Source: Pontibacter fetidus (GTDB taxonomy: Bacteria; Bacteroidota; Bacteroidia; Cytophagales; Hymenobacteraceae). From it: 64,000 nt of DNA. The notes below the pieces were generated by a model. The model did no database searches, was not told the origin of the DNA, and saw nothing but the letters and a program-made list of their open reading frames with translations. The stretch covers positions 62,001 to 126,000 of the forward strand of contig NZ_JAAEAA010000012.1 in NCBI RefSeq assembly GCF_010119545.1, written 5' to 3'. A program made the position numbers and the translations under genes. This document shows positions 1 through 64,000 of the stretch, piece after piece (position 1 is the first letter of the stretch; each line of letters opens with the position of its first letter).

Positions 1-767
1 TGAAAGCTGGTAAAACAAATGCGCTTAAAAACGACCCGGCCTTTGCACTTGCCAACGCAATTGACACGCACTATAAAACACAGGTATTGCCAACCTATAC
101 TTCGGTAAACGACAACCTGAACCTGTTGTACAGAACGTACATGACAGGCCTGCGTGCCATGCAGCAGGACAAGAAGTTTTACCCGGATGCTAACTCTACC
201 CTGCGTGTAGCTTATGGTAAAGTAGAGCCTTACGAGCCGCTGGATGGCGTAACTTACAACTACTACACTACCCTGGAAGGCATTATGGAAAAAGCAGCTA
301 TGACCGGCGTAGAAGATTACGTGATACCGGAAAAACTGCGCGACCTATATGAGAAAAAAGACTACGGCCAGTATGGCCTAAACGGTGAAATGCCCGTTGC
401 CTTCATCGCATCGAACCATACGACAGGTGGTAACTCCGGTTCGCCGGTTATAAACGCTAACGGCCAGCTGATAGGTACTAACTTTGACCGTAACTGGGAA
501 GGCACCATGAGCGACATCGCTTATAACCCGGACCAAGTGCGCAACATTGCCGTTGATGCCCGTTATGTGCTGTTCATCATTGACAAATTTGCCGGTGCCG
601 GTCACCTTGTAAAAGAGATGACGCTGGTAACCGATAACACATCTGGCCTGCCACAGGTAGATAGCCGTAAATCTGCTTCTTCTACAAAAGAGCTTTCTAA
701 AAAAGAGAAACGCAAACTGGAGAAGGCTGCAAAAAAGAAGAAAAAAGAAGCTGCTGAAGTTAACTAA
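1..767 (+). CDS. S46 family dipeptidyl-peptidase (Dpp7/Dpp11), C-terminal part, 5' cut by window edge
   Basis: The frame is open from the first base (codons begin at position 3), so the N-terminal part lies outside the window; about 255 residues are visible. The motif GGNSGSPV carries the nucleophilic serine (codon 435-437) of a chymotrypsin-like clan PA peptidase. It is followed by NFDRNWEGTMSD, the S1-pocket segment of the S46 family. As I recall, Dpp11 (Asp/Glu-specific) has Arg at this point where Dpp7 has Gly, so the Arg here suggests acidic specificity. These enzymes release dipeptides in the periplasm for amino-acid uptake. The last 35 or so residues form an unusual lysine-rich tail beyond the usual family end. 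A clear terminator follows. Family assignment is firm; the subtype is an inference. Confidence 0.93.
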   Translation, partial: KAGKTNALKNDPAFALANAIDTHYKTQVLPTYTSVNDNLNLLYRTYMTGLRAMQQDKKFYPDANSTLRVAYGKVEPYEPLDGVTYNYYTTLEGIMEKAAMTGVEDYVIPEKLRDLYEKKDYGQYGLNGEMPVAFIASNHTTGGNSGSPVINANGQLIGTNFDRNWEGTMSDIAYNPDQVRNIAVDARYVLFIIDKFAGAGHLVKEMTLVTDNTSGLPQVDSRKSASSTKELSKKEKRKLEKAAKKKKKEAAEVN

Positions 768-791
768 GCACAACTATAGTTTATAGTTACT

Positions 792-827
792 AAAAGCCCC
801 GCCTAAAGTATAGGTGGGGCTTTTTTT
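792..827 (+). terminator. Rho-independent terminator after the S46 peptidase
   Basis: A GC-rich stem (AAAAGCCCCGCCT pairing with AGGTGGGGCTTTT, one G-T pair) is followed by a run of seven T, 25 bases after the peptidase stop codon. Confidence 0.85.
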
Positions 828-926
828 GTACAGTATTTAAATCTACTAGGATAAAAGAAAATCTATAGTTTATATTTATATTCGTAAAATGCTATACAAG
901 ATCAAACCTTAGTGAAACACCTCCCC

Positions 927-1895
927 ATGAAATATGTCTATAGTTTCCTGATTCTTTTAGTGCTGCTGGCTTGTACAAAGCCACAAAGTAAAAGTACTGT
1001 AAAAGCTAATACTGCCAAATTACAGGACGGTGAGCACTACTATACTTTAAACGGCGTAAGGCATTGGGTTAAAATAGCCGGAAGCGAGCACCACACCACC
1101 CCACTTGTAATTGTGCATGGCGGCCCGGGTGGCAACAACTATACCTTTGAGCGAACAGCCGGACCGGAGCTTGAAAAAGCTGCAACTATAGTTTACTACG
1201 AACAGCGCGGTTGCGGCCGCAGCGATGCCCCGCAAGACCCCACTGACTATGCCATGCAAACCCTGATCAGCGACCTGGATGCGTTGAGAGACTCGCTGGG
1301 CACTGAGAAAATATCCCTGCTGGGTTACTCTTTTGGTGCTGAGCTTTCGCTGCGCTATGCAATTGCCCACCCCACCCATACCGAAAAACTAATTCTGTCC
1401 TCCCCTGCTGAGTTATCGCCGGCAAATATGCTGGTACAGATACAGGGCTTCTACGCTATCGGCGACAGCTCACTCAGGTCAGGTATCGAAAAGGTACTAA
1501 AGGACACCACTACCTTGCAGGTAAAGTATGGCAACGTCTGGAACCTGGCAAATACTGCTATAGTAGATAAATTTCTGTTTGTGAGCCAGGAGAAAGCCCG
1601 CCTAAACAGGCAACTATGGCAGGAAAGCAAACTAAAGAACACCGGCCTCATGGCGAAAGTATACATCCAGCACAACAAAGCCGACCTAGTACAAAAGGCT
1701 AACGGGTTACAGACGCCAACTTTACTGATAAGCGGTATTTACGATAAAAACGGCGGGCTACACACCGGTCTTGCCCTGAAACAGGTATTACCAAACAGCA
1801 GCCTTAACTTGTACCATAACAGCGCCCACTTCCCCGATATAGAAGAACCCCAGCGCTTTGCTTCCGATGTAAAAACCTTTGTATCAAGCAAATAA
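927..1895 (+). CDS. Alpha/beta hydrolase lipoprotein, proline iminopeptidase-like (S33)
   Basis: The protein starts with a lipoprotein signal ending in LLVLLAC, so it is probably anchored to a membrane facing the periplasm. The fold is shown by the oxyanion motif HGGPGG, the QRGCGRSD segment typical of prolyl iminopeptidases, the nucleophile elbow GYSFGAE, and a C-terminal histidine in NSAHFPD. It probably cleaves N-terminal proline or a related small amide or ester, which fits the upstream dipeptidyl-peptidase gene in a peptide-use setting. I chose the ATG at 927, which gives a compact 16-residue signal; a GTG at 912 in the same frame would add five residues. It converges with the helicase gene only 22 bases away. 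Confidence 0.85.
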   Translation: MKYVYSFLILLVLLACTKPQSKSTVKANTAKLQDGEHYYTLNGVRHWVKIAGSEHHTTPLVIVHGGPGGNNYTFERTAGPELEKAATIVYYEQRGCGRSDAPQDPTDYAMQTLISDLDALRDSLGTEKISLLGYSFGAELSLRYAIAHPTHTEKLILSSPAELSPANMLVQIQGFYAIGDSSLRSGIEKVLKDTTTLQVKYGNVWNLANTAIVDKFLFVSQEKARLNRQLWQESKLKNTGLMAKVYIQHNKADLVQKANGLQTPTLLISGIYDKNGGLHTGLALKQVLPNSSLNLYHNSAHFPDIEEPQRFASDVKTFVSSK

Positions 1896-1917
1896 CTATA
1901 TCAAAGCTTACTTAAAC

Positions 1918-3060
1918 TTACATCCCCTGCAAATCAAGTTCATCTGTCGGGAGTTTAGTTACCTGCTTACCCATTTTTTTCTGGATGATCTTGAAGTGAT
2001 GCGCGTCTTCGGGTGTAATTAAAGAAATGGCTTTTCCGGATGCTTCGGCGCGACCGGTGCGGCCAATACGGTGTACGTAATCTTTTGGGGAGCGTGGCAA
2101 TTCATAGTTTATAACATAAGGCAGAAACTTGATATCGATGCCGCGCGAGGCAAGGTCGGTAGCCACCAGTACGCGTACTTTACCGGCCTTAAACTGTTTT
2201 AAAGCTTCGGTGCGGGCTCCCTGGCTTTTGTCGCCATGCAGGGCAGCGGCCTCAATACCGTTTTTCTTCAGCTTGCCCACAATATTATCTGCCGTCCGGA
2301 TAGAGGAAGCAAAGACAAGTACCTGCTGCATGTTTTCGTGGTTGATGAGGTAGCGCAGAAAAGGTCCTTTCTTTTCGGCTGCAACTTGGTACGCCACCTG
2401 GTCAATCAGATCGGGGACACTCGTTTCGGTTTCTACTTTTATAGTTACAGGATTATGTAGCTGAGTGGCAACTATAGTTTCTACGTCGCCGACCAGCGTA
2501 GCCGAAAACAGCAGGTTCTGTCGTCGGGCTGGCAGTAAGTCAAAAATACGGTCCATCTCTTCCTTAAAGCCCAGGTTCAGCATTTTATCAGCCTCATCCA
2601 AAACCAGTACCTCCACTCCCGATAACTTTACCGCATTTTGCCCTACCAGGTCAAGCAAACGGCCGGGTGTGGCAATCAGCACATCGGTTCCGCGCAGCTT
2701 CATCATTTGCGGGTTAATAGAAACGCCGCCATACACAGCCAACGATTTTACTTTTTGTGGTAGATGGATGCTCAGGTTATAAAAGGTTTCTTCTACCTGC
2801 ACTGCCAGTTCGCGGGTAGGCACCAGCACCAGCACTTTTACAAACCGGTTTTTAGTTTCAGCTTTCTTCTCCAGTAACTGCAATATAGGCAAGGCAAAAC
2901 CAGCCGTTTTACCAGACCCGGTCTGCGCAATACCCAATACATCCTTCCCCTGCAAAACAACAGGTATAGCTTGCTGCTGAATAGGATAAGCCGAAGTATA
3001 GCCTTGTTCTTTTACAGCTTTAAGTAGCGATGGAGAGAGGCCGAGCGCAGAAAATGACAT
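1918..3060 (-). CDS. DEAD-box RNA helicase, RhlE-like
   Basis: All core motifs are present in order: Q motif (YTSAYPIQQQ, about residue 21), AQTGSGKT (45-52), PTRELA, TPGR, DEAD in VLDEADKM, SAT, the ATDLASRGID segment and HRIGRTGR. At 380 residues it is essentially a helicase core with only a short tail, the short RhlE-like type. It should unwind or remodel RNA in ribosome assembly or mRNA decay. A -7-like box lies just upstream at 3092-3099. It is distinct from the longer DeaD-type helicase at 13.8 kb, so the window holds two DEAD-box proteins of different classes. Confidence 0.93.
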   Translation of the reverse strand: MSFSALGLSPSLLKAVKEQGYTSAYPIQQQAIPVVLQGKDVLGIAQTGSGKTAGFALPILQLLEKKAETKNRFVKVLVLVPTRELAVQVEETFYNLSIHLPQKVKSLAVYGGVSINPQMMKLRGTDVLIATPGRLLDLVGQNAVKLSGVEVLVLDEADKMLNLGFKEEMDRIFDLLPARRQNLLFSATLVGDVETIVATQLHNPVTIKVETETSVPDLIDQVAYQVAAEKKGPFLRYLINHENMQQVLVFASSIRTADNIVGKLKKNGIEAAALHGDKSQGARTEALKQFKAGKVRVLVATDLASRGIDIKFLPYVINYELPRSPKDYVHRIGRTGRAEASGKAISLITPEDAHHFKIIQKKMGKQVTKLPTDELDLQGM

Positions 3061-3091
3061 GTTTACGTTCTGGTTTATTGATGTATACGCG

Positions 3092-3099
3092 CAAAGATA
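3092..3099 (-). promoter_or_regulatory. Candidate -7 promoter box of the RhlE-like helicase gene
   Basis: Read on the minus strand the bases are TATCTTTG, a perfect match to the Bacteroidota -7 consensus TAnnTTTG, 31 bases before the start codon. No clear -33 TTTG was found. Confidence 0.45.
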
Positions 3100-3340
3100 C
3101 GACGTCTGTACGGTTCTGAGTGCCCCTACCCGAATATTTACAAACCACGCTGCACTGCAAAAGCCCTTTACCGAAACGATAGGTTTATTGAAAAGCTATA
3201 GTTGTTGGAAATAAAAAGCAAACTATAACAGGTAAAGCGACTTTGTCAATAAAATTCATATCCTTCATAGAAGCTTTTCGTATATAAGCAAATCCTTATA
3301 TTTTCTCCTTTTATTCCTATCAACTTTTAAACTGCGAAGT

Positions 3341-4510
3341 GTGATCTCAGACGAATGGCTTAAACTTAAACTCAGGTTGTTATCACTGATTGCCATGATT
3401 ATGGTGGTGTTTGTGCATGCCTATACTTTTGACCTGAACGGGTATGCCGGTGCAATGGCCATGCATAAAAACTACAACAGCTTTTTCCAGGACTTTATTT
3501 CTCAGGGGGTAGCTCGGGTTGCCTCCCCGTTGTTCTTTATTATCTCAGGTTTTCTGCTGTTTGCGCGCTTTAAGCTAACAACAGCTGTAATAACCTACAA
3601 GTACCGCAAACGCATCCAAACCATGCTTATCCCTTTCCTGCTCTGGTCGGTTTACGGCATTGTTTTATACTTTGTACTACAGCTCATACCATTTCTGAAG
3701 CCTCATTTTACACACCATATTATAAGCGATATGTCGTTCAGACAGTGGGTTATAACCTTGTTTATAGAGCCCATTCCTTACCAACTATGGTTTATGAGAG
3801 ACCTGATGATGCTCGTGCTGTTATGCCCGGTAGTATGGTTGCTGGTGCGATACCTGAAATTGCTGTTTTTAGTACCACTGCTGATTTGCTGGGTGCTGGA
3901 TCTTGACTTCATTATCTTTACATCTGGTTCGTTGTTCTTTTTTGCGGTAGGCTGTTACCTGGCAAAGCTGCCCGAAAGCCTGAACGTAAAACTTACCAAA
4001 ATACCTTTCCAGATACCGCTGGTAAACTGGCTTGGAATGGTACTTTTCAGAACGCAGCTCAATTTCATAAATTACCCCAACACGATGCTGCTGATGTTGT
4101 TGCACAAACTGGCCATACTGGTAGGTATTTTTGCTATCTGGCTTACCGTAAGCAGCTACATTGATGCAACAGGTTTCGACAGCAGGAAATGGCTTACCAC
4201 TTCGGTATCTCCGTTCTTTATCTATACCTTTCATGAGCCGTTGTTGTCTTTCATAAAAAAAGGACTGCTCCTGTTTATACCGGTGCAGCAACAGGCCACG
4301 GTGCTGCTGGTATATTTGCTGGCGCCTATACTTACTATTTTGCTGGCTATACTTGTGTCGCGGGTGGTAAGGCAGTATGCTCCGGCACTCTTCCATAGCT
4401 TAACCGGCTACCGCGACCTGGCAAAGCCCTTATCCGTATCAGTACCAGTAACAGGTTCAAAAACACACCCACAGCCACAGGTTAATGCACTGCTAAATGA
4501 GAATGTCTGA
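3341..4510 (+). CDS. Acyltransferase family membrane protein (acyltransferase 3 type)
   Basis: A 389-residue protein with about ten hydrophobic segments. The first contains VFVHAY near residue 26, the conserved catalytic-type histidine in helix 1 of acyltransferase-3 proteins (OafA/WecH type). Such proteins transfer acetyl or other acyl groups from the cytoplasm to sugars or surface glycans. The start is a GTG; later ATGs would remove the first membrane helix and its histidine. The C-terminal 30 residues are polar and cytosolic-looking. No glycan genes lie nearby, so the substrate cannot be guessed. Confidence 0.82.
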   Translation: MISDEWLKLKLRLLSLIAMIMVVFVHAYTFDLNGYAGAMAMHKNYNSFFQDFISQGVARVASPLFFIISGFLLFARFKLTTAVITYKYRKRIQTMLIPFLLWSVYGIVLYFVLQLIPFLKPHFTHHIISDMSFRQWVITLFIEPIPYQLWFMRDLMMLVLLCPVVWLLVRYLKLLFLVPLLICWVLDLDFIIFTSGSLFFFAVGCYLAKLPESLNVKLTKIPFQIPLVNWLGMVLFRTQLNFINYPNTMLLMLLHKLAILVGIFAIWLTVSSYIDATGFDSRKWLTTSVSPFFIYTFHEPLLSFIKKGLLLFIPVQQQATVLLVYLLAPILTILLAILVSRVVRQYAPALFHSLTGYRDLAKPLSVSVPVTGSKTHPQPQVNALLNENV

Positions 4511-4572
4511 GTACCTGTATACTTGACTATAGCAAAGAATAAACACTATAGAACTATAGCCCTTGAAAAAAC

Positions 4573-4603
4573 AAAAGCAGCGGTTGCGTGCCGCTGCTTT
4601 TCT
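4573..4603. terminator. Bidirectional terminator between acyltransferase and SDR genes
   Basis: An 11-base perfect stem (AAAAGCAGCGG / CCGCTGCTTTT) with a 7-base loop lies between two convergent genes, with A and T runs on either side so that it can serve both strands. Confidence 0.85.
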
Positions 4604-4632
4604 GTTACCATAAGCAAACTATAGCTGGGTGC

Positions 4633-5508
4633 TTATTGCCCTTTGCCGCGCATCTGCTTTTCCATAGCGTCCCACATTTCCTGAGGTATCAAATCAAACG
4701 CATTAAATTCGCCGGCTCCATATAGCCACTCGCCGCCATCTATCGTTACCACTTCGCCATTCACAAAAGCCGCATAATCAGAAACAAGGTAGGCGGCTAA
4801 GTTTGCCAGCTCCTGGTGCTCACCGAAACGGCCAACCGGTATGCGCTTTACCGGGTCTAGTTTATCGGCAAGTTGTTTCGGGAACAGGCGTGTCCAGGCA
4901 CCTTCGGTTGGGAACGGACCCGGGGCAATAGCATTGGAGCGGATGCCGTACTTTGCCCACTCCGATGCCAGCGAGCGCGTCATGGCCAGCACGCCGGCTT
5001 TGGCACACGCCGAGGGCACCACATAGCCAGAGCCTGTCCAGGCGTAGGTCGTGACAATGTTAAGTATAGTTGCCGGTTGCTTTTGCTCTATCCAGTGCTT
5101 ACCCAGGGCCAGTGTACAGTTATAGCTTCCTTTCAATACAATGTCGGTTATTACATCAAAGGCTTTATGACTCAGGCGCTCGGTGGGGCTTACAAAGTTG
5201 CCGGCCGCGTTGTTTAACAGCACATCTACTTTACCAAACTTATCCAGGGTAGCCTGCAGCATGGCTTCAATCTCGTTATACTTGCGCACATCGCAGGCTA
5301 TAGGCAACACGTGTCCGCCGGTTTCCTGCATCAGTTCGTTGGCAGTTTTCTCCAATACATCCAGTTTGCGGCTACAGATCACTACGTTTGCGCCAAGTTC
5401 CAGAAAATATTTAACCATAGAGCGGCCAAGTCCGGTGCCGCCACCGGTTACGATCATGGTCTTGCCTTGCAGGGCACCATCTTTCAGCATTGGTTCTGCC
5501 TTCATCAT
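4633..5508 (-). CDS. SDR oxidoreductase resembling 2,4-dienoyl-CoA reductase
   Basis: A 291-residue Rossmann SDR with the dinucleotide motif TGGGTGLG and the NNAAGNF segment. Instead of the usual YxxxK it has PSACAKAGV, and downstream GRFGEHQELANLAAYL and NGEVVTIDGGE. This pattern, including a C-terminal GEFN, matches mitochondrial and peroxisomal 2,4-dienoyl-CoA reductases closely. The likely reaction is NADPH-dependent reduction of 2,4-dienoyl-CoA during beta-oxidation of polyunsaturated fatty acids. The lysine is kept while the classic tyrosine is missing, as in that family. It is monocistronic here and has no beta-oxidation neighbours. SDR is certain; the exact substrate is a family inference. 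Confidence 0.88.
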   Translation of the reverse strand: MMKAEPMLKDGALQGKTMIVTGGGTGLGRSMVKYFLELGANVVICSRKLDVLEKTANELMQETGGHVLPIACDVRKYNEIEAMLQATLDKFGKVDVLLNNAAGNFVSPTERLSHKAFDVITDIVLKGSYNCTLALGKHWIEQKQPATILNIVTTYAWTGSGYVVPSACAKAGVLAMTRSLASEWAKYGIRSNAIAPGPFPTEGAWTRLFPKQLADKLDPVKRIPVGRFGEHQELANLAAYLVSDYAAFVNGEVVTIDGGEWLYGAGEFNAFDLIPQEMWDAMEKQMRGKGQ

Positions 5509-5630
5509 TTATTTTGGTTTAAGTTTTAGAAGCTTCGTATAATAGCTGCACCTAAGGTGCTTGTTAAATATAAGTAACCTTACTGGTAATTGCTGAAAAT
5601 GTATGACTTTTTGAAATCTACACTTAAACT

Positions 5631-6035
5631 ATGAACAAAGAAGAATTAGAAAATGAATTGAAGCCATTTTACGATGGCCTGCTCATGCTGAGTGAAACCG
5701 ACAGCCCTTTTGAGTTCTATTACTTCGAGAACACACAAAACCTGCCCCTGAATAAGGATACAGTAGCATCGTTGGCTGGCAAATCGAGTGGCTCTGAGAT
5801 AAAAACAGAAGAACTGACCTACTTTTTCAGGAACATGACGCGGGTATATCCCGAAGACGGCCCGGAACGAAAGCAACAGGCAGACCGCTTTACCCAACTG
5901 CAGCAAAAACTGGAAGCATTGCTACAGGATGTGAAAGTGTATAAAGCCGACGAGATAAGTATAACCGCTTATATTCTAGGCAAAACCCCGGATGGCGACA
6001 TTGCCGGCTTAAGAACAGTAGTGGTAGAGACCTGA
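5631..6035 (+). CDS. Nuclease A inhibitor-like protein (NuiA family)
   Basis: At 134 residues with no signal peptide it matches the size of Anabaena NuiA (135). It has the acidic SETDSPFEF segment with Glu22, and ends in VVVET with a C-terminal threonine. As I recall from the NucA-NuiA structure, Glu24 contacts the nuclease active-site arginine and the terminal Thr reaches the catalytic metal. Its convergent neighbour encodes a NucA-type exported nuclease, which makes the assignment much stronger. The likely role is to protect the cytoplasm from nuclease that has not yet been exported. The two genes share a bidirectional terminator. Confidence 0.85.
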   Translation: MNKEELENELKPFYDGLLMLSETDSPFEFYYFENTQNLPLNKDTVASLAGKSSGSEIKTEELTYFFRNMTRVYPEDGPERKQQADRFTQLQQKLEALLQDVKVYKADEISITAYILGKTPDGDIAGLRTVVVET

Positions 6036-6039
6036 AAAG

Positions 6040-6080
6040 AAAACAGCCCGGCAACTATAGGTAACCGGGCTGTTTTGCTT
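6040..6080. terminator. Bidirectional terminator between inhibitor and nuclease genes
   Basis: A perfect 12-base stem (AAAACAGCCCGG / CCGGGCTGTTTT) encloses a loop that itself contains CTATAG. It lies between the convergent inhibitor and nuclease genes. Confidence 0.85.
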
Positions 6081-6096
6081 GTAACTGGATCTGTAA

Positions 6097-6984
6097 TTAT
6101 TGTGTCGGGCCTGTATCCACACGCGCTTCTATAGTTGTCTGTACTGTAGAGGATACATTTGAAAGCAGGTTGTAGCCCATTTTTGCTTCGATCGCATCTA
6201 CAGTAGTGCGGTAAGTTCCCCAACTGCTGCTGATAGATGTGGAGTTAGGCGTATCGATGGCAATTACGCGCGTGCTGGTGGTTACGCGGGCCGCATCGCC
6301 GGTGCCGTTCGGCAACACAACTATAACCTTCCAAATGCGGTTAGGTACCGTAACTTTACCGCCTGCCAATGTTTCTTTATAACCAGCACTACCGGTACCG
6401 CCAATGCCATACTGCCCCATAATAATGTATAGTTCGTTGCCCTGGTTAATAAGGGTACGGCAGTAATTTTCGAGGTTGGCCCAGGTTTGCTGGTTGTTGG
6501 TAGGAGCCTGCGGAATCATGTTGCTCATCAGGAACGTGGCCGAGTTATCAGTAACGGTCAGAGTTCTGTCAGCTGACGGGCAATTATGTCCGCGATCGAA
6601 GCCGCTGCCGGTGTAGTCAGCGGGAGTTACGCGGTAAAAAGCAGTAGGTAACGAGTTGTCAGCACGGAAATCGTCCTGGCGTGGTGTGCTGCCTACCCAG
6701 GCACTGCTCAAGTGCCAGCTAACCCAGTTTGGTGTACCTCTGTAGCTGTTATACGACATCGAATACTGGGCTTTGTTAATGAGGTAATTAGAATAACTGG
6801 TTCCGGCACCGCTCGGGTTACCCATTGCCATGTTATTATCTTTGGTAGCAGTAGCGTTGACTACTTTTGCAATCGTGCCCAGGTCTCTGATATTCGAATC
6901 TGGTTGCACATCGTCCTTTGAGCAGGACACAAGCATCAGGCCCGCTAAGGCGAGATACAATACGCGGTGTAAAGATTTTTTCAT
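6097..6984 (-). CDS. Secreted or lipid-anchored DNA/RNA non-specific endonuclease (NucA type)
   Basis: The N-terminus is a lipoprotein signal (LAGLMLVSC, Cys21). The beta-beta-alpha-metal nuclease core has DRGH at residues 130-133. Around it Arg102, His133, Asn164 and Glu172 reproduce exactly the spacing of the Anabaena NucA residues Arg93, His124, Asn155 and Glu163, so the general base and metal ligands are intact. It should cut single- and double-stranded DNA and RNA outside the cytoplasm, for nutrient scavenging, removal of extracellular DNA or competition. The facing gene encodes a NuiA-like inhibitor. Its 5' region is AT-rich with no other gene for 328 bases. Confidence 0.93.
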   Translation of the reverse strand: MKKSLHRVLYLALAGLMLVSCSKDDVQPDSNIRDLGTIAKVVNATATKDNNMAMGNPSGAGTSYSNYLINKAQYSMSYNSYRGTPNWVSWHLSSAWVGSTPRQDDFRADNSLPTAFYRVTPADYTGSGFDRGHNCPSADRTLTVTDNSATFLMSNMIPQAPTNNQQTWANLENYCRTLINQGNELYIIMGQYGIGGTGSAGYKETLAGGKVTVPNRIWKVIVVLPNGTGDAARVTTSTRVIAIDTPNSTSISSSWGTYRTTVDAIEAKMGYNLLSNVSSTVQTTIEARVDTGPTQ

Positions 6985-7312
6985 TTAAATATTTAGGTTG
7001 ATTAATATTTAAAGATGGCAGTTACGTATGAATTGTAACCTACTTTAATATTAAATTTTCTAAATATTTGAGAAACTTCTTTTAATTGTGCTACGCCCCT
7101 ACCCCTATAGTTTAACTGACTATAGTTACCTGATCCTCAAGCACAAACACATGTTTTAACATTGACCTCTTCCAACACAATTGTGTTACAACACCAATAT
7201 TACAAAACTGGTATTTTCTGCTTAGGCCTTCTTGAAATGTGCAAGAATATTATATCACTAACTATACTATAATGCTCTTCTCGCAAAATAGTAATGGAAG
7301 GCTTAAAAAGCT
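6985..7312. other. Intergenic region upstream of the nuclease, no gene seen
   Basis: AT-rich spacer between the nuclease start and the end of the oxidoreductase gene. It holds copies of the CTATAG core near 7105-7122 but no credible ORF, hairpin terminator or RNA gene. The promoter of the nuclease gene is expected here. Confidence 0.5.
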
Positions 7313-8770
7313 TTAGAAATGGTCCCGGAGAAGTTTTTGAGTAGTTATAATGCCGCTTAAGCATACACCTACAATTCCCTGGCCGGGGTAAACGGTATCG
7401 CCGCAAACATAAGCACCTTTATGGTCGAGGCGGGCATCTTTCATTTGCCAGGGTTTCAGGCTTTTATACTGCGGATATCCGCCAACGGCCCCAAATGCTC
7501 TTTTAGTCCAGAAAGTCCAGGCGCCCGGCGTGGCAGACTGATAACTGATGATATCCTGTGGCAGCACAAGCCCTTCCTCCGCCAGTCTGTTTAGTATAGC
7601 CTTTTCTATAAGGTGTTTATTATCGACATAAGTATTTCCGGGGTTTGGTAGATGTGTACTGAGGCTGGCTACCTCCTCACCTTCCGGCGAACGCTCGTTA
7701 TCCGAAGCGTGACTGAAACTGATAAAAATGCTTTTGCTACCCGTAACCGGCAACCCGCCAGGTATATGTACCTGATGATGGAGCACTTCTCTGTTTTCAT
7801 GCTTTTTTAAGACCAGACTCATAGTAAAAGCCCCGTTCAGTTTCTCCGATGGCAGGATGTATCGCTGCAGGCGGCTACGCACCTTTTCATCGTTATAAAG
7901 CGCCATGGTGTTGTTTAAAGGTATGCCGCTAATGATAAAGCGCGAACTATAGTTAGTTTTAGTAGTTGTAACCCTGTAGCCGCTGGTAGTAGGTATAATA
8001 CCTGTTACTTCCTGGCCATAGTGTATGGTTGCACCTTTGGCTTTGCAAAAATCAACCACCGGCTGCACCAAGTTTATCAATCCGCCATCTATATAATAGT
8101 TGCTGTAAAGGGTGTAGCATAAAGCCGTGGCTCCGAATAGCACATTTACTTCTCCCATATAATTCTGGGCCGTTATCAGCAACTGTTCATTCACAAAATC
8201 CACAAACAGCTTATTGTGCTGCAGGTTATAGTGCCTTAACAGGTCTTCTATCGTTTGAAATGCGGCAGGTAATAATGCTGCCTGCCCCGGCCGGAATGCC
8301 CTGGCCGCCTGCCAAAGATCGCTGACAGTAGAGAAGGGGAAACTGCGCTGCCGCAACGATACCTGCCAGACCTTCTTGCTTACCTTATAACAATGCTCCC
8401 AGAATGCACGCTGGTTATAGTTGCCAAATACACGCTCCGCTTCGCTTATCCACTGGTTCAGGTCCTGGTAGCGGGTAACTATAGATCCATTTGGCAAATG
8501 TACCTGCAAGGGTACTTCCAGTTTACGGAGGCCAGGAATTCGGATACCGGTTTCATCAAGCAAATAACGTAGCGGCATATATTCGTCTAAGCCAACCAGT
8601 GTAGTAGCACCTGTTTCGAACCAATAGCCTTTGCGTTTGTACGAGGTAGCACAGCCGCCCGGGTATTTAGCCTGCTCCAGTATACAAACGTTTAACCCAT
8701 GCTTGCATAGCAAGGCAGCAGCGGTAAGCGAGCCAAAGCCCGAGCCAATAACTATAACATCATACAGCAT
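7313..8770 (-). CDS. FAD-dependent oxidoreductase of the phytoene desaturase / carotenoid isomerase (CrtI/CrtISO) family
   Basis: A 485-residue flavoprotein with the N-terminal dinucleotide motif VIGSGFGSLTAAALL, then EQAKYPGGCATS, and a C-terminal FAD segment GAYVCGDTVYPGQGIVGV. This two-part architecture is that of CrtI-like carotenoid desaturases, prolycopene isomerases and all-trans-retinol saturases. No carotenoid genes (crtB, crtY, crtZ) lie in the window, so a pigment role is plausible but unproven. It is divergent from the epimerase-like gene at 8873, with a 100-base shared upstream region. Confidence 0.8.
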   Translation of the reverse strand: MLYDVIVIGSGFGSLTAAALLCKHGLNVCILEQAKYPGGCATSYKRKGYWFETGATTLVGLDEYMPLRYLLDETGIRIPGLRKLEVPLQVHLPNGSIVTRYQDLNQWISEAERVFGNYNQRAFWEHCYKVSKKVWQVSLRQRSFPFSTVSDLWQAARAFRPGQAALLPAAFQTIEDLLRHYNLQHNKLFVDFVNEQLLITAQNYMGEVNVLFGATALCYTLYSNYYIDGGLINLVQPVVDFCKAKGATIHYGQEVTGIIPTTSGYRVTTTKTNYSSRFIISGIPLNNTMALYNDEKVRSRLQRYILPSEKLNGAFTMSLVLKKHENREVLHHQVHIPGGLPVTGSKSIFISFSHASDNERSPEGEEVASLSTHLPNPGNTYVDNKHLIEKAILNRLAEEGLVLPQDIISYQSATPGAWTFWTKRAFGAVGGYPQYKSLKPWQMKDARLDHKGAYVCGDTVYPGQGIVGVCLSGIITTQKLLRDHF

Positions 8771-8842
8771 TTATGTGTTAATTTGCTTTCATATTACATT
8801 GCCCGGCAACTATAGCTTCCGGAAGCTGTAACAGGATGCTGG

Positions 8843-8850
8843 TACTTTTG
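8843..8850 (+). promoter_or_regulatory. Candidate -7 promoter box of the 8873 gene
   Basis: TACTTTTG matches TAnnTTTG, 22 bases before the ATG. No -33 element is evident. Confidence 0.4.
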
Positions 8851-8872
8851 TTATAAACTATAAAAACAACGC

Positions 8873-9700
8873 ATGAGCCCGAAGGCTGACATTAGTATAT
8901 TAGGTTGTGGTTGGTTAGGACTACCGCTGGCCGAAGCATTGGTTAAAGCAGGCAAAACCGTGAAAGGTTCTACCACCTCCCCTGCCAAGCTCGACCTGTT
9001 GGCCCAGAAAGGCATCATTCCTTCTCTTATCGATCTGCAACCGGGCCAAGTAGATGAAGCTGTACTTGCTGATTTTTTAGAAGCTGACTGCCTGGTGCTT
9101 AACATCCCGCCAAGGCTGCGCGCTGACAATGGGGCTGGTTACCTGCAGCAACTACAGCTACTACTGAAAGCCCTGCTCGATGCCCCGGTTAAAAAGGTAC
9201 TGTTCGCATCATCTACCTCCGTTTACAACGACCTGAACCGCATGGTAACTGAAGAAGATACAGCCCTAACCAAACCAACTGACCCCGGCTATACCTTGCT
9301 GCAGGCCGAAAACCTATTCAGGGAGCGGGAAGAATGGCTGACAACTATAGTTCGGTTTGCCGGCTTGGTAGGCGAAGACCGCAGCCCGGGCCGGTTTATG
9401 GCTGGCAAAACAGGTGTAGCCAACGGCGATGCCCCGGTTAACCTCATCCACCGGGAAGACTGCATCGCTATACTTACCCGCATTATAGAACAGGAAAAAT
9501 GGGGCCAGGTGTACAATGCCTGTGCCGATGAACATCCCATGCGGAAAGATTTTTACCCGGCCGCTGCGCTGGCCCTGGGCCTGGAACCGCCCACTTTCCA
9601 GGTAATGGATAAAACCAACTTTAAGCTTATCAGCAACCAGAAACTGAAAGAAGACCTGCCTTACCTGTTTCATCACCCAAACCCCATACAGTTCTTTTAG
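8873..9700 (+). CDS. NAD(P)-binding SDR / epimerase-like protein (YeeZ type)
   Basis: A 275-residue protein with an N-terminal Rossmann motif ILGCGWLGLPLA and the segment VLFASSTSVYND, which supplies the Ser/Tyr region of extended SDRs. It resembles the uncharacterised YeeZ-type NAD-dependent epimerase/dehydratase-like proteins. It lacks a convincing complete YxxxK, so catalytic activity is uncertain. It is probably transcribed alone or with the flavoprotein 85 bases downstream, which has its own -7 box. Confidence 0.75.
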   Translation: MSPKADISILGCGWLGLPLAEALVKAGKTVKGSTTSPAKLDLLAQKGIIPSLIDLQPGQVDEAVLADFLEADCLVLNIPPRLRADNGAGYLQQLQLLLKALLDAPVKKVLFASSTSVYNDLNRMVTEEDTALTKPTDPGYTLLQAENLFREREEWLTTIVRFAGLVGEDRSPGRFMAGKTGVANGDAPVNLIHREDCIAILTRIIEQEKWGQVYNACADEHPMRKDFYPAAALALGLEPPTFQVMDKTNFKLISNQKLKEDLPYLFHHPNPIQFF

Positions 9701-9710
9701 TATCTTTGTG

Positions 9711-9718
9711 TCTGATTT
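9711..9718 (+). promoter_or_regulatory. Candidate -7 promoter box of the 9786 flavoprotein gene
   Basis: TATCTTTG, a perfect TAnnTTTG match, lies 67 bases before the start codon and just after the upstream stop, which implies a leader of about 60 bases. Confidence 0.4.
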
Positions 9719-9785
9719 CTGGTTATTGCTTGCTGATTGTTAAAATCTGTCAACCTGAACTACAATCAACTACTAACAACTAACA

Positions 9786-11018
9786 ATGAGATCTAGAATT
9801 GTAGTAATTGGCGGCGGGGCAGCTGGTTTTTTTGGTGCGATTACCTGTGCGGAAGCTAACCCTACTGCAGAAGTTATACTGTTAGAAAAGACAAGCAAAT
9901 TGCTGGCTAAAGTATTGGTATCGGGTGGCGGCCGTTGTAATGTAACCCATAACTGTTTTTTGCCCGGGCCATTGGCACAGCATTACCCTCGTGGAGCCAA
10001 ACACCTGAAAGAGGCTTTTAAAGCATTTGGTGCCCGAGAAACTGTGACGTGGTTTGAGCAGCGCGGCGTTAAGCTGAAGACTGAGGCCGATGGCCGCATG
10101 TTCCCGGTTACAGACTCGTCGCAAACGATAGCTGATTGCCTGTTACAGCAGGCCCGTAAAGCAGGTGTAACTATAAAAACCGGTGTTGGGGTAACAGCCA
10201 TCACTACCGATACAACTACAGCTCAGTTCATACTTAGGTTAAGCAACGGTTCCGAAATTAAGGCTGATAAAGTGCTGGTATGCACAGGCGGTAACCCTAA
10301 AACGACAGGCTACGACTGGCTGCGCGAACTGGGCCACCCGATACAGGAGCCGGTGCCATCGTTGTTTACATTTAATGTGCCGGGCAACCCGCTGAAGGAT
10401 TTGATGGGCATATCGGTGCCGCAGGCTAAAGTGCGCATTGCCGGCCAGAAACTGGAATACGAAGGTCCTTTACTGATTACGCACTGGGGCTATAGTGGTC
10501 CGGCGGTACTTAAATTATCGGCCTGGGGCGCCCGTATTTTTCATGACCAAAACTATAGTTTCACGGCTCTCATTAACTGGATACCAACCTATACCGAAGA
10601 AAGCCTGCGCGAACAATTGCAGCACTACAGGCAGGTGCATCCAAAAAAAGTAGTTAGCAGCAACCCGCTTTTTAACCTGCCGCAACGCCTCTGGAAAGCA
10701 CTGGCAACTATAGCTGAAATTCCGGTAGATATAATCTGGGCTGAGCTGCCCGCTAAAAACACCAATAAGCTGGTTGAGGCTTTGCTGCGGATGGCTGTAG
10801 ATGTGAAAGGCAAGACCACGTTTAAAGAAGAATTTGTAACCTGCGGCGGCATAGACCTGGCCCAAGTGAATATGAAAACCATGGAAAGCCGCTTACACCC
10901 TGGCTTATACTTTGCCGGCGAAGTGCTGGATATTGATGGCATTACCGGTGGCTTTAACTTCCAGTCTGCCTGGACGACCGGCTACCTGGCTGGTACAGCA
11001 ATGGCTAGCCATCTATAG
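9786..11018 (+). CDS. NAD(P)/FAD-dependent oxidoreductase, HI0933/YhiN (BaiN-like) family
   Basis: 410 residues beginning with the FAD motif VVIGGGAAGFFGAI, followed by the family signature LVSGGGRCNVTH and a C-terminal GEVLDIDGITGGFNFQSAWTTG. These match the HI0933 flavoprotein family, also annotated aminoacetone oxidase-like; BaiN-type members reduce steroid double bonds in gut bacteria, but most members have no known substrate. The gene ends in the codons CAT CTA TAG, so the genome-wide CTATAG word supplies its stop codon. Confidence 0.85.
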   Translation: MRSRIVVIGGGAAGFFGAITCAEANPTAEVILLEKTSKLLAKVLVSGGGRCNVTHNCFLPGPLAQHYPRGAKHLKEAFKAFGARETVTWFEQRGVKLKTEADGRMFPVTDSSQTIADCLLQQARKAGVTIKTGVGVTAITTDTTTAQFILRLSNGSEIKADKVLVCTGGNPKTTGYDWLRELGHPIQEPVPSLFTFNVPGNPLKDLMGISVPQAKVRIAGQKLEYEGPLLITHWGYSGPAVLKLSAWGARIFHDQNYSFTALINWIPTYTEESLREQLQHYRQVHPKKVVSSNPLFNLPQRLWKALATIAEIPVDIIWAELPAKNTNKLVEALLRMAVDVKGKTTFKEEFVTCGGIDLAQVNMKTMESRLHPGLYFAGEVLDIDGITGGFNFQSAWTTGYLAGTAMASHL

Positions 11019-11086
11019 TTGTACTAAAGTAACCTTCCTTTCCCGATATGAGTAATATCGCATATAGTCACTAAATATTTAAAACT

Positions 11087-11542
11087 ATGGAAATCAATAA
11101 GGAAGTATACGCAACGGTACACCACCTGATAGAAAGGTGTAAAGATGGCGCTAAAGGTTACAAAACTGCCGCCGAAGATGTGGAAGACAAAGACCTGAAG
11201 GAACTGTTTCTGAAATATGCCGTGCAACGCGACAGCATGATCACAGAGCTACAGGCCGAGTTACACAAGATGGGCAAAACCGATGACGAGTCGAGCTCAC
11301 TGGAAGGAACCGTGCACCGCATCTGGATCGACATTAAATCGGCCATCAGCTCGAAAGACAGAAAGCGTATACTGGAAGAATGTGAGCGGGGCGAAGATTA
11401 TGCCGTTAAAGCGTTTGAAGAAGCCCGCCAGGCCAACCTGCCAGGTAACCTGAAGCAGATTGTGGAGCAACAGTATGCAGACGTAAAACACGCTCACGAC
11501 CATATCCGGGCGCTACGCGATAAAGCAAGAGGCGAAGTATAG
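11087..11542 (+). CDS. PA2169-family four-helix-bundle protein (DUF2383)
   Basis: A 151-residue, highly charged, all-helical protein of ferritin-like type. The helices carry regularly placed acidic and histidine residues (HHLIERCKDG, LKYAVQRD, VKHAHDHIRALRD) as in the PA2169 group. Members are linked to stress conditions and often lie near general-stress genes, but no biochemical role is settled. A strong terminator follows, so it is the last gene of its transcript. Confidence 0.85.
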   Translation: MEINKEVYATVHHLIERCKDGAKGYKTAAEDVEDKDLKELFLKYAVQRDSMITELQAELHKMGKTDDESSSLEGTVHRIWIDIKSAISSKDRKRILEECERGEDYAVKAFEEARQANLPGNLKQIVEQQYADVKHAHDHIRALRDKARGEV

Positions 11543-11563
11543 ATCTTTATACTTTAAAATATC

Positions 11564-11588
11564 AAAAGGAGCTCAGGCTCCTTTTTTT
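11564..11588 (+). terminator. Rho-independent terminator after the four-helix protein
   Basis: A perfect 9-base stem (AAAAGGAGC / GCTCCTTTT) with a TCAG loop, followed by more T residues. Confidence 0.85.
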
Positions 11589-11652
11589 GTGGGTAACGCT
11601 TAATGATATTATTGGTAAAAATTTATGTAATCAAAAGATTTACTTTGGGCCA

Positions 11653-12204
11653 TTAAACTGTAATGCTGTTCGCTATCCGAAGTAACTCATTAGTTGTTTT
11701 CCAGTTGCGGGTTGTAGCCGATACTTTTAGCTTCTTTTCAAAAAAACTATTGGTCAGTTTCGAATTACTATAGCTATCGGGGCAATATAAATACATGGCC
11801 TCCCCAATAAGTTCGAGTTTGTCATTTTTATAATCACCAACTTTTATTTCTTCAAAAGCTGAGTCTTCAGGCTTACCGGACAAAAACGTTACATGAAAGT
11901 ATTCAGCCTGGTTAGAACTGTCTTTCAGAAAAGGATTTGCATTTACAATTTTGGTTAGCTCATCAAGGGTGAAAGTGATAACCGGTACGTCAAATCCAAA
12001 CGATTGTTCAATTGCAGTTTTCAGGGTATGACTTAGTTCGTTTGTACTTCCTTCTTTATGCTGATAAACGATATTACCGCTTTGGATGTAGGTTTGTACA
12101 TTCTGGAAGCCAAGACTGGAACAAAGCTCTTTTAAAGCATTCATCTTGATCATGCGATGGCCGCTCACATTGATGCCTCGCAAGATTGAAATGTATCTCG
12201 GCAT
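11653..12204 (-). CDS. DUF1697 domain protein
   Basis: 183 residues starting MPRYISILRGINVSG, with the following LGFQNVQTYIQSGNIVY, both hallmarks of DUF1697. This widespread small cytosolic family has no established function. The length is normal for the family and the reading frame is complete. It is less GC-rich than the flanking housekeeping genes, and together with the next two minus-strand genes it forms an accessory-looking cluster. Confidence 0.85.
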   Translation of the reverse strand: MPRYISILRGINVSGHRMIKMNALKELCSSLGFQNVQTYIQSGNIVYQHKEGSTNELSHTLKTAIEQSFGFDVPVITFTLDELTKIVNANPFLKDSSNQAEYFHVTFLSGKPEDSAFEEIKVGDYKNDKLELIGEAMYLYCPDSYSNSKLTNSFFEKKLKVSATTRNWKTTNELLRIANSITV

Positions 12205-12269
12205 GCTGAGTTTATAGTTGGATTGTTAATGTTTAGTGTAAAGCTTGAGCCTATTAGCGAAGTGTGATT

Positions 12270-12854
12270 TCAGTAAACACTATACTTTATATCGAAGCGA
12301 CCTGCTGTAACTTTTACCTTTCTATTATTGCTAGCCGCAGCTTCGAATTCGAATGTTCCAGAAATTATTTGCTGTACCTTATCAAACTTAGTAATAACTA
12401 ACTTACCTGAGGTAGCTTCGTAAGTTGTGTTATCATCGCTATTAAAATAGAAGACGTGGTCACATTTATAGTATTCTTCACATTTCTGACTTATTAACTG
12501 GTAAGTTCCTTCACCAGTCACCCCAACCATTTGTATACCTAAATCTCCTGCTATGGGTAAATCATAGCGAGCATCTATACCTTGTATGACTAAATACGCT
12601 TCCTTTTGGGTTTCCTTACCTGATGGATAATAGGTCGCCCTCACAGGTGAAACATGCCCGAAAATTGTCTCGCTTGCAATGTATGGCTCCTTATTAATCA
12701 CACAACCAAAGGTGTTTTTACCCACCTGTGTAGCTGGAGGAAGCTTATCTTTCGGATTGACAAGTAACTTCTTACATGAAAAGGAAAGAAATATAAGCAG
12801 GAGAAAAAGTGTAAAGTCAATGTTTTCATATAGTAGTGGTTCAAGTTTTTGCAT
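12270..12854 (-). CDS. Putative lipoprotein with a DUF6252-like domain
   Basis: 194 residues. The hydrophobic stretch TLFLLLIFLSFSC ends in a lipobox cysteine, so it is probably an outer-membrane or periplasmic lipoprotein. After this come LPPATQVGKNTFGCVINKEPY and beta-rich sequence, the pattern of small Bacteroidota lipoproteins grouped as DUF6252. No catalytic motif is seen. The start could lie a few residues further in, since the residues before the hydrophobic core are atypical of a signal peptide. Confidence 0.6.
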   Translation of the reverse strand: MQKLEPLLYENIDFTLFLLLIFLSFSCKKLLVNPKDKLPPATQVGKNTFGCVINKEPYIASETIFGHVSPVRATYYPSGKETQKEAYLVIQGIDARYDLPIAGDLGIQMVGVTGEGTYQLISQKCEEYYKCDHVFYFNSDDNTTYEATSGKLVITKFDKVQQIISGTFEFEAAASNNRKVKVTAGRFDIKYSVY

Positions 12855-12936
12855 CTATTGCTTATACCCAACGTGCTGGTATAGCAGATTGCAAGGCATC
12901 GCCGCAGCAGTACTGCTATACTTTGTTGTATGGTTG

Positions 12937-13374
12937 TTATTCTTCTGTTTCTGCTGAATCGTATCTATAAATATCTACATCAGTAACAGTCTGCGTCTGA
13001 TAAAGAAATTCTATAGTTTTCAAGTTATGTCCTAAAGCTGGCGTTGACACTTCTGGATTGACATCAATGTACATCACAATTTCAAGTACAGAAGATAACT
13101 GGTACTTGTCTTTGAGCTTGTTGATAATCTCAACTTTGTCTCTCAGTTTCTCTACCACTTCATCTACAAGGTTGTCTATGAATATGGCTTCTTTTCCTTT
13201 TTCAGTTGACCACTTCCAACAAGCGTATTTCTGATTAGCAATATACTGCCCCTTATCTCCCTTTTTCCATGAGTCTGTTGGTTCTATTCCAAGTTCTTTG
13301 GTGACTTCATTCGGTTCAAAGTCATCACCATGAAGAGCAAAATATACATAGGATTTTGAGAGAGTTTTATTCAT
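12937..13374 (-). CDS. DUF4279 domain protein
   Basis: 145 residues from the ATG at 13374 (a TTG at 13392 would add six). The segments YVYFALHGDDFEPNEVTKEL, GIEPTDSWKKGD and WKWSTEKGKE fit DUF4279, a family often found near contact-dependent toxins or as orphan immunity-like proteins. No toxin lies beside it here. No signal peptide; likely cytosolic. Confidence 0.8.
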   Translation of the reverse strand: MNKTLSKSYVYFALHGDDFEPNEVTKELGIEPTDSWKKGDKGQYIANQKYACWKWSTEKGKEAIFIDNLVDEVVEKLRDKVEIINKLKDKYQLSSVLEIVMYIDVNPEVSTPALGHNLKTIEFLYQTQTVTDVDIYRYDSAETEE

Positions 13375-13561
13375 AATTTTAATACCATACAACTATAGTA
13401 TAGCAGGAGTACCTACTCCCACTATCTGCATTATGAATGGAGTATAGAGTATAGTTTATACTTTAAAACTATATCACACAAGATATAATATTTAGCTAAT
13501 ATAACAATTATCCTAAAGAAGTATAGATGGGGATGTAAAAGTATAAACAGCCATAAAAACA

Positions 13562-13594
13562 AAAAGGGAAACATCCGTCTGATGTTTCCCTTTT
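13562..13594 (-). terminator. Strong stem-loop, second terminator downstream of deaD
   Basis: A perfect 14-base stem (AAAAGGGAAACATC / GATGTTTCCCTTTT) with a 5-base loop, flanked by T-rich sequence on the minus strand. Confidence 0.75.
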
Positions 13595-13725
13595 CATATC
13601 TAACTGCAGAAGCAGTCAGTTAATCTTCCAACCTTTTTATGATACTCCTTTTACGGGGCGCTTTGCAGCAAGGTTATACTTTGCAGAAAATAATCTGAAA
13701 AATATTTCAAAAACCCTATAAAACA

Positions 13726-13754
13726 AATAAGCCGACGTTTCAAGTCGGCTTATT
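13726..13754 (-). terminator. Terminator of the deaD-type helicase gene
   Basis: A perfect 11-base stem (AATAAGCCGAC / GTCGGCTTATT) about 80 bases past the helicase stop, followed on the minus strand by a T-rich run. Confidence 0.8.
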
Positions 13755-13833
13755 CTAACAGTTAATGAAGTTTTTAGGCTTCTAAAGCTGTATGATTATA
13801 TATACGCCTGCTAGAGGCGAAAGTTACGATTGA

Positions 13834-15693
13834 TTAAAATCTTTTTCTGCGGAAGCCACGGCTTTCACCTCCACGGTCTCTGTCGCGGTCGCCACCGAAA
13901 CGGCTACCTCCACGATCTCCGCCTCTGTCACGGTCGCCACCGCCAAAGCGGCTGCCACCTCTGTCGCCACCACGGTCGCGGTCTCCGCCACCACGTGGGC
14001 CACCAAATCGGCTACCACCACGGTCGCCACGATCACGGTCTCTGTCGCCACCACCAAAACGGCCTCTGCCACCACGGTCTTCGCGGTCACCGCCTTCTTT
14101 GCCAGCGCCTTTTTTGTCAGATTTCTCAACAACTACCATGCGGCCATCCACCTCTATACGACCTACTTTCTCTAGTATATTAGCCGTGTATTCGGTTGGT
14201 ACTTCCACAAAACTGAACTTGTCGTACAGGTCGATGTCGCCTACTTTAGATGCCGGGATATCAGCATTTGCTGAAAGTAAATCGATGAGGTCTTTCGGAT
14301 GAACGCGGTCTTTTTTACCGATCGTGATGAACAGTCTGTCAAAACCTTCTTTAGAGAAACCAAGGCCCTTTTCAGCTTCTTTACCAGCCTCTTTCACCTT
14401 AGCTTCTTTCAGGCTCATTTTTAATAAAGCCGCAGCTACCTCAAGCGAAGTATAATCTTCGTTAACCAGTTTCTCTATCGTTGTGATGTGCTTGGTCAGG
14501 TTGCCCTTTTCCAGTACTTCACGCACTTTATCCAGGAACATGCTGGTGCGCAGCTCGTTTACGTCTTCGTAAGTAGGTACCTGCTGTAGCTGAATATTGG
14601 CTTTTGTATAGCGCATGATATCCTTCAGCTTGTACATATCCGAACGACCAGATACAAAAGAAAAAGCTCTGCCTGATTTACCTGCACGGCCTGTACGGCC
14701 AATACGGTGCACATAAGCTTCTTCGTCCTGCGGCAGGTCGTAGTTAAATACGGCTTCCACGTTCTCCACATCCAGGCCACGGGCTGCAACATCAGTAGCT
14801 ACCAGTATCTCAAGTTGTGCATTACGGAACTTGCCCATCACATTAGAGCGCTGGTTCTGGTTAAGGTCACCATGTAGGGCATCAGCTAAATAACCGCGGC
14901 TTTGCAGGCTTGTTACCAGTTCATCCACCATACGCTTGGTATTGCAGAAGATCACCACCGACTTCATGTTAAACATATCCAGCACACGCGAAAGCACTTC
15001 CTGCTTCATGCTGTTACGCACCTCAAAGTATACCTGGTCTATGTTAGTAACGGTAAGCTCTTTATGCACCACTTTCACTAATACCGGATCTTTCTGGTAA
15101 AGCTTGGTAAGGTCCATAATCGGCTTAGACATAGTAGCTGAGAACAGGATGGTCTGACGCTCTTCCGGCATTTTGCTAAGCACAAACTCGATGTCGTCAC
15201 GGAAACCCATGTCCAGCATCTCGTCCGCTTCGTCCAGGATAATTTTCTTGATCTTGTCCAGCTTAAGCGTACCGCGCTCAATGTGGTCCATTACACGGCC
15301 TGGCGTACCTATAACGATCTGAACACCTTGCTTAAGGGCGCGCAACTGGCGGTCGTAAGACTGGCCACCATAGATTGGCACGATGCTGATGTTTGGCTTA
15401 TACTTGATAAGTTTCTGAATCTCGCCGGCAACCTGTATGGCCAGTTCGCGGGTTGGGCAAAGTATAAGTGCCTGTACGCTTTTATCGCGTTCGTCTATAC
15501 TTTCTATAGTTGGTATACCAAAGGCAGCGGTTTTACCGGTACCAGTCTGTGCCTGGCCAATAATGTCGCGACCTTCTAAAACTACCGGAATTGCTTCTGT
15601 CTGGATTGGGGAGGCCTCTTCGAAGCCCATGTCTGCGATCGCTCGCTGAACTTCCGGGGAAAGTGGAAGCTCATCAAATCTGATTTTGTTCAT
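13834..15693 (-). CDS. deaD: DEAD-box RNA helicase, DeaD/CsdA type, with Arg/Gly/Asp-rich tail
   Basis: 619 residues. The helicase core (residues 1-370) has AQTGTGKT, PTRELA, TPGR, DEAD, SAT, VAARGLD and HRIGRTGR. It is followed by a dimerisation-like helical part and a DbpA-type RNA-binding domain (about 470-545), as in cold-shock DeaD/CsdA. The last 80 residues are repeats of GGDRDRGGDRGGSRFGG type, a low-complexity tail that usually adds non-specific RNA binding. Likely roles are 50S assembly and mRNA remodelling in the cold. The best -7 box is about 150 bases upstream of the start, suggesting a long 5' leader as found for cold-shock helicases. ORFs on the opposite strand of the tail are shadows of the repeats. 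Confidence 0.93.
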   Translation of the reverse strand: MNKIRFDELPLSPEVQRAIADMGFEEASPIQTEAIPVVLEGRDIIGQAQTGTGKTAAFGIPTIESIDERDKSVQALILCPTRELAIQVAGEIQKLIKYKPNISIVPIYGGQSYDRQLRALKQGVQIVIGTPGRVMDHIERGTLKLDKIKKIILDEADEMLDMGFRDDIEFVLSKMPEERQTILFSATMSKPIMDLTKLYQKDPVLVKVVHKELTVTNIDQVYFEVRNSMKQEVLSRVLDMFNMKSVVIFCNTKRMVDELVTSLQSRGYLADALHGDLNQNQRSNVMGKFRNAQLEILVATDVAARGLDVENVEAVFNYDLPQDEEAYVHRIGRTGRAGKSGRAFSFVSGRSDMYKLKDIMRYTKANIQLQQVPTYEDVNELRTSMFLDKVREVLEKGNLTKHITTIEKLVNEDYTSLEVAAALLKMSLKEAKVKEAGKEAEKGLGFSKEGFDRLFITIGKKDRVHPKDLIDLLSANADIPASKVGDIDLYDKFSFVEVPTEYTANILEKVGRIEVDGRMVVVEKSDKKGAGKEGGDREDRGGRGRFGGGDRDRDRGDRGGSRFGGPRGGGDRDRGGDRGGSRFGGGDRDRGGDRGGSRFGGDRDRDRGGESRGFRRKRF

Positions 15694-16321
15694 CTAATTT
15701 TTTATTACTGTATATAACTCTCTGGAGCAGCCTGTTTTTAATTATCCCTATGATACGTATCCTAAAACAAAACAATAAAGGTTATCCAATTGTGGCGTTG
15801 CCAGTTATACCAGTAAATCAGACTTATTCCAAATCGGGTGCAAAGGTACGGCTAATTTCCGGGATTTGCTAATGCTTTTAAAACACCGGCTATACGGCAT
15901 TTAAATACCATCTGCTTTATATATTAAAAATTATATATTAAAAGTTGAAACATTAGCTACTATAGCAAAGTCTTACATGTAATTATTTTACTATATTTTA
16001 TTACTTTTAAAACCATATAGGTATAACCTTTTTATTTATATCCCGTTATTTAGGCTATTCACCCAAAATTCAGTGTGATTCACCATCAATAGCAACATTC
16101 AGTGAAAATATTTACACCACTGTCCGTAGTATACAAAACTTACGACACAAACCTGACTTTTATGCCAACATAATATTACCCTTAACCCGGGACCACCTAT
16201 ACCGCCAAACCTACAAGCCTTATTGAACAGAAGCTAATGCGTTTAGTGCTGCAACACTACAACTGCAGTAATCACAGCAAAATCAATTAAACAAAACCTT
16301 AAACCCCTTAGTCCTCTACTT
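15694..16321. other. Long intergenic region: leader of deaD and upstream region of the 16322 gene
   Basis: 628 bases between divergent genes. The left part should be transcribed as the deaD leader from the -7 box at 15841. The right part is AT-rich with direct ATATATTAAAA repeats near 15917-15945. I find no ORF, tRNA or terminator. The 16322 gene may also have a long leader. Confidence 0.5.
15841..15848 (-). promoter_or_regulatory. Candidate -7 box of deaD, implying a long leader
   Basis: On the minus strand the bases read TACCTTTG (TAnnTTTG). The helicase start is 148 bases downstream, so the 5' untranslated leader would be about 140 bases. Confidence 0.45.
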
Positions 16322-16861
16322 ATGTTACATTTTACAAAAATTTCAACTCAAGGCAAAGACTTTAATCTAATTGCTTCTGGTGCACTGGCTTTTAAAATCC
16401 ACAACAAAATTCTGAAGGATGATGCCTTTACACACACTTCTTCTGTGAGCCGTAACATGCTGGTAGGTAGTGTACCTGCCCGCAAAGCTAGTTCTGACCG
16501 CAAAAGCGTTTTCTTTGTAATTATTTCTGACCTGGATAAGGTAAACACCGAGTCGTTGTGCCAGATGTTAAAAGCTGAACGCGCAAAAGGCAGTTATGCC
16601 GTTTGCCAGGTTATCCCGATGTACTATAACGAACCCTCTTTTAAAGCATTGAAAATGCTGCGTCAGAACTTTGATGAGGTACTGGAGCTAAGCAAATTTA
16701 ACCTGGGAAGCAGCAAAGTATTAGTAGGCATGGAGCAGCAACATTGCATCATGTCAGATTATGTACTTTCGATGGCCCGCATCATGTTCCATGTATGTGC
16801 TAACACTGCCATACCTGCAAAAACAGCCGAGGAACGTGTAGAAGAACCTGTATTCGCTTAA
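16322..16861 (+). CDS. Hypothetical protein, 179 residues
   Basis: I do not recognise this protein. It is soluble, without a signal peptide or membrane segment, mixed alpha/beta, with a hydrophobic strand VFFVIISDLDKV near residue 65 and a conserved-looking cysteine-containing QQHCIMSDYVL near 140. The ATG, codon use and the strong terminator directly after it support a real monocistronic gene. The long upstream region suggests separate regulation. Confidence 0.7.
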   Translation: MLHFTKISTQGKDFNLIASGALAFKIHNKILKDDAFTHTSSVSRNMLVGSVPARKASSDRKSVFFVIISDLDKVNTESLCQMLKAERAKGSYAVCQVIPMYYNEPSFKALKMLRQNFDEVLELSKFNLGSSKVLVGMEQQHCIMSDYVLSMARIMFHVCANTAIPAKTAEERVEEPVFA

Positions 16862-16884
16862 AACTACCTATACTATAGATTAAG

Positions 16885-16915
16885 AAGGCTGCCTCCCCTA
16901 CAGGCAGCCTTTCTA
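16885..16915 (+). terminator. Terminator after the 16322 gene
   Basis: A perfect 10-base stem (AAGGCTGCCT / AGGCAGCCTT) with a 7-base loop and a T-rich tail. Confidence 0.85.
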
Positions 16916-17030
16916 TTTTATATCTTTTGTGTTCAGTAACATAGCCATTTACTTTAGTTACAAGCTTGCAAATGCTGGCAAAGCGACCGCCAAAAGTGTA
17001 TCTTTAACCCTGGCTATACTTCAGACTTCC

Positions 17031-20000
17031 ATGGCATCTGTCTTTAAAATATACTCCTCTTCTGCGGGCTCGGGCAAAACCTATGCGCTAACCAAAGAAT
17101 ACCTGAAACTGGCGCTCCACTCCCCTAACCCGGACTACTATAGATCGATACTGGCCATCACGTTTACCAATGATGCCGCTGCCGAAATGAAGGAGCGTAT
17201 ACTGGGCGCTTTGCGTGGCTTTAATGATGTTATCTTAGCTGAAAAAGCAAAGCAGAAAAGCGAGAACCTGCTGGAAGAAATAACCAAAGAACTACAAGTT
17301 GATTACCCAGACCCATCGCTGGATAAAGAAGAAGTAAGAAGAAGAGCTGGTTTGGTTTTCAGGCAGGTGCTTTACAACTATGCTGATTTTAGTGTAAGTA
17401 CTATTGACAGCTTTGTAAATAAAATAGTGCAGGCCTTTGCGCGAGAGCTGAACATACCGCACAACTTTGAAGTAGACCTGGACTCGAACACACTACTAAA
17501 CACGGCTGTATCGCTGCTGCTGGACAAGGTAAAGAATGAGAAAGGCGATTTGCTTACCGAAACGCTGGAGCAGTTTATACTGGAAAAAGCCAGCGAAGGC
17601 CGAAGCTGGAGCAAACTAACCGAAGAACTGGCCGACTTTGCCCGCAACCTGCTGAACGAACAGGTATACGAAGCCATTACCGACCTGCAGCAACTGACCT
17701 TGGAAGATTTCAGGGATGTGCAGCGCGAGCTCCGCGAAACCAGGAAACAGATCGAGGAAGCTATAGTTGAACCTGCCAGCCAGGCAGTGACTTTAATTGA
17801 ACAAGCTAACCTGGATGCGGCAGACCTCTCCTACGGCAAGAACGGCATTTACGGTTACTTCTACCGCTGGCTCAAAACTATAGATCTGAACTATAGCAAC
17901 AGCAACGCCCGCAAAACGGTAGAGAACGACAGCTGGTACAGCGCATCAGCTAAAAAGAACAGCTTTACAGTTAACCAGATCGACAGTATTAAAGGACAGC
18001 TTTCGGAATATTACCTGGAACTGGAAGAGCGGAAAGAAAAATATGCCGGCATTTATACTTTGCTAAATGCCATAGTTCCGCACCTGTACAAACTATCTGT
18101 GCTGAACGAGCTGGAGAAATGCCTGCAGGAAATTAAGCGCGACAAGAACACGGTACACATTTCGGAGTTTAACAAGCGCATTGTAGATATTGTACTGAAA
18201 GAGCCGGTACCGTTTATTTATGAGCGACTGGGCGAAAAGTATAACCACATCCTGATCGATGAATTTCAGGATACGTCGGTGCTGCAATGGAACAACCTGT
18301 TGCCGTTAGTGGAGAATGCGCTGGCATCAGGACATTTTAGCATGGTGGTAGGCGATGCGAAGCAGGCGATCTATAGATGGCGCGGCGGCGAGATGGAACA
18401 GATCCTGCACCTGTATAAAATGGATACGGCCAAACTATACGAGAAGCGCAGGCATAGCCAGCTCATAAAAGAGCGCTACGAAACGCTGAACAATGAAGTG
18501 CTGCAGCCGGCCAACCTGAAAAAGAACTATAGAAGCCGCGCCGAGATCATCAACTTTAACAACGACATTTTTACGTTTGCCAGCAAAGTGCACAGCGGCT
18601 TCGGTATGTTCACGTCTATTTACGACGAAGATTTTACGCAGGAAATTCCGGACCCGAACAATACCGGCGGCCATATACAGGTGCTATTTACTTACGAAGG
18701 CGACAGCAACACAAAGTATAACCTGGACACCTGCAGCCGCACCAACGAACTATACCCGAAGTACACGCACGAGCAGGAAATAAGCTACGATGAAAGTATG
18801 CTAAACCTGGTGCAGCACCTGGTAGAAAATGCCCTGAACGAAGGTTACCAACTCCGCGACATGGCTATCCTTTGCCGCACCAACCAGAACAGCAAGCGGA
18901 TCGCCAATTTCCTGAAAGAACTCCGTTACGACATCATCTCCCAGGATTCGCTCTCGCTTCAGTTTGCCGAAGTAGTGAACCTGGTAATTGCGCTGTTCCG
19001 GGTATTTAACCGGCCGAATGATGCGCTGGCTAAATCGGAAGCCTTGTACCTGATACATTTGGTAGCATTGGAGAAGGTACCGGACGTGAAAGTAACGCAG
19101 CAGATTGCTGAGATTGCAAATAATGCCGATGCAGCCGTTTTCTATAGCTACATTCGCGAACTTGGTTTTGCCCTGGACGAAAAGAACACCGGTAACTTGT
19201 CCATTTATGAGCTGACCGAGCGCCTGATCCGCATCTTTAATTTGCTGGGCCATAATAACGAATGTGAATATATTTTCCGTTTCCTGGACCTTGTTCTGGA
19301 GTATAGTTTAAAGTATAGCAACAACCTCAACAACTTTCTGGCTTACTGGGATGTGCAGAAGGAAAAGCTGAGCATCAACACGCCCAAAAACCGGAATGCC
19401 ATTACCATCACCAGCATCCACAAATCCAAAGGGCTTGCCTATCCGGTTGTCATTATTCCGTATGCCGACTGGAGCACGGAGCCTAAACGTGGGTCATTGC
19501 TTTGGAGTCAGTTGCCCGAAGAAGTTACTTATACCGGGAAGCTCCGAAGTGTGGCTGTAAACGTGGGTTCTAAATTAGAAAGCACCGTACTGGGCGAGCA
19601 ATACAAAACAGAGATAGAGAAGACCTTTATCGAAAATCTGAACATGCTTTACGTGGCCCTTACCCGCCCTATCGACAGGCTATACCTGATCGGTAACGCA
19701 AAAGACCTGTTAGTGGAAGAAAAGATGCCGAAGCTGGATAGCCAAGTTAAGAATGTGAGCCCTTTGCTGTATCAGTATCTAAAGGAAAAAGAACTATGGG
19801 AACCGGGCAAATTCTGTTACCAACTGGCAAAAGGCAAAGCGGCCACAGCTACAAACTATAGTTCAGAAGAAGACACGTTTGAGCTGAAGCACCTGGTAAC
19901 AACCGACTGGGAACAACGCCTGAAGATTAAGCAGCACGCCAACAACGTATTCGATTTTGCCACGCAGCAACGACAGCGCCAGGTAAACCGCAAACTACAT

Positions 20001-20435
20001 TATGCTCTGTCGCGCATTACGTTTGCACCGGAAGTAAATCAGGTGCTGCGCCAGATGGGCTACGAAGGCATCATCAGCGAGCGCGACAAACCGGAATTAC
20101 ACCGCCTGTTAACCGAAGTTGTGCAGCACCCGAAAATAGCTCCCTACTTCTCTGACAGAGTAGCGATTGAGCAGGAAAAAGAAGTACTGGATGCCCGTGC
20201 GTACCTTTACAAACCAGACCGCATTGTGTTTGATGGCGAAGCGGTAACTATAATCGAGTTCAAAACTCCGCCACCCGAGCCCGAACATCGCAACCGCCTG
20301 GACCACTATGCCGTGCGTTTCCGGCAGTTAGGTTACAAAAATGTAAGGTGCGTGCTTTATTATTTCGAGACACAAGAAGTACAGGAATGGCAATACGGCG
20401 ATAAACCCGCCGCGCAATTGGGACTGGCATTTTGA
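17031..20435 (+). CDS. UvrD-family helicase/nuclease, AddA-like
   Basis: 1134 residues from the ATG at 17031; a GTG at 16929 would add 34 residues with no family match. The Walker A motif SAGSGKT is at residues 11-17. Later come DEFQDTS (motif II), GDAKQAIYRWRGG, the TSIHKSKGL segment and MLYVALTRP (motif VI). The C-terminus carries a PD-(D/E)XK nuclease-like core with PDRIVF and IIEFKT. This is the helicase-nuclease subunit of an AddAB-type recombination complex, which resects double-strand breaks for RecA. Its partner is encoded at 21156, after a small VOC gene. A folded repeat element begins 15 bases after the stop. Confidence 0.9.
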   Translation: MASVFKIYSSSAGSGKTYALTKEYLKLALHSPNPDYYRSILAITFTNDAAAEMKERILGALRGFNDVILAEKAKQKSENLLEEITKELQVDYPDPSLDKEEVRRRAGLVFRQVLYNYADFSVSTIDSFVNKIVQAFARELNIPHNFEVDLDSNTLLNTAVSLLLDKVKNEKGDLLTETLEQFILEKASEGRSWSKLTEELADFARNLLNEQVYEAITDLQQLTLEDFRDVQRELRETRKQIEEAIVEPASQAVTLIEQANLDAADLSYGKNGIYGYFYRWLKTIDLNYSNSNARKTVENDSWYSASAKKNSFTVNQIDSIKGQLSEYYLELEERKEKYAGIYTLLNAIVPHLYKLSVLNELEKCLQEIKRDKNTVHISEFNKRIVDIVLKEPVPFIYERLGEKYNHILIDEFQDTSVLQWNNLLPLVENALASGHFSMVVGDAKQAIYRWRGGEMEQILHLYKMDTAKLYEKRRHSQLIKERYETLNNEVLQPANLKKNYRSRAEIINFNNDIFTFASKVHSGFGMFTSIYDEDFTQEIPDPNNTGGHIQVLFTYEGDSNTKYNLDTCSRTNELYPKYTHEQEISYDESMLNLVQHLVENALNEGYQLRDMAILCRTNQNSKRIANFLKELRYDIISQDSLSLQFAEVVNLVIALFRVFNRPNDALAKSEALYLIHLVALEKVPDVKVTQQIAEIANNADAAVFYSYIRELGFALDEKNTGNLSIYELTERLIRIFNLLGHNNECEYIFRFLDLVLEYSLKYSNNLNNFLAYWDVQKEKLSINTPKNRNAITITSIHKSKGLAYPVVIIPYADWSTEPKRGSLLWSQLPEEVTYTGKLRSVAVNVGSKLESTVLGEQYKTEIEKTFIENLNMLYVALTRPIDRLYLIGNAKDLLVEEKMPKLDSQVKNVSPLLYQYLKEKELWEPGKFCYQLAKGKAATATNYSSEEDTFELKHLVTTDWEQRLKIKQHANNVFDFATQQRQRQVNRKLHYALSRITFAPEVNQVLRQMGYEGIISERDKPELHRLLTEVVQHPKIAPYFSDRVAIEQEKEVLDARAYLYKPDRIVFDGEAVTIIEFKTPPPEPEHRNRLDHYAVRFRQLGYKNVRCVLYYFETQEVQEWQYGDKPAAQLGLAF

Positions 20436-20449
20436 CATCTCAATTCCCC

Positions 20450-20553
20450 TGGCGCGAGCGTCTTCGCTCGTGTCGAACTATAGTTGGGCCTCTGGCCCAG
20501 TCGGATTTCAAATCCGACACCATTAGTAAGGCACGGATCACAGATCCGCGCCA
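20450..20553. repeat. Four-hairpin intergenic repeat element (copy 1, complete)
   Basis: The ends TGGCG/CGCCA pair to close a structure holding four stem-loops: CGAGCG/CGCTCG (20455-20470), TGGGCC/GGCCCA (20485-20499), GTCGGATT/AATCCGAC (20500-20518) and CGGATC/GATCCG (20534-20548). AACTATAGTT sits between the first and second. Related elements lie at 48685, 52952 and 60158, with different stem sequences that still pair. It lies between the AddA-like gene and the VOC gene. Confidence 0.75.
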
Positions 20554-20601
20554 GCAAAAACTAAATAGCAAATAGAATAAAGTACAACTATAAAACATAA
20601 C

Positions 20602-20664
20602 TCCAGTTCCCCTTCCTGTTTTGGGGGTAGGGGTCCTCTATAAAAGGAAGGGGTTAGGGGAAGG
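20602..20664. repeat. CCCCTTCC/GGAAGGGG intergenic repeat in the leader of the VOC gene
   Basis: A C-rich box and its complement pair over 9 bases (CCCCTTCCT at 20609-20617 with AGGAAGGGG at 20645-20653). Similar C-rich boxes occur at 52863, 53083, 53271, 55940 and 60265. The box ends a few bases before the VOC start codon. Confidence 0.6.
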
Positions 20665-20671
20665 TAAAACC

Positions 20672-21100
20672 ATGGAACAACGCATAACACTCATAACTTT
20701 AGGCGTAAAAAACCTACAGCGCTCACGGGATTTCTATATCAATACTTTTGGCTGGAAACCGCTGGAAACCAGCAACGAGAGCATCGTATTTTTTCAGCTA
20801 AACGGCATACAACTGGCACTTTTTCCCCAGGAATCATTAGCTGATGATGCTGGTGTTCCAGCAGATGGAAATGGCTTCAGGGGATTTTCGCTGGCGCATA
20901 ATGTTCGCTCTGAGAAAGAAGTATATGAACTGGTTGCATCGCTGGAAGCTAAAGGGGTAACAGTTCTCAAGCAACCTGAAAAAGTTTTCTGGGGCGGGTA
21001 TAGCAGCTACATCGCTGACCCGGATGATAACTTATGGGAAATTGCTTATAACCCTTTTATGCCACTTGATGCCAGCGGTAATACCGAAAGTATACACTAA
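20672..21100 (+). CDS. VOC family protein (glyoxalase/bleomycin-resistance fold)
   Basis: 142 residues from the ATG at 20672; an upstream GTG in the same frame would translate the C-rich repeat and is rejected. The sequence ITLITLGVKNLQRSRDFY at the N-terminus and YIADPDDNLWEIAYNP at the C-terminus are the two half-motifs of the vicinal oxygen chelate fold, with the metal-ligand glutamate in WEI. The substrate is unknown. It is wedged between the two recombination subunit genes and lies 55 bases before the second, so it is probably co-transcribed with it. Confidence 0.88.
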   Translation: MEQRITLITLGVKNLQRSRDFYINTFGWKPLETSNESIVFFQLNGIQLALFPQESLADDAGVPADGNGFRGFSLAHNVRSEKEVYELVASLEAKGVTVLKQPEKVFWGGYSSYIADPDDNLWEIAYNPFMPLDASGNTESIH

Positions 21101-21155
21101 GCGATAACTATTCTCAATCACTCATTCAATTATTCCGTCATTCAAAATTAAGCCC

Positions 21156-24056
21156 GTGCAGACCTTCCTGGAGCTAACCGCGAAATACATTTACGAGAAG
21201 TATAAAGAGAACATCAGCGAGTTGTGCATTGTGTTGCCATCGCGCAGGGCGAGCTTTTTCTTTAAAAATGCGCTGGCACAGGCTGCTACCGAGCCTATCT
21301 GGTCACCGGAAGTATCTTCTATGGAAGACTTTATTTGCAAAATGGCGAAGGTGGATGTGGTGGAGCCGATTAACCTGCAGCTCGAACTATACGACCTGAT
21401 GCGCGAGCAGGACCCGAAGCTCGATTTCGACCAGTTTGTTACCTGGGCAGGCACTCTACTGGACGATTTCAGCCGGATAGACCAGAACTTAGTAGAAACT
21501 AGAAAACTGTTCGACTACCTGAGCGAAGCAAAGGCGCTGGAGCGCTGGGAACCCCGCAACCTGGGCTGGACCATGTCGCCGGCCATGCGCAAATACTTTA
21601 GCTTGTGGGAGAATATCGAGAAGACTTACCATAACCTGCAGAAGCACCTGAATAAAAACAAGCAGGCTTATACGGGCATGGCTTTCCGGAAAGTAGCGAA
21701 CGAGATAGATGCTATAGTTCAGGAATCCACCTGCCACCAGTTCATTTTTATCGGCCTGAATGCTCTGACCAAATCCGAAGAAAAGATCATTAAAGCACTG
21801 CTGCGTCACAACAAGGCGGAAGTACTGTTCGACAGTGATGATTTCTACATGGAAGAGAACACCGCTAACAGGGCGGGCAGCTTTCTGCGCAAGTATAAAA
21901 ACGGCTGGAAACTACCGGAGTGGCGCTGGCAACAGAACATGCTGCTGACCGATGAGAAAAAGATAAATGTAATTGGTGTGGCCAACGCCAGCATGCAAGG
22001 CAAACTGGCCGGGCAGCTGCTGCAGGAAATACGTGAACAAGACAAGCACGCACAGGTAGCTATCGTTTTACCCGACGAAACGTTGCTGTTGCCCGTGCTG
22101 CATTCTATTCCGGATGATGTGCCAAACTATAACGTAACCATGGGCCTGAGCTTTAAGGGCACTCCCCTGTTCAACCTGGTGGATCTGCTGTTCGATGTGC
22201 ACCTGACCGGGGTAACGCAACTACAGGACACGGGCTACAAAGTATACCAGTACCACCATTTATCGGTTAGCAAGCTGCTCACGCACCCGTTCATCCGCCG
22301 CTACGAACTCTACCTGAACGAGCAAGCTGACCAGGCTGAATTTCATGGGCTGATACAGCAGGTACTGGACACTATAGTTTCGGAGAACAAAGTGCTGATA
22401 ACGGCGCAGGAACTGTTGGAGTTGGGCAAGCACCACCCGCTTTTCGAAACGCTGTTCCGCACCTGGCGCGACTGCGATGATATTATAATGGCCATGTACG
22501 ACCTGATCGAGTTGCTCCGCCAGGTATACACACACGGCCATAACACCATCGAGACCGAATATCTCTACACCTTCTATACTATAGTTAAGCGACTGGATAC
22601 GATCTTCGATTGCCGCGAGCAGAAGATATCGGTGCGCAGTTTCCGGAAGTTCTTGTACGAACTGATAACGCAGCAACGCCTGCCATTCAGTGGCGAGCCG
22701 ATCTCGGATGTGCAGATCATGGGTATGCTCGAAACGCGTGCGTTGGACTTTGAAAACCTGATCATTTTATCGGTAAACGAGAACACCCTGCCGGCTCCTA
22801 AAAAGCATAACTCGCTGATGCCATATGATGTGCTGAAGGAATTTGGCCTGCCGACGTATGCTGAAACCGAAGGCGCAATGGCTTACAACTTTTACCGCCT
22901 GTTGCAGCGTGCCAAACGGGTAAACCTGCTCTACGTGCTGCCATCTGATACCTACGGTTCCGGGGAAAAAAGTCGGTTTATACTGCAACTGCAAAACGAC
23001 TTGGCGCTGCGCAACAGCAACATCACGTTCCGCGACTTAACAGCCATAGTAGAGCAAAAAGATACCAAGGCCTATGATGAAGACATCGTTATAGAAAAAG
23101 ACACAGCTACACTGGAGCAGATAAAACGTGATTTGCAGCGTGGCCTCTACCCTTCCAGCCTCAACACCTACATTAACTGTTCGCTTAAATATTACTTCAG
23201 CAGGATAGCTAAAATGCAGGAAGTGGATGAAGTGGAAGAACAGGTAGACTCGGCACAGTTTGGTACCGTAGTGCACCAGGTGCTGGAAGATTTCTTTAAA
23301 CCGTATGAGCAAAGCGGGCAGCCTATAGTTGCCGAGAGCATAGACCAGATGCTGTTGGAACTGCCAAAGCAGGTAAAAATGGCTTTCGACCATACCACGC
23401 GCGGTGCTACTACCGAGCGCGGCATGAATTACCTGTTGCTGAAAGTGGCTATTGAAGTGTTGCAGAAATACCTGAATACACTCAAAAACTCCAGCGAACT
23501 GCCGCTTTACATCCTGCGCCTGGAAGACTCGCTGACAGCCAAACTACCGGTGCAACTAAACGATGAACTGCTGGAAGTAACCATTGCCGGTAAAGCCGAC
23601 CGCATCGACATGACCGGCCACGAAGTGCGCGTGATAGACTACAAAACAGGGAAGGTAGAAGCAAACAAGCTACGTGTAAAAACCGACGATCTGCGAGCTC
23701 CATCATCCAAAACAAAAGACTTTGATAAGCCGCGCCAACTGTGGCTATACCAATACATTCTGCAGCGCCAGCTCCGCGAAGCGCCCCAAACTATAGTTGG
23801 CAACCACCCACTCGATCCGGCAACTATAGCAGCAAAGTCGGGCATTATATCATTTAGGAATATTGATGAAAACGTACTGTCGTCGGAGTTTAATTTTGTG
23901 GGCGAAGATGGGCAGCCAAAGGATTTTATAGTTGCTTCGGAAGAATTGCTGAGATCTATAGTTCAGGACATGCTGAACCCGGCAGAGCCTATCCGGAAAA
24001 CGAAAGATCTGGAAGTGTGTCAGTGGTGCCCGTATAAAGGCATCTGTGCACGTTAA
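21156..24056 (+). CDS. PD-(D/E)XK nuclease family protein, AddB-like
   Basis: 966 residues from a GTG start. The N-terminal part resembles an inactivated helicase domain (LCIVLPSRRASFFF). The C-terminal nuclease domain has a GTVVHQVLEDFF segment, the AGKADRID and VIDYKTGK catalytic core, and four cysteines: one in YINCSLKYYF and three in CQWCPYKGIC. The C-x2-C-x5-C spacing equals that of the iron-sulfur staple of Bacillus AddB. It forms the second subunit of the break-processing complex with the gene at 17031. Many CTATAG words occur inside it. Confidence 0.9.
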   Translation: MQTFLELTAKYIYEKYKENISELCIVLPSRRASFFFKNALAQAATEPIWSPEVSSMEDFICKMAKVDVVEPINLQLELYDLMREQDPKLDFDQFVTWAGTLLDDFSRIDQNLVETRKLFDYLSEAKALERWEPRNLGWTMSPAMRKYFSLWENIEKTYHNLQKHLNKNKQAYTGMAFRKVANEIDAIVQESTCHQFIFIGLNALTKSEEKIIKALLRHNKAEVLFDSDDFYMEENTANRAGSFLRKYKNGWKLPEWRWQQNMLLTDEKKINVIGVANASMQGKLAGQLLQEIREQDKHAQVAIVLPDETLLLPVLHSIPDDVPNYNVTMGLSFKGTPLFNLVDLLFDVHLTGVTQLQDTGYKVYQYHHLSVSKLLTHPFIRRYELYLNEQADQAEFHGLIQQVLDTIVSENKVLITAQELLELGKHHPLFETLFRTWRDCDDIIMAMYDLIELLRQVYTHGHNTIETEYLYTFYTIVKRLDTIFDCREQKISVRSFRKFLYELITQQRLPFSGEPISDVQIMGMLETRALDFENLIILSVNENTLPAPKKHNSLMPYDVLKEFGLPTYAETEGAMAYNFYRLLQRAKRVNLLYVLPSDTYGSGEKSRFILQLQNDLALRNSNITFRDLTAIVEQKDTKAYDEDIVIEKDTATLEQIKRDLQRGLYPSSLNTYINCSLKYYFSRIAKMQEVDEVEEQVDSAQFGTVVHQVLEDFFKPYEQSGQPIVAESIDQMLLELPKQVKMAFDHTTRGATTERGMNYLLLKVAIEVLQKYLNTLKNSSELPLYILRLEDSLTAKLPVQLNDELLEVTIAGKADRIDMTGHEVRVIDYKTGKVEANKLRVKTDDLRAPSSKTKDFDKPRQLWLYQYILQRQLREAPQTIVGNHPLDPATIAAKSGIISFRNIDENVLSSEFNFVGEDGQPKDFIVASEELLRSIVQDMLNPAEPIRKTKDLEVCQWCPYKGICAR

Positions 24057-24073
24057 CCTTGTAAGCGAAGCAT

Positions 24074-24952
24074 ATGCCCGACAAACAATTGCCTATTTAT
24101 GAGATACAGGATTTTGGCGCTGCCCGGAAGCCGGATAAGTATATTTACCTGAGCGACCTGAGATCACATCTGCAGAATCATCTTTTTATACAGAAACCGC
24201 ATAAGCACAATGCGTACATCCTGGTGTTTTTTACAAAAGGCTCGGGCACACATACCATCGATTTCCAGGAATACCTGGTGGCGCCGGGCTCCGTTTTTTT
24301 TCTTACACCAGGGCAGGTGCATAGCTGGAAATTATCAGAACAAACCAATGGCTACATTCTGTTCTTTTCCGCAGAGTTTTACCTGCTCGGGTTCCCGCTT
24401 CAGAAGTTGCAGCGCTTTCCGTTTTTCGAGCATGCACTGCGCGTGCCTTACCTGCAGGTTAAAGCTACTGACATGACAACTATACTTCTGAGCATAAACG
24501 TGATGCAACAGGAACATCAGGCCCAGCAATTTTTAAAAGACGATCTGCTACGCGATTACCTTGATATTATTCTCATACAGCTTGCCCGTTTATATCATAG
24601 CACTCACAAACTTCCCCACGAATCAACGGCTTCACTGCCTCTTCTAACAAAGCTCAACAGCCTGATCGACCAGCATTACAAAGAGCACCAGCCGGTACTG
24701 TTTTACGCCGACAAACTGCATGTTACAGCAAAACAACTGAACGAAACCTGCAAGCGCGCTTACGATAAAACAACTACCGAACTCATTCAGAACAGGGTTA
24801 TCCTGGAAGCGAAAAGGTTGCTGGTACACTCTAACTTAACAATAAACCAACTTGCTGCTGGGCTAGGATATTTTGATAATGCGTACTTTTTCAGGTTCTT
24901 TAAAAAACATACCGGCCAAACGCCGGAGCAGTTCAGGCAAACCCATAGTTAA
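24074..24952 (+). CDS. AraC family transcriptional regulator
   Basis: 292 residues: an N-terminal cupin-like sensor half (HKHNAYILVFF, then GSVFFLTPGQVHSW) and a C-terminal double helix-turn-helix (about 190-290) ending LTINQLAAGLGYFDNAYFFRFFKKHTGQTPEQF, the AraC signature. It binds a small effector and controls transcription. The gene begins 18 bases after the AddB-like gene and may be read through from it, but the two are probably not functionally linked. No obvious target operon adjoins. Confidence 0.92.
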   Translation: MPDKQLPIYEIQDFGAARKPDKYIYLSDLRSHLQNHLFIQKPHKHNAYILVFFTKGSGTHTIDFQEYLVAPGSVFFLTPGQVHSWKLSEQTNGYILFFSAEFYLLGFPLQKLQRFPFFEHALRVPYLQVKATDMTTILLSINVMQQEHQAQQFLKDDLLRDYLDIILIQLARLYHSTHKLPHESTASLPLLTKLNSLIDQHYKEHQPVLFYADKLHVTAKQLNETCKRAYDKTTTELIQNRVILEAKRLLVHSNLTINQLAAGLGYFDNAYFFRFFKKHTGQTPEQFRQTHS

Positions 24953-25022
24953 TCTTTTCTTTAAAGTATAATTTGTACAGTATAACGTCATTTCAGTACA
25001 GTTAAAACTTATAGCAGACAGG

Positions 25023-25030
25023 TAACTTTG
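25023..25030 (+). promoter_or_regulatory. Candidate -7 promoter box of the DUF983 gene
   Basis: TAACTTTG matches TAnnTTTG, 20 bases before the ATG. Confidence 0.4.
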
Positions 25031-25050
25031 CATAAGTAAATGACATAGTT

Positions 25051-25443
25051 ATGGCCTGGAAAGACTCTTCATTCTATAGTATAGTAAACACCAAATGCCC
25101 GCGTTGCCACACAGGCGACATGTTTCCGGAAGGCACGCTGTATAATTTCCGTAAGTTTTCCCAAATGAACGAGAAGTGCAGCTGCTGCGGCCAGCATTTC
25201 GAGCCCGAGCCTGGCTATTATTATGGCGCCATGTTTGTGAGCTATGCGTTTAGTACGGCCATTTTTATTGGTGTCTGGATAGCCCTGAGCTTTATAGTTA
25301 AAGAAGTAACCTTATCCATGATGATCGTGGCGCTGGTCGTTTCTGTAGTTGCCTTGTTGCCTATCAACTTCAGGTTGTCCCGCAGCATCTGGATTCATCT
25401 GTTTATTCGCTACAAAGGGCCCTGCAAAGCACATATAGCCTAA
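25051..25443 (+). CDS. DUF983 membrane protein with zinc ribbon
   Basis: 130 residues. Two cysteine pairs, CPRCHTGDMF and CSCCGQHF, form a zinc-ribbon-like N-terminus. They are followed by EPGYYYGAMFVSYAF and two membrane helices (about 62-82 and 90-108). This is the DUF983 pattern. The function is unknown. It is a single gene with its own -7 box and a terminator-like hairpin downstream. Confidence 0.88.
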   Translation: MAWKDSSFYSIVNTKCPRCHTGDMFPEGTLYNFRKFSQMNEKCSCCGQHFEPEPGYYYGAMFVSYAFSTAIFIGVWIALSFIVKEVTLSMMIVALVVSVVALLPINFRLSRSIWIHLFIRYKGPCKAHIA

Positions 25444-25464
25444 AGATTTTAGTTAAAGACGAAC

Positions 25465-25507
25465 ACGGGGCTTGCATACTGATCAGAGGTGCGGCCCCGT
25501 TGTTTTT
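25465..25507 (+). terminator. Probable terminator after the DUF983 gene
   Basis: A 7-base GC stem (ACGGGGC / GCCCCGT) with a long 22-base loop, followed by TTGTTTTTT. The large loop lowers confidence. Confidence 0.5.
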
Positions 25508-25683
25508 TATACCATTTTCTTCTTTTCAATTTCAAGTACAAGGCCAATACCCCACCTTTATCCGGGTTCTCACACCAAATTCTCACTATCTTCCTACAGA
25601 CAATGTTTAAACAATAACTACCTGTAAACGTTAAACTTATAGTTAACCTGCTCTGCATTTTTGTACCATTAAAACTATAAGCT

Positions 25684-26289
25684 ATGAAATCAGTTTTTAC
25701 ACTTCTGTTATTTTTTACAACACTTTCCTTTAGCGCGCTGGCCCAAGATGACCAGTTAACAAGACCACAAACTACAGCAGCTGTTGCCGGCGAGGCCGTA
25801 GCTAAAGGCAATTGGCTGGTAGGTGCCAGCATAGCCAACATCGGCCACAACTTTAAATCCGAAACTTTTACCTTCGACATCAACCCGCGGGCAGGCTATT
25901 TTATATCCGATAATGCAGCCATCGGGGCACAAGTGCAGTTAGGATTTATAGCGTATGATGGCGGCGAAGATTTCCGTTACGGCCTAACTCCTTTTATTCG
26001 TTACTATTTTCCGGAGGGCGCAGCCCCTACGCACCGCTGGTTTGGCGAAGCTATAGTTGGTTTTGCAGGTAGCTCTATGGAAGACAGCGAAGGCGATGCC
26101 ATTTTTGATGCAGTATATGGCGTTAGTGCCGGTTATGCGCATTTTGTGGCCTCAAACGTTGCTCTGGAAGGCATGCTGAACCTGATACGCAGCAATGCGA
26201 ACATCGATGTCAGCAATGATTCTTCCACTGGTTTGTCGATAAGTTTAGGCTTACAAATCTACCTGCCAGGCAGTGGCCGCACTTTCTGA
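25684..26289 (+). CDS. Outer-membrane beta-barrel protein (porin family)
   Basis: 201 residues with a clear Sec signal (MKSVFTLLLFFTTLSFSALA). The mature part has alternating hydrophobic strands and glycines (NPRAGYFISDNAAIGAQVQL, GLTPFIRYYF, FGEAIVGFAG) typical of small eight-stranded barrels, and ends in phenylalanine, the barrel-assembly signal. The ligand or role is unknown. It stands alone between two intergenic regions of over 200 bases. Confidence 0.82.
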   Translation: MKSVFTLLLFFTTLSFSALAQDDQLTRPQTTAAVAGEAVAKGNWLVGASIANIGHNFKSETFTFDINPRAGYFISDNAAIGAQVQLGFIAYDGGEDFRYGLTPFIRYYFPEGAAPTHRWFGEAIVGFAGSSMEDSEGDAIFDAVYGVSAGYAHFVASNVALEGMLNLIRSNANIDVSNDSSTGLSISLGLQIYLPGSGRTF

Positions 26290-26508
26290 TCTTCGCTACA
26301 TCATTAATAACTATAGTTTCTTCTTGGAGAGATTACCTAACACTTAAGCGAACAGTTGCTCATTTCCTGGCTTTTCTGTAAGTTATGGTAATTTAAAGGC
26401 GCTTCTATAGTTGAGGCAGTTAGCAGGGTTTGGTGCGCCAGGTTTTAAGGTACAGGTATTGTCCGGGCCTGAACTTCCGGGTATCCTTTTTAGCTCAGCA
26501 AGCTGCGT

Positions 26509-27885
26509 ATGCAACCAGAATCAACTCCCGTTCAGCTTAAGTTTTTGGGTGGTGCCGGCACCGTTACCGGTTCAAAAATACTGCTAAAAACAGAGCGCCA
26601 CCAGGTGCTTATCGATTGCGGCCTTTTTCAGGGGCTTAAGGAGCTACGCCTTTTAAACTGGCAAAAGCCCCCCCTCAGCATTCCAGACCTTGATGCAATT
26701 ATACTTACCCACGGCCACCTGGACCATTGCGGCTATTTGCCGGTACTTGCCAAAAGAGGATACGACGGGCCAATTTACGCCACCGAACCTACCCGCGATG
26801 TTACCAGGATCATCCTGAACGACAGTGCACGTATACAGATGGAAGATGCTGAAGAAGCCAACCGGGGTGGTTATTCCATTCATCGGCCGGCCAAACCGCT
26901 TTACGACCTTGATGATGTAGCCTGCACCATGCCGCTGTTCGAGACGCACAACTATAGCGAGTGGGTGATTATTAACGAAGATTTTAAGTTCTGTTTCCGG
27001 AACAGCGGGCATATCCTGGGGTCGGCTATAGTTGAGGTAAAATGCCAGGGCCGGCACTTTGTTTTTTCAGGTGATATCGGCCAGCGTCAGCCACTGCTCA
27101 TGGACCCACCGATGCGCCTGCACGAAACCGATTACGTGATCATGGAGTCAACCTACGGCGACAGGCTGCACAGCGACGTATCGCCTTACCAGGAACTACA
27201 GGAAGTTGTAACGCATACCTATAACAAAGGCGGCGTGCTGATCATCCCGAGTTTTGCTGTAGAACGAGCCCAGGAACTACTCCTGATACTGAACACCTTA
27301 CGAGACGAACGCAGTATACCACCCATGCCTGTTTACCTGGATACGCCGATGGGCATTGATGTATCGGAACTATACCTGCACTACCACGAATGGCATAACC
27401 TGAGCCAGGCCGAGTGCGAGACCATGATGCGCAACGTACACATTATCCGGAAATCGGAATACAGTCAGCGTGTGCTCGAAACCCATGGCCCCAAAATAGT
27501 GATTGCCGGCAGCGGTATGGTAACAGGTGGCCGCGTTTTATACTACCTCGAAAAACTGCTGGAGGACCCTAAAAACACGGTATTGCTGGTTGGTTTCCAG
27601 GCGCCGGGCACGCGGGGCAATTTGCTGCGCAGCGGTGCCGACGAAATAAAGATACACGGCAACTACTATAAAGTGAAAGCCGAAGTACGCCAGGTCAGCT
27701 CTATGTCGGCACACGCAGATCAGGCCGATTTGCTTTGGTGGTTGGGTAATTTTAAAGAAGCGCCATTGCAGGTGTTTCTGAACCACGGCGAAGCACAGGC
27801 CAGCGAAGCCTTACGCATGAAAATAAAAGACGAACTTAAGTTTCCGGTAACTATAGCCAAAATGGGCCACACCTATTATCTGTAA
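26509..27885 (+). CDS. Metallo-beta-lactamase fold RNA hydrolase (beta-CASP type)
   Basis: 458 residues with the metal motif THGHLDHCG (His68, His70, Asp72, His73), the later HILGSAI and FSGDIGQ segments, and the beta-CASP region with SGMVTGGRVLYYLEKLL. This architecture matches bacterial and archaeal CPSF-like RNA endonuclease/exonuclease proteins. Cytosolic; RNA processing is expected, though the bacterial members are little studied. No N-terminal KH domain is present. Confidence 0.9.
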   Translation: MQPESTPVQLKFLGGAGTVTGSKILLKTERHQVLIDCGLFQGLKELRLLNWQKPPLSIPDLDAIILTHGHLDHCGYLPVLAKRGYDGPIYATEPTRDVTRIILNDSARIQMEDAEEANRGGYSIHRPAKPLYDLDDVACTMPLFETHNYSEWVIINEDFKFCFRNSGHILGSAIVEVKCQGRHFVFSGDIGQRQPLLMDPPMRLHETDYVIMESTYGDRLHSDVSPYQELQEVVTHTYNKGGVLIIPSFAVERAQELLLILNTLRDERSIPPMPVYLDTPMGIDVSELYLHYHEWHNLSQAECETMMRNVHIIRKSEYSQRVLETHGPKIVIAGSGMVTGGRVLYYLEKLLEDPKNTVLLVGFQAPGTRGNLLRSGADEIKIHGNYYKVKAEVRQVSSMSAHADQADLLWWLGNFKEAPLQVFLNHGEAQASEALRMKIKDELKFPVTIAKMGHTYYL

Positions 27886-27926
27886 CGATAACCAATAGTT
27901 GGTTGCTGCCAGCTTGCCAGGTATAA

Positions 27927-28388
27927 TTATTTCACAAAAAGGCGCTTATCAAACTCAAATGGCGTTATACCAACTATAGTTACTTTCTGAAAATCGGGGT
28001 GGCGCGGGTTGATGAGGTAATTGAACGTGCCCTGCACAGCCGCAGATGGTACTTTAATGATGGGCGCGTGCTGCTCAGCTATAAACTTATCCCCTATAAC
28101 CTGTGTAGCATTGCTGTGCGGAAAAGATTTCCAGTCTTCGGGAAGCATCGTTTCGGGCAGCTTTTCAATTTCCAGACCATCCGGTATTTCAATCTGAACA
28201 AGCTGATAATCGAAAGGAACGATACCGAGAGGCATGTGTACGGCAACCTCTACGGTACAAAGCGCAATGGAATCTGAAGTATAAAGTATGGCAGTGCCTT
28301 TGCTATTCCAGCGGCCACCCGCCAGCTCAGCCCCTCTCCCCGACAGGTCTTTGGCAAACCTTGCGCGGCTTAACCGGTACACGATCAT
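27927..28388 (-). CDS. RES domain toxin (NAD+-degrading, RES-Xre system)
   Basis: 153 residues with the RES family pattern: MIVYRLSRARFA, GRGAELAGGRWNSKG, ALCTVEVAVH and a conserved C-terminal LINPRHPDF. RES toxins fold like ADP-ribosyltransferases and destroy NAD+. It overlaps the upstream antitoxin gene through ATGA (28385-28388), the usual coupling of this module. The family arginine, tyrosine and glutamate region looks intact, so the toxin is probably active. Confidence 0.9.
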   Translation of the reverse strand: MIVYRLSRARFAKDLSGRGAELAGGRWNSKGTAILYTSDSIALCTVEVAVHMPLGIVPFDYQLVQIEIPDGLEIEKLPETMLPEDWKSFPHSNATQVIGDKFIAEQHAPIIKVPSAAVQGTFNYLINPRHPDFQKVTIVGITPFEFDKRLFVK

Positions 28389-28804
28389 GCCAGTACGCCG
28401 TGCTCTATACGAGTCAGTTCATCGCGCAGCATGCCAATACCAAAGGTGCTATCCAGTAGTTCCTTAGGTTTAATGCCGCCAAGGGCAATGTTTTTTGCCT
28501 CCAGCCACGCATCAAAATTTGCCTGGTCGCCAAACACTTCCACGCCTTTATTATACACCAGCGTTATCTCCAGTATTTTTTCAGAGTGCAGCGGGTCAAA
28601 GGTGCGTTTCTCTTTTTTGTAGCGCTGAAAAGTACGCTCAGACAGGTGCAGGTAATTAGACCACTCGGTCAGGCTAAAAGGGCTTTTATCGGCAATCGTT
28701 TGGAATGAGGCATATTTTATACCTTCGCGCACCGTGCTGATGAGCATAAAAATATCCCGGTCATCGATCAGGCTATAGTTTAGAGTTGTAAGTGCGTGTG
28801 CCAT
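28385..28804 (-). CDS. Xre/MbcA/ParS-type antitoxin (DUF2384) of the RES-Xre system
   Basis: 139 residues. An N-terminal Xre-like helix-turn-helix (FSLTEWSNYLHLSERTFQRY) precedes a C-terminal DUF2384 half (VFGDQANFDAWLEAKNIALG, KPKELLDS). It should neutralise the RES toxin and repress its own promoter. It is first in the operon. A -7 box is 16 bases upstream. Confidence 0.9.
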   Translation of the reverse strand: MAHALTTLNYSLIDDRDIFMLISTVREGIKYASFQTIADKSPFSLTEWSNYLHLSERTFQRYKKEKRTFDPLHSEKILEITLVYNKGVEVFGDQANFDAWLEAKNIALGGIKPKELLDSTFGIGMLRDELTRIEHGVLA

Positions 28805-28819
28805 AAGTCATGCGTTTAT

Positions 28820-28827
28820 CAAATATA
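28820..28827 (-). promoter_or_regulatory. Candidate -7 box of the RES-Xre operon
   Basis: On the minus strand TATATTTG matches TAnnTTTG; a TTG lies about 24 bases further upstream. The start codon is 16 bases downstream. Confidence 0.45.
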
Positions 28828-28991
28828 CGAAACTTGTCAGAATAATATCGCCAATTGTCTAAAGTTATTTTTTTCGTGCCGGTAACTATAGCTTGCTCAC
28901 TGGTTTGGTGTATTTGCTAAATCAAGTATAAACTTCTATTTTTAATGCAGGAGCTTTAATAGCTTCGGATCACAAATTACCAACCCCGTTT

Positions 28992-29708
28992 ATGAAAAGA
29001 TTATTGAGTACCGTAGCTGCCTGCCTGCTGGCCGCAACGTTTACATTTGCACAGGAACAAACCACCTCACAAGACCCGAAAGTGCTTCCGATGTTTGGTA
29101 AAACAGCCAAGACAGAGGAGCAGCAACTACGCGACCAGAAATTCCTGAGCAGCTGCGACGCTAATTTTACGACGCGCAAAGAGGCCAGCAACTTTTTTAT
29201 GGACCGCGGCTGGGAGTACCTGAACGAAGGGCAAACTGACACAGCCATGTACCGATTTAACCTTGCCTGGCTCCTGAACCCCGACAACAGCGATACCTAC
29301 TGGGCATTTGGATTGGTAACAGTGGCTAAGGGTAACCCTGCTGAAGCAGTTGGATATTATGAGAAAGCACTTGCCTTAAACCCTAAAAGCTCATTGCTAT
29401 ACTCCGACCTTGGCACTTGTTATGTTAGCCTGTACGAGCAGAAACCTAAGAAAAAAACCTTAAAACAGGCTTCCACTTACTTAGAGAAAGCAATAGCAAC
29501 CGATGCTACCAATGCGTTTGCATATTTTACGATGTCAAAGGTAAACTACTTTAACTGCGACTATAGCCAGGCCTGGACATACCTGCACAAAGGCCGCGAG
29601 CTAAATATGGCAGCCGTAGACTATAGTTTTTTACTGCAGCTATCCGAGAAAATGCCCGACCCGCAGGGCTTCTTCAAAAACGCTACCACACCCGATCAAT
29701 CAGAATAA
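28992..29708 (+). CDS. Secreted tetratricopeptide-repeat protein
   Basis: 238 residues with a signal peptide (MKRLLSTVAACLLAATFTFA) and at least three TPR-like helical pairs between residues 60 and 205 (ALNPKSSLLYSDLGTCYVSL is one). It is periplasmic or exported and probably acts as a protein-protein scaffold. No enzymatic motif is present. It is followed by a terminator-like hairpin, then the OmpA-like gene. Confidence 0.82.
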   Translation: MKRLLSTVAACLLAATFTFAQEQTTSQDPKVLPMFGKTAKTEEQQLRDQKFLSSCDANFTTRKEASNFFMDRGWEYLNEGQTDTAMYRFNLAWLLNPDNSDTYWAFGLVTVAKGNPAEAVGYYEKALALNPKSSLLYSDLGTCYVSLYEQKPKKKTLKQASTYLEKAIATDATNAFAYFTMSKVNYFNCDYSQAWTYLHKGRELNMAAVDYSFLLQLSEKMPDPQGFFKNATTPDQSE

Positions 29709-29730
29709 GTATATTATACCTTCTTATATG

Positions 29731-29760
29731 AAAAGGCGCCTCCTGCAAGCGCTTTTTTTA
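29731..29760 (+). terminator. Probable terminator after the TPR gene
   Basis: AAAAGGCGC and GCGCTTTT pair with one bulged G around a 9-base loop, ending in a run of seven T. Confidence 0.6.
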
Positions 29761-29815
29761 TTTTAAAAATGCAGGTAAAACCTTGTCTGCGGCCACCTTA
29801 CTATCTATAATTTGC

Positions 29816-29823
29816 TATATTTG
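29816..29823 (+). promoter_or_regulatory. Candidate -7 box of the OmpA-like gene
   Basis: TATATTTG matches TAnnTTTG, 37 bases before the ATG. Confidence 0.4.
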
Positions 29824-29860
29824 TTGAGTTACCTTTTTAGCCATTTATAGTTCTGATGAT

Positions 29861-30739
29861 ATGAAAAAGAAATTTGTACGCGCTTCGGTTTTTATACTGC
29901 TGGCAAGTATGTCGTTGTCTGGTTGCGTGGTTTCTAAAAAGAAATACGAAGAGTTGCTGAGCCGCAAAAACGCACTGGAAGTAGACAAAGCAGACCTAGA
30001 GCAGAAAAAGCAAACCCTGGAAAGTGAAAAAGCATCGCTGGAGCAACAGAAAGCACAACTGGAACAGGAACGTGCCGAACTGGAAAAGCAGAAAGCTGAG
30101 TACCAGGCCAGCCTGCAGCAAGCCCTGAAAGAAGGGAAAACGCTGGGCGAAAACCTGAATATGAGCAAATCGCAGATAGATAAGCTGAACGCCGACCTGA
30201 AAGCCCGTGAACAGAAGCTGGCCGAACTACAGCGCATACTGGATGAGAAAGAGAAAGCTGTAAAAAACCTGCGTACCCGTGTAAGCAATGCCTTACTTGG
30301 CTTTAACGATAAAGACCTGACTGTGAATGTGCGCAATGGCAAAGTGTATGTATCGTTGGCAGAGCAGTTACTGTTTAACTCCGGCTCTACTAAAGTGGAC
30401 CCGAAAGGCGTAGATGCTCTTAAAAAACTGGCGCAGGTGCTGAAAGAACAGCAGGATGTGAACGTGGTGGTAGAAGGCCATACCGATGATGTACCGGTTG
30501 CTAAGGGCACCGTAGGCATGCAGGACAACTGGGACCTGAGCGTATTGCGTGCAACTGAGATTACCCGGATCTTAACCGATGCAGGGGTTTCGCCGGAGCG
30601 CGTTACGCCATCTGGTCGCTCGCTGTATGTGCCACTCGAGACTGCCAAGACGAAAGAGGCACGCCAAAAGAACCGCCGTACCGAAATTATTCTTACACCT
30701 AAACTGGATGAACTCTTCCAGATTCTGGAGTCTGCCTGA
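29861..30739 (+). CDS. OmpA-family peptidoglycan-binding lipoprotein with coiled coil
   Basis: 292 residues. The signal ends in the lipobox LSGC (Cys23). Residues 30-150 are a long Lys/Glu/Gln-rich coiled coil. The C-terminal OmpA domain (about 165-285) has EGHTDDVPV, NWDLSVLRATEI and RQKNRRTEI, the set that binds diaminopimelate in peptidoglycan. It is a tether between outer membrane and cell wall with a rod-like spacer. Monocistronic, with a good terminator. Confidence 0.92.
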   Translation: MKKKFVRASVFILLASMSLSGCVVSKKKYEELLSRKNALEVDKADLEQKKQTLESEKASLEQQKAQLEQERAELEKQKAEYQASLQQALKEGKTLGENLNMSKSQIDKLNADLKAREQKLAELQRILDEKEKAVKNLRTRVSNALLGFNDKDLTVNVRNGKVYVSLAEQLLFNSGSTKVDPKGVDALKKLAQVLKEQQDVNVVVEGHTDDVPVAKGTVGMQDNWDLSVLRATEITRILTDAGVSPERVTPSGRSLYVPLETAKTKEARQKNRRTEIILTPKLDELFQILESA

Positions 30740-30762
30740 TAAATTGAAGTATACCTGATTAC

Positions 30763-30795
30763 AACAGCCGGTTTTTACAAAGCCGGCTGTTTTGT
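30763..30795 (+). terminator. Terminator of the OmpA-like gene
   Basis: A perfect 9-base stem (AACAGCCGG / CCGGCTGTT) with an 11-base loop and a T-rich tail. Confidence 0.82.
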
Positions 30796-30883
30796 TTTTA
30801 AACTATAGCCATAAAAACGCAGATCTTTTTATCTCTTATTTAAACCGGATAACCTAATTTCAGGCAAAAATACAGTAAACAAA

Positions 30884-30911
30884 AAAGCGACAACCGGTTG
30901 GTCGTCGCTTT
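30884..30911 (-). terminator. Terminator of the small membrane protein gene
   Basis: AAAGCGAC and GTCGCTTT form an 8-base stem around an inner palindrome AACCGGTT; T residues follow on the minus strand. It lies 52 bases past the stop at 30964. Confidence 0.7.
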
Positions 30912-30963
30912 GAGATTTTTTATAAAACTAACTTAGGTAAGGAGCGCGTGAGTTAAGCTTTTG

Positions 30964-31209
30964 TTATTGTAATTCTTCCTGTTCCATGTATTCCCACATG
31001 GCATCTTCGTTGGCACCGCTTTTAGCAGCATAAATCAGCATGGTAGTATAAACACCTATCAGCAGAAAGCTAAGTGGTATAGAAAATACAAAAGATACTA
31101 CAAGCGTTTTTACAGGGTCAGCCTTGGATTTCATTTTGGTAGAGGCATACCAGAAGAACAAAACATTGAAGACACCGGAAAGGGCAACAAAATTAAGAAG
31201 ATCTAACAT
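30964..31209 (-). CDS. Small two-helix membrane protein, function unknown
   Basis: 81 residues with two hydrophobic segments (about 5-23 and 37-62) separated by a basic loop (KMKSKADPVK) and ending in an acidic tail (MWEYMEQEEL). I do not recognise a family. The good start, codon use and a terminator in the right place support a real gene. It is isolated between gaps of over 200 bases. Confidence 0.6.
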   Translation of the reverse strand: MLDLLNFVALSGVFNVLFFWYASTKMKSKADPVKTLVVSFVFSIPLSFLLIGVYTTMLIYAAKSGANEDAMWEYMEQEELQ

Positions 31210-31565
31210 TAGCTAAAAGTTAAGTTTAAACGATAAGACCAAGAAGTATGCCAGCTTAAACCAATCTTATGCAAGTATAATTCCCACATAGCTTAACTTT
31301 TAACTGGCCCTGAAAGCCCTAAAAATTATATAATTTTATTAAAATGATATACTGCAATTTAAAGGGCTGTATTCAAATATGCAAGCATTCATATTAAAAT
31401 AATTACAAACATTCTAAACACAGTATATATAATACTCACTATGTTTAAGCAGCTTCAATGTCCCGAAAATTTAGTTTTACCAGAAAAATACACGAACAGC
31501 GTAGGGCTAAACCAATTGTAAATGTGGCATCGTACATAGTATTTTGCTTTACTAACTAACTATAA
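31210..31565. other. AT-rich intergenic region, no gene seen
   Basis: 356 bases of AT-rich DNA between the divergent membrane-protein and sirtuin genes. It has no usable ORF, no strong hairpin and no recognisable repeat beyond short AT stretches. It should contain both promoters. Confidence 0.5.
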
Positions 31566-32261
31566 ATGAAAAAGAAACTGGTGGTGCTAACGGGCGCGGG
31601 CATAAGTGCCGAAAGCGGAATTGCTACGTTTCGGGATGCCGACGGGCTTTGGGAAGGGTATGATGTAATGGAAGTAGCCTCGCCGCAGGGCTGGCGCAAA
31701 AACCCCGAACTGGTACTGGAGTTCTATAACCAACGTCGTAAAAATGCCCATTCCGTAAAACCTAACCCCGGCCACACGATACTTGCTGACCTTGAAAAGC
31801 ATTTTGAAGTGCGCATTATTACCCAAAATGTAGATGACCTGCACGAACGCGCCGGATCTACTAACGTGTTGCACCTGCATGGCAAACTGTTCGAGAGCCG
31901 TAGCACCCTAGACGAGAAACTGGTTTACCCCATAGAAGGATGGCAATTGAACAAAGGCCACAAATGCGAACGCGGCTCACAACTACGCCCAAACATAGTA
32001 TGGTTCGGCGAACCTGTGCCCATGATGGAAAAAGCAATGGAAGAAACCTTGCAGGCTGATATTTTTCTGGTGGTAGGTACCTCGCTTGTAGTATACCCCG
32101 CTGCCGGACTAGTGGACCTTGTACCGGAGGATGTGCCGGTTATAGTGGTAGACCCCAAATTGCCAAACGTACGCAAACGCCCCAACCTGCACCTGATTGA
32201 GGACAAAGCCAGCACCGGCATGGAGGAAGTTAAAAAGTTGCTGCTGGAAACGTATCTATAG
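31566..32261 (+). CDS. NAD-dependent protein deacylase (sirtuin), zinc cysteines absent
   Basis: 231 residues with GAGISAESGI, TFRD, QNVDDLHERAG, catalytic His105 in HLHGK, and VVGTSLVVYPAAG. Tyr54 and Arg57 (YNQR) form the YxxR pair of class III sirtuins that prefer succinyl or malonyl lysine. The zinc-binding region normally has four cysteines; here the whole protein has only one (Cys134). The gene ends CTA TAG and its stop is one base from the convergent menC stop. Cytosolic lysine deacylation at the cost of NAD+ is expected. Confidence 0.9.
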   Translation: MKKKLVVLTGAGISAESGIATFRDADGLWEGYDVMEVASPQGWRKNPELVLEFYNQRRKNAHSVKPNPGHTILADLEKHFEVRIITQNVDDLHERAGSTNVLHLHGKLFESRSTLDEKLVYPIEGWQLNKGHKCERGSQLRPNIVWFGEPVPMMEKAMEETLQADIFLVVGTSLVVYPAAGLVDLVPEDVPVIVVDPKLPNVRKRPNLHLIEDKASTGMEEVKKLLLETYL

Positions 32262-32262
32262 C

Positions 32263-33333
32263 CTATAGTTCACTCCACTCCTGCTCCGGTTTATACCACA
32301 ACTGGCCCTGCTCTATTTGTAACGGCGATGGAATGTTGTTATGGTATAGCTGCCCGGTGCCCAGGCCTTGTGGCATCGTTAAACTATAGTTTGCTGTAAA
32401 CTGGCTTATCGCATTCAGCCCTATGTTGGACTCCAGTGCTGAGGTCATCCACCAGCCAATGTTGCGGTTTTCAGCAAGCGTGATCCAGGCGGCACTGGCC
32501 TCCAAGCCGCCAACCAATGTGGGTTTAAGTATAATGTATTGCGGTTTTATAGTATCCAGCATCTTCTGCTGCCTTTCACTATTCTGCACTCCTATCAGTT
32601 CTTCGTCCAGGGCAATAGGCACAGGGCTATAGGCGCATAACTCGGCCATTGCCTGCCACTGCCCTTGCTTTATGGGTTGCTCTATGCTATGGATGTGATA
32701 CCTGGCTAGTCGCTCCAGTTTTTTAAACGCCTCGTCCGGAGTAAAAGCGCCATTGGCATCTACCCGGATGGTCAGTTCCTGCTCAGATGCCGCTTCGCGG
32801 ATGCGTTCCAGTAATGCCAGTTCGGTTGCAAAATCGAGGCCTCCGATTTTAAGTTTCAGGCAACTATAGCCCTGGGCAAGTTTCTGGGTAATTTGCTGTT
32901 GCATAAACTCTTTATCGCCCATCCAAACCAGCCCGTTTATGGGTATGCCGGTTTTACCGCTAATAAAGTCATTGTTATAGATAAGTCGGTTCCCACCATT
33001 TACTAGATCAAACCACGCTGTTTCTAAAGCAAATCGTAAGGCTGGCCACCCGTGCAGATCCAGTTGTTGTGTTAACGCAGGCAGTTCTATAGTTTCAGGT
33101 TGTAAAGCATTTATATGTTTGCAAACTTCTGTCAGCTTCTGCTCCATATCCGGCCGATGATCGATGCTTAGGCCTGCCAGCGGCGCACATTCTCCTATGC
33201 CAACTATAGTTGGGGCAGCAGCATCCCAGAGTTTAATATAATATACCTGGTGCTGGGTAATAGCACCCCGGGAGGTACGGGCATCAAACTTAAAATGGAG
33301 CGTATAAGGTATAAAAGAGCATTGTAGCGCCAT
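32263..33333 (-). CDS. menC: o-Succinylbenzoate synthase (enolase superfamily)
   Basis: 356 residues from the ATG at 33333; a TTG at 33360 would add nine. The enolase-superfamily barrel has the KLKIGG lysine, RVDANGAF, SIEQPI and ALDEEL metal ligands and ILKPTLVGG with the second lysine. The TSALESNIGLNAISQF segment is typical of MenC. It dehydrates SHCHC to o-succinylbenzoate in menaquinone synthesis, the expected quinone of this phylum. No other men genes are near. Its stop (CTATAG on the minus strand) abuts that of the sirtuin gene. Confidence 0.9.
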   Translation of the reverse strand: MALQCSFIPYTLHFKFDARTSRGAITQHQVYYIKLWDAAAPTIVGIGECAPLAGLSIDHRPDMEQKLTEVCKHINALQPETIELPALTQQLDLHGWPALRFALETAWFDLVNGGNRLIYNNDFISGKTGIPINGLVWMGDKEFMQQQITQKLAQGYSCLKLKIGGLDFATELALLERIREAASEQELTIRVDANGAFTPDEAFKKLERLARYHIHSIEQPIKQGQWQAMAELCAYSPVPIALDEELIGVQNSERQQKMLDTIKPQYIILKPTLVGGLEASAAWITLAENRNIGWWMTSALESNIGLNAISQFTANYSLTMPQGLGTGQLYHNNIPSPLQIEQGQLWYKPEQEWSEL

Positions 33334-33477
33334 TGTATTGCTGATTGGTGTATGATACAAAGTAAACCAAAGCTACCGGATTCATCGTAAGTAGCCGCAG
33401 AACTATAAACATTTTAAAGCGCGTGCAGGTTTTCAGTTTACCAGACCAGCAACTATAACACCCTGACCAACAAACCT

Positions 33478-34743
33478 ATGAAAACCATAAGCACCAGTTT
33501 GGCATCGCTCCAGAGCAGGTTACAAAAAATCAGAACTCAGACAGAAACTATCTGTAAACCGCTGGAACCCGAAGATACGGTGGTACAGCCGATGACAGAT
33601 GTGAGCCCCCCGAAATGGCACCTGGCGCATACTACCTGGTTTTTTGAAGAATTTGTGCTGAAACCTTACCTGCCCAACTATAAAGTTTTTCATCCCAGCT
33701 ATAGTTACCTTTTTAACTCATACTACAATAGCGTAGGCAACCGTGTGCAACGCGACCAGCGCAGTACATTAACCCGCCCACCCCTGCGCGAAATTTATAC
33801 TTTCCGGAACCATGTGAACGAGCAGCTGGGCAATTTACTGGAGAACCCTAACGAAACTATACTTGCTGAGATGCTGCCTATACTTGAATTAGGTATGCAG
33901 CACGAACAACAACACCAGGAACTGCTCCTGACCGACATAAAATACATTCTAAGCACAAACCCACTATTACCTGCTTATAGTTCTGCCCCAACTTCTGAAA
34001 AAACGCAATATGTACCTGCTACTTACCACGAAGTGCCCGGCGGAATATATAAAATAGGCTGCCAGGGTTCGGACTTTTGCTTTGACAATGAGCTGGGCGT
34101 GCATGAGGTGTTAATACCTGATTTTAAGGTGATGAACAGGCTGGTTACTAACGCCGAATACCTGGAATTTATGGAAGCTGGCGGCTATACGGACTTCAGA
34201 TTTTGGTTAGACGAAGGCTTTACCTTAGCCAAAACATCTAATTGGCAATCACCACTTTACTGGGTTAAACAGAACAACAGATGGCAGCGTTATAGTTTGC
34301 ACGGCTTGCAGGACCTGGACCTGAATGCGCCGGTTAGCCATATCAGTTTTTACGAGGCAAATGCTTACGCCAACTGGGCCGGTAAACGCCTGCTAACCGA
34401 ATCTGAATGGGAAGCGGCCTCACAGGCTTATCCACCTGCAAATGGTAACTTTTCAGATACCGGTATACTGGAACCAACAGCTGCCAAACCGGACCAAAAC
34501 GGAATACAGCAACTATACGGCGACCTTTGGGAATGGACCTATAGTGCTTATCATCCGTACCCTGGCTTCTCTATGGCCCCAGGTGCGCTAGGCGAGTATA
34601 ATGGTAAATTCATGATTAACCAGATGGTGTTGCGCGGCGGTTCCTGTGCCACGCCTTCTGACCATATCCGAACATCCTACCGCAACTTCTTTCACCCGGA
34701 CAAACGCTGGCAGTTCACAGGCATCAGGCTGGCTACAACATAA
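33478..34743 (+). CDS. egtB: Ergothioneine biosynthesis sulfoxide synthase EgtB
   Basis: 421 residues. The DinB-like half holds the three-histidine iron site: His51 in WHLAHTTWF, and His142 and His146 in MQHEQQHQELL, in close agreement with mycobacterial EgtB (51, 134, 138). The C-terminal half is a formylglycine-generating-enzyme-like fold with GKRLLTESEWEAA, GDLWEWT and RGGSCATPSDHIRTSYRNFF. It joins a thiol to hercynine with oxygen to give the sulfoxide. It is first of a tight operon with egtD. No EgtA or EgtC gene is present, so it may use cysteine directly. Confidence 0.95.
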   Translation: MKTISTSLASLQSRLQKIRTQTETICKPLEPEDTVVQPMTDVSPPKWHLAHTTWFFEEFVLKPYLPNYKVFHPSYSYLFNSYYNSVGNRVQRDQRSTLTRPPLREIYTFRNHVNEQLGNLLENPNETILAEMLPILELGMQHEQQHQELLLTDIKYILSTNPLLPAYSSAPTSEKTQYVPATYHEVPGGIYKIGCQGSDFCFDNELGVHEVLIPDFKVMNRLVTNAEYLEFMEAGGYTDFRFWLDEGFTLAKTSNWQSPLYWVKQNNRWQRYSLHGLQDLDLNAPVSHISFYEANAYANWAGKRLLTESEWEAASQAYPPANGNFSDTGILEPTAAKPDQNGIQQLYGDLWEWTYSAYHPYPGFSMAPGALGEYNGKFMINQMVLRGGSCATPSDHIRTSYRNFFHPDKRWQFTGIRLATT

Positions 34744-34749
34744 AACTAC

Positions 34750-35757
34750 ATGACACCAACAACAAGCACCATACAACTAACTGACCTGAGCACTCCGGAA
34801 AGTAAAAACAGTATAACTGCCCGCTTTGCAAATGATGTGAAAAAAGGCTTAACGCAGCAACAAAAGCAGTTATCGTCTCGGTACTTTTACGATGGCGAGG
34901 GCAGCCGTTTGTTTCAAAAGATTATGCAATTGCCTGAGTATTACCTTACCCGCAGCGAACACGAGGTTTTTACCACGCACCAGCAAACTATAGCGGAGCA
35001 ATTGGCTGCAAAGGGCAACTTTCATTTGATAGACTTGGGTGCCGGAGATGCTACCAAAACTAAAATCATACTTAAACAGCTCTTACAGCAGCAAGCCGAT
35101 TTTGATTATGTGCCTGTCGATATTTCGGGAGATGCTATGACGGAACTGTGCGAGCATTTGCAGGCAGAATTACCTGCGTTACAGGCGCATGCCGTAGTAG
35201 GCGATTATTTTGATGCCCTGGAGTGGCTGGATACAAATAAACCAGGCCGGAAGGTGTTGCTGTTCCTGGGGTCAAACATTGGTAATTTTAACCCGGACGA
35301 ACGTAGTGCTTTTCTGCAGAAGGTGCGCTCCCATATGCAACCTGGTGATATGCTGTTAATTGGCATGGACCAGTGCAAAGCCCCCGAAACCATACTTAAA
35401 GCCTACGACGATGCTGCCGGTGTAACCGCCGATTTTAACTTAAACCTGCTGCACCGCATAAACCGTGAGTTGGGTGGCAATTTTGAAACAGACCAGTTCA
35501 GGCACTTTGCGTTGTACGACCCGCAGATAGGCGTAATGAAAAGCTTTTTGATAAGCCAGCAGGATCAAAATGTAACTATAAAAGCAACAGAACAAACTTT
35601 TCACTTTCATGCCTGGGAAGCTATCCATACCGAAAGCTCTTATAAATTTACATTACAACAGGCCGAAACGATAGGGAACGAGGCCGGCTTTAACATACAG
35701 CATATATTTCAGGATAAAAACTGTTATTTTGCCGATGTTTTATACGTTGTAACCTGA
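34750..35757 (+). CDS. egtD: L-histidine N-alpha-methyltransferase EgtD
   Basis: 335 residues, the normal length. YFYDGEGSRLFQKIMQLPEY and LTRSE at the N-terminus, DLGAGDATKT for S-adenosylmethionine and FLGSNIGNF are family signatures. It trimethylates histidine to hercynine, the substrate of EgtB. The start lies six bases after the egtB stop and the next gene begins one base after its own stop, so the three are translated from one message. Confidence 0.95.
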   Translation: MTPTTSTIQLTDLSTPESKNSITARFANDVKKGLTQQQKQLSSRYFYDGEGSRLFQKIMQLPEYYLTRSEHEVFTTHQQTIAEQLAAKGNFHLIDLGAGDATKTKIILKQLLQQQADFDYVPVDISGDAMTELCEHLQAELPALQAHAVVGDYFDALEWLDTNKPGRKVLLFLGSNIGNFNPDERSAFLQKVRSHMQPGDMLLIGMDQCKAPETILKAYDDAAGVTADFNLNLLHRINRELGGNFETDQFRHFALYDPQIGVMKSFLISQQDQNVTIKATEQTFHFHAWEAIHTESSYKFTLQQAETIGNEAGFNIQHIFQDKNCYFADVLYVVT

Positions 35758-35758
35758 C

Positions 35759-36871
35759 ATGACCGAACTGAACCTGGCCTCCGGGGCAAGTTATTTTAAA
35801 AGCCCCGAACCTGCCATAAACGCTGCCATTGCCGCCCTGCACGCTGGTAAAACCTACTACGGCCCCGCCGAAGGAACAGCTGATCTCCGCAATGCCCTTG
35901 CCAACCGATACCAAGCCCAAGGCATTGCCATAAAGCCTGAGCAGGTACTGGTAACGCCCGGCACCAAACAGGCCTTGTTTAATCTGTTCTCGGTTTTATT
36001 GCGCGATGGCGATGAAGTAGTAGTACCTGTACCTGCCTGGTTTGGGTTTAATGAGCTGCTGAAATACAGCAAAGGCAAACTGGTAACTATAGAAACTACT
36101 TTAGCGCAAAACTATAGGTTAGATCCTGAAGCAATACGAAAATCACTTACCGAGAAAAGCCGCATCCTGTTACTCACTAACCCGGCAAACCCGACCGGCC
36201 GTATCTATAGTAAACCCGAACTGGAAGCTATCGTTACGCTACTGCACGATTTCCCGAACCTATACCTGATCAGTGATGAGATTTATGACCTTGATACTTA
36301 CGGCAAGCCTTTTACTTCTGCCCTTGCCTGCCCGGGGCCGCAGGAAAGAATTATAGTTGTTAACGGCTTCTCTAAAAACTTTGCCATGTCGGGGTGGCGC
36401 ATTGGGTTTGTGGTGGGCCCTGAAGCGATTATAAAGCAAAGCACAGATTTCCAGAGCAGTACCTTTTCCGGGGTTAGTATGTTTATACAGGAGGCTGCAC
36501 TGGCCACTTTACAGACCCAGGAAGCAACTATAGCCACCATGCTGGAGGTATTACAGGAAAACCGGCAACTCATGCAAAAAGGCCTGGAGGCAATACCCCA
36601 TGTTTCGTTTTACGTCCCCGATGGAGCCTATTATTTCTTCCCGGACCTGAGCCACTACATCGGAACCAGAACCCCGACCGGCGCAACTATAAACTCAACC
36701 GAAACTTTATGTAATTACCTGCAACAGCAACATAATCTTGTAGTTGTAAATGGTGATAACTTTGGAGGCGTAGGTCATGTGCGCATGTCGTTTGCGGTAG
36801 AGCAACCTGTTCTGGAGCAGGCCATGGTTCGGTTAAGAGAGGCGCTGTTACAATTAAAGCCACAACTATAG
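35759..36871 (+). CDS. PLP-dependent class I aminotransferase in the ergothioneine operon
   Basis: 370 residues of fold type I: NPANPTG (141-147), Asp173 and Tyr176 in SDEIYD, PLP lysine Lys206 in SKNFAMSGWRIG and Arg near the end for the carboxylate. By sequence it belongs with aspartate/aromatic-type aminotransferases. Its place, one base after egtD, suggests it may supply the last step, C-S lysis of the sulfoxide, done by the PLP enzyme EgtE in mycobacteria; this is inference. A plain amino-acid transaminase is the alternative. Its stop codon lies inside a perfect AACTATAGTT. Confidence 0.88.
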   Translation: MTELNLASGASYFKSPEPAINAAIAALHAGKTYYGPAEGTADLRNALANRYQAQGIAIKPEQVLVTPGTKQALFNLFSVLLRDGDEVVVPVPAWFGFNELLKYSKGKLVTIETTLAQNYRLDPEAIRKSLTEKSRILLLTNPANPTGRIYSKPELEAIVTLLHDFPNLYLISDEIYDLDTYGKPFTSALACPGPQERIIVVNGFSKNFAMSGWRIGFVVGPEAIIKQSTDFQSSTFSGVSMFIQEAALATLQTQEATIATMLEVLQENRQLMQKGLEAIPHVSFYVPDGAYYFFPDLSHYIGTRTPTGATINSTETLCNYLQQQHNLVVVNGDNFGGVGHVRMSFAVEQPVLEQAMVRLREALLQLKPQL

Positions 36872-36920
36872 TTTAGGAAAGTATAAATCGGTTTAACGTA
36901 TAGCTTCCGGTAAAAAGCGC

Positions 36921-36928
36921 TAATTTTG
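36921..36928 (+). promoter_or_regulatory. Candidate -7 box of the MATE gene
   Basis: TAATTTTG matches TAnnTTTG, 20 bases before the ATG, which suggests the MATE gene is not part of the ergothioneine operon. Confidence 0.45.
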
Positions 36929-36948
36929 CACTCCTTTACGGAGATGCT

Positions 36949-38292
36949 ATGAATACGGAAGCCTACAAAGACCATTTTGCAAAAAACTTCACGCTTGCCT
37001 ACCCAGTGGTGCTCAGCCAGTTGGGCCACATTTTGGTGAGCGTGTTCGATAGTCTGATGGTAGGCCAGATCGGAACCGTACCACTGGCAGCTGCATCGCT
37101 GGGCAACAGCATCTTTATGATAACCATGGTGTTTGGGCTGGGTGTTTCGTTTAGCATAACCCCGCTAATTGCCGCCGCCGAAGGCCGTAAGAACTATACA
37201 CGCATCTCGCTGCTGCTTCTAAATGGCCTTATCTCGAACTTTATACTTGGCATCCTGCTTTTTCTGGCGGGTTATTTTGCGTCGCCTTACATTTCGTTCC
37301 TAAACCAACCAGCAGAGGTTGTAAAGCTGGCTACGCCATACATCAATGTACTGTTCTTTTCTATGGTGCCGCTCATGATCTTCCAGGCATTCAAACAGTT
37401 TGCCGAAGGTTTATCTTTCACCAAACAGTCGATGTACATCACCATAGTTGCCAATTTGCTAAATATCGTACTTAACTACCTGCTGATCTGGGGTAAACTG
37501 GGCTTCCCGGAAATGGGGATGATCGGTGCGGCCTGGGCAACGTTTATTTCGCGTGTTGTGATGGCTATTATGATGGCCGGCTGGGTGCTGTATGCCAAAC
37601 GTTTCGAAATTTTCCGCCATTTCCTGCGCCTGCGTCATCTGTCCGTCATCCACATGTACCGCATTTTTAAACTTGGCCTGCCTATTTCTGGTCAGATGAT
37701 CTTTGAGATGGGGGCTTTCAGTTTTTCGGCTATCATGATCGGTTGGCTGGGCACCAAGCAGCTTGCCGCGCACCAGATTGCGATAAATGTGGCTTCGGTA
37801 ACGTACATGATGGCCAGTGGCATTGCAGCGGCCGCGACTATACGCGTGGGCAACCAAAAAGGCCTGGGCAACTATAGAAGTATGCAAATGGCAGGTAATA
37901 GCAGCTTTGCTATGGGGGCCCTCTTTATGATGGCCAGCGGACTACTGATGGTGGCCGCCAATCGCTTTATCCCGATGCTTTACATCGACGACCAGGATGT
38001 AATACAGATCGCTTCTACCCTGCTGATAATTGCAGCATTGTTCCAGATATCGGATGGTGTGCAGGTAGTGGGGCTTGGCGCTTTGCGAGGCCTGGAAGAT
38101 GTGCGCATCCCGGGGGTAATTTCGCTTATTGCATATTGGGTAATCGGTTTGCCAGTGGGGTATGTGCTTGGGTTTAAGCTTGGTTTTGGCGTAAACGGGG
38201 TTTGGGCAGGCCTGCTGGTTGGTTTATCTGTTGCCGCCATATTGCTATTCTTCCGGTTCCGGAAACTTACTAATCAACTGGTTACAACATAA
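36949..38292 (+). CDS. MATE family efflux transporter
   Basis: 447 residues with 12 hydrophobic helices in two repeated halves. The N-terminal AYPVVLSQLGHILVSVFDSL and later AAWATFISRVVMA and ASVTYMMASGIAAAATIRVGN fit the NorM/DinF-like MATE fold. It exports cationic drugs or metabolites using a sodium or proton gradient. It stands after the ergothioneine operon but has its own -7 box. Confidence 0.92.
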   Translation: MNTEAYKDHFAKNFTLAYPVVLSQLGHILVSVFDSLMVGQIGTVPLAAASLGNSIFMITMVFGLGVSFSITPLIAAAEGRKNYTRISLLLLNGLISNFILGILLFLAGYFASPYISFLNQPAEVVKLATPYINVLFFSMVPLMIFQAFKQFAEGLSFTKQSMYITIVANLLNIVLNYLLIWGKLGFPEMGMIGAAWATFISRVVMAIMMAGWVLYAKRFEIFRHFLRLRHLSVIHMYRIFKLGLPISGQMIFEMGAFSFSAIMIGWLGTKQLAAHQIAINVASVTYMMASGIAAAATIRVGNQKGLGNYRSMQMAGNSSFAMGALFMMASGLLMVAANRFIPMLYIDDQDVIQIASTLLIIAALFQISDGVQVVGLGALRGLEDVRIPGVISLIAYWVIGLPVGYVLGFKLGFGVNGVWAGLLVGLSVAAILLFFRFRKLTNQLVTT

Positions 38293-38360
38293 AGTACAAT
38301 TATCCGGCACTATTCGGTATGCATTGCTGTTAAGCGGGAAGTATAAATCTTTTAGCCAAG

Positions 38361-38918
38361 ATGATCTTTTACAACTTTCTCCTGTCGTTGGTGCTGGGCT
38401 ACCTTTGGCCAACTGCTGCCCTTCCGGTTTCAGAAGACAAAAACACTGTTTCAGGGCAAATAACCTGGTCGCCGGAGCGGCGCTTGACCTGGGATGATTT
38501 TAAGGCCGAACCTGATTCGCTTAACCCCCACCATGCCATAACTGCCGCCAACCTTGCTGTAGATGCTACCTGTGCATCCAACAAATTCAGTTACCGTGTT
38601 AAATGTGTTTTCCTGGCAACTGAGTCGTGGTCTAAAAATAAAATGTCAGAAAAATTACTGCAACACGAACAACTGCACTTCGACCTGACAGAGGTACATG
38701 CCCGCCTGCTTCGCAAAAAACTAGTAACCTTAGGCACATCCTGCCCAGAGGCTAATTCTAAACTATCTGAAACCGTAAAAAACGCCTTTGCTGACTGGAA
38801 AGCGGAACAAGATAAATTCGACGAGGCCTCGCAACATGGCCTAGATGCCCGGGTGTCTGCTGAATGGGCTAAAACTATAGCGCATCGCTTGCAGCAGCTG
38901 GAAAAGTTTAGGAGTTAG
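38361..38918 (+). CDS. DUF922-like secreted protein, putative metallopeptidase
   Basis: 185 residues with a hydrophobic N-terminal signal (FLLSLVLGYLWPTAALP). Middle segments ITWSPERRLTWDDFKAEPD and LLQHEQLHFDLTEVHARLL are the DUF922 pattern; HEQLH is a zinc-protease-like HExxH variant with Gln and Leu in the middle. It is likely periplasmic. The last codons and stop (AGG AGT TAG) are part of the GGAGTT/AGTTAGAA repeat that continues downstream, so the C-terminal two or three residues come from the repeat. Confidence 0.8.
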   Translation: MIFYNFLLSLVLGYLWPTAALPVSEDKNTVSGQITWSPERRLTWDDFKAEPDSLNPHHAITAANLAVDATCASNKFSYRVKCVFLATESWSKNKMSEKLLQHEQLHFDLTEVHARLLRKKLVTLGTSCPEANSKLSETVKNAFADWKAEQDKFDEASQHGLDARVSAEWAKTIAHRLQQLEKFRS

Positions 38919-38966
38919 AAAGTTGGGGAGTTTAGGAGTTTGGGAGTTGGGGAGTTAGAAAGTTAA
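38905..38966 (+). repeat. GGAGTT/AGTTAGAA repeat running through a gene's stop codon
   Basis: A run of near-repeats of TTTAGGAGTT, AGAAAGTT and GGGGAGTT. The stop codon of the DUF922 gene (38916-38918) is inside it. Same family as 44801-44885, 39121-39170, 39255-39294 and 48822-48875. Confidence 0.75.
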
Positions 38967-39291
38967 CTTCTTTTAAAATCGAAGGAGCAACTAGAAACCT
39001 GTTTTCTATAGTTAAGCTGTTTAGGTTTTTGAAAACCAATATCTCATGGCCTTGCTGTGTGTTTTCACCAGCATGCACAAAAAGTTGGCTAATAGAATTG
39101 TTGGTGAAAACACCAACAATGGCACGGAGAGCTAGTTAAATAGTTTAGGAGTTAAGTAGTTTGGAAGTTGGCTTCTGCAAAATCGAAAGAGCAACTATAG
39201 ATCTGATCTCTATAGTTGCTCTTTTACTTTATAGTTAGAAAATTCAGAGTCCCTCTTAATTCTTTAACTCCCAAACTCTTAAACTCCCAAA
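38919..39291. other. Repeat-rich spacer between convergent genes
   Basis: It contains the GGAGTT repeat, then two direct copies of a unit that begins AAAATCGAA(G/A)GAGCAACTA and ends CTATAGTT (about 38980-39013 and 39180-39216). Between them are two alternative hairpins that share bases: 39059-39070 with 39102-39113, and 39097-39106 with 39111-39120. No ORF is credible. Confidence 0.6.
39186..39224. terminator. Strong hairpin whose arms contain CTATAG, likely bidirectional terminator
   Basis: A perfect 15-base stem (AAAGAGCAACTATAG / CTATAGTTGCTCTTT) with a 9-base loop lies between the convergent DUF922 and Rieske oxidoreductase genes. It is low in GC for a terminator, so its role is uncertain. 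Confidence 0.55.
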
Positions 39292-39294
39292 CTA
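39255..39294 (-). repeat. GGAGTT-type repeat at the end of the Rieske oxidoreductase gene
   Basis: On the minus strand, directly after the stop TAG, the DNA reads TTTGGGAGTT, then TAAGAGTT, then TGGGAGTT. It has the same family and the same sense orientation relative to the gene as the other copies. Confidence 0.7.
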
Positions 39295-40833
39295 CTTCGG
39301 CGGTGCCAGGTCCTGTGTGGCGGGGCCGGTAATCACTTTACCAAATGCATCGAACCGTGAGCCATGGCATGGGCAGTCCCAGGAGCTTTCTACGTTATTC
39401 CAGCTTACAACGCAGCCCATGTGCGGGCAAATAGCAGAACATTCGTGGCGCACACCATCCTGGTCACAGTACACAGCGATTTTGGTAGTGCCACGGCGCA
39501 TAATCTTACCCGTGCCCGGCATTACCTGCGCTGGGTCGTCCACTTCCCCACCTGTCAGGTATTCTTTGTATTGTGCGGCTACATTCAGGTTTTCTTTCAG
39601 GAATTCTCCGGCTGTTTTTAGGCTTACACGGGCCGGGTCGTAAATGGTGGCCCATTCGTTTTTGCGCCCCATAATCAGGTCTGTCAGCAGTATACCAGCT
39701 ATAGTTCCATGGGTCATGCCGTGGCCTGAATCTCCGGTAACGATGTATACATTTTCAGGGTCTCCGGGATTACGGCCTATAAAAGCAAGACTATCAACCG
39801 GCTCATACACCTGCCCCGACCAACGATATACCACATCACCAGCCATCGGAAACTTCTCACGCATCCAGTGCTCCAATTCCTGAAAATGTTTGGCCGGTTG
39901 GTCATCCTGCCCGGTCTTGTGATCTTCGCCACCAACTATAAGCAAATCATCCGCATCTTCGCCAGCCTCTTTTCCTGCTTCCTGAATCCTGACATAATGG
40001 TAAGGGTCTTTCATATCCCAGTAAAGGGCATCGGGTACGGTACCTTTTCTAACTTTTGCCCCGACCACATAGGTGCGGTAAGGCGCCTGTTTGGTGTGCA
40101 TGGTGACCATATCGTTTACGGGTGTGTTGCTGGCCACTACCAGGCTGTTAGCGGAAACAGTATGTCCATTTTGGGTTACCACTGTAGCCACAGCACCCGG
40201 CCTGAACTCAACTGCCCTACTCGAAGTATAGATACGTACATCCTTATCTAACAAAACCGTAGCAAGACTCGACAGATACTTTAGCACATGAAAACGGCCC
40301 TGGTTAGGAAATTGCAGGCAAGGCAGGTGGGTTAGCGTATCGAGTGGGGCAGCTTTGCGCAACACTACATCGCGCCAGCCAATCTGGTGGGCTGCCTCCA
40401 GTTCTTTGGTCAGCTGCTCTTGCTCTTCCTCGCTGTTGGCAAACATGTAGCCATCCAGGCGTTTAAAGTCGCAGCTTATTTTTTCATCTTTTATAATAGC
40501 TTCAATCTTATCTATTGCCGCCATGTGGCTTTGCACGGCCAAGCGTGTACCATCTACGCCAAACAACCTGATAAGCTCCGGTAATCCATCATCGAGGGCG
40601 CTGGCCAAGTGGGCAGTGGTACGGCTGGTTTCGCCGCTGCAAATGGTATCTTTGGCTTCCAGTATCACCACTTTCTGACCTTCTTTAGCCAACAGGTAAG
40701 CCGTAGTTAAACCAGCTATACCAGCACCTACAACACATACATCGCAGGTTATATTATCTTGCAGCTCGTGGGTAACAGGCATCGAAATACCATCCACCCA
40801 AACAGACTTGCTTGCTCCGGATTCTTTTTTCAT
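39292..40833 (-). CDS. FAD-dependent oxidoreductase fused to a C-terminal Rieske domain
   Basis: 513 residues. The N-terminal DAO-type FAD domain starts at VCVVGAGIAGLTTAYLLA. The C-terminal 90 residues form a Rieske [2Fe-2S] domain with CPHMGCVVSW and CPCHGSRFD. This fusion is known in bacteria and probably oxidises a small amine or amino-acid-like substrate with electrons passing through the iron-sulfur centre; the substrate is unknown. It has no signal peptide. It is monocistronic, divergent from csaA, and its stop codon touches a GGAGTT repeat. Confidence 0.9.
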   Translation of the reverse strand: MKKESGASKSVWVDGISMPVTHELQDNITCDVCVVGAGIAGLTTAYLLAKEGQKVVILEAKDTICSGETSRTTAHLASALDDGLPELIRLFGVDGTRLAVQSHMAAIDKIEAIIKDEKISCDFKRLDGYMFANSEEEQEQLTKELEAAHQIGWRDVVLRKAAPLDTLTHLPCLQFPNQGRFHVLKYLSSLATVLLDKDVRIYTSSRAVEFRPGAVATVVTQNGHTVSANSLVVASNTPVNDMVTMHTKQAPYRTYVVGAKVRKGTVPDALYWDMKDPYHYVRIQEAGKEAGEDADDLLIVGGEDHKTGQDDQPAKHFQELEHWMREKFPMAGDVVYRWSGQVYEPVDSLAFIGRNPGDPENVYIVTGDSGHGMTHGTIAGILLTDLIMGRKNEWATIYDPARVSLKTAGEFLKENLNVAAQYKEYLTGGEVDDPAQVMPGTGKIMRRGTTKIAVYCDQDGVRHECSAICPHMGCVVSWNNVESSWDCPCHGSRFDAFGKVITGPATQDLAPPK

Positions 40834-41015
40834 AGTTTAATGATGTGGGCGCGTGATCTATAAGCAGCTGAAACTGCCCTTTATATTACATTAATAAGAC
40901 TGCATAGGAGTACGAAGCGCAAATGCTTATGTTGCTTTGGCTATAGTTGGGCAGGGTAAACCACAGCGCTCATTGCATAGCACAACAGGCATGCCGCAGG
41001 TTTTAACATTTATAC

Positions 41016-41023
41016 TATATTTG
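41016..41023 (+). promoter_or_regulatory. Candidate -7 box of csaA
   Basis: TATATTTG matches TAnnTTTG, 31 bases before the ATG. Confidence 0.4.
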
Positions 41024-41054
41024 GAAAAAGGAAATTTAACGACACTTACCAACT

Positions 41055-41411
41055 ATGTACGCACCTGAAAACGCACAGGAAACGATAACCTGGCAGCAAT
41101 TTGAACAAACCGATATACGGGTAGGAACTATAGTAGAGGTAAACGAATTTCCGGAGGCACGCAAGCCGGCCTACAAACTTGCCGTAGACCTGGGGCCTTT
41201 AGGTATTAAACGATCGAGCGCCCAGATAACCAAACATTATACACCCGAAATGTTGCTTGGCAAACAGGTGCTGTGTGTTGTAAACCTCGGTAAAAAACAG
41301 ATCGGAAAATATATATCAGAAGTGCTGGTAACCGGCTTTGAAGACGAAAATAAAGACATTGTGCTTGCACAGCCAGCTGCCAAAGTACCAAATGGCAGTA
41401 AACTTATCTAA
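41055..41411 (+). CDS. csaA: CsaA-type tRNA-binding protein
   Basis: 118 residues making up a single tRNA-binding OB fold: FEQTDIRVGTIVEVNEFPEA at the N-terminus and LGKQVLCVVNLGKKQIGKYISEVL later, as in CsaA and the MetG C-terminal domain. CsaA acts as an export-related chaperone in Bacillus and binds tRNA-like structures. It is cytosolic. It converges with the DUF4296 gene six bases away. Confidence 0.9.
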   Translation: MYAPENAQETITWQQFEQTDIRVGTIVEVNEFPEARKPAYKLAVDLGPLGIKRSSAQITKHYTPEMLLGKQVLCVVNLGKKQIGKYISEVLVTGFEDENKDIVLAQPAAKVPNGSKLI

Positions 41412-41417
41412 AGCTGG

Positions 41418-41909
41418 TTACATATCTTCTTTAACCTCCTGCGGCGCATTCATCAGCACATCTCCTGGGCGGCCCAGCCTCCTGCCCTTACGAGAAGGAA
41501 CTCCATTCGTGTCAACCTGAATGTTGCGTTGCAGCGTATCTTCTGCCACAGGTGCACTTCCTTTTTTAGTTAGCAACTTTGCTTCGCGGGCTGTTAAGGT
41601 ATCTAACACTATTTCGTAGAGCCTGTCCATTTGCTCCAGGTTTTTGCCATAGTAGCCATACGACTTGGTAAACTGCGCATTACTAACGCCATATTTTTTA
41701 AGGATGTTTTTGTGTTCCTTGTTATATACCATCACTGCCGTATCCGGGAAGCTGACATTGGATTCTATCAGTGATTCCATGATATGCACATCGGCCAGTA
41801 TCTGCACCATTTTAGTTTCCGGAATGATGTCTGCTGGCTTAGTAGCTACTTCCTGCTGCTCACAGCTAAGCAAGGCAAGGCAAAAAAGTGTATAGAAAAG
41901 TCGTTTCAC
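41418..41909 (-). CDS. DUF4296 lipoprotein
   Basis: 163 residues. A lipoprotein signal (FCLALLSC) is followed by MVQILADVHIMESLIES and an all-helical domain, the pattern of DUF4296, a Bacteroidota-specific family of unknown role at the cell envelope. The C-terminal part is charged and proline-containing. It is divergent from the DUF58 gene with only 59 bases between, so the two promoters overlap. Confidence 0.85.
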   Translation of the reverse strand: MKRLFYTLFCLALLSCEQQEVATKPADIIPETKMVQILADVHIMESLIESNVSFPDTAVMVYNKEHKNILKKYGVSNAQFTKSYGYYGKNLEQMDRLYEIVLDTLTAREAKLLTKKGSAPVAEDTLQRNIQVDTNGVPSRKGRRLGRPGDVLMNAPQEVKEDM

Positions 41910-41968
41910 GGATGTAAATTACGGGAATATGTCCTAATTTTAAAATCTCACACCAGGACAACAAGGGT

Positions 41969-42850
41969 ATGAATGAGCTTGTTCAAAAGCTACGAAAGTA
42001 CGAGATCCGGATAAGAAAGGCAATTACCACTCAAATGCAAGGCGATTTCCACTCTGTGTTTAAAGGCTCAGGGCTGGAATTTGACGACGTGCGCGCTTAT
42101 CAGTACGGCGACGACGTGCGCGCTATAGACTGGAATGTAAGCGCCAAAGGTCACGGCACTTTTGTAAAAACATACCGCGAAGAAAAAGAGCAATCGGTGT
42201 TCCTGATGCTGGATGTGAGTGCTTCGCAAACTATAGGTACAGGTAAACAGCAGAAAATAGACGTAGGCAAAGAGATCTGTGGAGTGCTCTCACTTTCGGC
42301 AGCCCGACAGCAGAGCCAGATCGGTATTATCTGCATCTCAGACCAGAAAGAGAAATACATAAAACCAGCCAAAGGCATTGAGCAGGCTTATACCATTATT
42401 AAAGCGCTTCAGGAACTACAGCCAAAATCCGCAAAAACCAACCTGGCTGCAGGCATAAAATTAACCCTCGATATCATAAAGCGCCGCAGCATTATCCTGC
42501 TGATTTCGGACTTTATAGATGTGAACTATGAGAAAGAGCTGCAGATGCTGGCCCGCCGCCACGACCTTATAGTGATACACTTGGTAGATGTGCGAGAACG
42601 TAAAATGCCGGGTATGGGCATAGTGCCCGTGCTGGATAAAGAAACCGGGAAAACCGTGTGGCTGAACACCTCAGGAGAAGAATTTCAGAAAAAATATTTT
42701 GCGCAGTACAAAGAGAACCAGGAAAATTTGATGCGCATCTGCCACCGGTACCAGGCTAACTACCTGGCCATACAAGCCAACGAAGACTATGTGCCACAAC
42801 TGGTAAACCTGTTCAGGCTGCGCAATAAAACAACCAAACGAAGTGCGTAA
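41969..42850 (+). CDS. DUF58 domain protein, first gene of a Bat-like cluster
   Basis: 293 residues with the DUF58 signature GLEFDDVRAYQYGDDVRAIDWN and a von Willebrand A-like core (MLDVSASQT for metal binding). DUF58 proteins accompany MoxR ATPases and Bat proteins in envelope maturation and stress resistance. Here it leads a three-gene set whose reading frames overlap (next start at 42843, inside its end), but no MoxR gene lies beside it. A second DUF58 protein is encoded at 58037. Confidence 0.9.
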   Translation: MNELVQKLRKYEIRIRKAITTQMQGDFHSVFKGSGLEFDDVRAYQYGDDVRAIDWNVSAKGHGTFVKTYREEKEQSVFLMLDVSASQTIGTGKQQKIDVGKEICGVLSLSAARQQSQIGIICISDQKEKYIKPAKGIEQAYTIIKALQELQPKSAKTNLAAGIKLTLDIIKRRSIILLISDFIDVNYEKELQMLARRHDLIVIHLVDVRERKMPGMGIVPVLDKETGKTVWLNTSGEEFQKKYFAQYKENQENLMRICHRYQANYLAIQANEDYVPQLVNLFRLRNKTTKRSA

Positions 42851-43796
42851 ATTACTTTCAACTATAGTTATACTTACGTTGCCTGTTTTGGCTTTGGCCC
42901 AACAGGTGTTGCGCCCGGTTGGTGCGTTCAGTTCCGACTCTGTTAAAATAGGCATACCGGTTACATACACGCTGGTGCATCGCCACCCCGAAAAACTGGA
43001 AGTGATTTTACCGGGCACTAACTATAACTTTTCCCCTTTCGAGCTGGTACGTAAGGACTTTTATCCGACAGTAACTAAAAACGGCATAAGTACAGACAGC
43101 GCAGTTTATACCCTACGGACATTTGATACAAAAGCTTTGCAAGCGTTGATGCTGCCCGTTCTTGTGTTGCAGGGCAAAGATACCGTGCGCGTAAACGGCG
43201 ACAGCAGCCGGGTTATACTTCAGGAACTGGTACAAAAAGTAAATGAGCCTTTGCAGTTTAAAGCGGAAACAGAGTTGGTTGCTGTCGAAAAACGCTTTAA
43301 CTGGCCTGTGCTGCTGTTATGGTTAGTGGTGGGTAGTTTGTTCTTTAGTCTGATCTGGCTGATATTCGGGCAAACTATAAAAACAAAGTATAAACTATAC
43401 CGCCTGCGCAAAGACCACCTATACTTTGCCTCCCGGTACAATGCACACGTAGACCGCTTTGTAAAGACAGGTGTTTCGCAAAGTATGGAAAAAGCTGTTT
43501 CGCTATGGAAAAACTACCTGACCAAACTGGAACGAAGCGCTATTAACTCTTTCACAACCAAAGAGATTGTAGAATTTTACGATAACAACGACGAGGTAAA
43601 CACCGCCCTGCGCCTTTGCGACAAAGCCATTTACGGCAACCTGCTAACCGAAGCTGATACCGAAACCAAAGAAGCCCTGCTCCTGCTGCGCAAATTTGCC
43701 AAAAGCAGGTATAAAGCCAGACGAGAGATAACTAAGAATGCTAAAAATAACAGACGACATGCTGGACTGGCTGAGCCTGGAATGGTTCAGTCTTAG
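42843..43796 (+). CDS. BatD-like membrane protein
   Basis: 317 residues starting at a GTG overlapping the DUF58 stop. It has a signal peptide (LLSTIVILTLPVLALA), a beta-rich periplasmic half, one membrane helix (about 155-177, WPVLLLWLVVGSLFFSLIWL) and a basic helical cytosolic half. This resembles short BatD or DUF4381-type proteins in Bat operons. The palindrome AACTATAGTT is in its signal sequence, read as Thr-Ile-Val. It overlaps the start of batA by 59 bases. Confidence 0.75.
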   Translation: MRKLLSTIVILTLPVLALAQQVLRPVGAFSSDSVKIGIPVTYTLVHRHPEKLEVILPGTNYNFSPFELVRKDFYPTVTKNGISTDSAVYTLRTFDTKALQALMLPVLVLQGKDTVRVNGDSSRVILQELVQKVNEPLQFKAETELVAVEKRFNWPVLLLWLVVGSLFFSLIWLIFGQTIKTKYKLYRLRKDHLYFASRYNAHVDRFVKTGVSQSMEKAVSLWKNYLTKLERSAINSFTTKEIVEFYDNNDEVNTALRLCDKAIYGNLLTEADTETKEALLLLRKFAKSRYKARREITKNAKNNRRHAGLAEPGMVQS

Positions 43797-44790
43797 TACG
43801 CTCCGAAGTTTCGACTGGGTGTTTCCGTTGGTGCTGTATGCATTGCCGGTGGTACCACTGTTGTTTCTGCTGAAGTGGCTGTTTACCCTGAATACCCGCA
43901 ACAAGCTGAACGTGGCCATGTTTGATGGCAAATTACAATGGCAATGGACCAGCCTGCTCCGCTTTATACCTGATCTCCTTTTTATACTTTTTGTGATGCT
44001 GGTTCTGGTTGCACTGGCCCGGCCGCAACGCATAAACGAGCAGGTAGAGCAAACCGCCGAAGGCATTGATATTATTCTTGCCCTGGATGTGTCGGGCTCT
44101 ATGGAGTTACAGGATATAAAACCAAACCGCCTGGATGCCGCCAAAGAAGTAGCCCTGGATTTTATAAATGGCCGTGTGCAAGACCGAATAGGCTTGGTGG
44201 TTTTTGCCGGCGATGCCTATTCTCTTGCTCCGCTAACTACTGACTACCAGCTGCTGCGCGAAAGTATAAACTCCATTGGGTTTAAGATGATCGAAAATGA
44301 TGGTACGGCCATTGGTAGCGCGCTGGCCGTTGCTACCAACCGTATGCGGGATTCAGAAGCCAAAAGTAAAGTGGTTATACTTATAAGTGATGGCGAGAAC
44401 ACCGCCGGTAGCCTGGATCCGCAAATGGCAGCCCAACTGGCCACAGGCTTTAACATAAAACTTTATAGCATAGGGATAGGTAAAGACGGACAAGTGCCTT
44501 ATGCCGTAGACGATCAGGGGAAAACCCTTTTTGTAGATACCAAACTAGACGAAAGCAGCCTGCGCGACGTAGCTGAAATTAGTAACGGTCAGTTTTTCAG
44601 GGCAGATAGCAAGGATGCCTTGCAACAGGTGTTTAAAAGTATAAACCGCCTCGAGAAAACAGAAGTAAGTGAAAAACGCTTCCGGGATACCAAGGATTAT
44701 TACCAGGTATACTTAAAGTGGGCCCTACTGCTGCTGCTTTGCTGGATGCTGCTGAAAAATACCTTTGTAACAAATGTATTGGAAGACTAA
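43738..44790 (+). CDS. batA: VWA domain protein BatA
   Basis: 350 residues. Membrane helices near 35-50 and 80-100 and one at the C-terminus flank a von Willebrand A domain with an intact MIDAS: LALDVSGSMELQD, then a threonine in TTDYQ and VILISDGENTAGS. This is BatA, the aerotolerance protein of Bacteroides. It overlaps the BatD-like gene, so production is coupled. A sense-oriented AGTTAGAA repeat starts ten bases past the stop. Confidence 0.9.
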   Translation: MLKITDDMLDWLSLEWFSLSTLRSFDWVFPLVLYALPVVPLLFLLKWLFTLNTRNKLNVAMFDGKLQWQWTSLLRFIPDLLFILFVMLVLVALARPQRINEQVEQTAEGIDIILALDVSGSMELQDIKPNRLDAAKEVALDFINGRVQDRIGLVVFAGDAYSLAPLTTDYQLLRESINSIGFKMIENDGTAIGSALAVATNRMRDSEAKSKVVILISDGENTAGSLDPQMAAQLATGFNIKLYSIGIGKDGQVPYAVDDQGKTLFVDTKLDESSLRDVAEISNGQFFRADSKDALQQVFKSINRLEKTEVSEKRFRDTKDYYQVYLKWALLLLLCWMLLKNTFVTNVLED

Positions 44791-44800
44791 GTTGTAGTTA

Positions 44801-44885
44801 GAGAGTTTAGGAGTTAGAGAAGGACGAGTTAGAAAGTTAGAAAGTTAGAAAGTTAGAAAGTTAGAAAGGTTTAAGTTAAAAAGTT
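44801..44885 (+). repeat. AGTTAGAA tandem repeat after batA
   Basis: Five perfect tandem copies of the octamer AGTTAGAA at 44827-44866, preceded by GAGAGTTTAGGAGTTAGAG. It lies directly after the batA stop codon, in sense orientation. Confidence 0.9.
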
Positions 44886-44935
44886 GTAGAGAAGCTTTAC
44901 TTTGCGCTTTTCAACGCTCAGCATTACTTCCTTTA

Positions 44936-44957
44936 TGTCATCCTGAAAGGATCTTGG
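44936..44957. repeat. GTCATCCTGAAAGGATCTTG intergenic repeat
   Basis: Member of the GTCAT(C/T)... repeat family that is common between genes in this phylum. Another copy of the same type is at 53135-53154. Confidence 0.5.
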
Positions 44958-45063
44958 TTAAAGGTAAGTTAAACAGTAACGATAAAACTATACTTTAAGA
45001 ATTATAAACCTATAGTTGATTGATGTTGTAGATTTAGCCTTCAACAATTCGAAATATAAAACT

Positions 45064-45750
45064 ATGAGCCACATTGCAGATAACATACGCTACTTTGATG
45101 AACAGCTGAAAAACACACCGGCGCGCCTGGTAGCTGTTACCAAAACCCACCCCGTTGAAACCATAAAAGAAGCGTATGATGCCGGCCACCGCATTTTTGG
45201 CGAAAACAAAGTTCAGGAACTGGTGGATAAATACGCACTATTACCCCACGATATCGAGTGGCACCTGATCGGGCACTTGCAAACGAACAAGGTAAAGTAT
45301 ATCTCTGATTTTGTAGATACCATACAGTCAGTAGACAGCCTTAAACTGCTGATGGAAATTAACAGGCGCGCGGAGCAACGCAACCGTACCACACCCATTA
45401 ACTGCATGCTGCAACTCTCCATCGCCGACGAAGAAACCAAGTTTGGCATGACCTACGACGAAGCGGTAGCGCTGCTTCAATCAGACGAGTACCGGAACAT
45501 GCACTATATCCGCATAACGGGGGTAATGGGCATTGCCACCAACACCGATGATCAAGGTAAATTAAGAAACGAATTCCGGCAGCTGCACTCCTACTTTGAA
45601 CAATTAAAGGAGACATTCTTCTTCGCCAACCCTGACTTTAAGGACATCTCAATGGGTATGACATCGGACTGGCAGCTGGCTTTGGAGGAAGGCAGTACCA
45701 TGATTCGGGTAGGAAGTGGTATCTTTGGCGCACGAAACTATAATAAGTAA
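45064..45750 (+). CDS. YggS-family PLP homeostasis protein
   Basis: 229 residues from the ATG at 45064; the longer in-frame start has no family match. The PLP lysine lies in RLVAVTKTHPVETI. GENKVQELVDKY, HLIGHLQTNKV and SMGMTSDW are family signatures. It binds PLP in a single-domain barrel and buffers free PLP and amino-acid pools. It is followed after 21 bases by the DUF2750 gene and likely shares its transcript. Confidence 0.93.
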   Translation: MSHIADNIRYFDEQLKNTPARLVAVTKTHPVETIKEAYDAGHRIFGENKVQELVDKYALLPHDIEWHLIGHLQTNKVKYISDFVDTIQSVDSLKLLMEINRRAEQRNRTTPINCMLQLSIADEETKFGMTYDEAVALLQSDEYRNMHYIRITGVMGIATNTDDQGKLRNEFRQLHSYFEQLKETFFFANPDFKDISMGMTSDWQLALEEGSTMIRVGSGIFGARNYNK

Positions 45751-45771
45751 GAAAAACTAACATATACGATA

Positions 45772-46224
45772 ATGCAAGAGCAAAACGCAAACCAGGAAGC
45801 CAACTATCGCAGGTTTATACAACAGGTAGTGGCTACCGAACAGGTATGGGGATTATCAGAAGGAGATATCTGGGCTACTTCAAGCTCCAACGAGTTTGAA
45901 GATACCGAAGTGATACTTTTCTGGTCTGATGCTGAAAGTGCTAAAGCCTGTGCTGCTGATGAGTGGGCCAATTACCAGCCCGAGGCACTGCCTGTTGCTG
46001 AATTTCTGGAGAACTGGTGCGTGGGTATGTATGGCGATGAACTACTTGTTGGCGCCAACTGGACGCCGGAACTGCAAGGCAAAGAAGTTGACCCGTTAAA
46101 TATTGCCTTAGACGTTGTACAGGAACTGAAGCAGTGTGAAAAGACCATAACCTTTGAGCAGTACGATAGCCTAAGCGAGTTTGAAGAGCAACTGATCGAG
46201 GCCCTGGAAGGCGACGAAGAATAA
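45772..46224 (+). CDS. DUF2750 domain protein
   Basis: 150 residues, acidic. YRRFIQQVVATEQVWGL and ILFWSDAESAKACAADEW are DUF2750 signatures. It is small and cytosolic with no known function. It lies between the PLP protein and the DUF423 gene with short gaps (21 and 15 bases), suggesting a three-gene operon. Confidence 0.85.
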   Translation: MQEQNANQEANYRRFIQQVVATEQVWGLSEGDIWATSSSNEFEDTEVILFWSDAESAKACAADEWANYQPEALPVAEFLENWCVGMYGDELLVGANWTPELQGKEVDPLNIALDVVQELKQCEKTITFEQYDSLSEFEEQLIEALEGDEE

Positions 46225-46239
46225 CTATAGCTATTACTC

Positions 46240-46617
46240 ATGACTCAGAAAACTATACTTCTTTTAGCCAGTGCTTTCGGGGCACTTTCTGTAATGATCG
46301 GGGCTTTTGGTGCGCATGCGTTGGGGCCCATGTTACAGGCCACTAACCGCACAGATACTTTTGAGACTGCCGTTAAGTACCAGATGTACCACACGTTGGC
46401 GTTATTGGCTGTTGGTCTGTTGTTATTTAAAGTCGAAAGTCCGGCGTTGCAGGTAGCGGCATGGTGCTTCTTTATAGGAATACTTATTTTTTCAGGTTCG
46501 CTTTATACCTTGTGCTTAACGGGTATAACCTGGCTTGGGGCTATTACTCCCATTGGCGGTACGGCGCTTATAGTTGGCTGGGGTGCCCTGTTCTATGCCA
46601 TTCTGAAGTCGTTATAA
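46240..46617 (+). CDS. DUF423 membrane protein (YgdD-like)
   Basis: 125 residues with four hydrophobic helices. LLASAFGALSVMIGAFGAHAL and the YHTLALLAVG and ITPIGGTALIVGW segments are DUF423 signatures. The function is unknown. It ends the three-gene unit and a very strong terminator follows. Confidence 0.92.
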   Translation: MTQKTILLLASAFGALSVMIGAFGAHALGPMLQATNRTDTFETAVKYQMYHTLALLAVGLLLFKVESPALQVAAWCFFIGILIFSGSLYTLCLTGITWLGAITPIGGTALIVGWGALFYAILKSL

Positions 46618-46649
46618 CGATAAGCAAAAATGTAAAGGTTCTAAAACAA

Positions 46650-46678
46650 CAAAAGCCATCCGGATCGGATGGCTTTTG
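46650..46678. terminator. Strong bidirectional terminator
   Basis: A perfect 13-base stem (CAAAAGCCATCCG / CGGATGGCTTTTG) with a 3-base loop lies between the convergent DUF423 and DUF1573 genes. Confidence 0.88.
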
Positions 46679-46698
46679 TATTAGAGAAAGAAGGTGTC

Positions 46699-47142
46699 TT
46701 AGTTTTTAGCGCTGCCTGTCTGCTTCTCTTTGATGTTTGTTACGATGTACACGCTGGTAGGCTCGCCTGCATTAGAGTGTACTGTAATCGCTTTTTTCTG
46801 GTTACCCAGCTTGCCTGCACTGTTAAATTTAGCCACTACCGTACCCGATTTGCCAGGAAGGATTGGCTCTTTAGTCCAGGTTGGAGTAGTGCAACCACAC
46901 GTAACGTCAATGCGATCAATTACAAGCGGCTGTGTACCAGTGTTTTTAAACTTAAACGTATGCTCTACTACATCGCCCTGCGAAATATCACCAAAATTGT
47001 ACTCGGCTTCTTCGAAAGAGATAACCGGGCCAGCTTTTGCTTGCGCCTGCGGAGCAGTAGGTTGTTTTCTAGGCTGCTGCTGTGCAACAGCGCCACCTGC
47101 AGTTATTGCTGCAATTGCGAACGATAGGAGAATTTTTTTCAT
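46699..47142 (-). CDS. DUF1573 domain secreted protein
   Basis: 147 residues from the ATG at 47142; the longer upstream frame is not supported by the signal peptide. Signal MKKILLSFAIAAITAGGAVA, a Gln/Pro/Ala linker, then an ASH-like beta domain with FEEAEYNFGDISQGDVVEHT and the TCGCTTP motif. DUF1573 proteins are abundant periplasmic or surface proteins of this phylum with unknown role. Monocistronic. Confidence 0.92.
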   Translation of the reverse strand: MKKILLSFAIAAITAGGAVAQQQPRKQPTAPQAQAKAGPVISFEEAEYNFGDISQGDVVEHTFKFKNTGTQPLVIDRIDVTCGCTTPTWTKEPILPGKSGTVVAKFNSAGKLGNQKKAITVHSNAGEPTSVYIVTNIKEKQTGSAKN

Positions 47143-47222
47143 GATATAAAGGATTATTTGGCTTCTTACGGTATAGGTAGATAATTTGTTTGTAGAACGT
47201 AGCAAGATAATGTTTTAGTTCG

Positions 47223-48629
47223 TTAAGTGGCTAATAATTGTGCGTTAAAGTTAAGCAGGTATAATTCTTCTGATGAACGGGTTAACGCAGTGTATAACCA
47301 TCGTGCAAATTCCTGGTTTACCATATCGTCTTTAAGGTAACCCTGCTCTACAAACACCGCCTGCCATTGCCCGCCCTGCGCTTTATGGCACGTTAAGGCA
47401 TACGCAAACTTCACCTGCAATGCATTCAGATATGGATTCTTCTTTAGCTCCTTTGCACGGTCCCGTTTATTCGGTATATCCATATAATCCTGCAAAACGG
47501 CATCATATAATTTCTTATTCTGGTCTGTTGGCAAAGCTGGTGCATCCGTATGCAGGGTATCCAGCATTATCTTCGTTTCCAATTCCTCTGCATCCGGGTA
47601 ATCTACAAACCTGACGCGCACATCTGCAAACCGGAAACCATACAGGTCTTCATACTTTATGATCTTGGTAACTTCCACAAAGTCGCCGTTAGCCATAAAA
47701 CCAATCTCCGAATCTTTTGGTAGCCAGAAATAATTGTTCCGCACGATCATCAGGTAATCACCCACCCCTATTTCATCTTCAGTAAAGAAAATGCTGCGCC
47801 TGATGTGCTGATTATACATGTTCGCCACTTTGTTAGACCTACAGATAACGATTGCATTCTCCACGCCAAACTTATCATAAGCATAGCGTAGGCCATCTTC
47901 CAGCTTCTCGCCGGTCATCTTAAAAATATCTTTCCAGCCTTTGGTAAACAGTTTAATATCTGGTTGTTCCAGGTTTAACTGCGAGCGCAGTTGTGTTGCG
48001 TTCATCAGTATACCCGAAGCTTCGGCCTGGCGCATAACCTGTTTCAACTCTATTTCCTGCACCTGGCAACGGAAATTGTGTTTCAGGTAACCGGAGTCTA
48101 ATGAAGGGCTTAGTGCCTGGCCAACCGGCGGTAACTGAGCTGTATCGCCTATTAAAAGAAGTTTGTTGTTCTTTTTATCGAACACATAGTTCATCAGGTC
48201 CATGAGCAAACCATTCTCGCCAAAGCCACTTTCATCCGAGATCATGGAAGCCTCATCAACTATAAAAACGGTGTTTTCCAGTTTGTTAGGCATGCGCGTA
48301 AAAGCAAGCCCTTCGGAATATGGATTAGCCGTCTGCCGGTAAATCTTTTTATGGATAGTGAACGCCTGCTTTCCGCTGTAGGTACTCATTACCTTGGCAG
48401 CACGACCCGTTGGCGCTAATAGCACATACTTATATCCAAACTTGTTCAGGATTTTAACCAGCGAGGTAACAACCGTAGTTTTACCAGTACCGGCATACCC
48501 TTTCAGCATAAACACCTGTCGCTCTTCGGATTTGGAAAGTATAAACTCATCCAGCTTGGCAAACAACTTCGCCTGGTCCTCGGTGGGCTCAAACGGAAAA
48601 TTCTGACGCAGTACTTCTACCGGACGCAT
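47223..48629 (-). CDS. RecD-like superfamily 1 DNA helicase
   Basis: 468 residues. Walker A GYAGTGKTT (about residue 45), APTGRAAKVM, DEASM (motif II), GDTAQLPPVG (motif III) and the C-terminal UvrD-C2 segment TCHKAQGGQW and WLYTALTR are all present. It is a 5'-to-3' helicase related to RecD2/Dda, lacking the RecD2 N-terminal extension. It likely acts at forks or in recombination. Single gene, with a repeat element upstream. Confidence 0.92.
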   Translation of the reverse strand: MRPVEVLRQNFPFEPTEDQAKLFAKLDEFILSKSEERQVFMLKGYAGTGKTTVVTSLVKILNKFGYKYVLLAPTGRAAKVMSTYSGKQAFTIHKKIYRQTANPYSEGLAFTRMPNKLENTVFIVDEASMISDESGFGENGLLMDLMNYVFDKKNNKLLLIGDTAQLPPVGQALSPSLDSGYLKHNFRCQVQEIELKQVMRQAEASGILMNATQLRSQLNLEQPDIKLFTKGWKDIFKMTGEKLEDGLRYAYDKFGVENAIVICRSNKVANMYNQHIRRSIFFTEDEIGVGDYLMIVRNNYFWLPKDSEIGFMANGDFVEVTKIIKYEDLYGFRFADVRVRFVDYPDAEELETKIMLDTLHTDAPALPTDQNKKLYDAVLQDYMDIPNKRDRAKELKKNPYLNALQVKFAYALTCHKAQGGQWQAVFVEQGYLKDDMVNQEFARWLYTALTRSSEELYLLNFNAQLLAT

Positions 48630-48684
48630 TGTGTATAATTATGAATGATGAATTAAGAATTATTAATGATTCAATAACATTTGC

Positions 48685-48786
48685 TGGCGCGGGTTTGCAA
48701 CCCCTGTCAAATAATGGTGTTTAGTTTGTAACTCAACTGGGCTAGTGGCCAATTATAGTTTGACACGAACGAAGCCGTTTGCGCCA
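48685..48786. repeat. Multi-hairpin intergenic repeat (copy 2)
   Basis: It begins TGGCGC and ends GCGCCA like copy 1 at 20450. The first stem-loop is GGGTT/AACCC. The interior has diverged and contains TTATAGTT. It lies between the RecD-like helicase and the thioesterase. Confidence 0.6.
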
Positions 48787-48821
48787 TGTATAAACTAACA
48801 ACTTATACTATAGCTATAGTT

Positions 48822-48875
48822 TAACTTTCTAACCTTTTAACTTCCAAAATTTCTAACTTTTACTTTCTCTGAGTT
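48822..48875 (-). repeat. AGTTAGAA-type repeat overlapping the end of the thioesterase gene
   Basis: On the minus strand the thioesterase ends AAA AGT TAG inside AGTTAGAAA, and further AGTTAAAAGG and TTAGAAAGTT units follow. The orientation is sense, as in the other copies. Confidence 0.7.
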
Positions 48876-49317
48876 TTAGGTCCTCGGGCGTTATAGTTGC
48901 CATACTTGTCGAAGCTTTTGCGATCAGCAATGGTTCTGCTTCATCCTTTACCACGTACACTTCGGCCTCGCAAAAATTGAGCTTTCGGCCCTGTTTTATG
49001 ACGTAGCCTTTGGCCAGCAATTTATCGCCTACACCCGGGTGAAAGTAAGAAACCTTTATCTCGGCAGTAACTACATGGTGGTCTTTGGGAACAAGGCTGA
49101 CGGCAGCAAATCCGGCAACTATATCGGCCAGGGTGGCAATAACGCCGCCGTGCGTAAAACCTTTGTGTTGCTTGTGGCGCTGCTCCAGTTTTAGCTCGCC
49201 CTCTATTCTTCCTGCCTCAATTTTCGTAACTTCGAAGCCCATCAGTTTCATGAACTCCTGGCGTTCCAGTTTTTTGCGGATGTCGGCTTCGAAATCGGGG
49301 TTAAATGTTTGAATCAT
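48853..49317 (-). CDS. PaaI-type hotdog thioesterase
   Basis: 154 residues from the ATG at 49317. A hotdog fold with KGFTHGGVIATLADIVAGFAA, holding the HGG motif and catalytic aspartate, and VTAEIKVSYFHPG. It hydrolyses acyl- or aryl-CoA esters. Its last codons and stop fall in an AGTTAGAA repeat. It is divergent from the Nudix gene, with 39 bases between start codons. Confidence 0.9.
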   Translation of the reverse strand: MIQTFNPDFEADIRKKLERQEFMKLMGFEVTKIEAGRIEGELKLEQRHKQHKGFTHGGVIATLADIVAGFAAVSLVPKDHHVVTAEIKVSYFHPGVGDKLLAKGYVIKQGRKLNFCEAEVYVVKDEAEPLLIAKASTSMATITPEDLKLRESKS

Positions 49318-49356
49318 ATTTACAAAAATACCACCAATACCACGCCTAAACAAACT

Positions 49357-49842
49357 ATGTCAGTTTTAAACCCAAATGCTGCTGCCTACGCCGATAAAGT
49401 TCGCGTGCGGGTGTGCGGCATCTGCATACAAGATGATAAAATACTACTGGTCCGGCACCAGTCAACTATAAAAAACAAAGCATTCTGGGCGCCACCGGGC
49501 GGTGGTTTGCAGGTTGGCGAAAGTATTGACGATTGCCTGAAACGCGAAGTACTGGAAGAGACCGGCCTGGAAGTAGAAGTTGTGCGGTTCCTGTTTGTAA
49601 ATGAATTTCTGAAGCCACCGTTGCAAGCCGTTGAGCTGTTTTTTGAAGTGCACACCGTTGGCGGAACTATAGCCAAAGGCACCGACCCGGAAGCTACCCC
49701 GGAGATGCAACTGATAGAAGAAGTAACCTGGAAAACCAAGCACGAAGTAAGGGAAATACCGTTGGCGGATAAACACAGCATCCTGCATCACCTGTATTCT
49801 TTCAACGACCTGATGAGCATGCCGCATCATTTCGTGCAGTAG
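49357..49842 (+). CDS. Nudix hydrolase
   Basis: 161 residues from the ATG at 49357; the longer frame would overlap the divergent thioesterase start. The Nudix box is complete: GGGLQVGESIDDCLKREVL followed by EETGL. It hydrolyses a nucleoside diphosphate linked to an unknown group. Short and cytosolic, without extra domains. Confidence 0.92.
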   Translation: MSVLNPNAAAYADKVRVRVCGICIQDDKILLVRHQSTIKNKAFWAPPGGGLQVGESIDDCLKREVLEETGLEVEVVRFLFVNEFLKPPLQAVELFFEVHTVGGTIAKGTDPEATPEMQLIEEVTWKTKHEVREIPLADKHSILHHLYSFNDLMSMPHHFVQ

Positions 49843-49907
49843 AAATGCTATATTTTTTTTATACTTGCATAGCCCTTTAATCGGCCCTACTACACCAGCT
49901 TTATACT

Positions 49908-50795
49908 TTGAACACGACCAGCACCAACTTCCGGCTATCGCACAAAATTCAGGACGAAGCGTTTGCGCTTTCTGCGGCCAGCAACTGTAACCTTTACGTT
50001 TCCATCACCCGGAAAAGTATACGACTGGCTGTAGCTGATGTGGAGCGAAATAAGTTTGTAGTGCTGGAAGATTATGAGCTGATAACGGTATTTACGCCAG
50101 AACAGGCAGCGGCACAACTGCAGCTTATTGCCCGCGAAAACCCGCTGTTGCAGGAGCAAAGCTGGAAAACAGTGCGTGTAGCCGTAAGCAACCAGCATTT
50201 TACCCTGGTACCCGAAACACTATACGACCCGGCTCATCAGCAAGATTACCTGCGCCTGCACAGCAACCTGAACCCGCAACTTGACGATGTACTCTCTTAC
50301 CGCCATAGCAGCCTAGAAGCTGTTAATATTTTTGCCGTGGAGCGTGTAATTAAAGATACATTACAAGAGATTTTCCCGGAGCGTACTATACAGTTTGTGC
50401 ACCAGACCAGCTCTTTGATAAAAAGTATATTGCACCAGACCGGCCGAAGCGCTGCCCGTAGCATGTATGTTTTTGTGGAGCGCAGTTATGTAACTATACT
50501 GGTAGTAGATGCACATGGACTGCAATTCTGCAACATTTTCCAGTACCAAAGCCCTGAAGACTTTATCTATTACATCATCTTTGTAATGCAGGAGCAGAAA
50601 ATGAACCCGGAGCAGGAAACTATAACCGTTTGGGGCGACATTACACACGACGCCACGTTGTTCACGATCATGCAGAAATACATCCGTCAGGTTAAGTTCG
50701 GCAAAAAACCACAAGACATCGGCTACTCCTACAAATTCGACGACCTGTTCGAGCACCGTTACTTTGAGCTCTATAGTTTACACCTTTGCGAATGA
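49908..50795 (+). CDS. DUF3822 family protein
   Basis: 295 residues from a TTG start; no in-frame ATG precedes the conserved part. The fold looks like an actin-like ATPase relic (NLYVSITRKSIRLAV near the N-terminus and YVTILVVDAHGLQFCNIF in the middle), as described for DUF3822. In other members of the phylum I recall this gene together with rsmD and coaD; here coaD follows after 114 bases with a small repeat and no rsmD. Function unknown. Confidence 0.85.
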   Translation: MNTTSTNFRLSHKIQDEAFALSAASNCNLYVSITRKSIRLAVADVERNKFVVLEDYELITVFTPEQAAAQLQLIARENPLLQEQSWKTVRVAVSNQHFTLVPETLYDPAHQQDYLRLHSNLNPQLDDVLSYRHSSLEAVNIFAVERVIKDTLQEIFPERTIQFVHQTSSLIKSILHQTGRSAARSMYVFVERSYVTILVVDAHGLQFCNIFQYQSPEDFIYYIIFVMQEQKMNPEQETITVWGDITHDATLFTIMQKYIRQVKFGKKPQDIGYSYKFDDLFEHRYFELYSLHLCE

Positions 50796-50833
50796 TTAAT
50801 TAAGAAAGAGTGATGAACAAGTACTTTTCAATT

Positions 50834-50858
50834 GTCATTTCGACGTAAGGAGAAATCT
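50834..50858. repeat. GTCATTTCGACG...AGAAATCT intergenic repeat
   Basis: Member of the GTCATTTCGA...GAGAAATCT family, between the DUF3822 gene and coaD. Other members are at 53842, 53893, 56033 and 60679. Confidence 0.6.
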
Positions 50859-50909
50859 ATTACAATGCATTAAAAGTGAACTATAAATTCAATTACAACT
50901 CAAATTCTA

Positions 50910-51392
50910 ATGGCAAAACGCATCGCTCTCTTCCCCGGCTCTTTCGACCCTTTTACAAACGGACACCTGGATGTGGTGATGCGTGGTACGCGGTTGTTTG
51001 ATGAGATAATTATTGCCATCGGGAATAACAGCAGCAAACAGCGCTACATACCTGTAGAGCAGATGGTAGAGATCATTGAAGGTTTGTTTAAAGATGAGCC
51101 TAAAGTTTCTGTAGCAGCTTACAAAGGCCTGACAGCAGAATACGCCCGCGAAGTTAGTGCCCGGTTTTTATTACGTGGCCTGCGTAACACCACTGACTTT
51201 GAGTATGAAAACACCATTGCCCAGGCTAACCGCCACGTAAACACCGACCTCGAAACAGTTTTCCTGATCACCTCGCCACCATTGGCCGCTATCAGCTCCT
51301 CTATTATCCGTGAAATTCACCGGTTTGGCGGCGATGTAGCCGACTTTATACCTTTCCCGACTTCAGCGATTGCAGGTAGTGGCGCACAATAA
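50910..51392 (+). CDS. coaD: Pantetheine-phosphate adenylyltransferase
   Basis: 160 residues, the usual length. The nucleotidyltransferase motif FPGSFDPFTNGHLDVV at the N-terminus and ISSSIIREI near the C-terminus (the ISSTxxR signature) identify CoaD, which makes dephospho-CoA from phosphopantetheine and ATP. Its last 47 bases overlap the 3' end of the convergent Nudix gene. Confidence 0.96.
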   Translation: MAKRIALFPGSFDPFTNGHLDVVMRGTRLFDEIIIAIGNNSSKQRYIPVEQMVEIIEGLFKDEPKVSVAAYKGLTAEYAREVSARFLLRGLRNTTDFEYENTIAQANRHVNTDLETVFLITSPPLAAISSSIIREIHRFGGDVADFIPFPTSAIAGSGAQ

Positions 51393-52062
51393 AAGCAATA
51401 GAAGTATAAGCCTTCGGTAACACTTCCAGGGCTTCTTCCGGGGTCATCCAGCGTACTTCTTCTATAAACTCTTCGGCCTGAGGCTTCATCAGGCTGTCAT
51501 CGGTGCAGTTCATCACGTACCACGATGTCTTCTTAAGTATCTTCTTGCCCTTAAAAGCATACGAGTGCCAGGTTTTAGGCAGCTTTTCTACCAGCTCAAC
51601 ACTTATATTACACTCCTCCTCTACTTCGCGCAGGGCGCCTTCTTTGGCTCCTTCTTTTTTGTTCAGCTTACCTTTTGGCAGATCCCAGACACCCAAGCGG
51701 TAGATCATCAGAATCTTTTCGTCTTTTACCACAAGTCCACCGGCCGCTTTTACGATCTTGAACTGATCTTTCAGGTGATCGATCAGGCGCTTCTTTTTAT
51801 TGGTAACCAGTGTTAATGAGTTTAGCTTTTTCAGCTTTTTTACCTCCATCAGGCGCACCAACCGGTCAATCAGCATCATGTCCGCATCCTTGATCAGCAC
51901 ATCTCCCACTAGGTCTTTCGATGTAAAATGGTCGTCGGCGTCCAGCACCAGGTCGTAATGGTGGCGGTAGACCTTTTCGTTCGATCTTTTTAAGATAAGC
52001 GGGATATCGTTTATGAAAACGTTCATGTAGTAGGTGCTCTGTTTGAGCGTAATTTTACGCAA
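51346..52062 (-). CDS. Nudix hydrolase with N-terminal extension
   Basis: 238 residues. The Nudix box GKLNKKEGAKEGALREVE followed by EECNI lies in the C-terminal half (about 135-160). The first 100 residues form an additional, mostly beta and basic domain (SNEKVYRHHYDLVLDADDHF) of unknown role. It is probably a nucleotide-linked pyrophosphohydrolase. Its stop lies 47 bases inside the end of coaD on the other strand. Confidence 0.9.
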   Translation of the reverse strand: MRKITLKQSTYYMNVFINDIPLILKRSNEKVYRHHYDLVLDADDHFTSKDLVGDVLIKDADMMLIDRLVRLMEVKKLKKLNSLTLVTNKKKRLIDHLKDQFKIVKAAGGLVVKDEKILMIYRLGVWDLPKGKLNKKEGAKEGALREVEEECNISVELVEKLPKTWHSYAFKGKKILKKTSWYVMNCTDDSLMKPQAEEFIEEVRWMTPEEALEVLPKAYTSIAFIVRHYLQSLKSGKV

Positions 52063-52131
52063 ATAAGAAATAAATCATTTTATAGAAAATACAGCGACCA
52101 AAAAAGATAAATAATTCTGTAATTTCGGCGC

Positions 52132-52770
52132 ATGGATACTACGACGACAGCACACCAGGTAGCTTCGTTTCTGCTGGAAACCGAAGCCGTTAAGTTAAGC
52201 CCAGAAAAGCCCTTTAAGTGGAGCTCTGGCTGGAACTCGCCCATTTACTGCGACAACCGTGTTACCCTTTCTTTTCCGCATATACGCAGCTTTATAAAAC
52301 AACAGCTAGCGGAAACCATCAAAAAACATTTCCCGGAAGCCGAAGCCATTGCCGGCGTAGCCACTGCAGGTATAGCGCAGGGTGCACTTGTAGCCGACCT
52401 GCTTGAGATGCCTTTCCTGTACGTACGCCCTGAGCCTAAGAAACATGGCATGGGAAACCAGATTGAAGGCAAATTGATTCCGGGACAGAAAGTAGTGCTG
52501 GTGGAGGACCTGATCTCGACAGGTGGCAGCTCGTTAAAATCTGCTGAAGCTGTGCGCGCAGCAGGTGGCGAAGTAGTTGGTATGGTTGCCATCTTTACCT
52601 ACGGCTTTGCCCAGGCCGATGAGAATTTCCAGAATGCAGGCATCACCCTGCACTGCCTGAGCAACTATAGTGCCCTAACCGAAGCCGCCGTTGCAAACGG
52701 TTACATCCAGGAATCGGCGATGGCGGCCCTAGCTGAATGGCGAAAGTCTCCAGAAACGTGGGGAAATTAA
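52132..52770 (+). CDS. pyrE: Orotate phosphoribosyltransferase
   Basis: 212 residues. The PRPP-binding motif VVLVEDLISTGGSS and the KWSSGWNSPIYCDNR segment that binds orotate are typical of PyrE. It makes orotidine monophosphate in de novo pyrimidine synthesis. It is divergent from the Nudix gene, with 69 bases between starts. A terminator follows. Confidence 0.95.
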   Translation: MDTTTTAHQVASFLLETEAVKLSPEKPFKWSSGWNSPIYCDNRVTLSFPHIRSFIKQQLAETIKKHFPEAEAIAGVATAGIAQGALVADLLEMPFLYVRPEPKKHGMGNQIEGKLIPGQKVVLVEDLISTGGSSLKSAEAVRAAGGEVVGMVAIFTYGFAQADENFQNAGITLHCLSNYSALTEAAVANGYIQESAMAALAEWRKSPETWGN

Positions 52771-52792
52771 TAAGTTATCAGGAATGACTAAT

Positions 52793-52828
52793 AAAGGAGA
52801 TGAGGTTCAGGCTTTGTCTCCTTTTTTT
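52793..52828 (+). terminator. Terminator of pyrE
   Basis: An 8-base stem (AAAGGAGA / TCTCCTTT) with a 16-base loop and a T run. Confidence 0.7.
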
Positions 52829-52862
52829 CTGAATCAGGATTTACAGGATTGGCGGGGTTTAC

Positions 52863-52921
52863 CTTACCCCAACCCTCTCCTTTTGAAGAGGGTCACCTAC
52901 CTCCAAAACAGGAGAGGGAGT
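52863..52921. repeat. C-rich box pair CCAACCCTCTCC...GGAGAGGGAG
   Basis: The C-rich and G-rich arms can pair (CCCTCTCC with GGAGAGGG). A second version lies at 53083-53117 (CCAACCCTCTCC / GGAGAGGGAG with an 8-base loop). Confidence 0.6.
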
Positions 52922-52951
52922 TTATGACTATAGCTTTATAGTTCGTAGTGC

Positions 52952-53036
52952 TGGCGCGAGCGTCCACGCTCGTGACTAACTATGGTGTTGTATCTCCAGA
53001 TGCAACTGGCCCGCGAGGGACAGGCAAAGGCGGTGG
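52952..53036. repeat. Multi-hairpin intergenic repeat (copy 3)
   Basis: It begins TGGCGCGAG. The first stem-loop is CGAGCGT/ACGCTCG; the second pairs GTTGTATCT with AGATGCAAC (one G-T pair). Then comes ACTGGCCCG, as in copy 4. The stem sequences differ between copies but still pair. Confidence 0.7.
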
Positions 53037-53270
53037 CTATAGTTCTATAGTTCGTGTTATCCAACTGCCCTTGTTTTACCTCTCCCCAACCCTCTCCTAA
53101 AAACAGGAGAGGGAGTTTTATCTACTACTTTTTTGTCATCCTGGAAGGATCTTGTTGAAAGATGTGTTAAGCCATTACTATAATACTTATCTGCCCCTCT
53201 CAAGACGGGAATTGCTGCTATAGCTATAGTTAGATTTATAGTTTCATAGTTGGCGTTAGTCATCCCCCTG

Positions 53271-53461
53271 CCCCCTTCAAAGGGCAGGGCCGTTAAGTTC
53301 TAGCAAATTCTCCCCTTGAGGGGAGCGCAGAGGGGTGTTTGTATTAGCGGGTGAATTTAAAACTGGCTAACAATTAGCTTTTTGGTCCTGAATAACACCC
53401 CTATAATCCCCTCAAGGGGATAGTTCTCGGCAGAACTTAACGGCCCTGCCTTCAAAGGGGG
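53271..53461. repeat. Large inverted repeat with about 68-base arms
   Basis: The left arm (53271-53339) and right arm (53394-53461) are imperfect reverse complements, each with CCCCCTT at the outer end, GGCAGGGCCGTTAAGTTCT, CCCCTTGAGGGG and AGGGGTGTT. The 54-base spacer is unique. The shape is that of a small non-autonomous element; no target-site duplication is certain. Confidence 0.8.
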
Positions 53462-53505
53462 ACTTTCTGCTACTACTTTAGTTTAAGTATAGTTTTATAG
53501 TGACG

Positions 53506-53869
53506 GCCTTTGAAGCGGACAGGTCGCGACCTGTCCCTCCGGAATTATAGCCACGAGAAAAAGTACGAAGCTTACAAGTTCAAACTATAGTTAAGCAGTA
53601 AATAGTAGAAAGATCACAGTCTTTGGGTTGAGCGCCTTTGACTTGTTGCGGTGGCGTGAGCCAATCCGACGCAGGAGGATAGCAAGAAGGCAGCAGCGCG
53701 ATGCCCGAAGACGGGGCCTCCCGGCCGTGAGGGCACCAAAGCTATAGTTGAAACGATGGGTAAGTAAAGCTCCCAGGAATACAGGAACTTTGAAAGGATA
53801 GCTTGGTTAAGGTTAGTAAGAACTTCAACTATAGGACATATAAGATTTCTCGACTTTGTTCGAAATGAC
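53506..53869. repeat. Compound intergenic block, copy A
   Basis: It consists of GCCTTTGAAGCGG, the 20-base palindrome GGACAGGTCGCGACCTGTCC (53517-53536), a 120-base core starting GGGTTGAGCGCCTTTGAC and ending CCGGCCGTGAGGG, then TAAAGCTCCCAGGAAT and a GATTTCTCGACTTTG...GAAATGAC unit. The same order occurs at 60347-60706 with high identity. A minus-strand frame through the core stays open in both copies. Confidence 0.85.
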
Positions 53870-53892
53870 AAAAAAGATAATTTAGGATATAT

Positions 53893-53920
53893 AAGATTCC
53901 TCGACTTCGCTCGGAATGAC
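53893..53920. repeat. GATTCCTCGACTTCGCTCGGAATGAC intergenic unit
   Basis: The ends (ATTCC...GGAAT) and middle (CGA...TCG) pair as a hairpin. This is a tandem second copy beside the unit that closes compound block A (53842-53869). Confidence 0.65.
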
Positions 53921-54019
53921 AACTTAAAACTATATACTTAAACTATACTTTCGCAAAAACACCTCGTAAACCTTAACTTCACATTAAATCAAAAACATCA
54001 TAAAATTCAAAGCCCTGAA

Positions 54020-54517
54020 ATGAAAATAGGCCTGATATCAGATACCCACTCTTTCCTCGACGACCAGATAATAAGATTGCTAACTGGCTGCGACGAGATA
54101 TGGCATGCTGGGGATTTCGGAAGTATAGAGGTATCAGACAGGCTGAACGAGATTGCACCGTTGCGTGGTGTTTATGGGAATATTGATGATGCAACTATAA
54201 GGCAAGTGCACCCTAAAGTTAACAGGTTTTTAGTGGAAGGATTGGATGTGATGATGACGCATATTGGCGGTTATCCGGGCAAGTATCACCCGGATGTCAG
54301 GAACGAGATCAAGGCAAGCCCGCCACAACTATACATTACCGGCCACTCGCACATCCTGAAAGTGATGACCGATAAAAACCTGAATAACCTGCTGCACCTT
54401 AACCCTGGCGCGGCTGGCAAACACGGCTTCCATACGATGCGCACTATGATGCGCTTTGACATTAACAGCGGTAAAGTGGAGAACCTGCAGGTGATAGAGC
54501 TTGGCAAAAGGGCATAA
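54020..54517 (+). CDS. Metallophosphoesterase, YfcE/MJ0936 type
   Basis: 165 residues with all calcineurin-like metal motifs: SDTHS, HAGDFG, YGNIDD, THIGG and GHSH. The short single-domain form is a broad phosphodiesterase of the YfcE family, cytosolic. It lies downstream of the compound repeat region. Confidence 0.92.
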   Translation: MKIGLISDTHSFLDDQIIRLLTGCDEIWHAGDFGSIEVSDRLNEIAPLRGVYGNIDDATIRQVHPKVNRFLVEGLDVMMTHIGGYPGKYHPDVRNEIKASPPQLYITGHSHILKVMTDKNLNNLLHLNPGAAGKHGFHTMRTMMRFDINSGKVENLQVIELGKRA

Positions 54518-54624
54518 AAAAAGCGTGCCTGCGGGGCAAGCACACTTTGAAATCTATCAGTAAACCCGCCAACCGAAGCTTTCACAGCGTTGGCAGGCAG
54601 ATGGTTTTACTTTGCCGTAAAAAA

Positions 54625-54807
54625 CTACTCAGCTGAAGTTTCTTCTGCTGGCTTGTTTTTTGGAGCCTCACCGAACTGAGCACGTAGCTCGTCCATGTCA
54701 ACATTCTTGATAACTGGTGTTAACAATAGCTGCTTAATTCTAGCAACCTTGTTGTTTGCTCTTGCCTTATTTTTACGGTCTTTTCTTTTAAGTCTAGTAA
54801 CTCCCAT
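54625..54807 (-). CDS. Small conserved basic protein of Bacteroidota
   Basis: 60 residues from the ATG at 54807; the longer frame covers the promoter region and is rejected. The first 30 residues are Lys/Arg-rich (MGVTRLKRKDRKNKARANNK), then comes KQLLLTPVIKNVDMDELRAQF, and the tail is acidic. I recall very similar short proteins in many Cytophagales and Flavobacteriia, always hypothetical. The composition suggests RNA or ribosome binding. It shares a compact divergent promoter region with the threonine aldolase gene. Confidence 0.8.
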   Translation of the reverse strand: MGVTRLKRKDRKNKARANNKVARIKQLLLTPVIKNVDMDELRAQFGEAPKNKPAEETSAE

Positions 54808-54823
54808 CGTTGCAATTATTAAA

Positions 54824-54854
54824 TTTGAAGGGCAAAAGTAAAATATTATTTTTG
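54824..54854 (+). promoter_or_regulatory. Promoter of the threonine aldolase gene (-33 and -7)
   Basis: TTTG (54824-54827), 19 bases, then TATTTTTG (54847-54854) match the Bacteroidota consensus TTTG-N19-TAnnTTTG. The start codon is 51 bases downstream. Confidence 0.65.
54833..54840 (-). promoter_or_regulatory. Candidate -7 box of the small basic protein gene
   Basis: On the minus strand TACTTTTG matches TAnnTTTG, 25 bases before the ATG at 54807. It lies inside the spacer of the divergent promoter, so the two RNA polymerase sites overlap. Confidence 0.5.
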
Positions 54855-54905
54855 AAAAGTAAAGTATTTCCAGAATCAAATTCAGTTTTACCTATACAAA
54901 AGTTC

Positions 54906-55928
54906 ATGACAGAAATTACCGATCTTCGTTCAGATACCGTTACAAAACCCACACCCGACATGCTGCAGGCCATGTTTGCAGCCCAGGTTGGCGACGATGT
55001 GTACGAAGAAGACCCAACTATAAATGCCCTGGAAGCCAAAGCTGCCGCTATGTTTGGCATGGAAGCCGGCCTCTTCTGCCCTTCCGGTACCATGACCAAC
55101 CAGATCGCTATAAAAGTGCATACCGGCCCGCTTACTGAAGTGATCTGTGATGTAACGGCACACATTTACCAGTACGAAGGTGGCGGTATTGCCTCAAACT
55201 CCTACGCGTCGGTGGCGCTTGTAAACGGCGAACGCGGTAAAATGACACCGGAACAGGTAGAAGGCAACATCCGCCCTGATAACCTGCACCACCCTATTAC
55301 CAAACTTGTTGCTTTAGAAAACACCTGTAACAAAGGTGGCGGCTCTTATTATACTATAAAAGAGATTGCAGCTATTTCGGAGGTTTGCAAGCGCAATAAC
55401 CTGGCGCTGCATTTAGATGGCGCCCGAGTATTTAATGCTTTGGTAGCATCCGGTGAGAACGCTAAAGACTATGGTTTATACTTCGACAGCATTTCGGTTT
55501 GCCTGAGTAAAGGTTTGGGTGCCCCGGTTGGTTCGGTTTTGCTTGGCAGCAAAGCATTTATTAAACAAAGCCGTAGAGTGAGAAAAGTTTTTGGTGGAGG
55601 CATGCGACAGGCGGGTTATCTGGCAGCAGCGTGCATTTATGCCTTGGATAATAACATCGAACGACTGAAAGAGGACCACCGCAAAGCAAAGCTGATGGAA
55701 GAAACACTGCTGCAGATGAACTATGTAGAAAGTGTATTACCGGTGGAGACGAATATTGTCATCTTTAAACTGAACCAGAAGTATAACGACGCGGCCTTTA
55801 TCAATACACTGGCTGAGCAAAACATCCGGGTTTCAGCGTTTGGTCCCCAGATGATCCGTTTTGTAACGCACCTGGATGTGACTGATGAGATGCTGGAGCA
55901 TACCCTGAAAGTGCTGAAGTCGCTGTAA
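54906..55928 (+). CDS. ltaE: Low-specificity L-threonine aldolase
   Basis: 340 residues from the ATG at 54906, just before the conserved DLRSDTVTKPT. Later GDDVYEEDPT, FCPSGTMTNQIA, LHLDGARVFN and the PLP lysine in SVCLSKGLGAPVGS are family signatures. It splits threonine or allo-threonine into glycine and acetaldehyde. A good -33/-7 promoter lies upstream. Downstream is a C-rich repeat and a GTCAT inverted pair. Confidence 0.93.
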   Translation: MTEITDLRSDTVTKPTPDMLQAMFAAQVGDDVYEEDPTINALEAKAAAMFGMEAGLFCPSGTMTNQIAIKVHTGPLTEVICDVTAHIYQYEGGGIASNSYASVALVNGERGKMTPEQVEGNIRPDNLHHPITKLVALENTCNKGGGSYYTIKEIAAISEVCKRNNLALHLDGARVFNALVASGENAKDYGLYFDSISVCLSKGLGAPVGSVLLGSKAFIKQSRRVRKVFGGGMRQAGYLAAACIYALDNNIERLKEDHRKAKLMEETLLQMNYVESVLPVETNIVIFKLNQKYNDAAFINTLAEQNIRVSAFGPQMIRFVTHLDVTDEMLEHTLKVLKSL

Positions 55929-55939
55929 CTATAAAAATC

Positions 55940-56003
55940 CAACTACCCCTGCCCCTCCACCGAAACAAGCTCGGGATTTGCGACTTGTCTAAGAAGGGTA
56001 GTT
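55940..56003. repeat. C-rich intergenic box
   Basis: CTACCCCTGCCCCTCCACCG at one end and AGAAGGGTAGTTT at the other; CTACCC pairs with GGGTAG. Related to the C-rich boxes at 20602, 52863 and 60265. Confidence 0.5.
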
Positions 56004-56032
56004 TATTACTTTTATTTTAACATTTCAATAAT

Positions 56033-56110
56033 GTCATTTCGAACGATGCGAGAAATCTATTTTAGATCACAAAAGCATCTTAAATAGATCTCTCCTTGCG
56101 TCGAGATGAC
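56033..56110. repeat. Inverted pair of GTCATTTCGA units
   Basis: GTCATTTCGAACGATGCGAG and AGAAATCTATTTAGA on the left face TAAATAGATCTCTCC and GCGTCGAGATGAC on the right, forming a long imperfect hairpin of two copies of the GTCAT family in opposite directions. Confidence 0.7.
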
Positions 56111-56136
56111 AATTAATGCTACCTAACTATAAAACT

Positions 56137-56760
56137 ATGAATAACTCTACTCCTGCTCTGGAAGTGATGGCTATACTTGGCAAAGACCCAATCCTGGCAA
56201 CTATCATCTCACAAGGCCGGCCTCTCACCTCCTCTAAATCCGAAGACTTATACTATAAATTGCTGAGCGCTATCGTTTCGCAGCAGCTATCTACCAAAGC
56301 GGCAGCTACTATATTTAAACGCTTCTCTGAGTTTTTCCCGGAAAATTACCCGCACCCTGAACTTGTATTGGCTGCTACCGATGAGATGTTGCGCAGTGTG
56401 GGCTTATCCTTCCAGAAGATTGGCTATGTACGAAATGTAGCAGCTTTTGCCGCGGCCGGCAACCTGGACCACGCAACGATAGATGCCCTGGAAGACGAAG
56501 CCCTGATACTTCACCTGACCCAGATAAAAGGCGTTGGCCTCTGGACTGTAGAAATGCTACTGATGTTTGCTTTGGAACGGCCCGATGTATTTCCGGTGGA
56601 TGATTTGGGGATACAGAATGCTATGAAACGACACTATAGTTTGGAGGAAACTGGCAAGCCATTGCGCCTGCGCATGCAGCAGCTAGCCGAGAACTGGCGC
56701 CCTTACCGAACTATAGCCAGCAAGTACCTGTGGCAGTCGCTGGACAATATGCCGAAGTAG
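56137..56760 (+). CDS. DNA-3-methyladenine glycosylase II-like (HhH-GPD)
   Basis: 207 residues from the ATG at 56137. The helix-hairpin-helix LTQIKGVGLWTVEMLLMF and catalytic aspartate segment DVFPVDDLGIQ are those of AlkA-type glycosylases; the N-terminal AlkA beta domain is absent, as in many short bacterial forms. It removes alkylated bases and feeds base-excision repair. Followed by an abrupt drop in GC. Confidence 0.92.
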   Translation: MNNSTPALEVMAILGKDPILATIISQGRPLTSSKSEDLYYKLLSAIVSQQLSTKAAATIFKRFSEFFPENYPHPELVLAATDEMLRSVGLSFQKIGYVRNVAAFAAAGNLDHATIDALEDEALILHLTQIKGVGLWTVEMLLMFALERPDVFPVDDLGIQNAMKRHYSLEETGKPLRLRMQQLAENWRPYRTIASKYLWQSLDNMPK

Positions 56761-56871
56761 AGATTTATAGTTATAAATTCATAAAACTGTATAAAACATA
56801 TAATTTGTTTAAAAAATTTACTATATAGCAATAGGTTACTTTATAGTAAACCTTAAGTATAAAATCATAAT

Positions 56872-57336
56872 ATGATGAGAAAAGTAATATTATTGACATT
56901 ATTCATTCTTGGGTCTGAATATAGTTACTCACAAAATTTATTGTATAAATCTTCTGAACAAATAAGTGCTCAATTTGGTGAGCCAAATGATTACTGGAAA
57001 GGATTAGTTGTTTACGAGATTCAGTCTAGTGATGATTGGTTAGGTAAATACTCCAATAGATTATTTATAAGATACGCTCCTACAAATAAAGTATGGGATT
57101 ACACTTGGAACTTCAGTGATAGAGCATCCTATGAAAATGCTGTCAATACTCTTCGATATAAAAGCACTTATGTTAAAGCAATAAAATATCATTATTTCTA
57201 CAAGCAAGGTGAATTCGGTTTTATAGCTACTGAAGAAAATGGCTTTCAAATTAAAATTTGTTCAAGTGTTGACCTTGATTTACATATTGCTAGAATGGAG
57301 GGAAATTTAGATAAATATAGAGTTAAGACTAATTGA
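56872..57336 (+). CDS. Hypothetical secreted protein in AT-rich island
   Basis: 154 residues with a signal peptide (VILLTLFILGSEYSYSQ). The mature part is aromatic and beta-rich (WKGLVVYEIQSSDDWLGKYS, VWDYTWNFSD). I recognise no family. Its DNA is much richer in A and T than the neighbours and uses AT-ending codons, which suggests recent transfer. Start could also be the second ATG at 56875. Confidence 0.65.
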   Translation: MMRKVILLTLFILGSEYSYSQNLLYKSSEQISAQFGEPNDYWKGLVVYEIQSSDDWLGKYSNRLFIRYAPTNKVWDYTWNFSDRASYENAVNTLRYKSTYVKAIKYHYFYKQGEFGFIATEENGFQIKICSSVDLDLHIARMEGNLDKYRVKTN

Positions 57337-57348
57337 AAATATAAAAAT

Positions 57349-57585
57349 ATGAAAAAGTATAAAATTGGTACTATGGTTATTTTGAAGTCTCAACCTAATA
57401 AAATGTTTGAGATTATTGCTAACTCAGAAACTCCCTATGCAGGTCTCGATGCTTCTCCATTTCATCAACCCACTCATGTTAATTTAGGTTATGATTATCT
57501 TCTTCGAGAATTAAATACTAAAGGTAAATTTCGCCCGTTTCAACATGTAAGGGAATCAGAAGTAGAAGAAATTAAAATGCACTAA
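57349..57585 (+). CDS. Small hypothetical protein in AT-rich island
   Basis: 78 residues, no signal peptide. It begins MKKYKIGTMVILKSQPNKMF, a short beta-barrel-like pattern, and ends acidic. No family recognised. The same AT-rich codon use as the gene 12 bases upstream suggests the two arrived together and are co-transcribed. Confidence 0.55.
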   Translation: MKKYKIGTMVILKSQPNKMFEIIANSETPYAGLDASPFHQPTHVNLGYDYLLRELNTKGKFRPFQHVRESEVEEIKMH

Positions 57586-57663
57586 TATTCATTTTATTGT
57601 TTCATATTTTGACTTAGCAGATCTAACCCTAAAACTTCTAGTTTGTACAAGAGTGTTATAGAA

Positions 57664-58035
57664 ATGCCCAATTCCACCATCCAACAAACTATAGAAAACT
57701 ACATTAAAGCCTACAACAATTTTGATGTTGAAGGTATGATCTCACAGCTGCACCTGGAGGTGTAGTTTGAAAACAACTCCAACGGAGAGATTACTCAAAA
57801 TTAATGCCTTTAAACAGCAGGCAGTAGAAGCCACCAAATACTTTACCCAACGCGAGCAGAAGATTATCCAGCTAACTATAACCGATACTACCGCAGAAGT
57901 GCAGATAGACTATACAGCTATACTTGCTATAGATTTGCCAAACTGAATGAAAGCCGGCGATAAGCAAAGTTGAAAGGAAAGTCTGTGTTTACTTTCAGAG
58001 ATGGTAAGATAATAAGGCTGCAGGATTATAGTTAG
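57664..58035 (+). pseudogene. Decayed SnoaL-like / NTF2-fold gene
   Basis: Starting at ATG 57664 the frame gives IQQTIENYIKAYNNFDVEGM, the usual opening of NTF2/SnoaL-like proteins, then an in-frame TAG. After frame changes the family continues: AFKQQAVEATKYFTQREQKI, VQIDYTAILAIDLPN, and finally KGKSVFTFRDGKIIRLQDYS with a stop at 58035. Two or more frameshifts and stops inactivate it. The base composition is again that of the core genome, so it marks the right edge of the AT-rich island. Confidence 0.8.
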
Positions 58036-58036
58036 G

Positions 58037-58948
58037 CTACCGCACCTTTGCACGCTTTACTAGGTAACTATACAGAACCTTATCGAAAGGTTCGCTGATA
58101 TCAACGGGCACGAAATCTATTTTATACTGGCCGCACTTTAGCGCAAGCTCGCGTTTATAGTTCTCTACGGAAGCTTTATAGTTGTCGCGTACCTGCGATG
58201 GTTGCAATTTCAGTTCCTGCCCTGTCTCCACATCCACGAAAATGTAAGGTCGCTCAGCAAACTCAAAGTCTTCTTCGGTTTTGCGGTCCATCACATGGAA
58301 AATCAGTACTTCGTGTTTCTGGTGCTTTAGGTGCTGCAGTGCTGAAAAAGTAGTATCTATATCCTCGTTACGGCCCAGCATATCACTAAAAATAATGACC
58401 AGCGACCGCTTCGGGATCTGCTGCGCGATCTGGTGAATGACTCCCGGAACTTCGGTACCAGAACGTGTAGGTGTAGCCTCTAGCTGTTGTTGCAGGAGCA
58501 TTAAAAGTGTGTGCAGGTGCGAAGCCGTGGAGCGAACCGGTGTTTGAAGCTGAATGGTATCCGCAAAGGTAACCAGCCCTACTGCATCGCGCTGTTTGCG
58601 CAAAAGTGTAGCAATAGCCGCCGCACAAAGTATACTGAACTTGATCTTGCCATGCGTATCGGTGGGGTAATACATCGACGGCGACACATCCAGCAGCAGG
58701 TGACAGCGCAGGTTAGTTTCTTCTTCGTAGCGCTTAACAAAAAGCTTGTCGGTGCGGGCAAAAACTTTCCAGTCTATGTGGCGGGTGCTTTCGCCGCTGT
58801 TGTACAGGCGGTGCTCCGAAAACTCGACCGAGAAACCATGGTAAGGAGATTGGTGCAGCCCGGTAATAAAGCCTTCCACCAGTTGCTTTGCCAGAAACTC
58901 CATGTTCTCGAACTTCTGAACGTCGGCAAGGGTGAGAGGCTGCTTCAT
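58037..58948 (-). CDS. DUF58 domain protein (second copy)
   Basis: 303 residues with GFSVEFSEHRLYNSGESTRH followed by IDWK and the VWA-like metal site LLLDVSPSMYY. Its DUF58 domain is preceded by about 45 residues. It belongs to a different subgroup from the 41969 protein (GLEFDDVR type). Such proteins work with MoxR ATPases; none is encoded within the window. It is followed on its 5' side by the RlpA gene, ten bases away, so the pair is probably co-transcribed (RlpA first). Confidence 0.9.
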   Translation of the reverse strand: MKQPLTLADVQKFENMEFLAKQLVEGFITGLHQSPYHGFSVEFSEHRLYNSGESTRHIDWKVFARTDKLFVKRYEEETNLRCHLLLDVSPSMYYPTDTHGKIKFSILCAAAIATLLRKQRDAVGLVTFADTIQLQTPVRSTASHLHTLLMLLQQQLEATPTRSGTEVPGVIHQIAQQIPKRSLVIIFSDMLGRNEDIDTTFSALQHLKHQKHEVLIFHVMDRKTEEDFEFAERPYIFVDVETGQELKLQPSQVRDNYKASVENYKRELALKCGQYKIDFVPVDISEPFDKVLYSYLVKRAKVR

Positions 58949-58958
58949 GGGCTACATG

Positions 58959-59375
58959 CTATTTAGACTTGTCTGTTTTTGTTTCTGAAACGACAAATGG
59001 CACGTCTTGTTGCTTTTCTTCTTCTGGTTTTACTTCTCTTATAGTTACACTGCCCACCCCGGCTCTTATAAGATCAATTTCTTTGGCTGCAGCCCTGGAG
59101 AGGTCGATAATAGAGTGGCGGCTTTTGGGCATACGGTCGTTGATCTTAACTATAACCGATTTACCGTTTGCCTTGTTGGTAACTTCTACTAGGGTATTAA
59201 ACGGAAGCGAAGAATGGGCCGCTGTAAGCTTGGCTTTATCGTATCGCTCACCACTAGAAGTGCGCTGGCCCTGCATGCGGTCTGAGTAGTAAGAGGCCTT
59301 ACCGTTGGCCGTGTACAGGGTGTTAGCCGATGAAAATGATAGAAGGAATAGTAGTAAAATTGAACATAAATTCAT
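58959..59375 (-). CDS. RlpA-like double-psi beta-barrel protein
   Basis: 138 residues with a signal peptide and the DPBB pattern GKASYYSDRMQGQRTSSGERY, LPFNTLVEVTN, VKINDRMPKSRHSIIDLS. The conserved glutamate, aspartate and histidine of RlpA lytic transglycosylases are partly present (ERYD, NDR, SRHSIIDLS). No C-terminal SPOR domain. It probably cleaves or binds denuded glycan strands. A good -33/-7 promoter lies just upstream. Confidence 0.88.
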   Translation of the reverse strand: MNLCSILLLFLLSFSSANTLYTANGKASYYSDRMQGQRTSSGERYDKAKLTAAHSSLPFNTLVEVTNKANGKSVIVKINDRMPKSRHSIIDLSRAAAKEIDLIRAGVGSVTIREVKPEEEKQQDVPFVVSETKTDKSK

Positions 59376-59398
59376 GATTTACTAGTTTGGTCCGGTGC

Positions 59399-59426
59399 CA
59401 AATATAGCAGAAAAAAATTAAATCAA
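59399..59426 (-). promoter_or_regulatory. Promoter of the RlpA-DUF58 unit
   Basis: On the minus strand TTG, 17 bases, then TATATTTG (59399-59406) match the Bacteroidota consensus. The start is 23 bases further on. Confidence 0.6.
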
Positions 59427-59506
59427 TTTTAAATTCAAAAATTTTTATATATCAATTCTATATGTTACTTTTAGGTTCATAAAGTTGAATTTAACGTCTA
59501 AAAACG

Positions 59507-59866
59507 GTGGAAGAGAACAACGAAAAAGCAGAAATTTATTCCCAAAGAGTAAGAGCCGGGAAAAGAACGTATTTCTTTGATGTGAAATCAACTCGCTCAA
59601 ACGACTTTTATGTGACCATTACGGAGAGTAAAAGAAAGTTTAAAGACGAGACCTTCTCCTATGAGAAGCATAAGATCTTCCTTTATAAAGAAGACTTTGT
59701 GAAATTTATGGAAGCCCTGCAAGGCACTATAGATCATGTAAAATCTGAACTGCTGACCGAAGAAGCACTTGCCGCCCTGGAAGCCGCTGAAACAGCAGAA
59801 CCTGCAACAGAACATTTCTCTGAAACAGCCACCGCAACTTTTGATGAAGAACTGAAGTGGGAATAA
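59507..59866 (+). CDS. PUR-family nucleic-acid-binding protein (DUF3276)
   Basis: 119 residues from a GTG start. IYSQRVRAGKRTYFFDVKST, FYVTITESKRKF and the KIFLYKEDFVKFMEAL segment are the PUR-alpha-like repeat of DUF3276. Bacterial PUR proteins bind single-stranded DNA/RNA. Abundant in this phylum. The C-terminal acidic tail is normal. A strong terminator follows. Confidence 0.9.
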   Translation: MEENNEKAEIYSQRVRAGKRTYFFDVKSTRSNDFYVTITESKRKFKDETFSYEKHKIFLYKEDFVKFMEALQGTIDHVKSELLTEEALAALEAAETAEPATEHFSETATATFDEELKWE

Positions 59867-59897
59867 TTTACCTTCCCACTTTATAACTATAAAACAG

Positions 59898-59926
59898 AGC
59901 CTGTAGTTTATGCTACAGGCTTTTTT
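59898..59926 (+). terminator. Terminator of the PUR-family gene
   Basis: A perfect 9-base stem (AGCCTGTAG / CTACAGGCT), 6-base loop, then TTTTT. Confidence 0.88.
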
Positions 59927-60157
59927 GTTTATATATCTGAATCAGGATTTCTAGAATTAAATGATTCTCAGGATTGGGGTTTTGCTATAATTGTTAATAT
60001 CGTTCCATCGCTACTGTTTGTCCAACCACTCGGGCTACCCAAAGCTGCGCTCGCTACCTTAAAACTCTTGTTCTCGGTAGTCCAAGGCGCGGAGCTATTC
60101 TGGCTGTTGCTATAGTTGCGGTTATAGTTTTATAGTTGCTGTGATTACAAATATAGC

Positions 60158-60236
60158 TGGCGCGAGTCTCCTGACTCGTGACTAACTATGATGTTGAGTC
60201 TCCTGACTCAACTGGCCCGGAAGGGACAAGACTTGT
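60158..60236. repeat. Multi-hairpin intergenic repeat (copy 4)
   Basis: It begins TGGCGCGAG; the stems are CGAGTC/GACTCG (60163-60178) and GTTGAGTC/GACTCAAC (60193-60212), both with loop TCCT, then ACTGGCCCG. The two hairpins carry the same inner sequence. Confidence 0.7.
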
Positions 60237-60264
60237 AATAGCTGATGCTATACTTTTATAGCAG

Positions 60265-60314
60265 TCCAACCACCCCTAACCCCTCTTTGTCTAAGGCGGG
60301 GAATTTTTGCTGAT
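60265..60314. repeat. C-rich box CCAACCACCCCTAACCCC
   Basis: Related to the boxes at 20602, 52863, 53083 and 55940; a G-rich GGCGGGG lies near its end. Confidence 0.5.
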
Positions 60315-60346
60315 GCTATTCCACAAACTATAGTGCTATAGTTACA

Positions 60347-60706
60347 GCCTTTGAAGCGGACAGGTCGCGACCTGTCCCTACGGAATTATAACCACGATAA
60401 ATGTCGAAGCTGACAGTTCAAACTATAAAAGAACTATAGCTATGAGTAAGATCGCAGTCTTTGGGTTGAGCGCCTTTGACTTGTTGCGGTGGCGTGAGCC
60501 AATCCGAGGCACGAGGATAGCAAGAAGGCAGCAGCGCGATGCCCAAAGACGGGGCCTCCCGGCCGTGAGGGAGCCAAGCCAACTATAGAACTATAGGCGA
60601 GTAAAGCTCCCAGGAATAAAAGTAGTTTGAAAGGATAGCTTTTGGCTAAGAAGTACAGGCTTAAACTATAGGACACATAAGATTCCTCAGCTTTGCTCGT
60701 AATGAC
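60347..60706. repeat. Compound intergenic block, copy B
   Basis: Same modules and order as 53506-53869: GCCTTTGAAGCGG, the palindrome GGACAGGTCGCGACCTGTCC (60358-60377), the 120-base core, TAAAGCTCCCAGGAAT and GATTCCTCAGCTTTG...AATGAC. Differences between copies are scattered point changes and small indels. Confidence 0.85.
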
Positions 60707-60842
60707 AAATTACCAGCTATGGCCTAGACACAAGCAGGAGCTGCGCACACGGTTAGGTCTTATAACTGCTGAGTCTGAGTTCTCACATCACTTGAAATGA
60801 TAAATGAGAAAAACCAACTATAAACCAATCCATAAAAAATCT

Positions 60843-60850
60843 TATCTTTG
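60843..60850 (+). promoter_or_regulatory. Candidate -7 box of ychF
   Basis: TATCTTTG matches TAnnTTTG, 27 bases before the ATG. Confidence 0.5.
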
Positions 60851-60877
60851 CCCCCTGAAATTAACTACTAAAGATAC

Positions 60878-61975
60878 ATGGGATTAAGATGCGGCATCGT
60901 GGGCTTGCCAAACGTAGGTAAGTCAACTTTATTTAACGCTATTTCTAACGCCAAGGCAGAATCTGCCAACTACCCTTTCTGTACCATTGAGCCAAACGTG
61001 GGTGTAATTACGGTGCCCGATGATCGTCTGCAGATACTGGAAGAACTGGTGCACCCGGAGCGTGTGTTGCCAACCGTAATCGAGTTTGTTGACATTGCCG
61101 GGCTTGTAAAAGGTGCAAGCAAAGGTGAAGGTCTGGGCAACAAGTTCCTGGCAAACATCCGTGAAGTAGATGCTATCATTCACGTAGTGCGTTGCTTCGA
61201 AGACCCTAACATTGTGCACGTTGCCGGTAAAGTTGATCCTATCTCTGACAAAGAAATTATAGATACCGAGCTGCAGCTTAAGGATCTTGAGTCAATAGAG
61301 AAAATGATGCTGAAAGTGCAGCGTTCTGCCAAAGCCGGCGATGCAAAAGCGAAGAAAGAACTGGCGACTCTTGAGAAGTATAAAGCACACCTGGAGCAAG
61401 GCTTTAACGCCCGAAGTTTAGATGCAACCGACGAAGATAAAGAAACAGTAAGCGACTTAAACCTGCTTACTGCGAAACCGGTAGTGTATGCCGCAAACGT
61501 GGACGAGGAATCTGTAAACACAGGCAACAAGTTCTCGCAGGCACTGGAAGAGCACGTGAAGGCTGAAAATGCACAGGTTGTTCTGATTTCTGCTTCTATT
61601 GAAGCGCAAATTGCTGAGCTGACTGACGAGGAAGAAAAGGAAATGTTCCTGGCAGAGTATAACCTGAAAGAGTCTGGTTTGAGCAAGTTGATAAAAGCAT
61701 CTTACAGCTTACTTAACCTGATTACATACTTTACGGCTGGTGTTAAAGAAGTTCGCGCCTGGACGATTGGTAAAGGCTGGAAAGCGCCGCAAGCTGCTGG
61801 TGTAATTCACACAGATTTTGAAAAAGGCTTTATCCGTGCCGAGGTAATTAAACTGAAGGATTACCAGGAATATAAAACTGAAGCTAAGATTAAAGAAGCC
61901 GGTAAAATGGCTGTAGAAGGTAAAGACTACGTGGTACAGGATGGTGACATCATGCACTTCCGTTTCAACGTGTAA
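60878..61975 (+). CDS. ychF: Redox-regulated ATPase YchF (Obg family)
   Basis: 365 residues, full length. The N-terminal GLPNVGKSTLFNAIS, DIAGLVKGASKGEG and the NVDEES motif, which replaces the GTPase NKxD and explains ATP preference, are YchF signatures. The C-terminal TGS domain ends GKDYVVQDGDIMHFRFNV. It binds ribosomes and modulates the stress response. Single gene with a strong terminator. Confidence 0.97.
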   Translation: MGLRCGIVGLPNVGKSTLFNAISNAKAESANYPFCTIEPNVGVITVPDDRLQILEELVHPERVLPTVIEFVDIAGLVKGASKGEGLGNKFLANIREVDAIIHVVRCFEDPNIVHVAGKVDPISDKEIIDTELQLKDLESIEKMMLKVQRSAKAGDAKAKKELATLEKYKAHLEQGFNARSLDATDEDKETVSDLNLLTAKPVVYAANVDEESVNTGNKFSQALEEHVKAENAQVVLISASIEAQIAELTDEEEKEMFLAEYNLKESGLSKLIKASYSLLNLITYFTAGVKEVRAWTIGKGWKAPQAAGVIHTDFEKGFIRAEVIKLKDYQEYKTEAKIKEAGKMAVEGKDYVVQDGDIMHFRFNV

Positions 61976-61995
61976 TTTATACTTTTAAGATATAG

Positions 61996-62028
61996 AAAAG
62001 GGCAGCTTAACGGCTGCCCTTTTTGTTT
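61996..62028. terminator. Bidirectional terminator of ychF and the methyltransferase gene
   Basis: A perfect 11-base stem (AAAAGGGCAGC / GCTGCCCTTTT) with a 6-base loop between convergent genes. Confidence 0.88.
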
Positions 62029-62656
62029 ATACTTTTTGCAGGAGTATCGTCAGGATTCTTGGTATTTGGGTGCGATCGTTGTCATCGAAGTATTCGTTGA
62101 TATCGGAAACTATAAAACCATGTTGTTTGGCTCCTTGCGTGAACTCTGAAATAGGATGCGTGTAACATTCCAGCACTTCGCGGCCTTCATCAGTATCGAA
62201 GCGGGCTTTGCTGCCGGAGTATTGTTTGAATGGATGCAGTTCACCGATGTAGGCGTAACCACCTTTAACTAAGGCATTCGCGGCCTTCCTGAAAATGTGA
62301 TCCAGGTTCTCAATGTGCTCCAACACCAGGCTAAACGTTACCAGGTTATACTTCCCATCTGCAAAAGACCATTCTTTAGTAATATCAGCTTGCTTAAACT
62401 GGACTTTATCTGAAGCAATTTTCTCCCTCGCTTTCGCCAGCATCTCTTCCGAAAAATCTACCGCTGTTACGTGTTGCGCCTTTTCCTGAAGCCAGATAGT
62501 ATTCTTACCGGTTCCGCAACCAATTTCCAGTACACGCTCAAAATCTATAGTTGAAAGTATAGTTCGCAAAGCAATGCCTTCCAGATCGCGTGTTTTATTT
62601 TGGTTGGTGTCGTACTGAAATGCCCAACTGTTATAGGCTTTCTGAATGCTTGACAT
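62027..62656 (-). CDS. Class I SAM-dependent methyltransferase
   Basis: 209 residues. The S-adenosylmethionine motif VLEIGCGTGKN, the acidic post-motif VTAVDFSEEML and SLVLEHIENLDHIF are typical of the methyltransferase-11 group. The substrate is unknown; small molecules or quinone-like compounds are typical. It stands alone between ychF and the HigBA module. Confidence 0.9.
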   Translation of the reverse strand: MSSIQKAYNSWAFQYDTNQNKTRDLEGIALRTILSTIDFERVLEIGCGTGKNTIWLQEKAQHVTAVDFSEEMLAKAREKIASDKVQFKQADITKEWSFADGKYNLVTFSLVLEHIENLDHIFRKAANALVKGGYAYIGELHPFKQYSGSKARFDTDEGREVLECYTHPISEFTQGAKQHGFIVSDINEYFDDNDRTQIPRILTILLQKV

Positions 62657-62756
62657 TATAAGATAATGTAAATTAACGGTTAGTATATACTTAGCCCGCA
62701 GCAGAGCAAGGGGTTTGTATATTTTGTATATACAGTGTTAAAAAAGTGTTCTTCTT

Positions 62757-63113
62757 TTAGTATTCCTGAATAAGCACGTTTGTAGGGATATTCAAGGTCT
62801 TATGCAGACTCCTTATCATTTCCAGCGTGAGCTTTCTTTTTCTATTCAATACCTCGCTTACTCTACTCTTGAAACCCAGCACTTGGGCTAAATCCTTCTG
62901 CTTAATTCCGAGTTGCTCCATTCTGAATTTTACTGCTTCAATCGGGTCTGGTGCTTCAATCGGAAAGTGTTCCTTTTCATAGGAGTCAATCAGGAACGAA
63001 AGCACCTCCAGTTCATCGCCGTCTTGAGTGTCAGGCTCCGCGTCGAATATTTCCTCCAGCCTTTGCAAGGCCAATTGATAATCTTCTTCTGTTTTTATTA
63101 GCTTAATATTCAT
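62757..63113 (-). CDS. higA: HigA-type antitoxin
   Basis: 118 residues from the ATG at 63113. The N-terminal half (YQLALQRLEEIFDAEPDTQD) and the C-terminal helix-turn-helix (LGIKQKDLAQVLGFKSRVSE, VLNRKRKLTLEMIRSLH) match HigA antitoxins of this phylum. It follows the toxin gene by ten bases, the reversed order typical of hig modules. It should block the toxin and bind the operator at 63448-63470. Confidence 0.92.
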   Translation of the reverse strand: MNIKLIKTEEDYQLALQRLEEIFDAEPDTQDGDELEVLSFLIDSYEKEHFPIEAPDPIEAVKFRMEQLGIKQKDLAQVLGFKSRVSEVLNRKRKLTLEMIRSLHKTLNIPTNVLIQEY

Positions 63114-63123
63114 TTCTTGTTCT

Positions 63124-63417
63124 TTAAACTTTAGTAGCATCAACCTTGTCATATTCGGCATGCGTTCCGATGAACCTTATCCAAACAATGCCATACTTGT
63201 AGTTGATTCTGACGATTAACCTATAATTATTGCCTTTGAAGTTGAAGACCATTCCGTTGTCCTCCAGTAGGCTTGCTGAAGGGTAATCTTTCTTTATGTC
63301 GTTCGGGGATGTCCAATTCGCCTGCTCTGCCTCGTTATACCAGGCTTTTAGCTGTTGCTCACTATCAGCATGCTTTTCCCAAAAATCCCGCAGTGTCCGT
63401 TTTGCTATTACTCTCAC
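63124..63417 (-). CDS. higB: HigB-type mRNA interferase toxin
   Basis: 97 residues of the RelE/HigB fold: MRVIAKRTLRDFWEKHADSE, LKAWYNEAEQANW, FNFKGNNYRLIVRINY and RFIGTHAEYDKVD, all HigB signatures. It cuts mRNA on the ribosome. First gene of the toxin-antitoxin operon. Confidence 0.93.
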   Translation of the reverse strand: MRVIAKRTLRDFWEKHADSEQQLKAWYNEAEQANWTSPNDIKKDYPSASLLEDNGMVFNFKGNNYRLIVRINYKYGIVWIRFIGTHAEYDKVDATKV

Positions 63418-63447
63418 TTTTTATTATAAAACTCAAAAATAAACAAA

Positions 63448-63470
63448 AAAGTTACCATAATGGTAACTTT
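63448..63470. promoter_or_regulatory. Candidate HigA operator
   Basis: A perfect 10-base inverted repeat AAAGTTACCA-TAA-TGGTAACTTT lies 31 bases upstream of the higB start codon, where an autorepressor would bind. Confidence 0.6.
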
Positions 63471-63566
63471 AAAGAAAGATTTTATATTAAATATTTTCTA
63501 ACTATAGCATAAACGACAACATACGCTTATCTGCATTATGTACGTAAGTGTAATATGCTAAAATCA

Positions 63567-64000
63567 CTACCTCCTTCTATTAAACAAAATTTCTTCATAA
63601 CCAATCAACAAATCAGCTCTGGAGCCGGGTGGGCGGTAGTAGATCAGGATATCGTAGGTGTTCTCGGTTTGGAAGTGGCTGCCTTCGTAGTAACTATAGT
63701 CTATCGTTTGGTTTTGCTGCAGCACGTATTGGTAGTTATAATAGCCTTGCTTTAAAAGTAACCTGCCATTGTAAGCCTGACGCTCTGGGCTATACTTCAT
63801 ACGACTTTCCGGTCTAATTTTCCAGTCAGTTAATGCACCCAGCAAGTACACTTCGCCGGTCTGATCTTCAGAAGCTTTAAGTTCAAAATCTACCCAGGTA
63901 TAGTCGCTGTTCACGTCGCCGTTGCCGTACTCGCGGTTGTTAAATAGCATCTTGCCATTAATGTCAGGTTCCTGGCTATATACATCGCCAGATCGGTTCT
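63567..64000 (-). CDS. Type IX secretion plug protein (DUF5103), C-terminal part, 5' end beyond window
   Basis: The frame is open through the right edge, so the N-terminus lies outside. The visible C-terminal 144 residues include GDVYSQEPDINGKMLFNN, YTWVDFELKA, GEVYLLGALTDW, and NTYDILIYYRPPGSRADLLI, the carbohydrate-binding-like end of DUF5103. This protein plugs the SprA translocon of the type IX system. It supports a gliding or secreting Bacteroidota. Confidence 0.85.
   Translation of the reverse strand, partial: NRSGDVYSQEPDINGKMLFNNREYGNGDVNSDYTWVDFELKASEDQTGEVYLLGALTDWKIRPESRMKYSPERQAYNGRLLLKQGYYNYQYVLQQNQTIDYSYYEGSHFQTENTYDILIYYRPPGSRADLLIGYEEILFNRRR

Follow-up and report, generated by a model that had tools for sequence, protein, structure and literature searches.

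A NucA-type lipoprotein nuclease convergent to a NuiA-family inhibitor in Pontibacter fetidus: a putative self-protection pair and its distribution outside cyanobacteria

The pair formed by the nuclease NucA and the inhibitor NuiA is known from cyanobacteria. A stretch of 64,000 nucleotides from a contig of Pontibacter fetidus, referred to here as the window, carries genes for a NucA-like and a NuiA-like protein that face each other. A preliminary description had proposed a self-protection module, perhaps used in competition or DNA feeding, and the locus therefore raised the question of whether the pair has such a role in this member of the Bacteroidota. The position (5631-6984) and convergent orientation of the two genes were confirmed. 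The gene nuiA (5631..6035, forward strand) encodes an unfused NuiA-family nuclease inhibitor of 134 amino acids in which a signal peptide was not apparent. The second gene (6097..6984, reverse strand) encodes a DNA/RNA non-specific endonuclease of the NucA type, a lipoprotein of 295 amino acids.

The nuclease matched PF01223, the only domain detected in it, with an E-value of 4.7e-53 (180.6 bits against a cut-off of 23), and Anabaena NucA (1zm8/2o3b_A) with an E-value of 3e-76. A residue check showed that Arg102 (codon at 6679..6681), the active-site motif Asp130-Arg131-Gly132-His133 (DRGH; 6586..6597) and Asn164, Glu172 and Arg176 are all kept. The segment from Asn164 to Glu172 forms the metal-site helix in the alignment with NucA (6469..6495; all three features on the reverse strand). 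Arg102 is the counterpart of NucA Arg93, which is named in PMC4220975, and Asp130 that of NucA Asp121 (the site of D121A in 2o3b), so that an offset of +9 to NucA holds. As this offset is constant, Arg102, His133, Asn164 and Glu172 are found at NucA spacing, as claimed previously. As a NucA-type nuclease, the protein is predicted to cleave both DNA and RNA.

The reverse strand at 6907..6984 encodes a lipoprotein signal peptide with the lipobox LVSC21. The residues after Cys21, S-K-D-D-V, agree with C-X-K-(D/E)2-X, which is optimal for the surface export of Bacteroidota lipoproteins (PMC5080379). Both the lipobox and the export signal agree with the earlier view of the enzyme as an exported lipoprotein, and its most likely location, judged from these signals, is the outer face of the outer membrane. 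Among 64 nuclease entries from Hymenobacteraceae, some of them fragments, a lipobox was found in 40 with a loose pattern and the strict surface-export signal in only 6, suggesting that the strict motif is a trait of the window's branch and not of the whole family. Long N-terminal extensions were present in two relatives of the nuclease (L142:2870-5125 and L035:1453-3588); one has PPC domains and the other reelin-like repeats.

The inhibitor matched PF07924 with an E-value of 4.8e-34 (117.9 bits against a cut-off of 22.1), residues 5-134 aligning with profile positions 2-130, and the PDB entries 2o3b_B and 1j57 with an E-value of 3e-16. An AlphaFold model calculated with 39 relatives as input had a pLDDT of 89 and superimposed on 2o3b_B with a TM score of 0.94 and an rmsd of 1.4. 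The protein is therefore predicted to have the same fold as Anabaena NuiA. The inhibitory segment S21-E22-T-D-S-P-F27 (5691..5711, forward strand), in which Glu22 corresponds to NuiA Glu24, and the C-terminal Thr134 (6030..6032, forward strand) had both been claimed to be kept. Both are present, and S21, E22, P26 and Thr134 were invariant in an alignment of 40 sequences. A C-terminal Thr was found in 149 of 154 unique full-length NuiA sequences. By family and by these residues, the protein would be an inhibitor of a NucA-type nuclease.

The two genes lie tail to tail with 61 bp between them. When this gap was folded, both strands gave a long GC-rich stem bordered by runs of A and T (6037..6080; MFE -23.5 and -24.6 kcal/mol, z -3.8 and -5.9). 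A simple terminator scan missed this hairpin due to the loop limit of the scan. By folding prediction, the hairpin is a strong bidirectional intrinsic terminator, and nuiA and the nuclease gene are therefore probably separate convergent units. In the domain search, the neighbours of the locus were an SDR, an FAD oxidoreductase, an acyltransferase and a helicase. The SDR gene (4633..5508, reverse strand; PF13561) and the FAD oxidoreductase gene (7313..8770, reverse strand; PF01593) are constant neighbours of nuiA across the genus. A DEAD-box helicase with a long, repetitive tail rich in Arg, Gly and Asp is encoded at 13834-15693 on the reverse strand.

The occurrence of both families was surveyed in 60 genomes of Hymenobacteraceae. 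NuiA occurred in 58 of them and the nuclease in 57, and two had neither. All genomes with NuiA except one (G043, NuiA only) also contained the nuclease (57/58). Outside cyanobacteria, where the preliminary description had placed this pair, it is thus not rare but, in this family, near-universal. Among 68 NuiA matches in Hymenobacteraceae, 33 were located within 600 bp of a nuclease gene and 56 within 8 kb. Two main layouts were found, the convergent one of the window and a tandem one with the nuclease first. In Cytophagales, the nuclease was present in 45 of 46 genomes with NuiA versus 45 of 102 without it (Fisher p 1.3e-11). The p value was 3e-9 after removal of the Hymenobacteraceae and 1.5e-5 when counted by genus, and the latter is the safer figure because the Fisher test assumes independent genomes, which these are not. 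Phylum-wide, the nuclease occurred in 7/7 genomes with NuiA and in 35/131 without (p 1.7e-4). The survey of Bacteroidota thus upheld the association of the two families. Since about half of the Cytophagales genomes that lack NuiA carry a PF01223 nuclease, possession of such an enzyme does not require the inhibitor.

Physical linkage in relatives was retained only in part: the genes were mostly linked in Hymenobacteraceae but mostly unlinked in other Bacteroidota, with one exception (L186). NuiA and nuclease genes were adjacent at the Chlorobiales loci L142 and L171, convergent and adjacent at 71 of 74 cyanobacterial loci, and in tandem at two loci of Acidobacteriota. Adjacency was thus seen in two orientations and three phyla. 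Beside two intact NuiA genes the nuclease gene was split into two frames (G027:C20:241796-242436 and G054:C4:18092-18740; L247 and L248). Of 120 plasmid records that matched the nuclease, 73 came from Piscirickettsia, a genus that was not among the plasmid matches of NuiA. The genome contigs were scanned for NuiA with an alignment of 5 sequences, as a version with 14 sequences was too divergent.

In 34 adjacent pairs, the distances between inhibitors and those between nucleases were correlated (Mantel r 0.61), and none of 5000 within-genus permutations reached this value. This result shows that the partners travel and diverge together; it is on its own no proof of contact.

The site between the SDR and FAD oxidoreductase genes gave further indications. 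The nuclease slot at this site is filled in the window and empty beside seven NuiA copies in other genomes of the genus. Three of the seven copies (G002, G018 and G028) are the sole inhibitor of a genome with a nuclease elsewhere, and all three retain the terminal Thr. The other four (G043, G008, G013 and G052) have all lost the Thr end. G043 contains no nuclease, and its NuiA now ends in Asn. G008, G013 and G052 possess a second, tandem NuiA-nuclease pair, and the slot copy of G013 also lacks the Glu. Key residues were likewise lost from NuiA of G328, the only sampled Cytophagales genome with NuiA and without a nuclease, and from a spare copy in G029. When unneeded copies were defined as those in nuclease-less genomes or made redundant by another pair, all six (L153:4924-5328, L156:5078-5539, L158:4854-5279, L161:5015-5446, L213:1213-1683 and L214:1576-1965) had an altered Glu and/or C-terminal Thr, versus 5 of 137 others in a set of 143 sequences. 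As the slot copies of the three tandem-pair genomes formed one clade in the tree, the signal corresponds to about four events, and a tree-based test of independent pairs was not significant owing to too few pairs. There were also exceptions: NuiA L192 (G310) was altered although nucleases were present, two Hymenobacter-type copies ended in Ser, one copy had Asp for Glu, and the Nostoc copy L093 was shortened. The loss of key residues where the inhibitor appears to be unneeded is consistent and suggestive, short of proof.

NuiA was also found as part of larger proteins. In two genera of the Hymenobacter type (g4 and g5), it is the C-terminal domain of a longer protein, which starts with a HIT domain of the HINT type (L009:1000-1878, L163:7943-8845 and other loci of these genera). 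The NuiA frames were long in 22/22 sampled genomes (284-366 amino acids), and the HIT part was present in every fully read locus. The fused gene follows directly after greA, and a nuclease gene is located convergent to it at a distance of 0.7-10 kb, with a typically longer N-terminal part. All other Hymenobacteraceae tested, including the genome of the window, have the greA-hit pair with an unfused HIT protein of about 130 amino acids; in the window genome this pair is on a different contig from nuiA (L209, G000:C49), and the NuiA of the window has no HIT domain. A second set of fusions (L071:7491-8393, L063:1498-2415, L172 and L173) comes from a distant group, Thermochlorobacter (Chlorobiales), where NuiA is joined to a HIT protein of the Ap4A-phosphorylase/ATP-adenylyltransferase type. 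In the model of this fusion the HIT part was of lower confidence, and the NuiA domain was well defined (TM 0.87 to 2o3b_B). At L098 and L062 a HIT gene of the Thermochlorobacter type is not fused to NuiA but overlaps its start by four bases, which is likely to represent a fusion intermediate. Because the two kinds of fusion fell into separate clades of the tree (support 98 and 100), the fusion arose independently at least twice. NuiA was always C-terminal, leaving its own end, a Thr or rarely a Ser, free, and the HIT motif HxHxH was intact in the fusion sequences read. A search of the literature for a link between HIT proteins and NuiA gave nothing relevant, although such absence is no proof of novelty. 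A functional tie between NuiA and the nucleotide hydrolases and phosphorylases of the HIT family is conceivable, but doubtful.

Taken with a probability of roughly 0.8, the locus is a NucA/NuiA pair in which a surface nuclease is accompanied by a cytosolic inhibitor that protects the cell's own cytosol. Homology, co-occurrence, linkage, co-variation and the decay of unneeded copies lend good support to the self-protection module proposed at the outset. The nuclease would be made in the cytosol and directed to export by the Sec/lipoprotein signal together with the Bacteroidota surface-export motif. Displayed outside the outer membrane, it may degrade extracellular DNA and RNA for nutrition or matrix turnover; DNA feeding by the surface nuclease is plausible. 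NuiA would remain in the cytosol and, should any nuclease molecule fold ahead of its export, plug the active site. Glu22 and the free C-terminal carboxylate of Thr134 would then approach the catalytic metal, as in Anabaena NuiA. Family, fold, residues, lipoprotein signal, co-occurrence, linkage, co-variation and the decay of the two key residues were read from sequence and model; binding, location and role were carried over from Anabaena.

Three other explanations were considered. The nuclease might be an antibacterial effector, delivered by contact or by diffusion, with NuiA as its immunity protein. A nuclease gene beside an inhibitor gene does resemble effector-immunity layouts, and some genomes hold spare NuiA copies. 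However, a delivery or trafficking domain or a secretion-system context was found neither in the nuclease nor among its immediate neighbours, which encode the enzymes named above. Moreover, the conserved points of NuiA, Glu22 and Thr134, are expected at the invariant metal site and not at variable surfaces, and the spare copies decay instead of being retained as orphan immunity genes. This explanation is very improbable, and the suggested use in competition found no support, as a delivery, toxin or secretion-system context was absent and the nuclease has the features of a lipoprotein anchored at the surface. Equally little credit can be given to a toxin-antitoxin or abortive-infection system, in which the nuclease would be freed from NuiA inside the cell and kill it upon stress or phage attack. 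Cyanobacterial pairs are often plasmid-borne, and in a cyanobacterium an artificial kill switch can be made from a potent nuclease and its cytosolic inhibitor (PMC4890671). The window nuclease nevertheless bears an export signal and a lipobox, the genes are probably separate convergent units and not an operon with the antitoxin first, and NuiA persists at sites without a nearby nuclease. Relatives of NuiA were not found in phages or viruses: a scan of viral contigs gave four pattern matches, none of which was confirmed, and phage records gave none. Both readings were rejected, as the context that would support them is absent from the window locus. That the adjacency is incidental, NuiA merely resembling a nuclease inhibitor and doing another job, would agree with the fact that several relatives have NuiA alone at this syntenic position and with its fusion to HIT enzymes elsewhere, but is highly unlikely in view of the co-occurrence (p 1e-11), the adjacency in two orientations and three phyla, the co-variation of the partners and their coupled decay.

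The pair of the window was compared with known systems. It shares with NucA-NuiA of Anabaena sp. PCC 7120 (1zm8, 1j57 and 2o3b), whose reported affinity corresponds to a pKd of 11.5 (PMC5374557), both protein families, the catalytic and inhibitory residues and the inhibitor fold, and the convergent adjacency is like that in cyanobacterial relatives of the Anabaena pair. The two NuiA proteins are about 30% identical. Unlike the Anabaena system, the nuclease of the window is a Bacteroidota lipoprotein with a surface-export signal, and the pair is located on a chromosomal contig with conserved SDR and FAD oxidoreductase neighbours. A further difference is that the window genome, with one NuiA and two NucA-type nucleases that are 58% identical to each other, has a second nuclease without an inhibitor of its own; this lipoprotein is encoded at L003:1450-2301 (G000:C33:19838-20509) without an adjoining inhibitor gene. 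NucA/NucB-Nin of Bacillus subtilis follows the same logic, with an exported His-Me-finger nuclease beside an inhibitor gene, and Nin has no sequence similarity or clear structural similarity to NuiA (PMC5758888). The HIT-NuiA fusions contain the same NuiA domain and, in Hymenobacter-type genomes, have a linked convergent nuclease; they differ from the unfused NuiA of the window by their N-terminal HIT part of the HINT or Ap4A-phosphorylase type.

The pair of the window is itself ordinary; what the surveys add is the broad distribution, the coupled-decay signal and the repeated fusion to HIT proteins. In the manner of a natural experiment, the decaying copies suggest that the inhibitor works through its Glu and its C-terminal Thr. 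The two HIT-NuiA fusions, undescribed as far as the literature was searched, suggest a possible link between nuclease inhibition and nucleotide enzymes. If the tie is true, the HIT part might serve to dimerise the inhibitor, to tune inhibition by nucleotides or to co-handle nuclease damage, and nuclease inhibition would be part of nucleotide metabolism instead of simple self-protection. The textbook NucA/NuiA pair of cyanobacteria thus appears to serve generally for self-protection in Hymenobacteraceae, and beyond this family it is scattered among other Cytophagales, Chlorobiales and Acidobacteriota.
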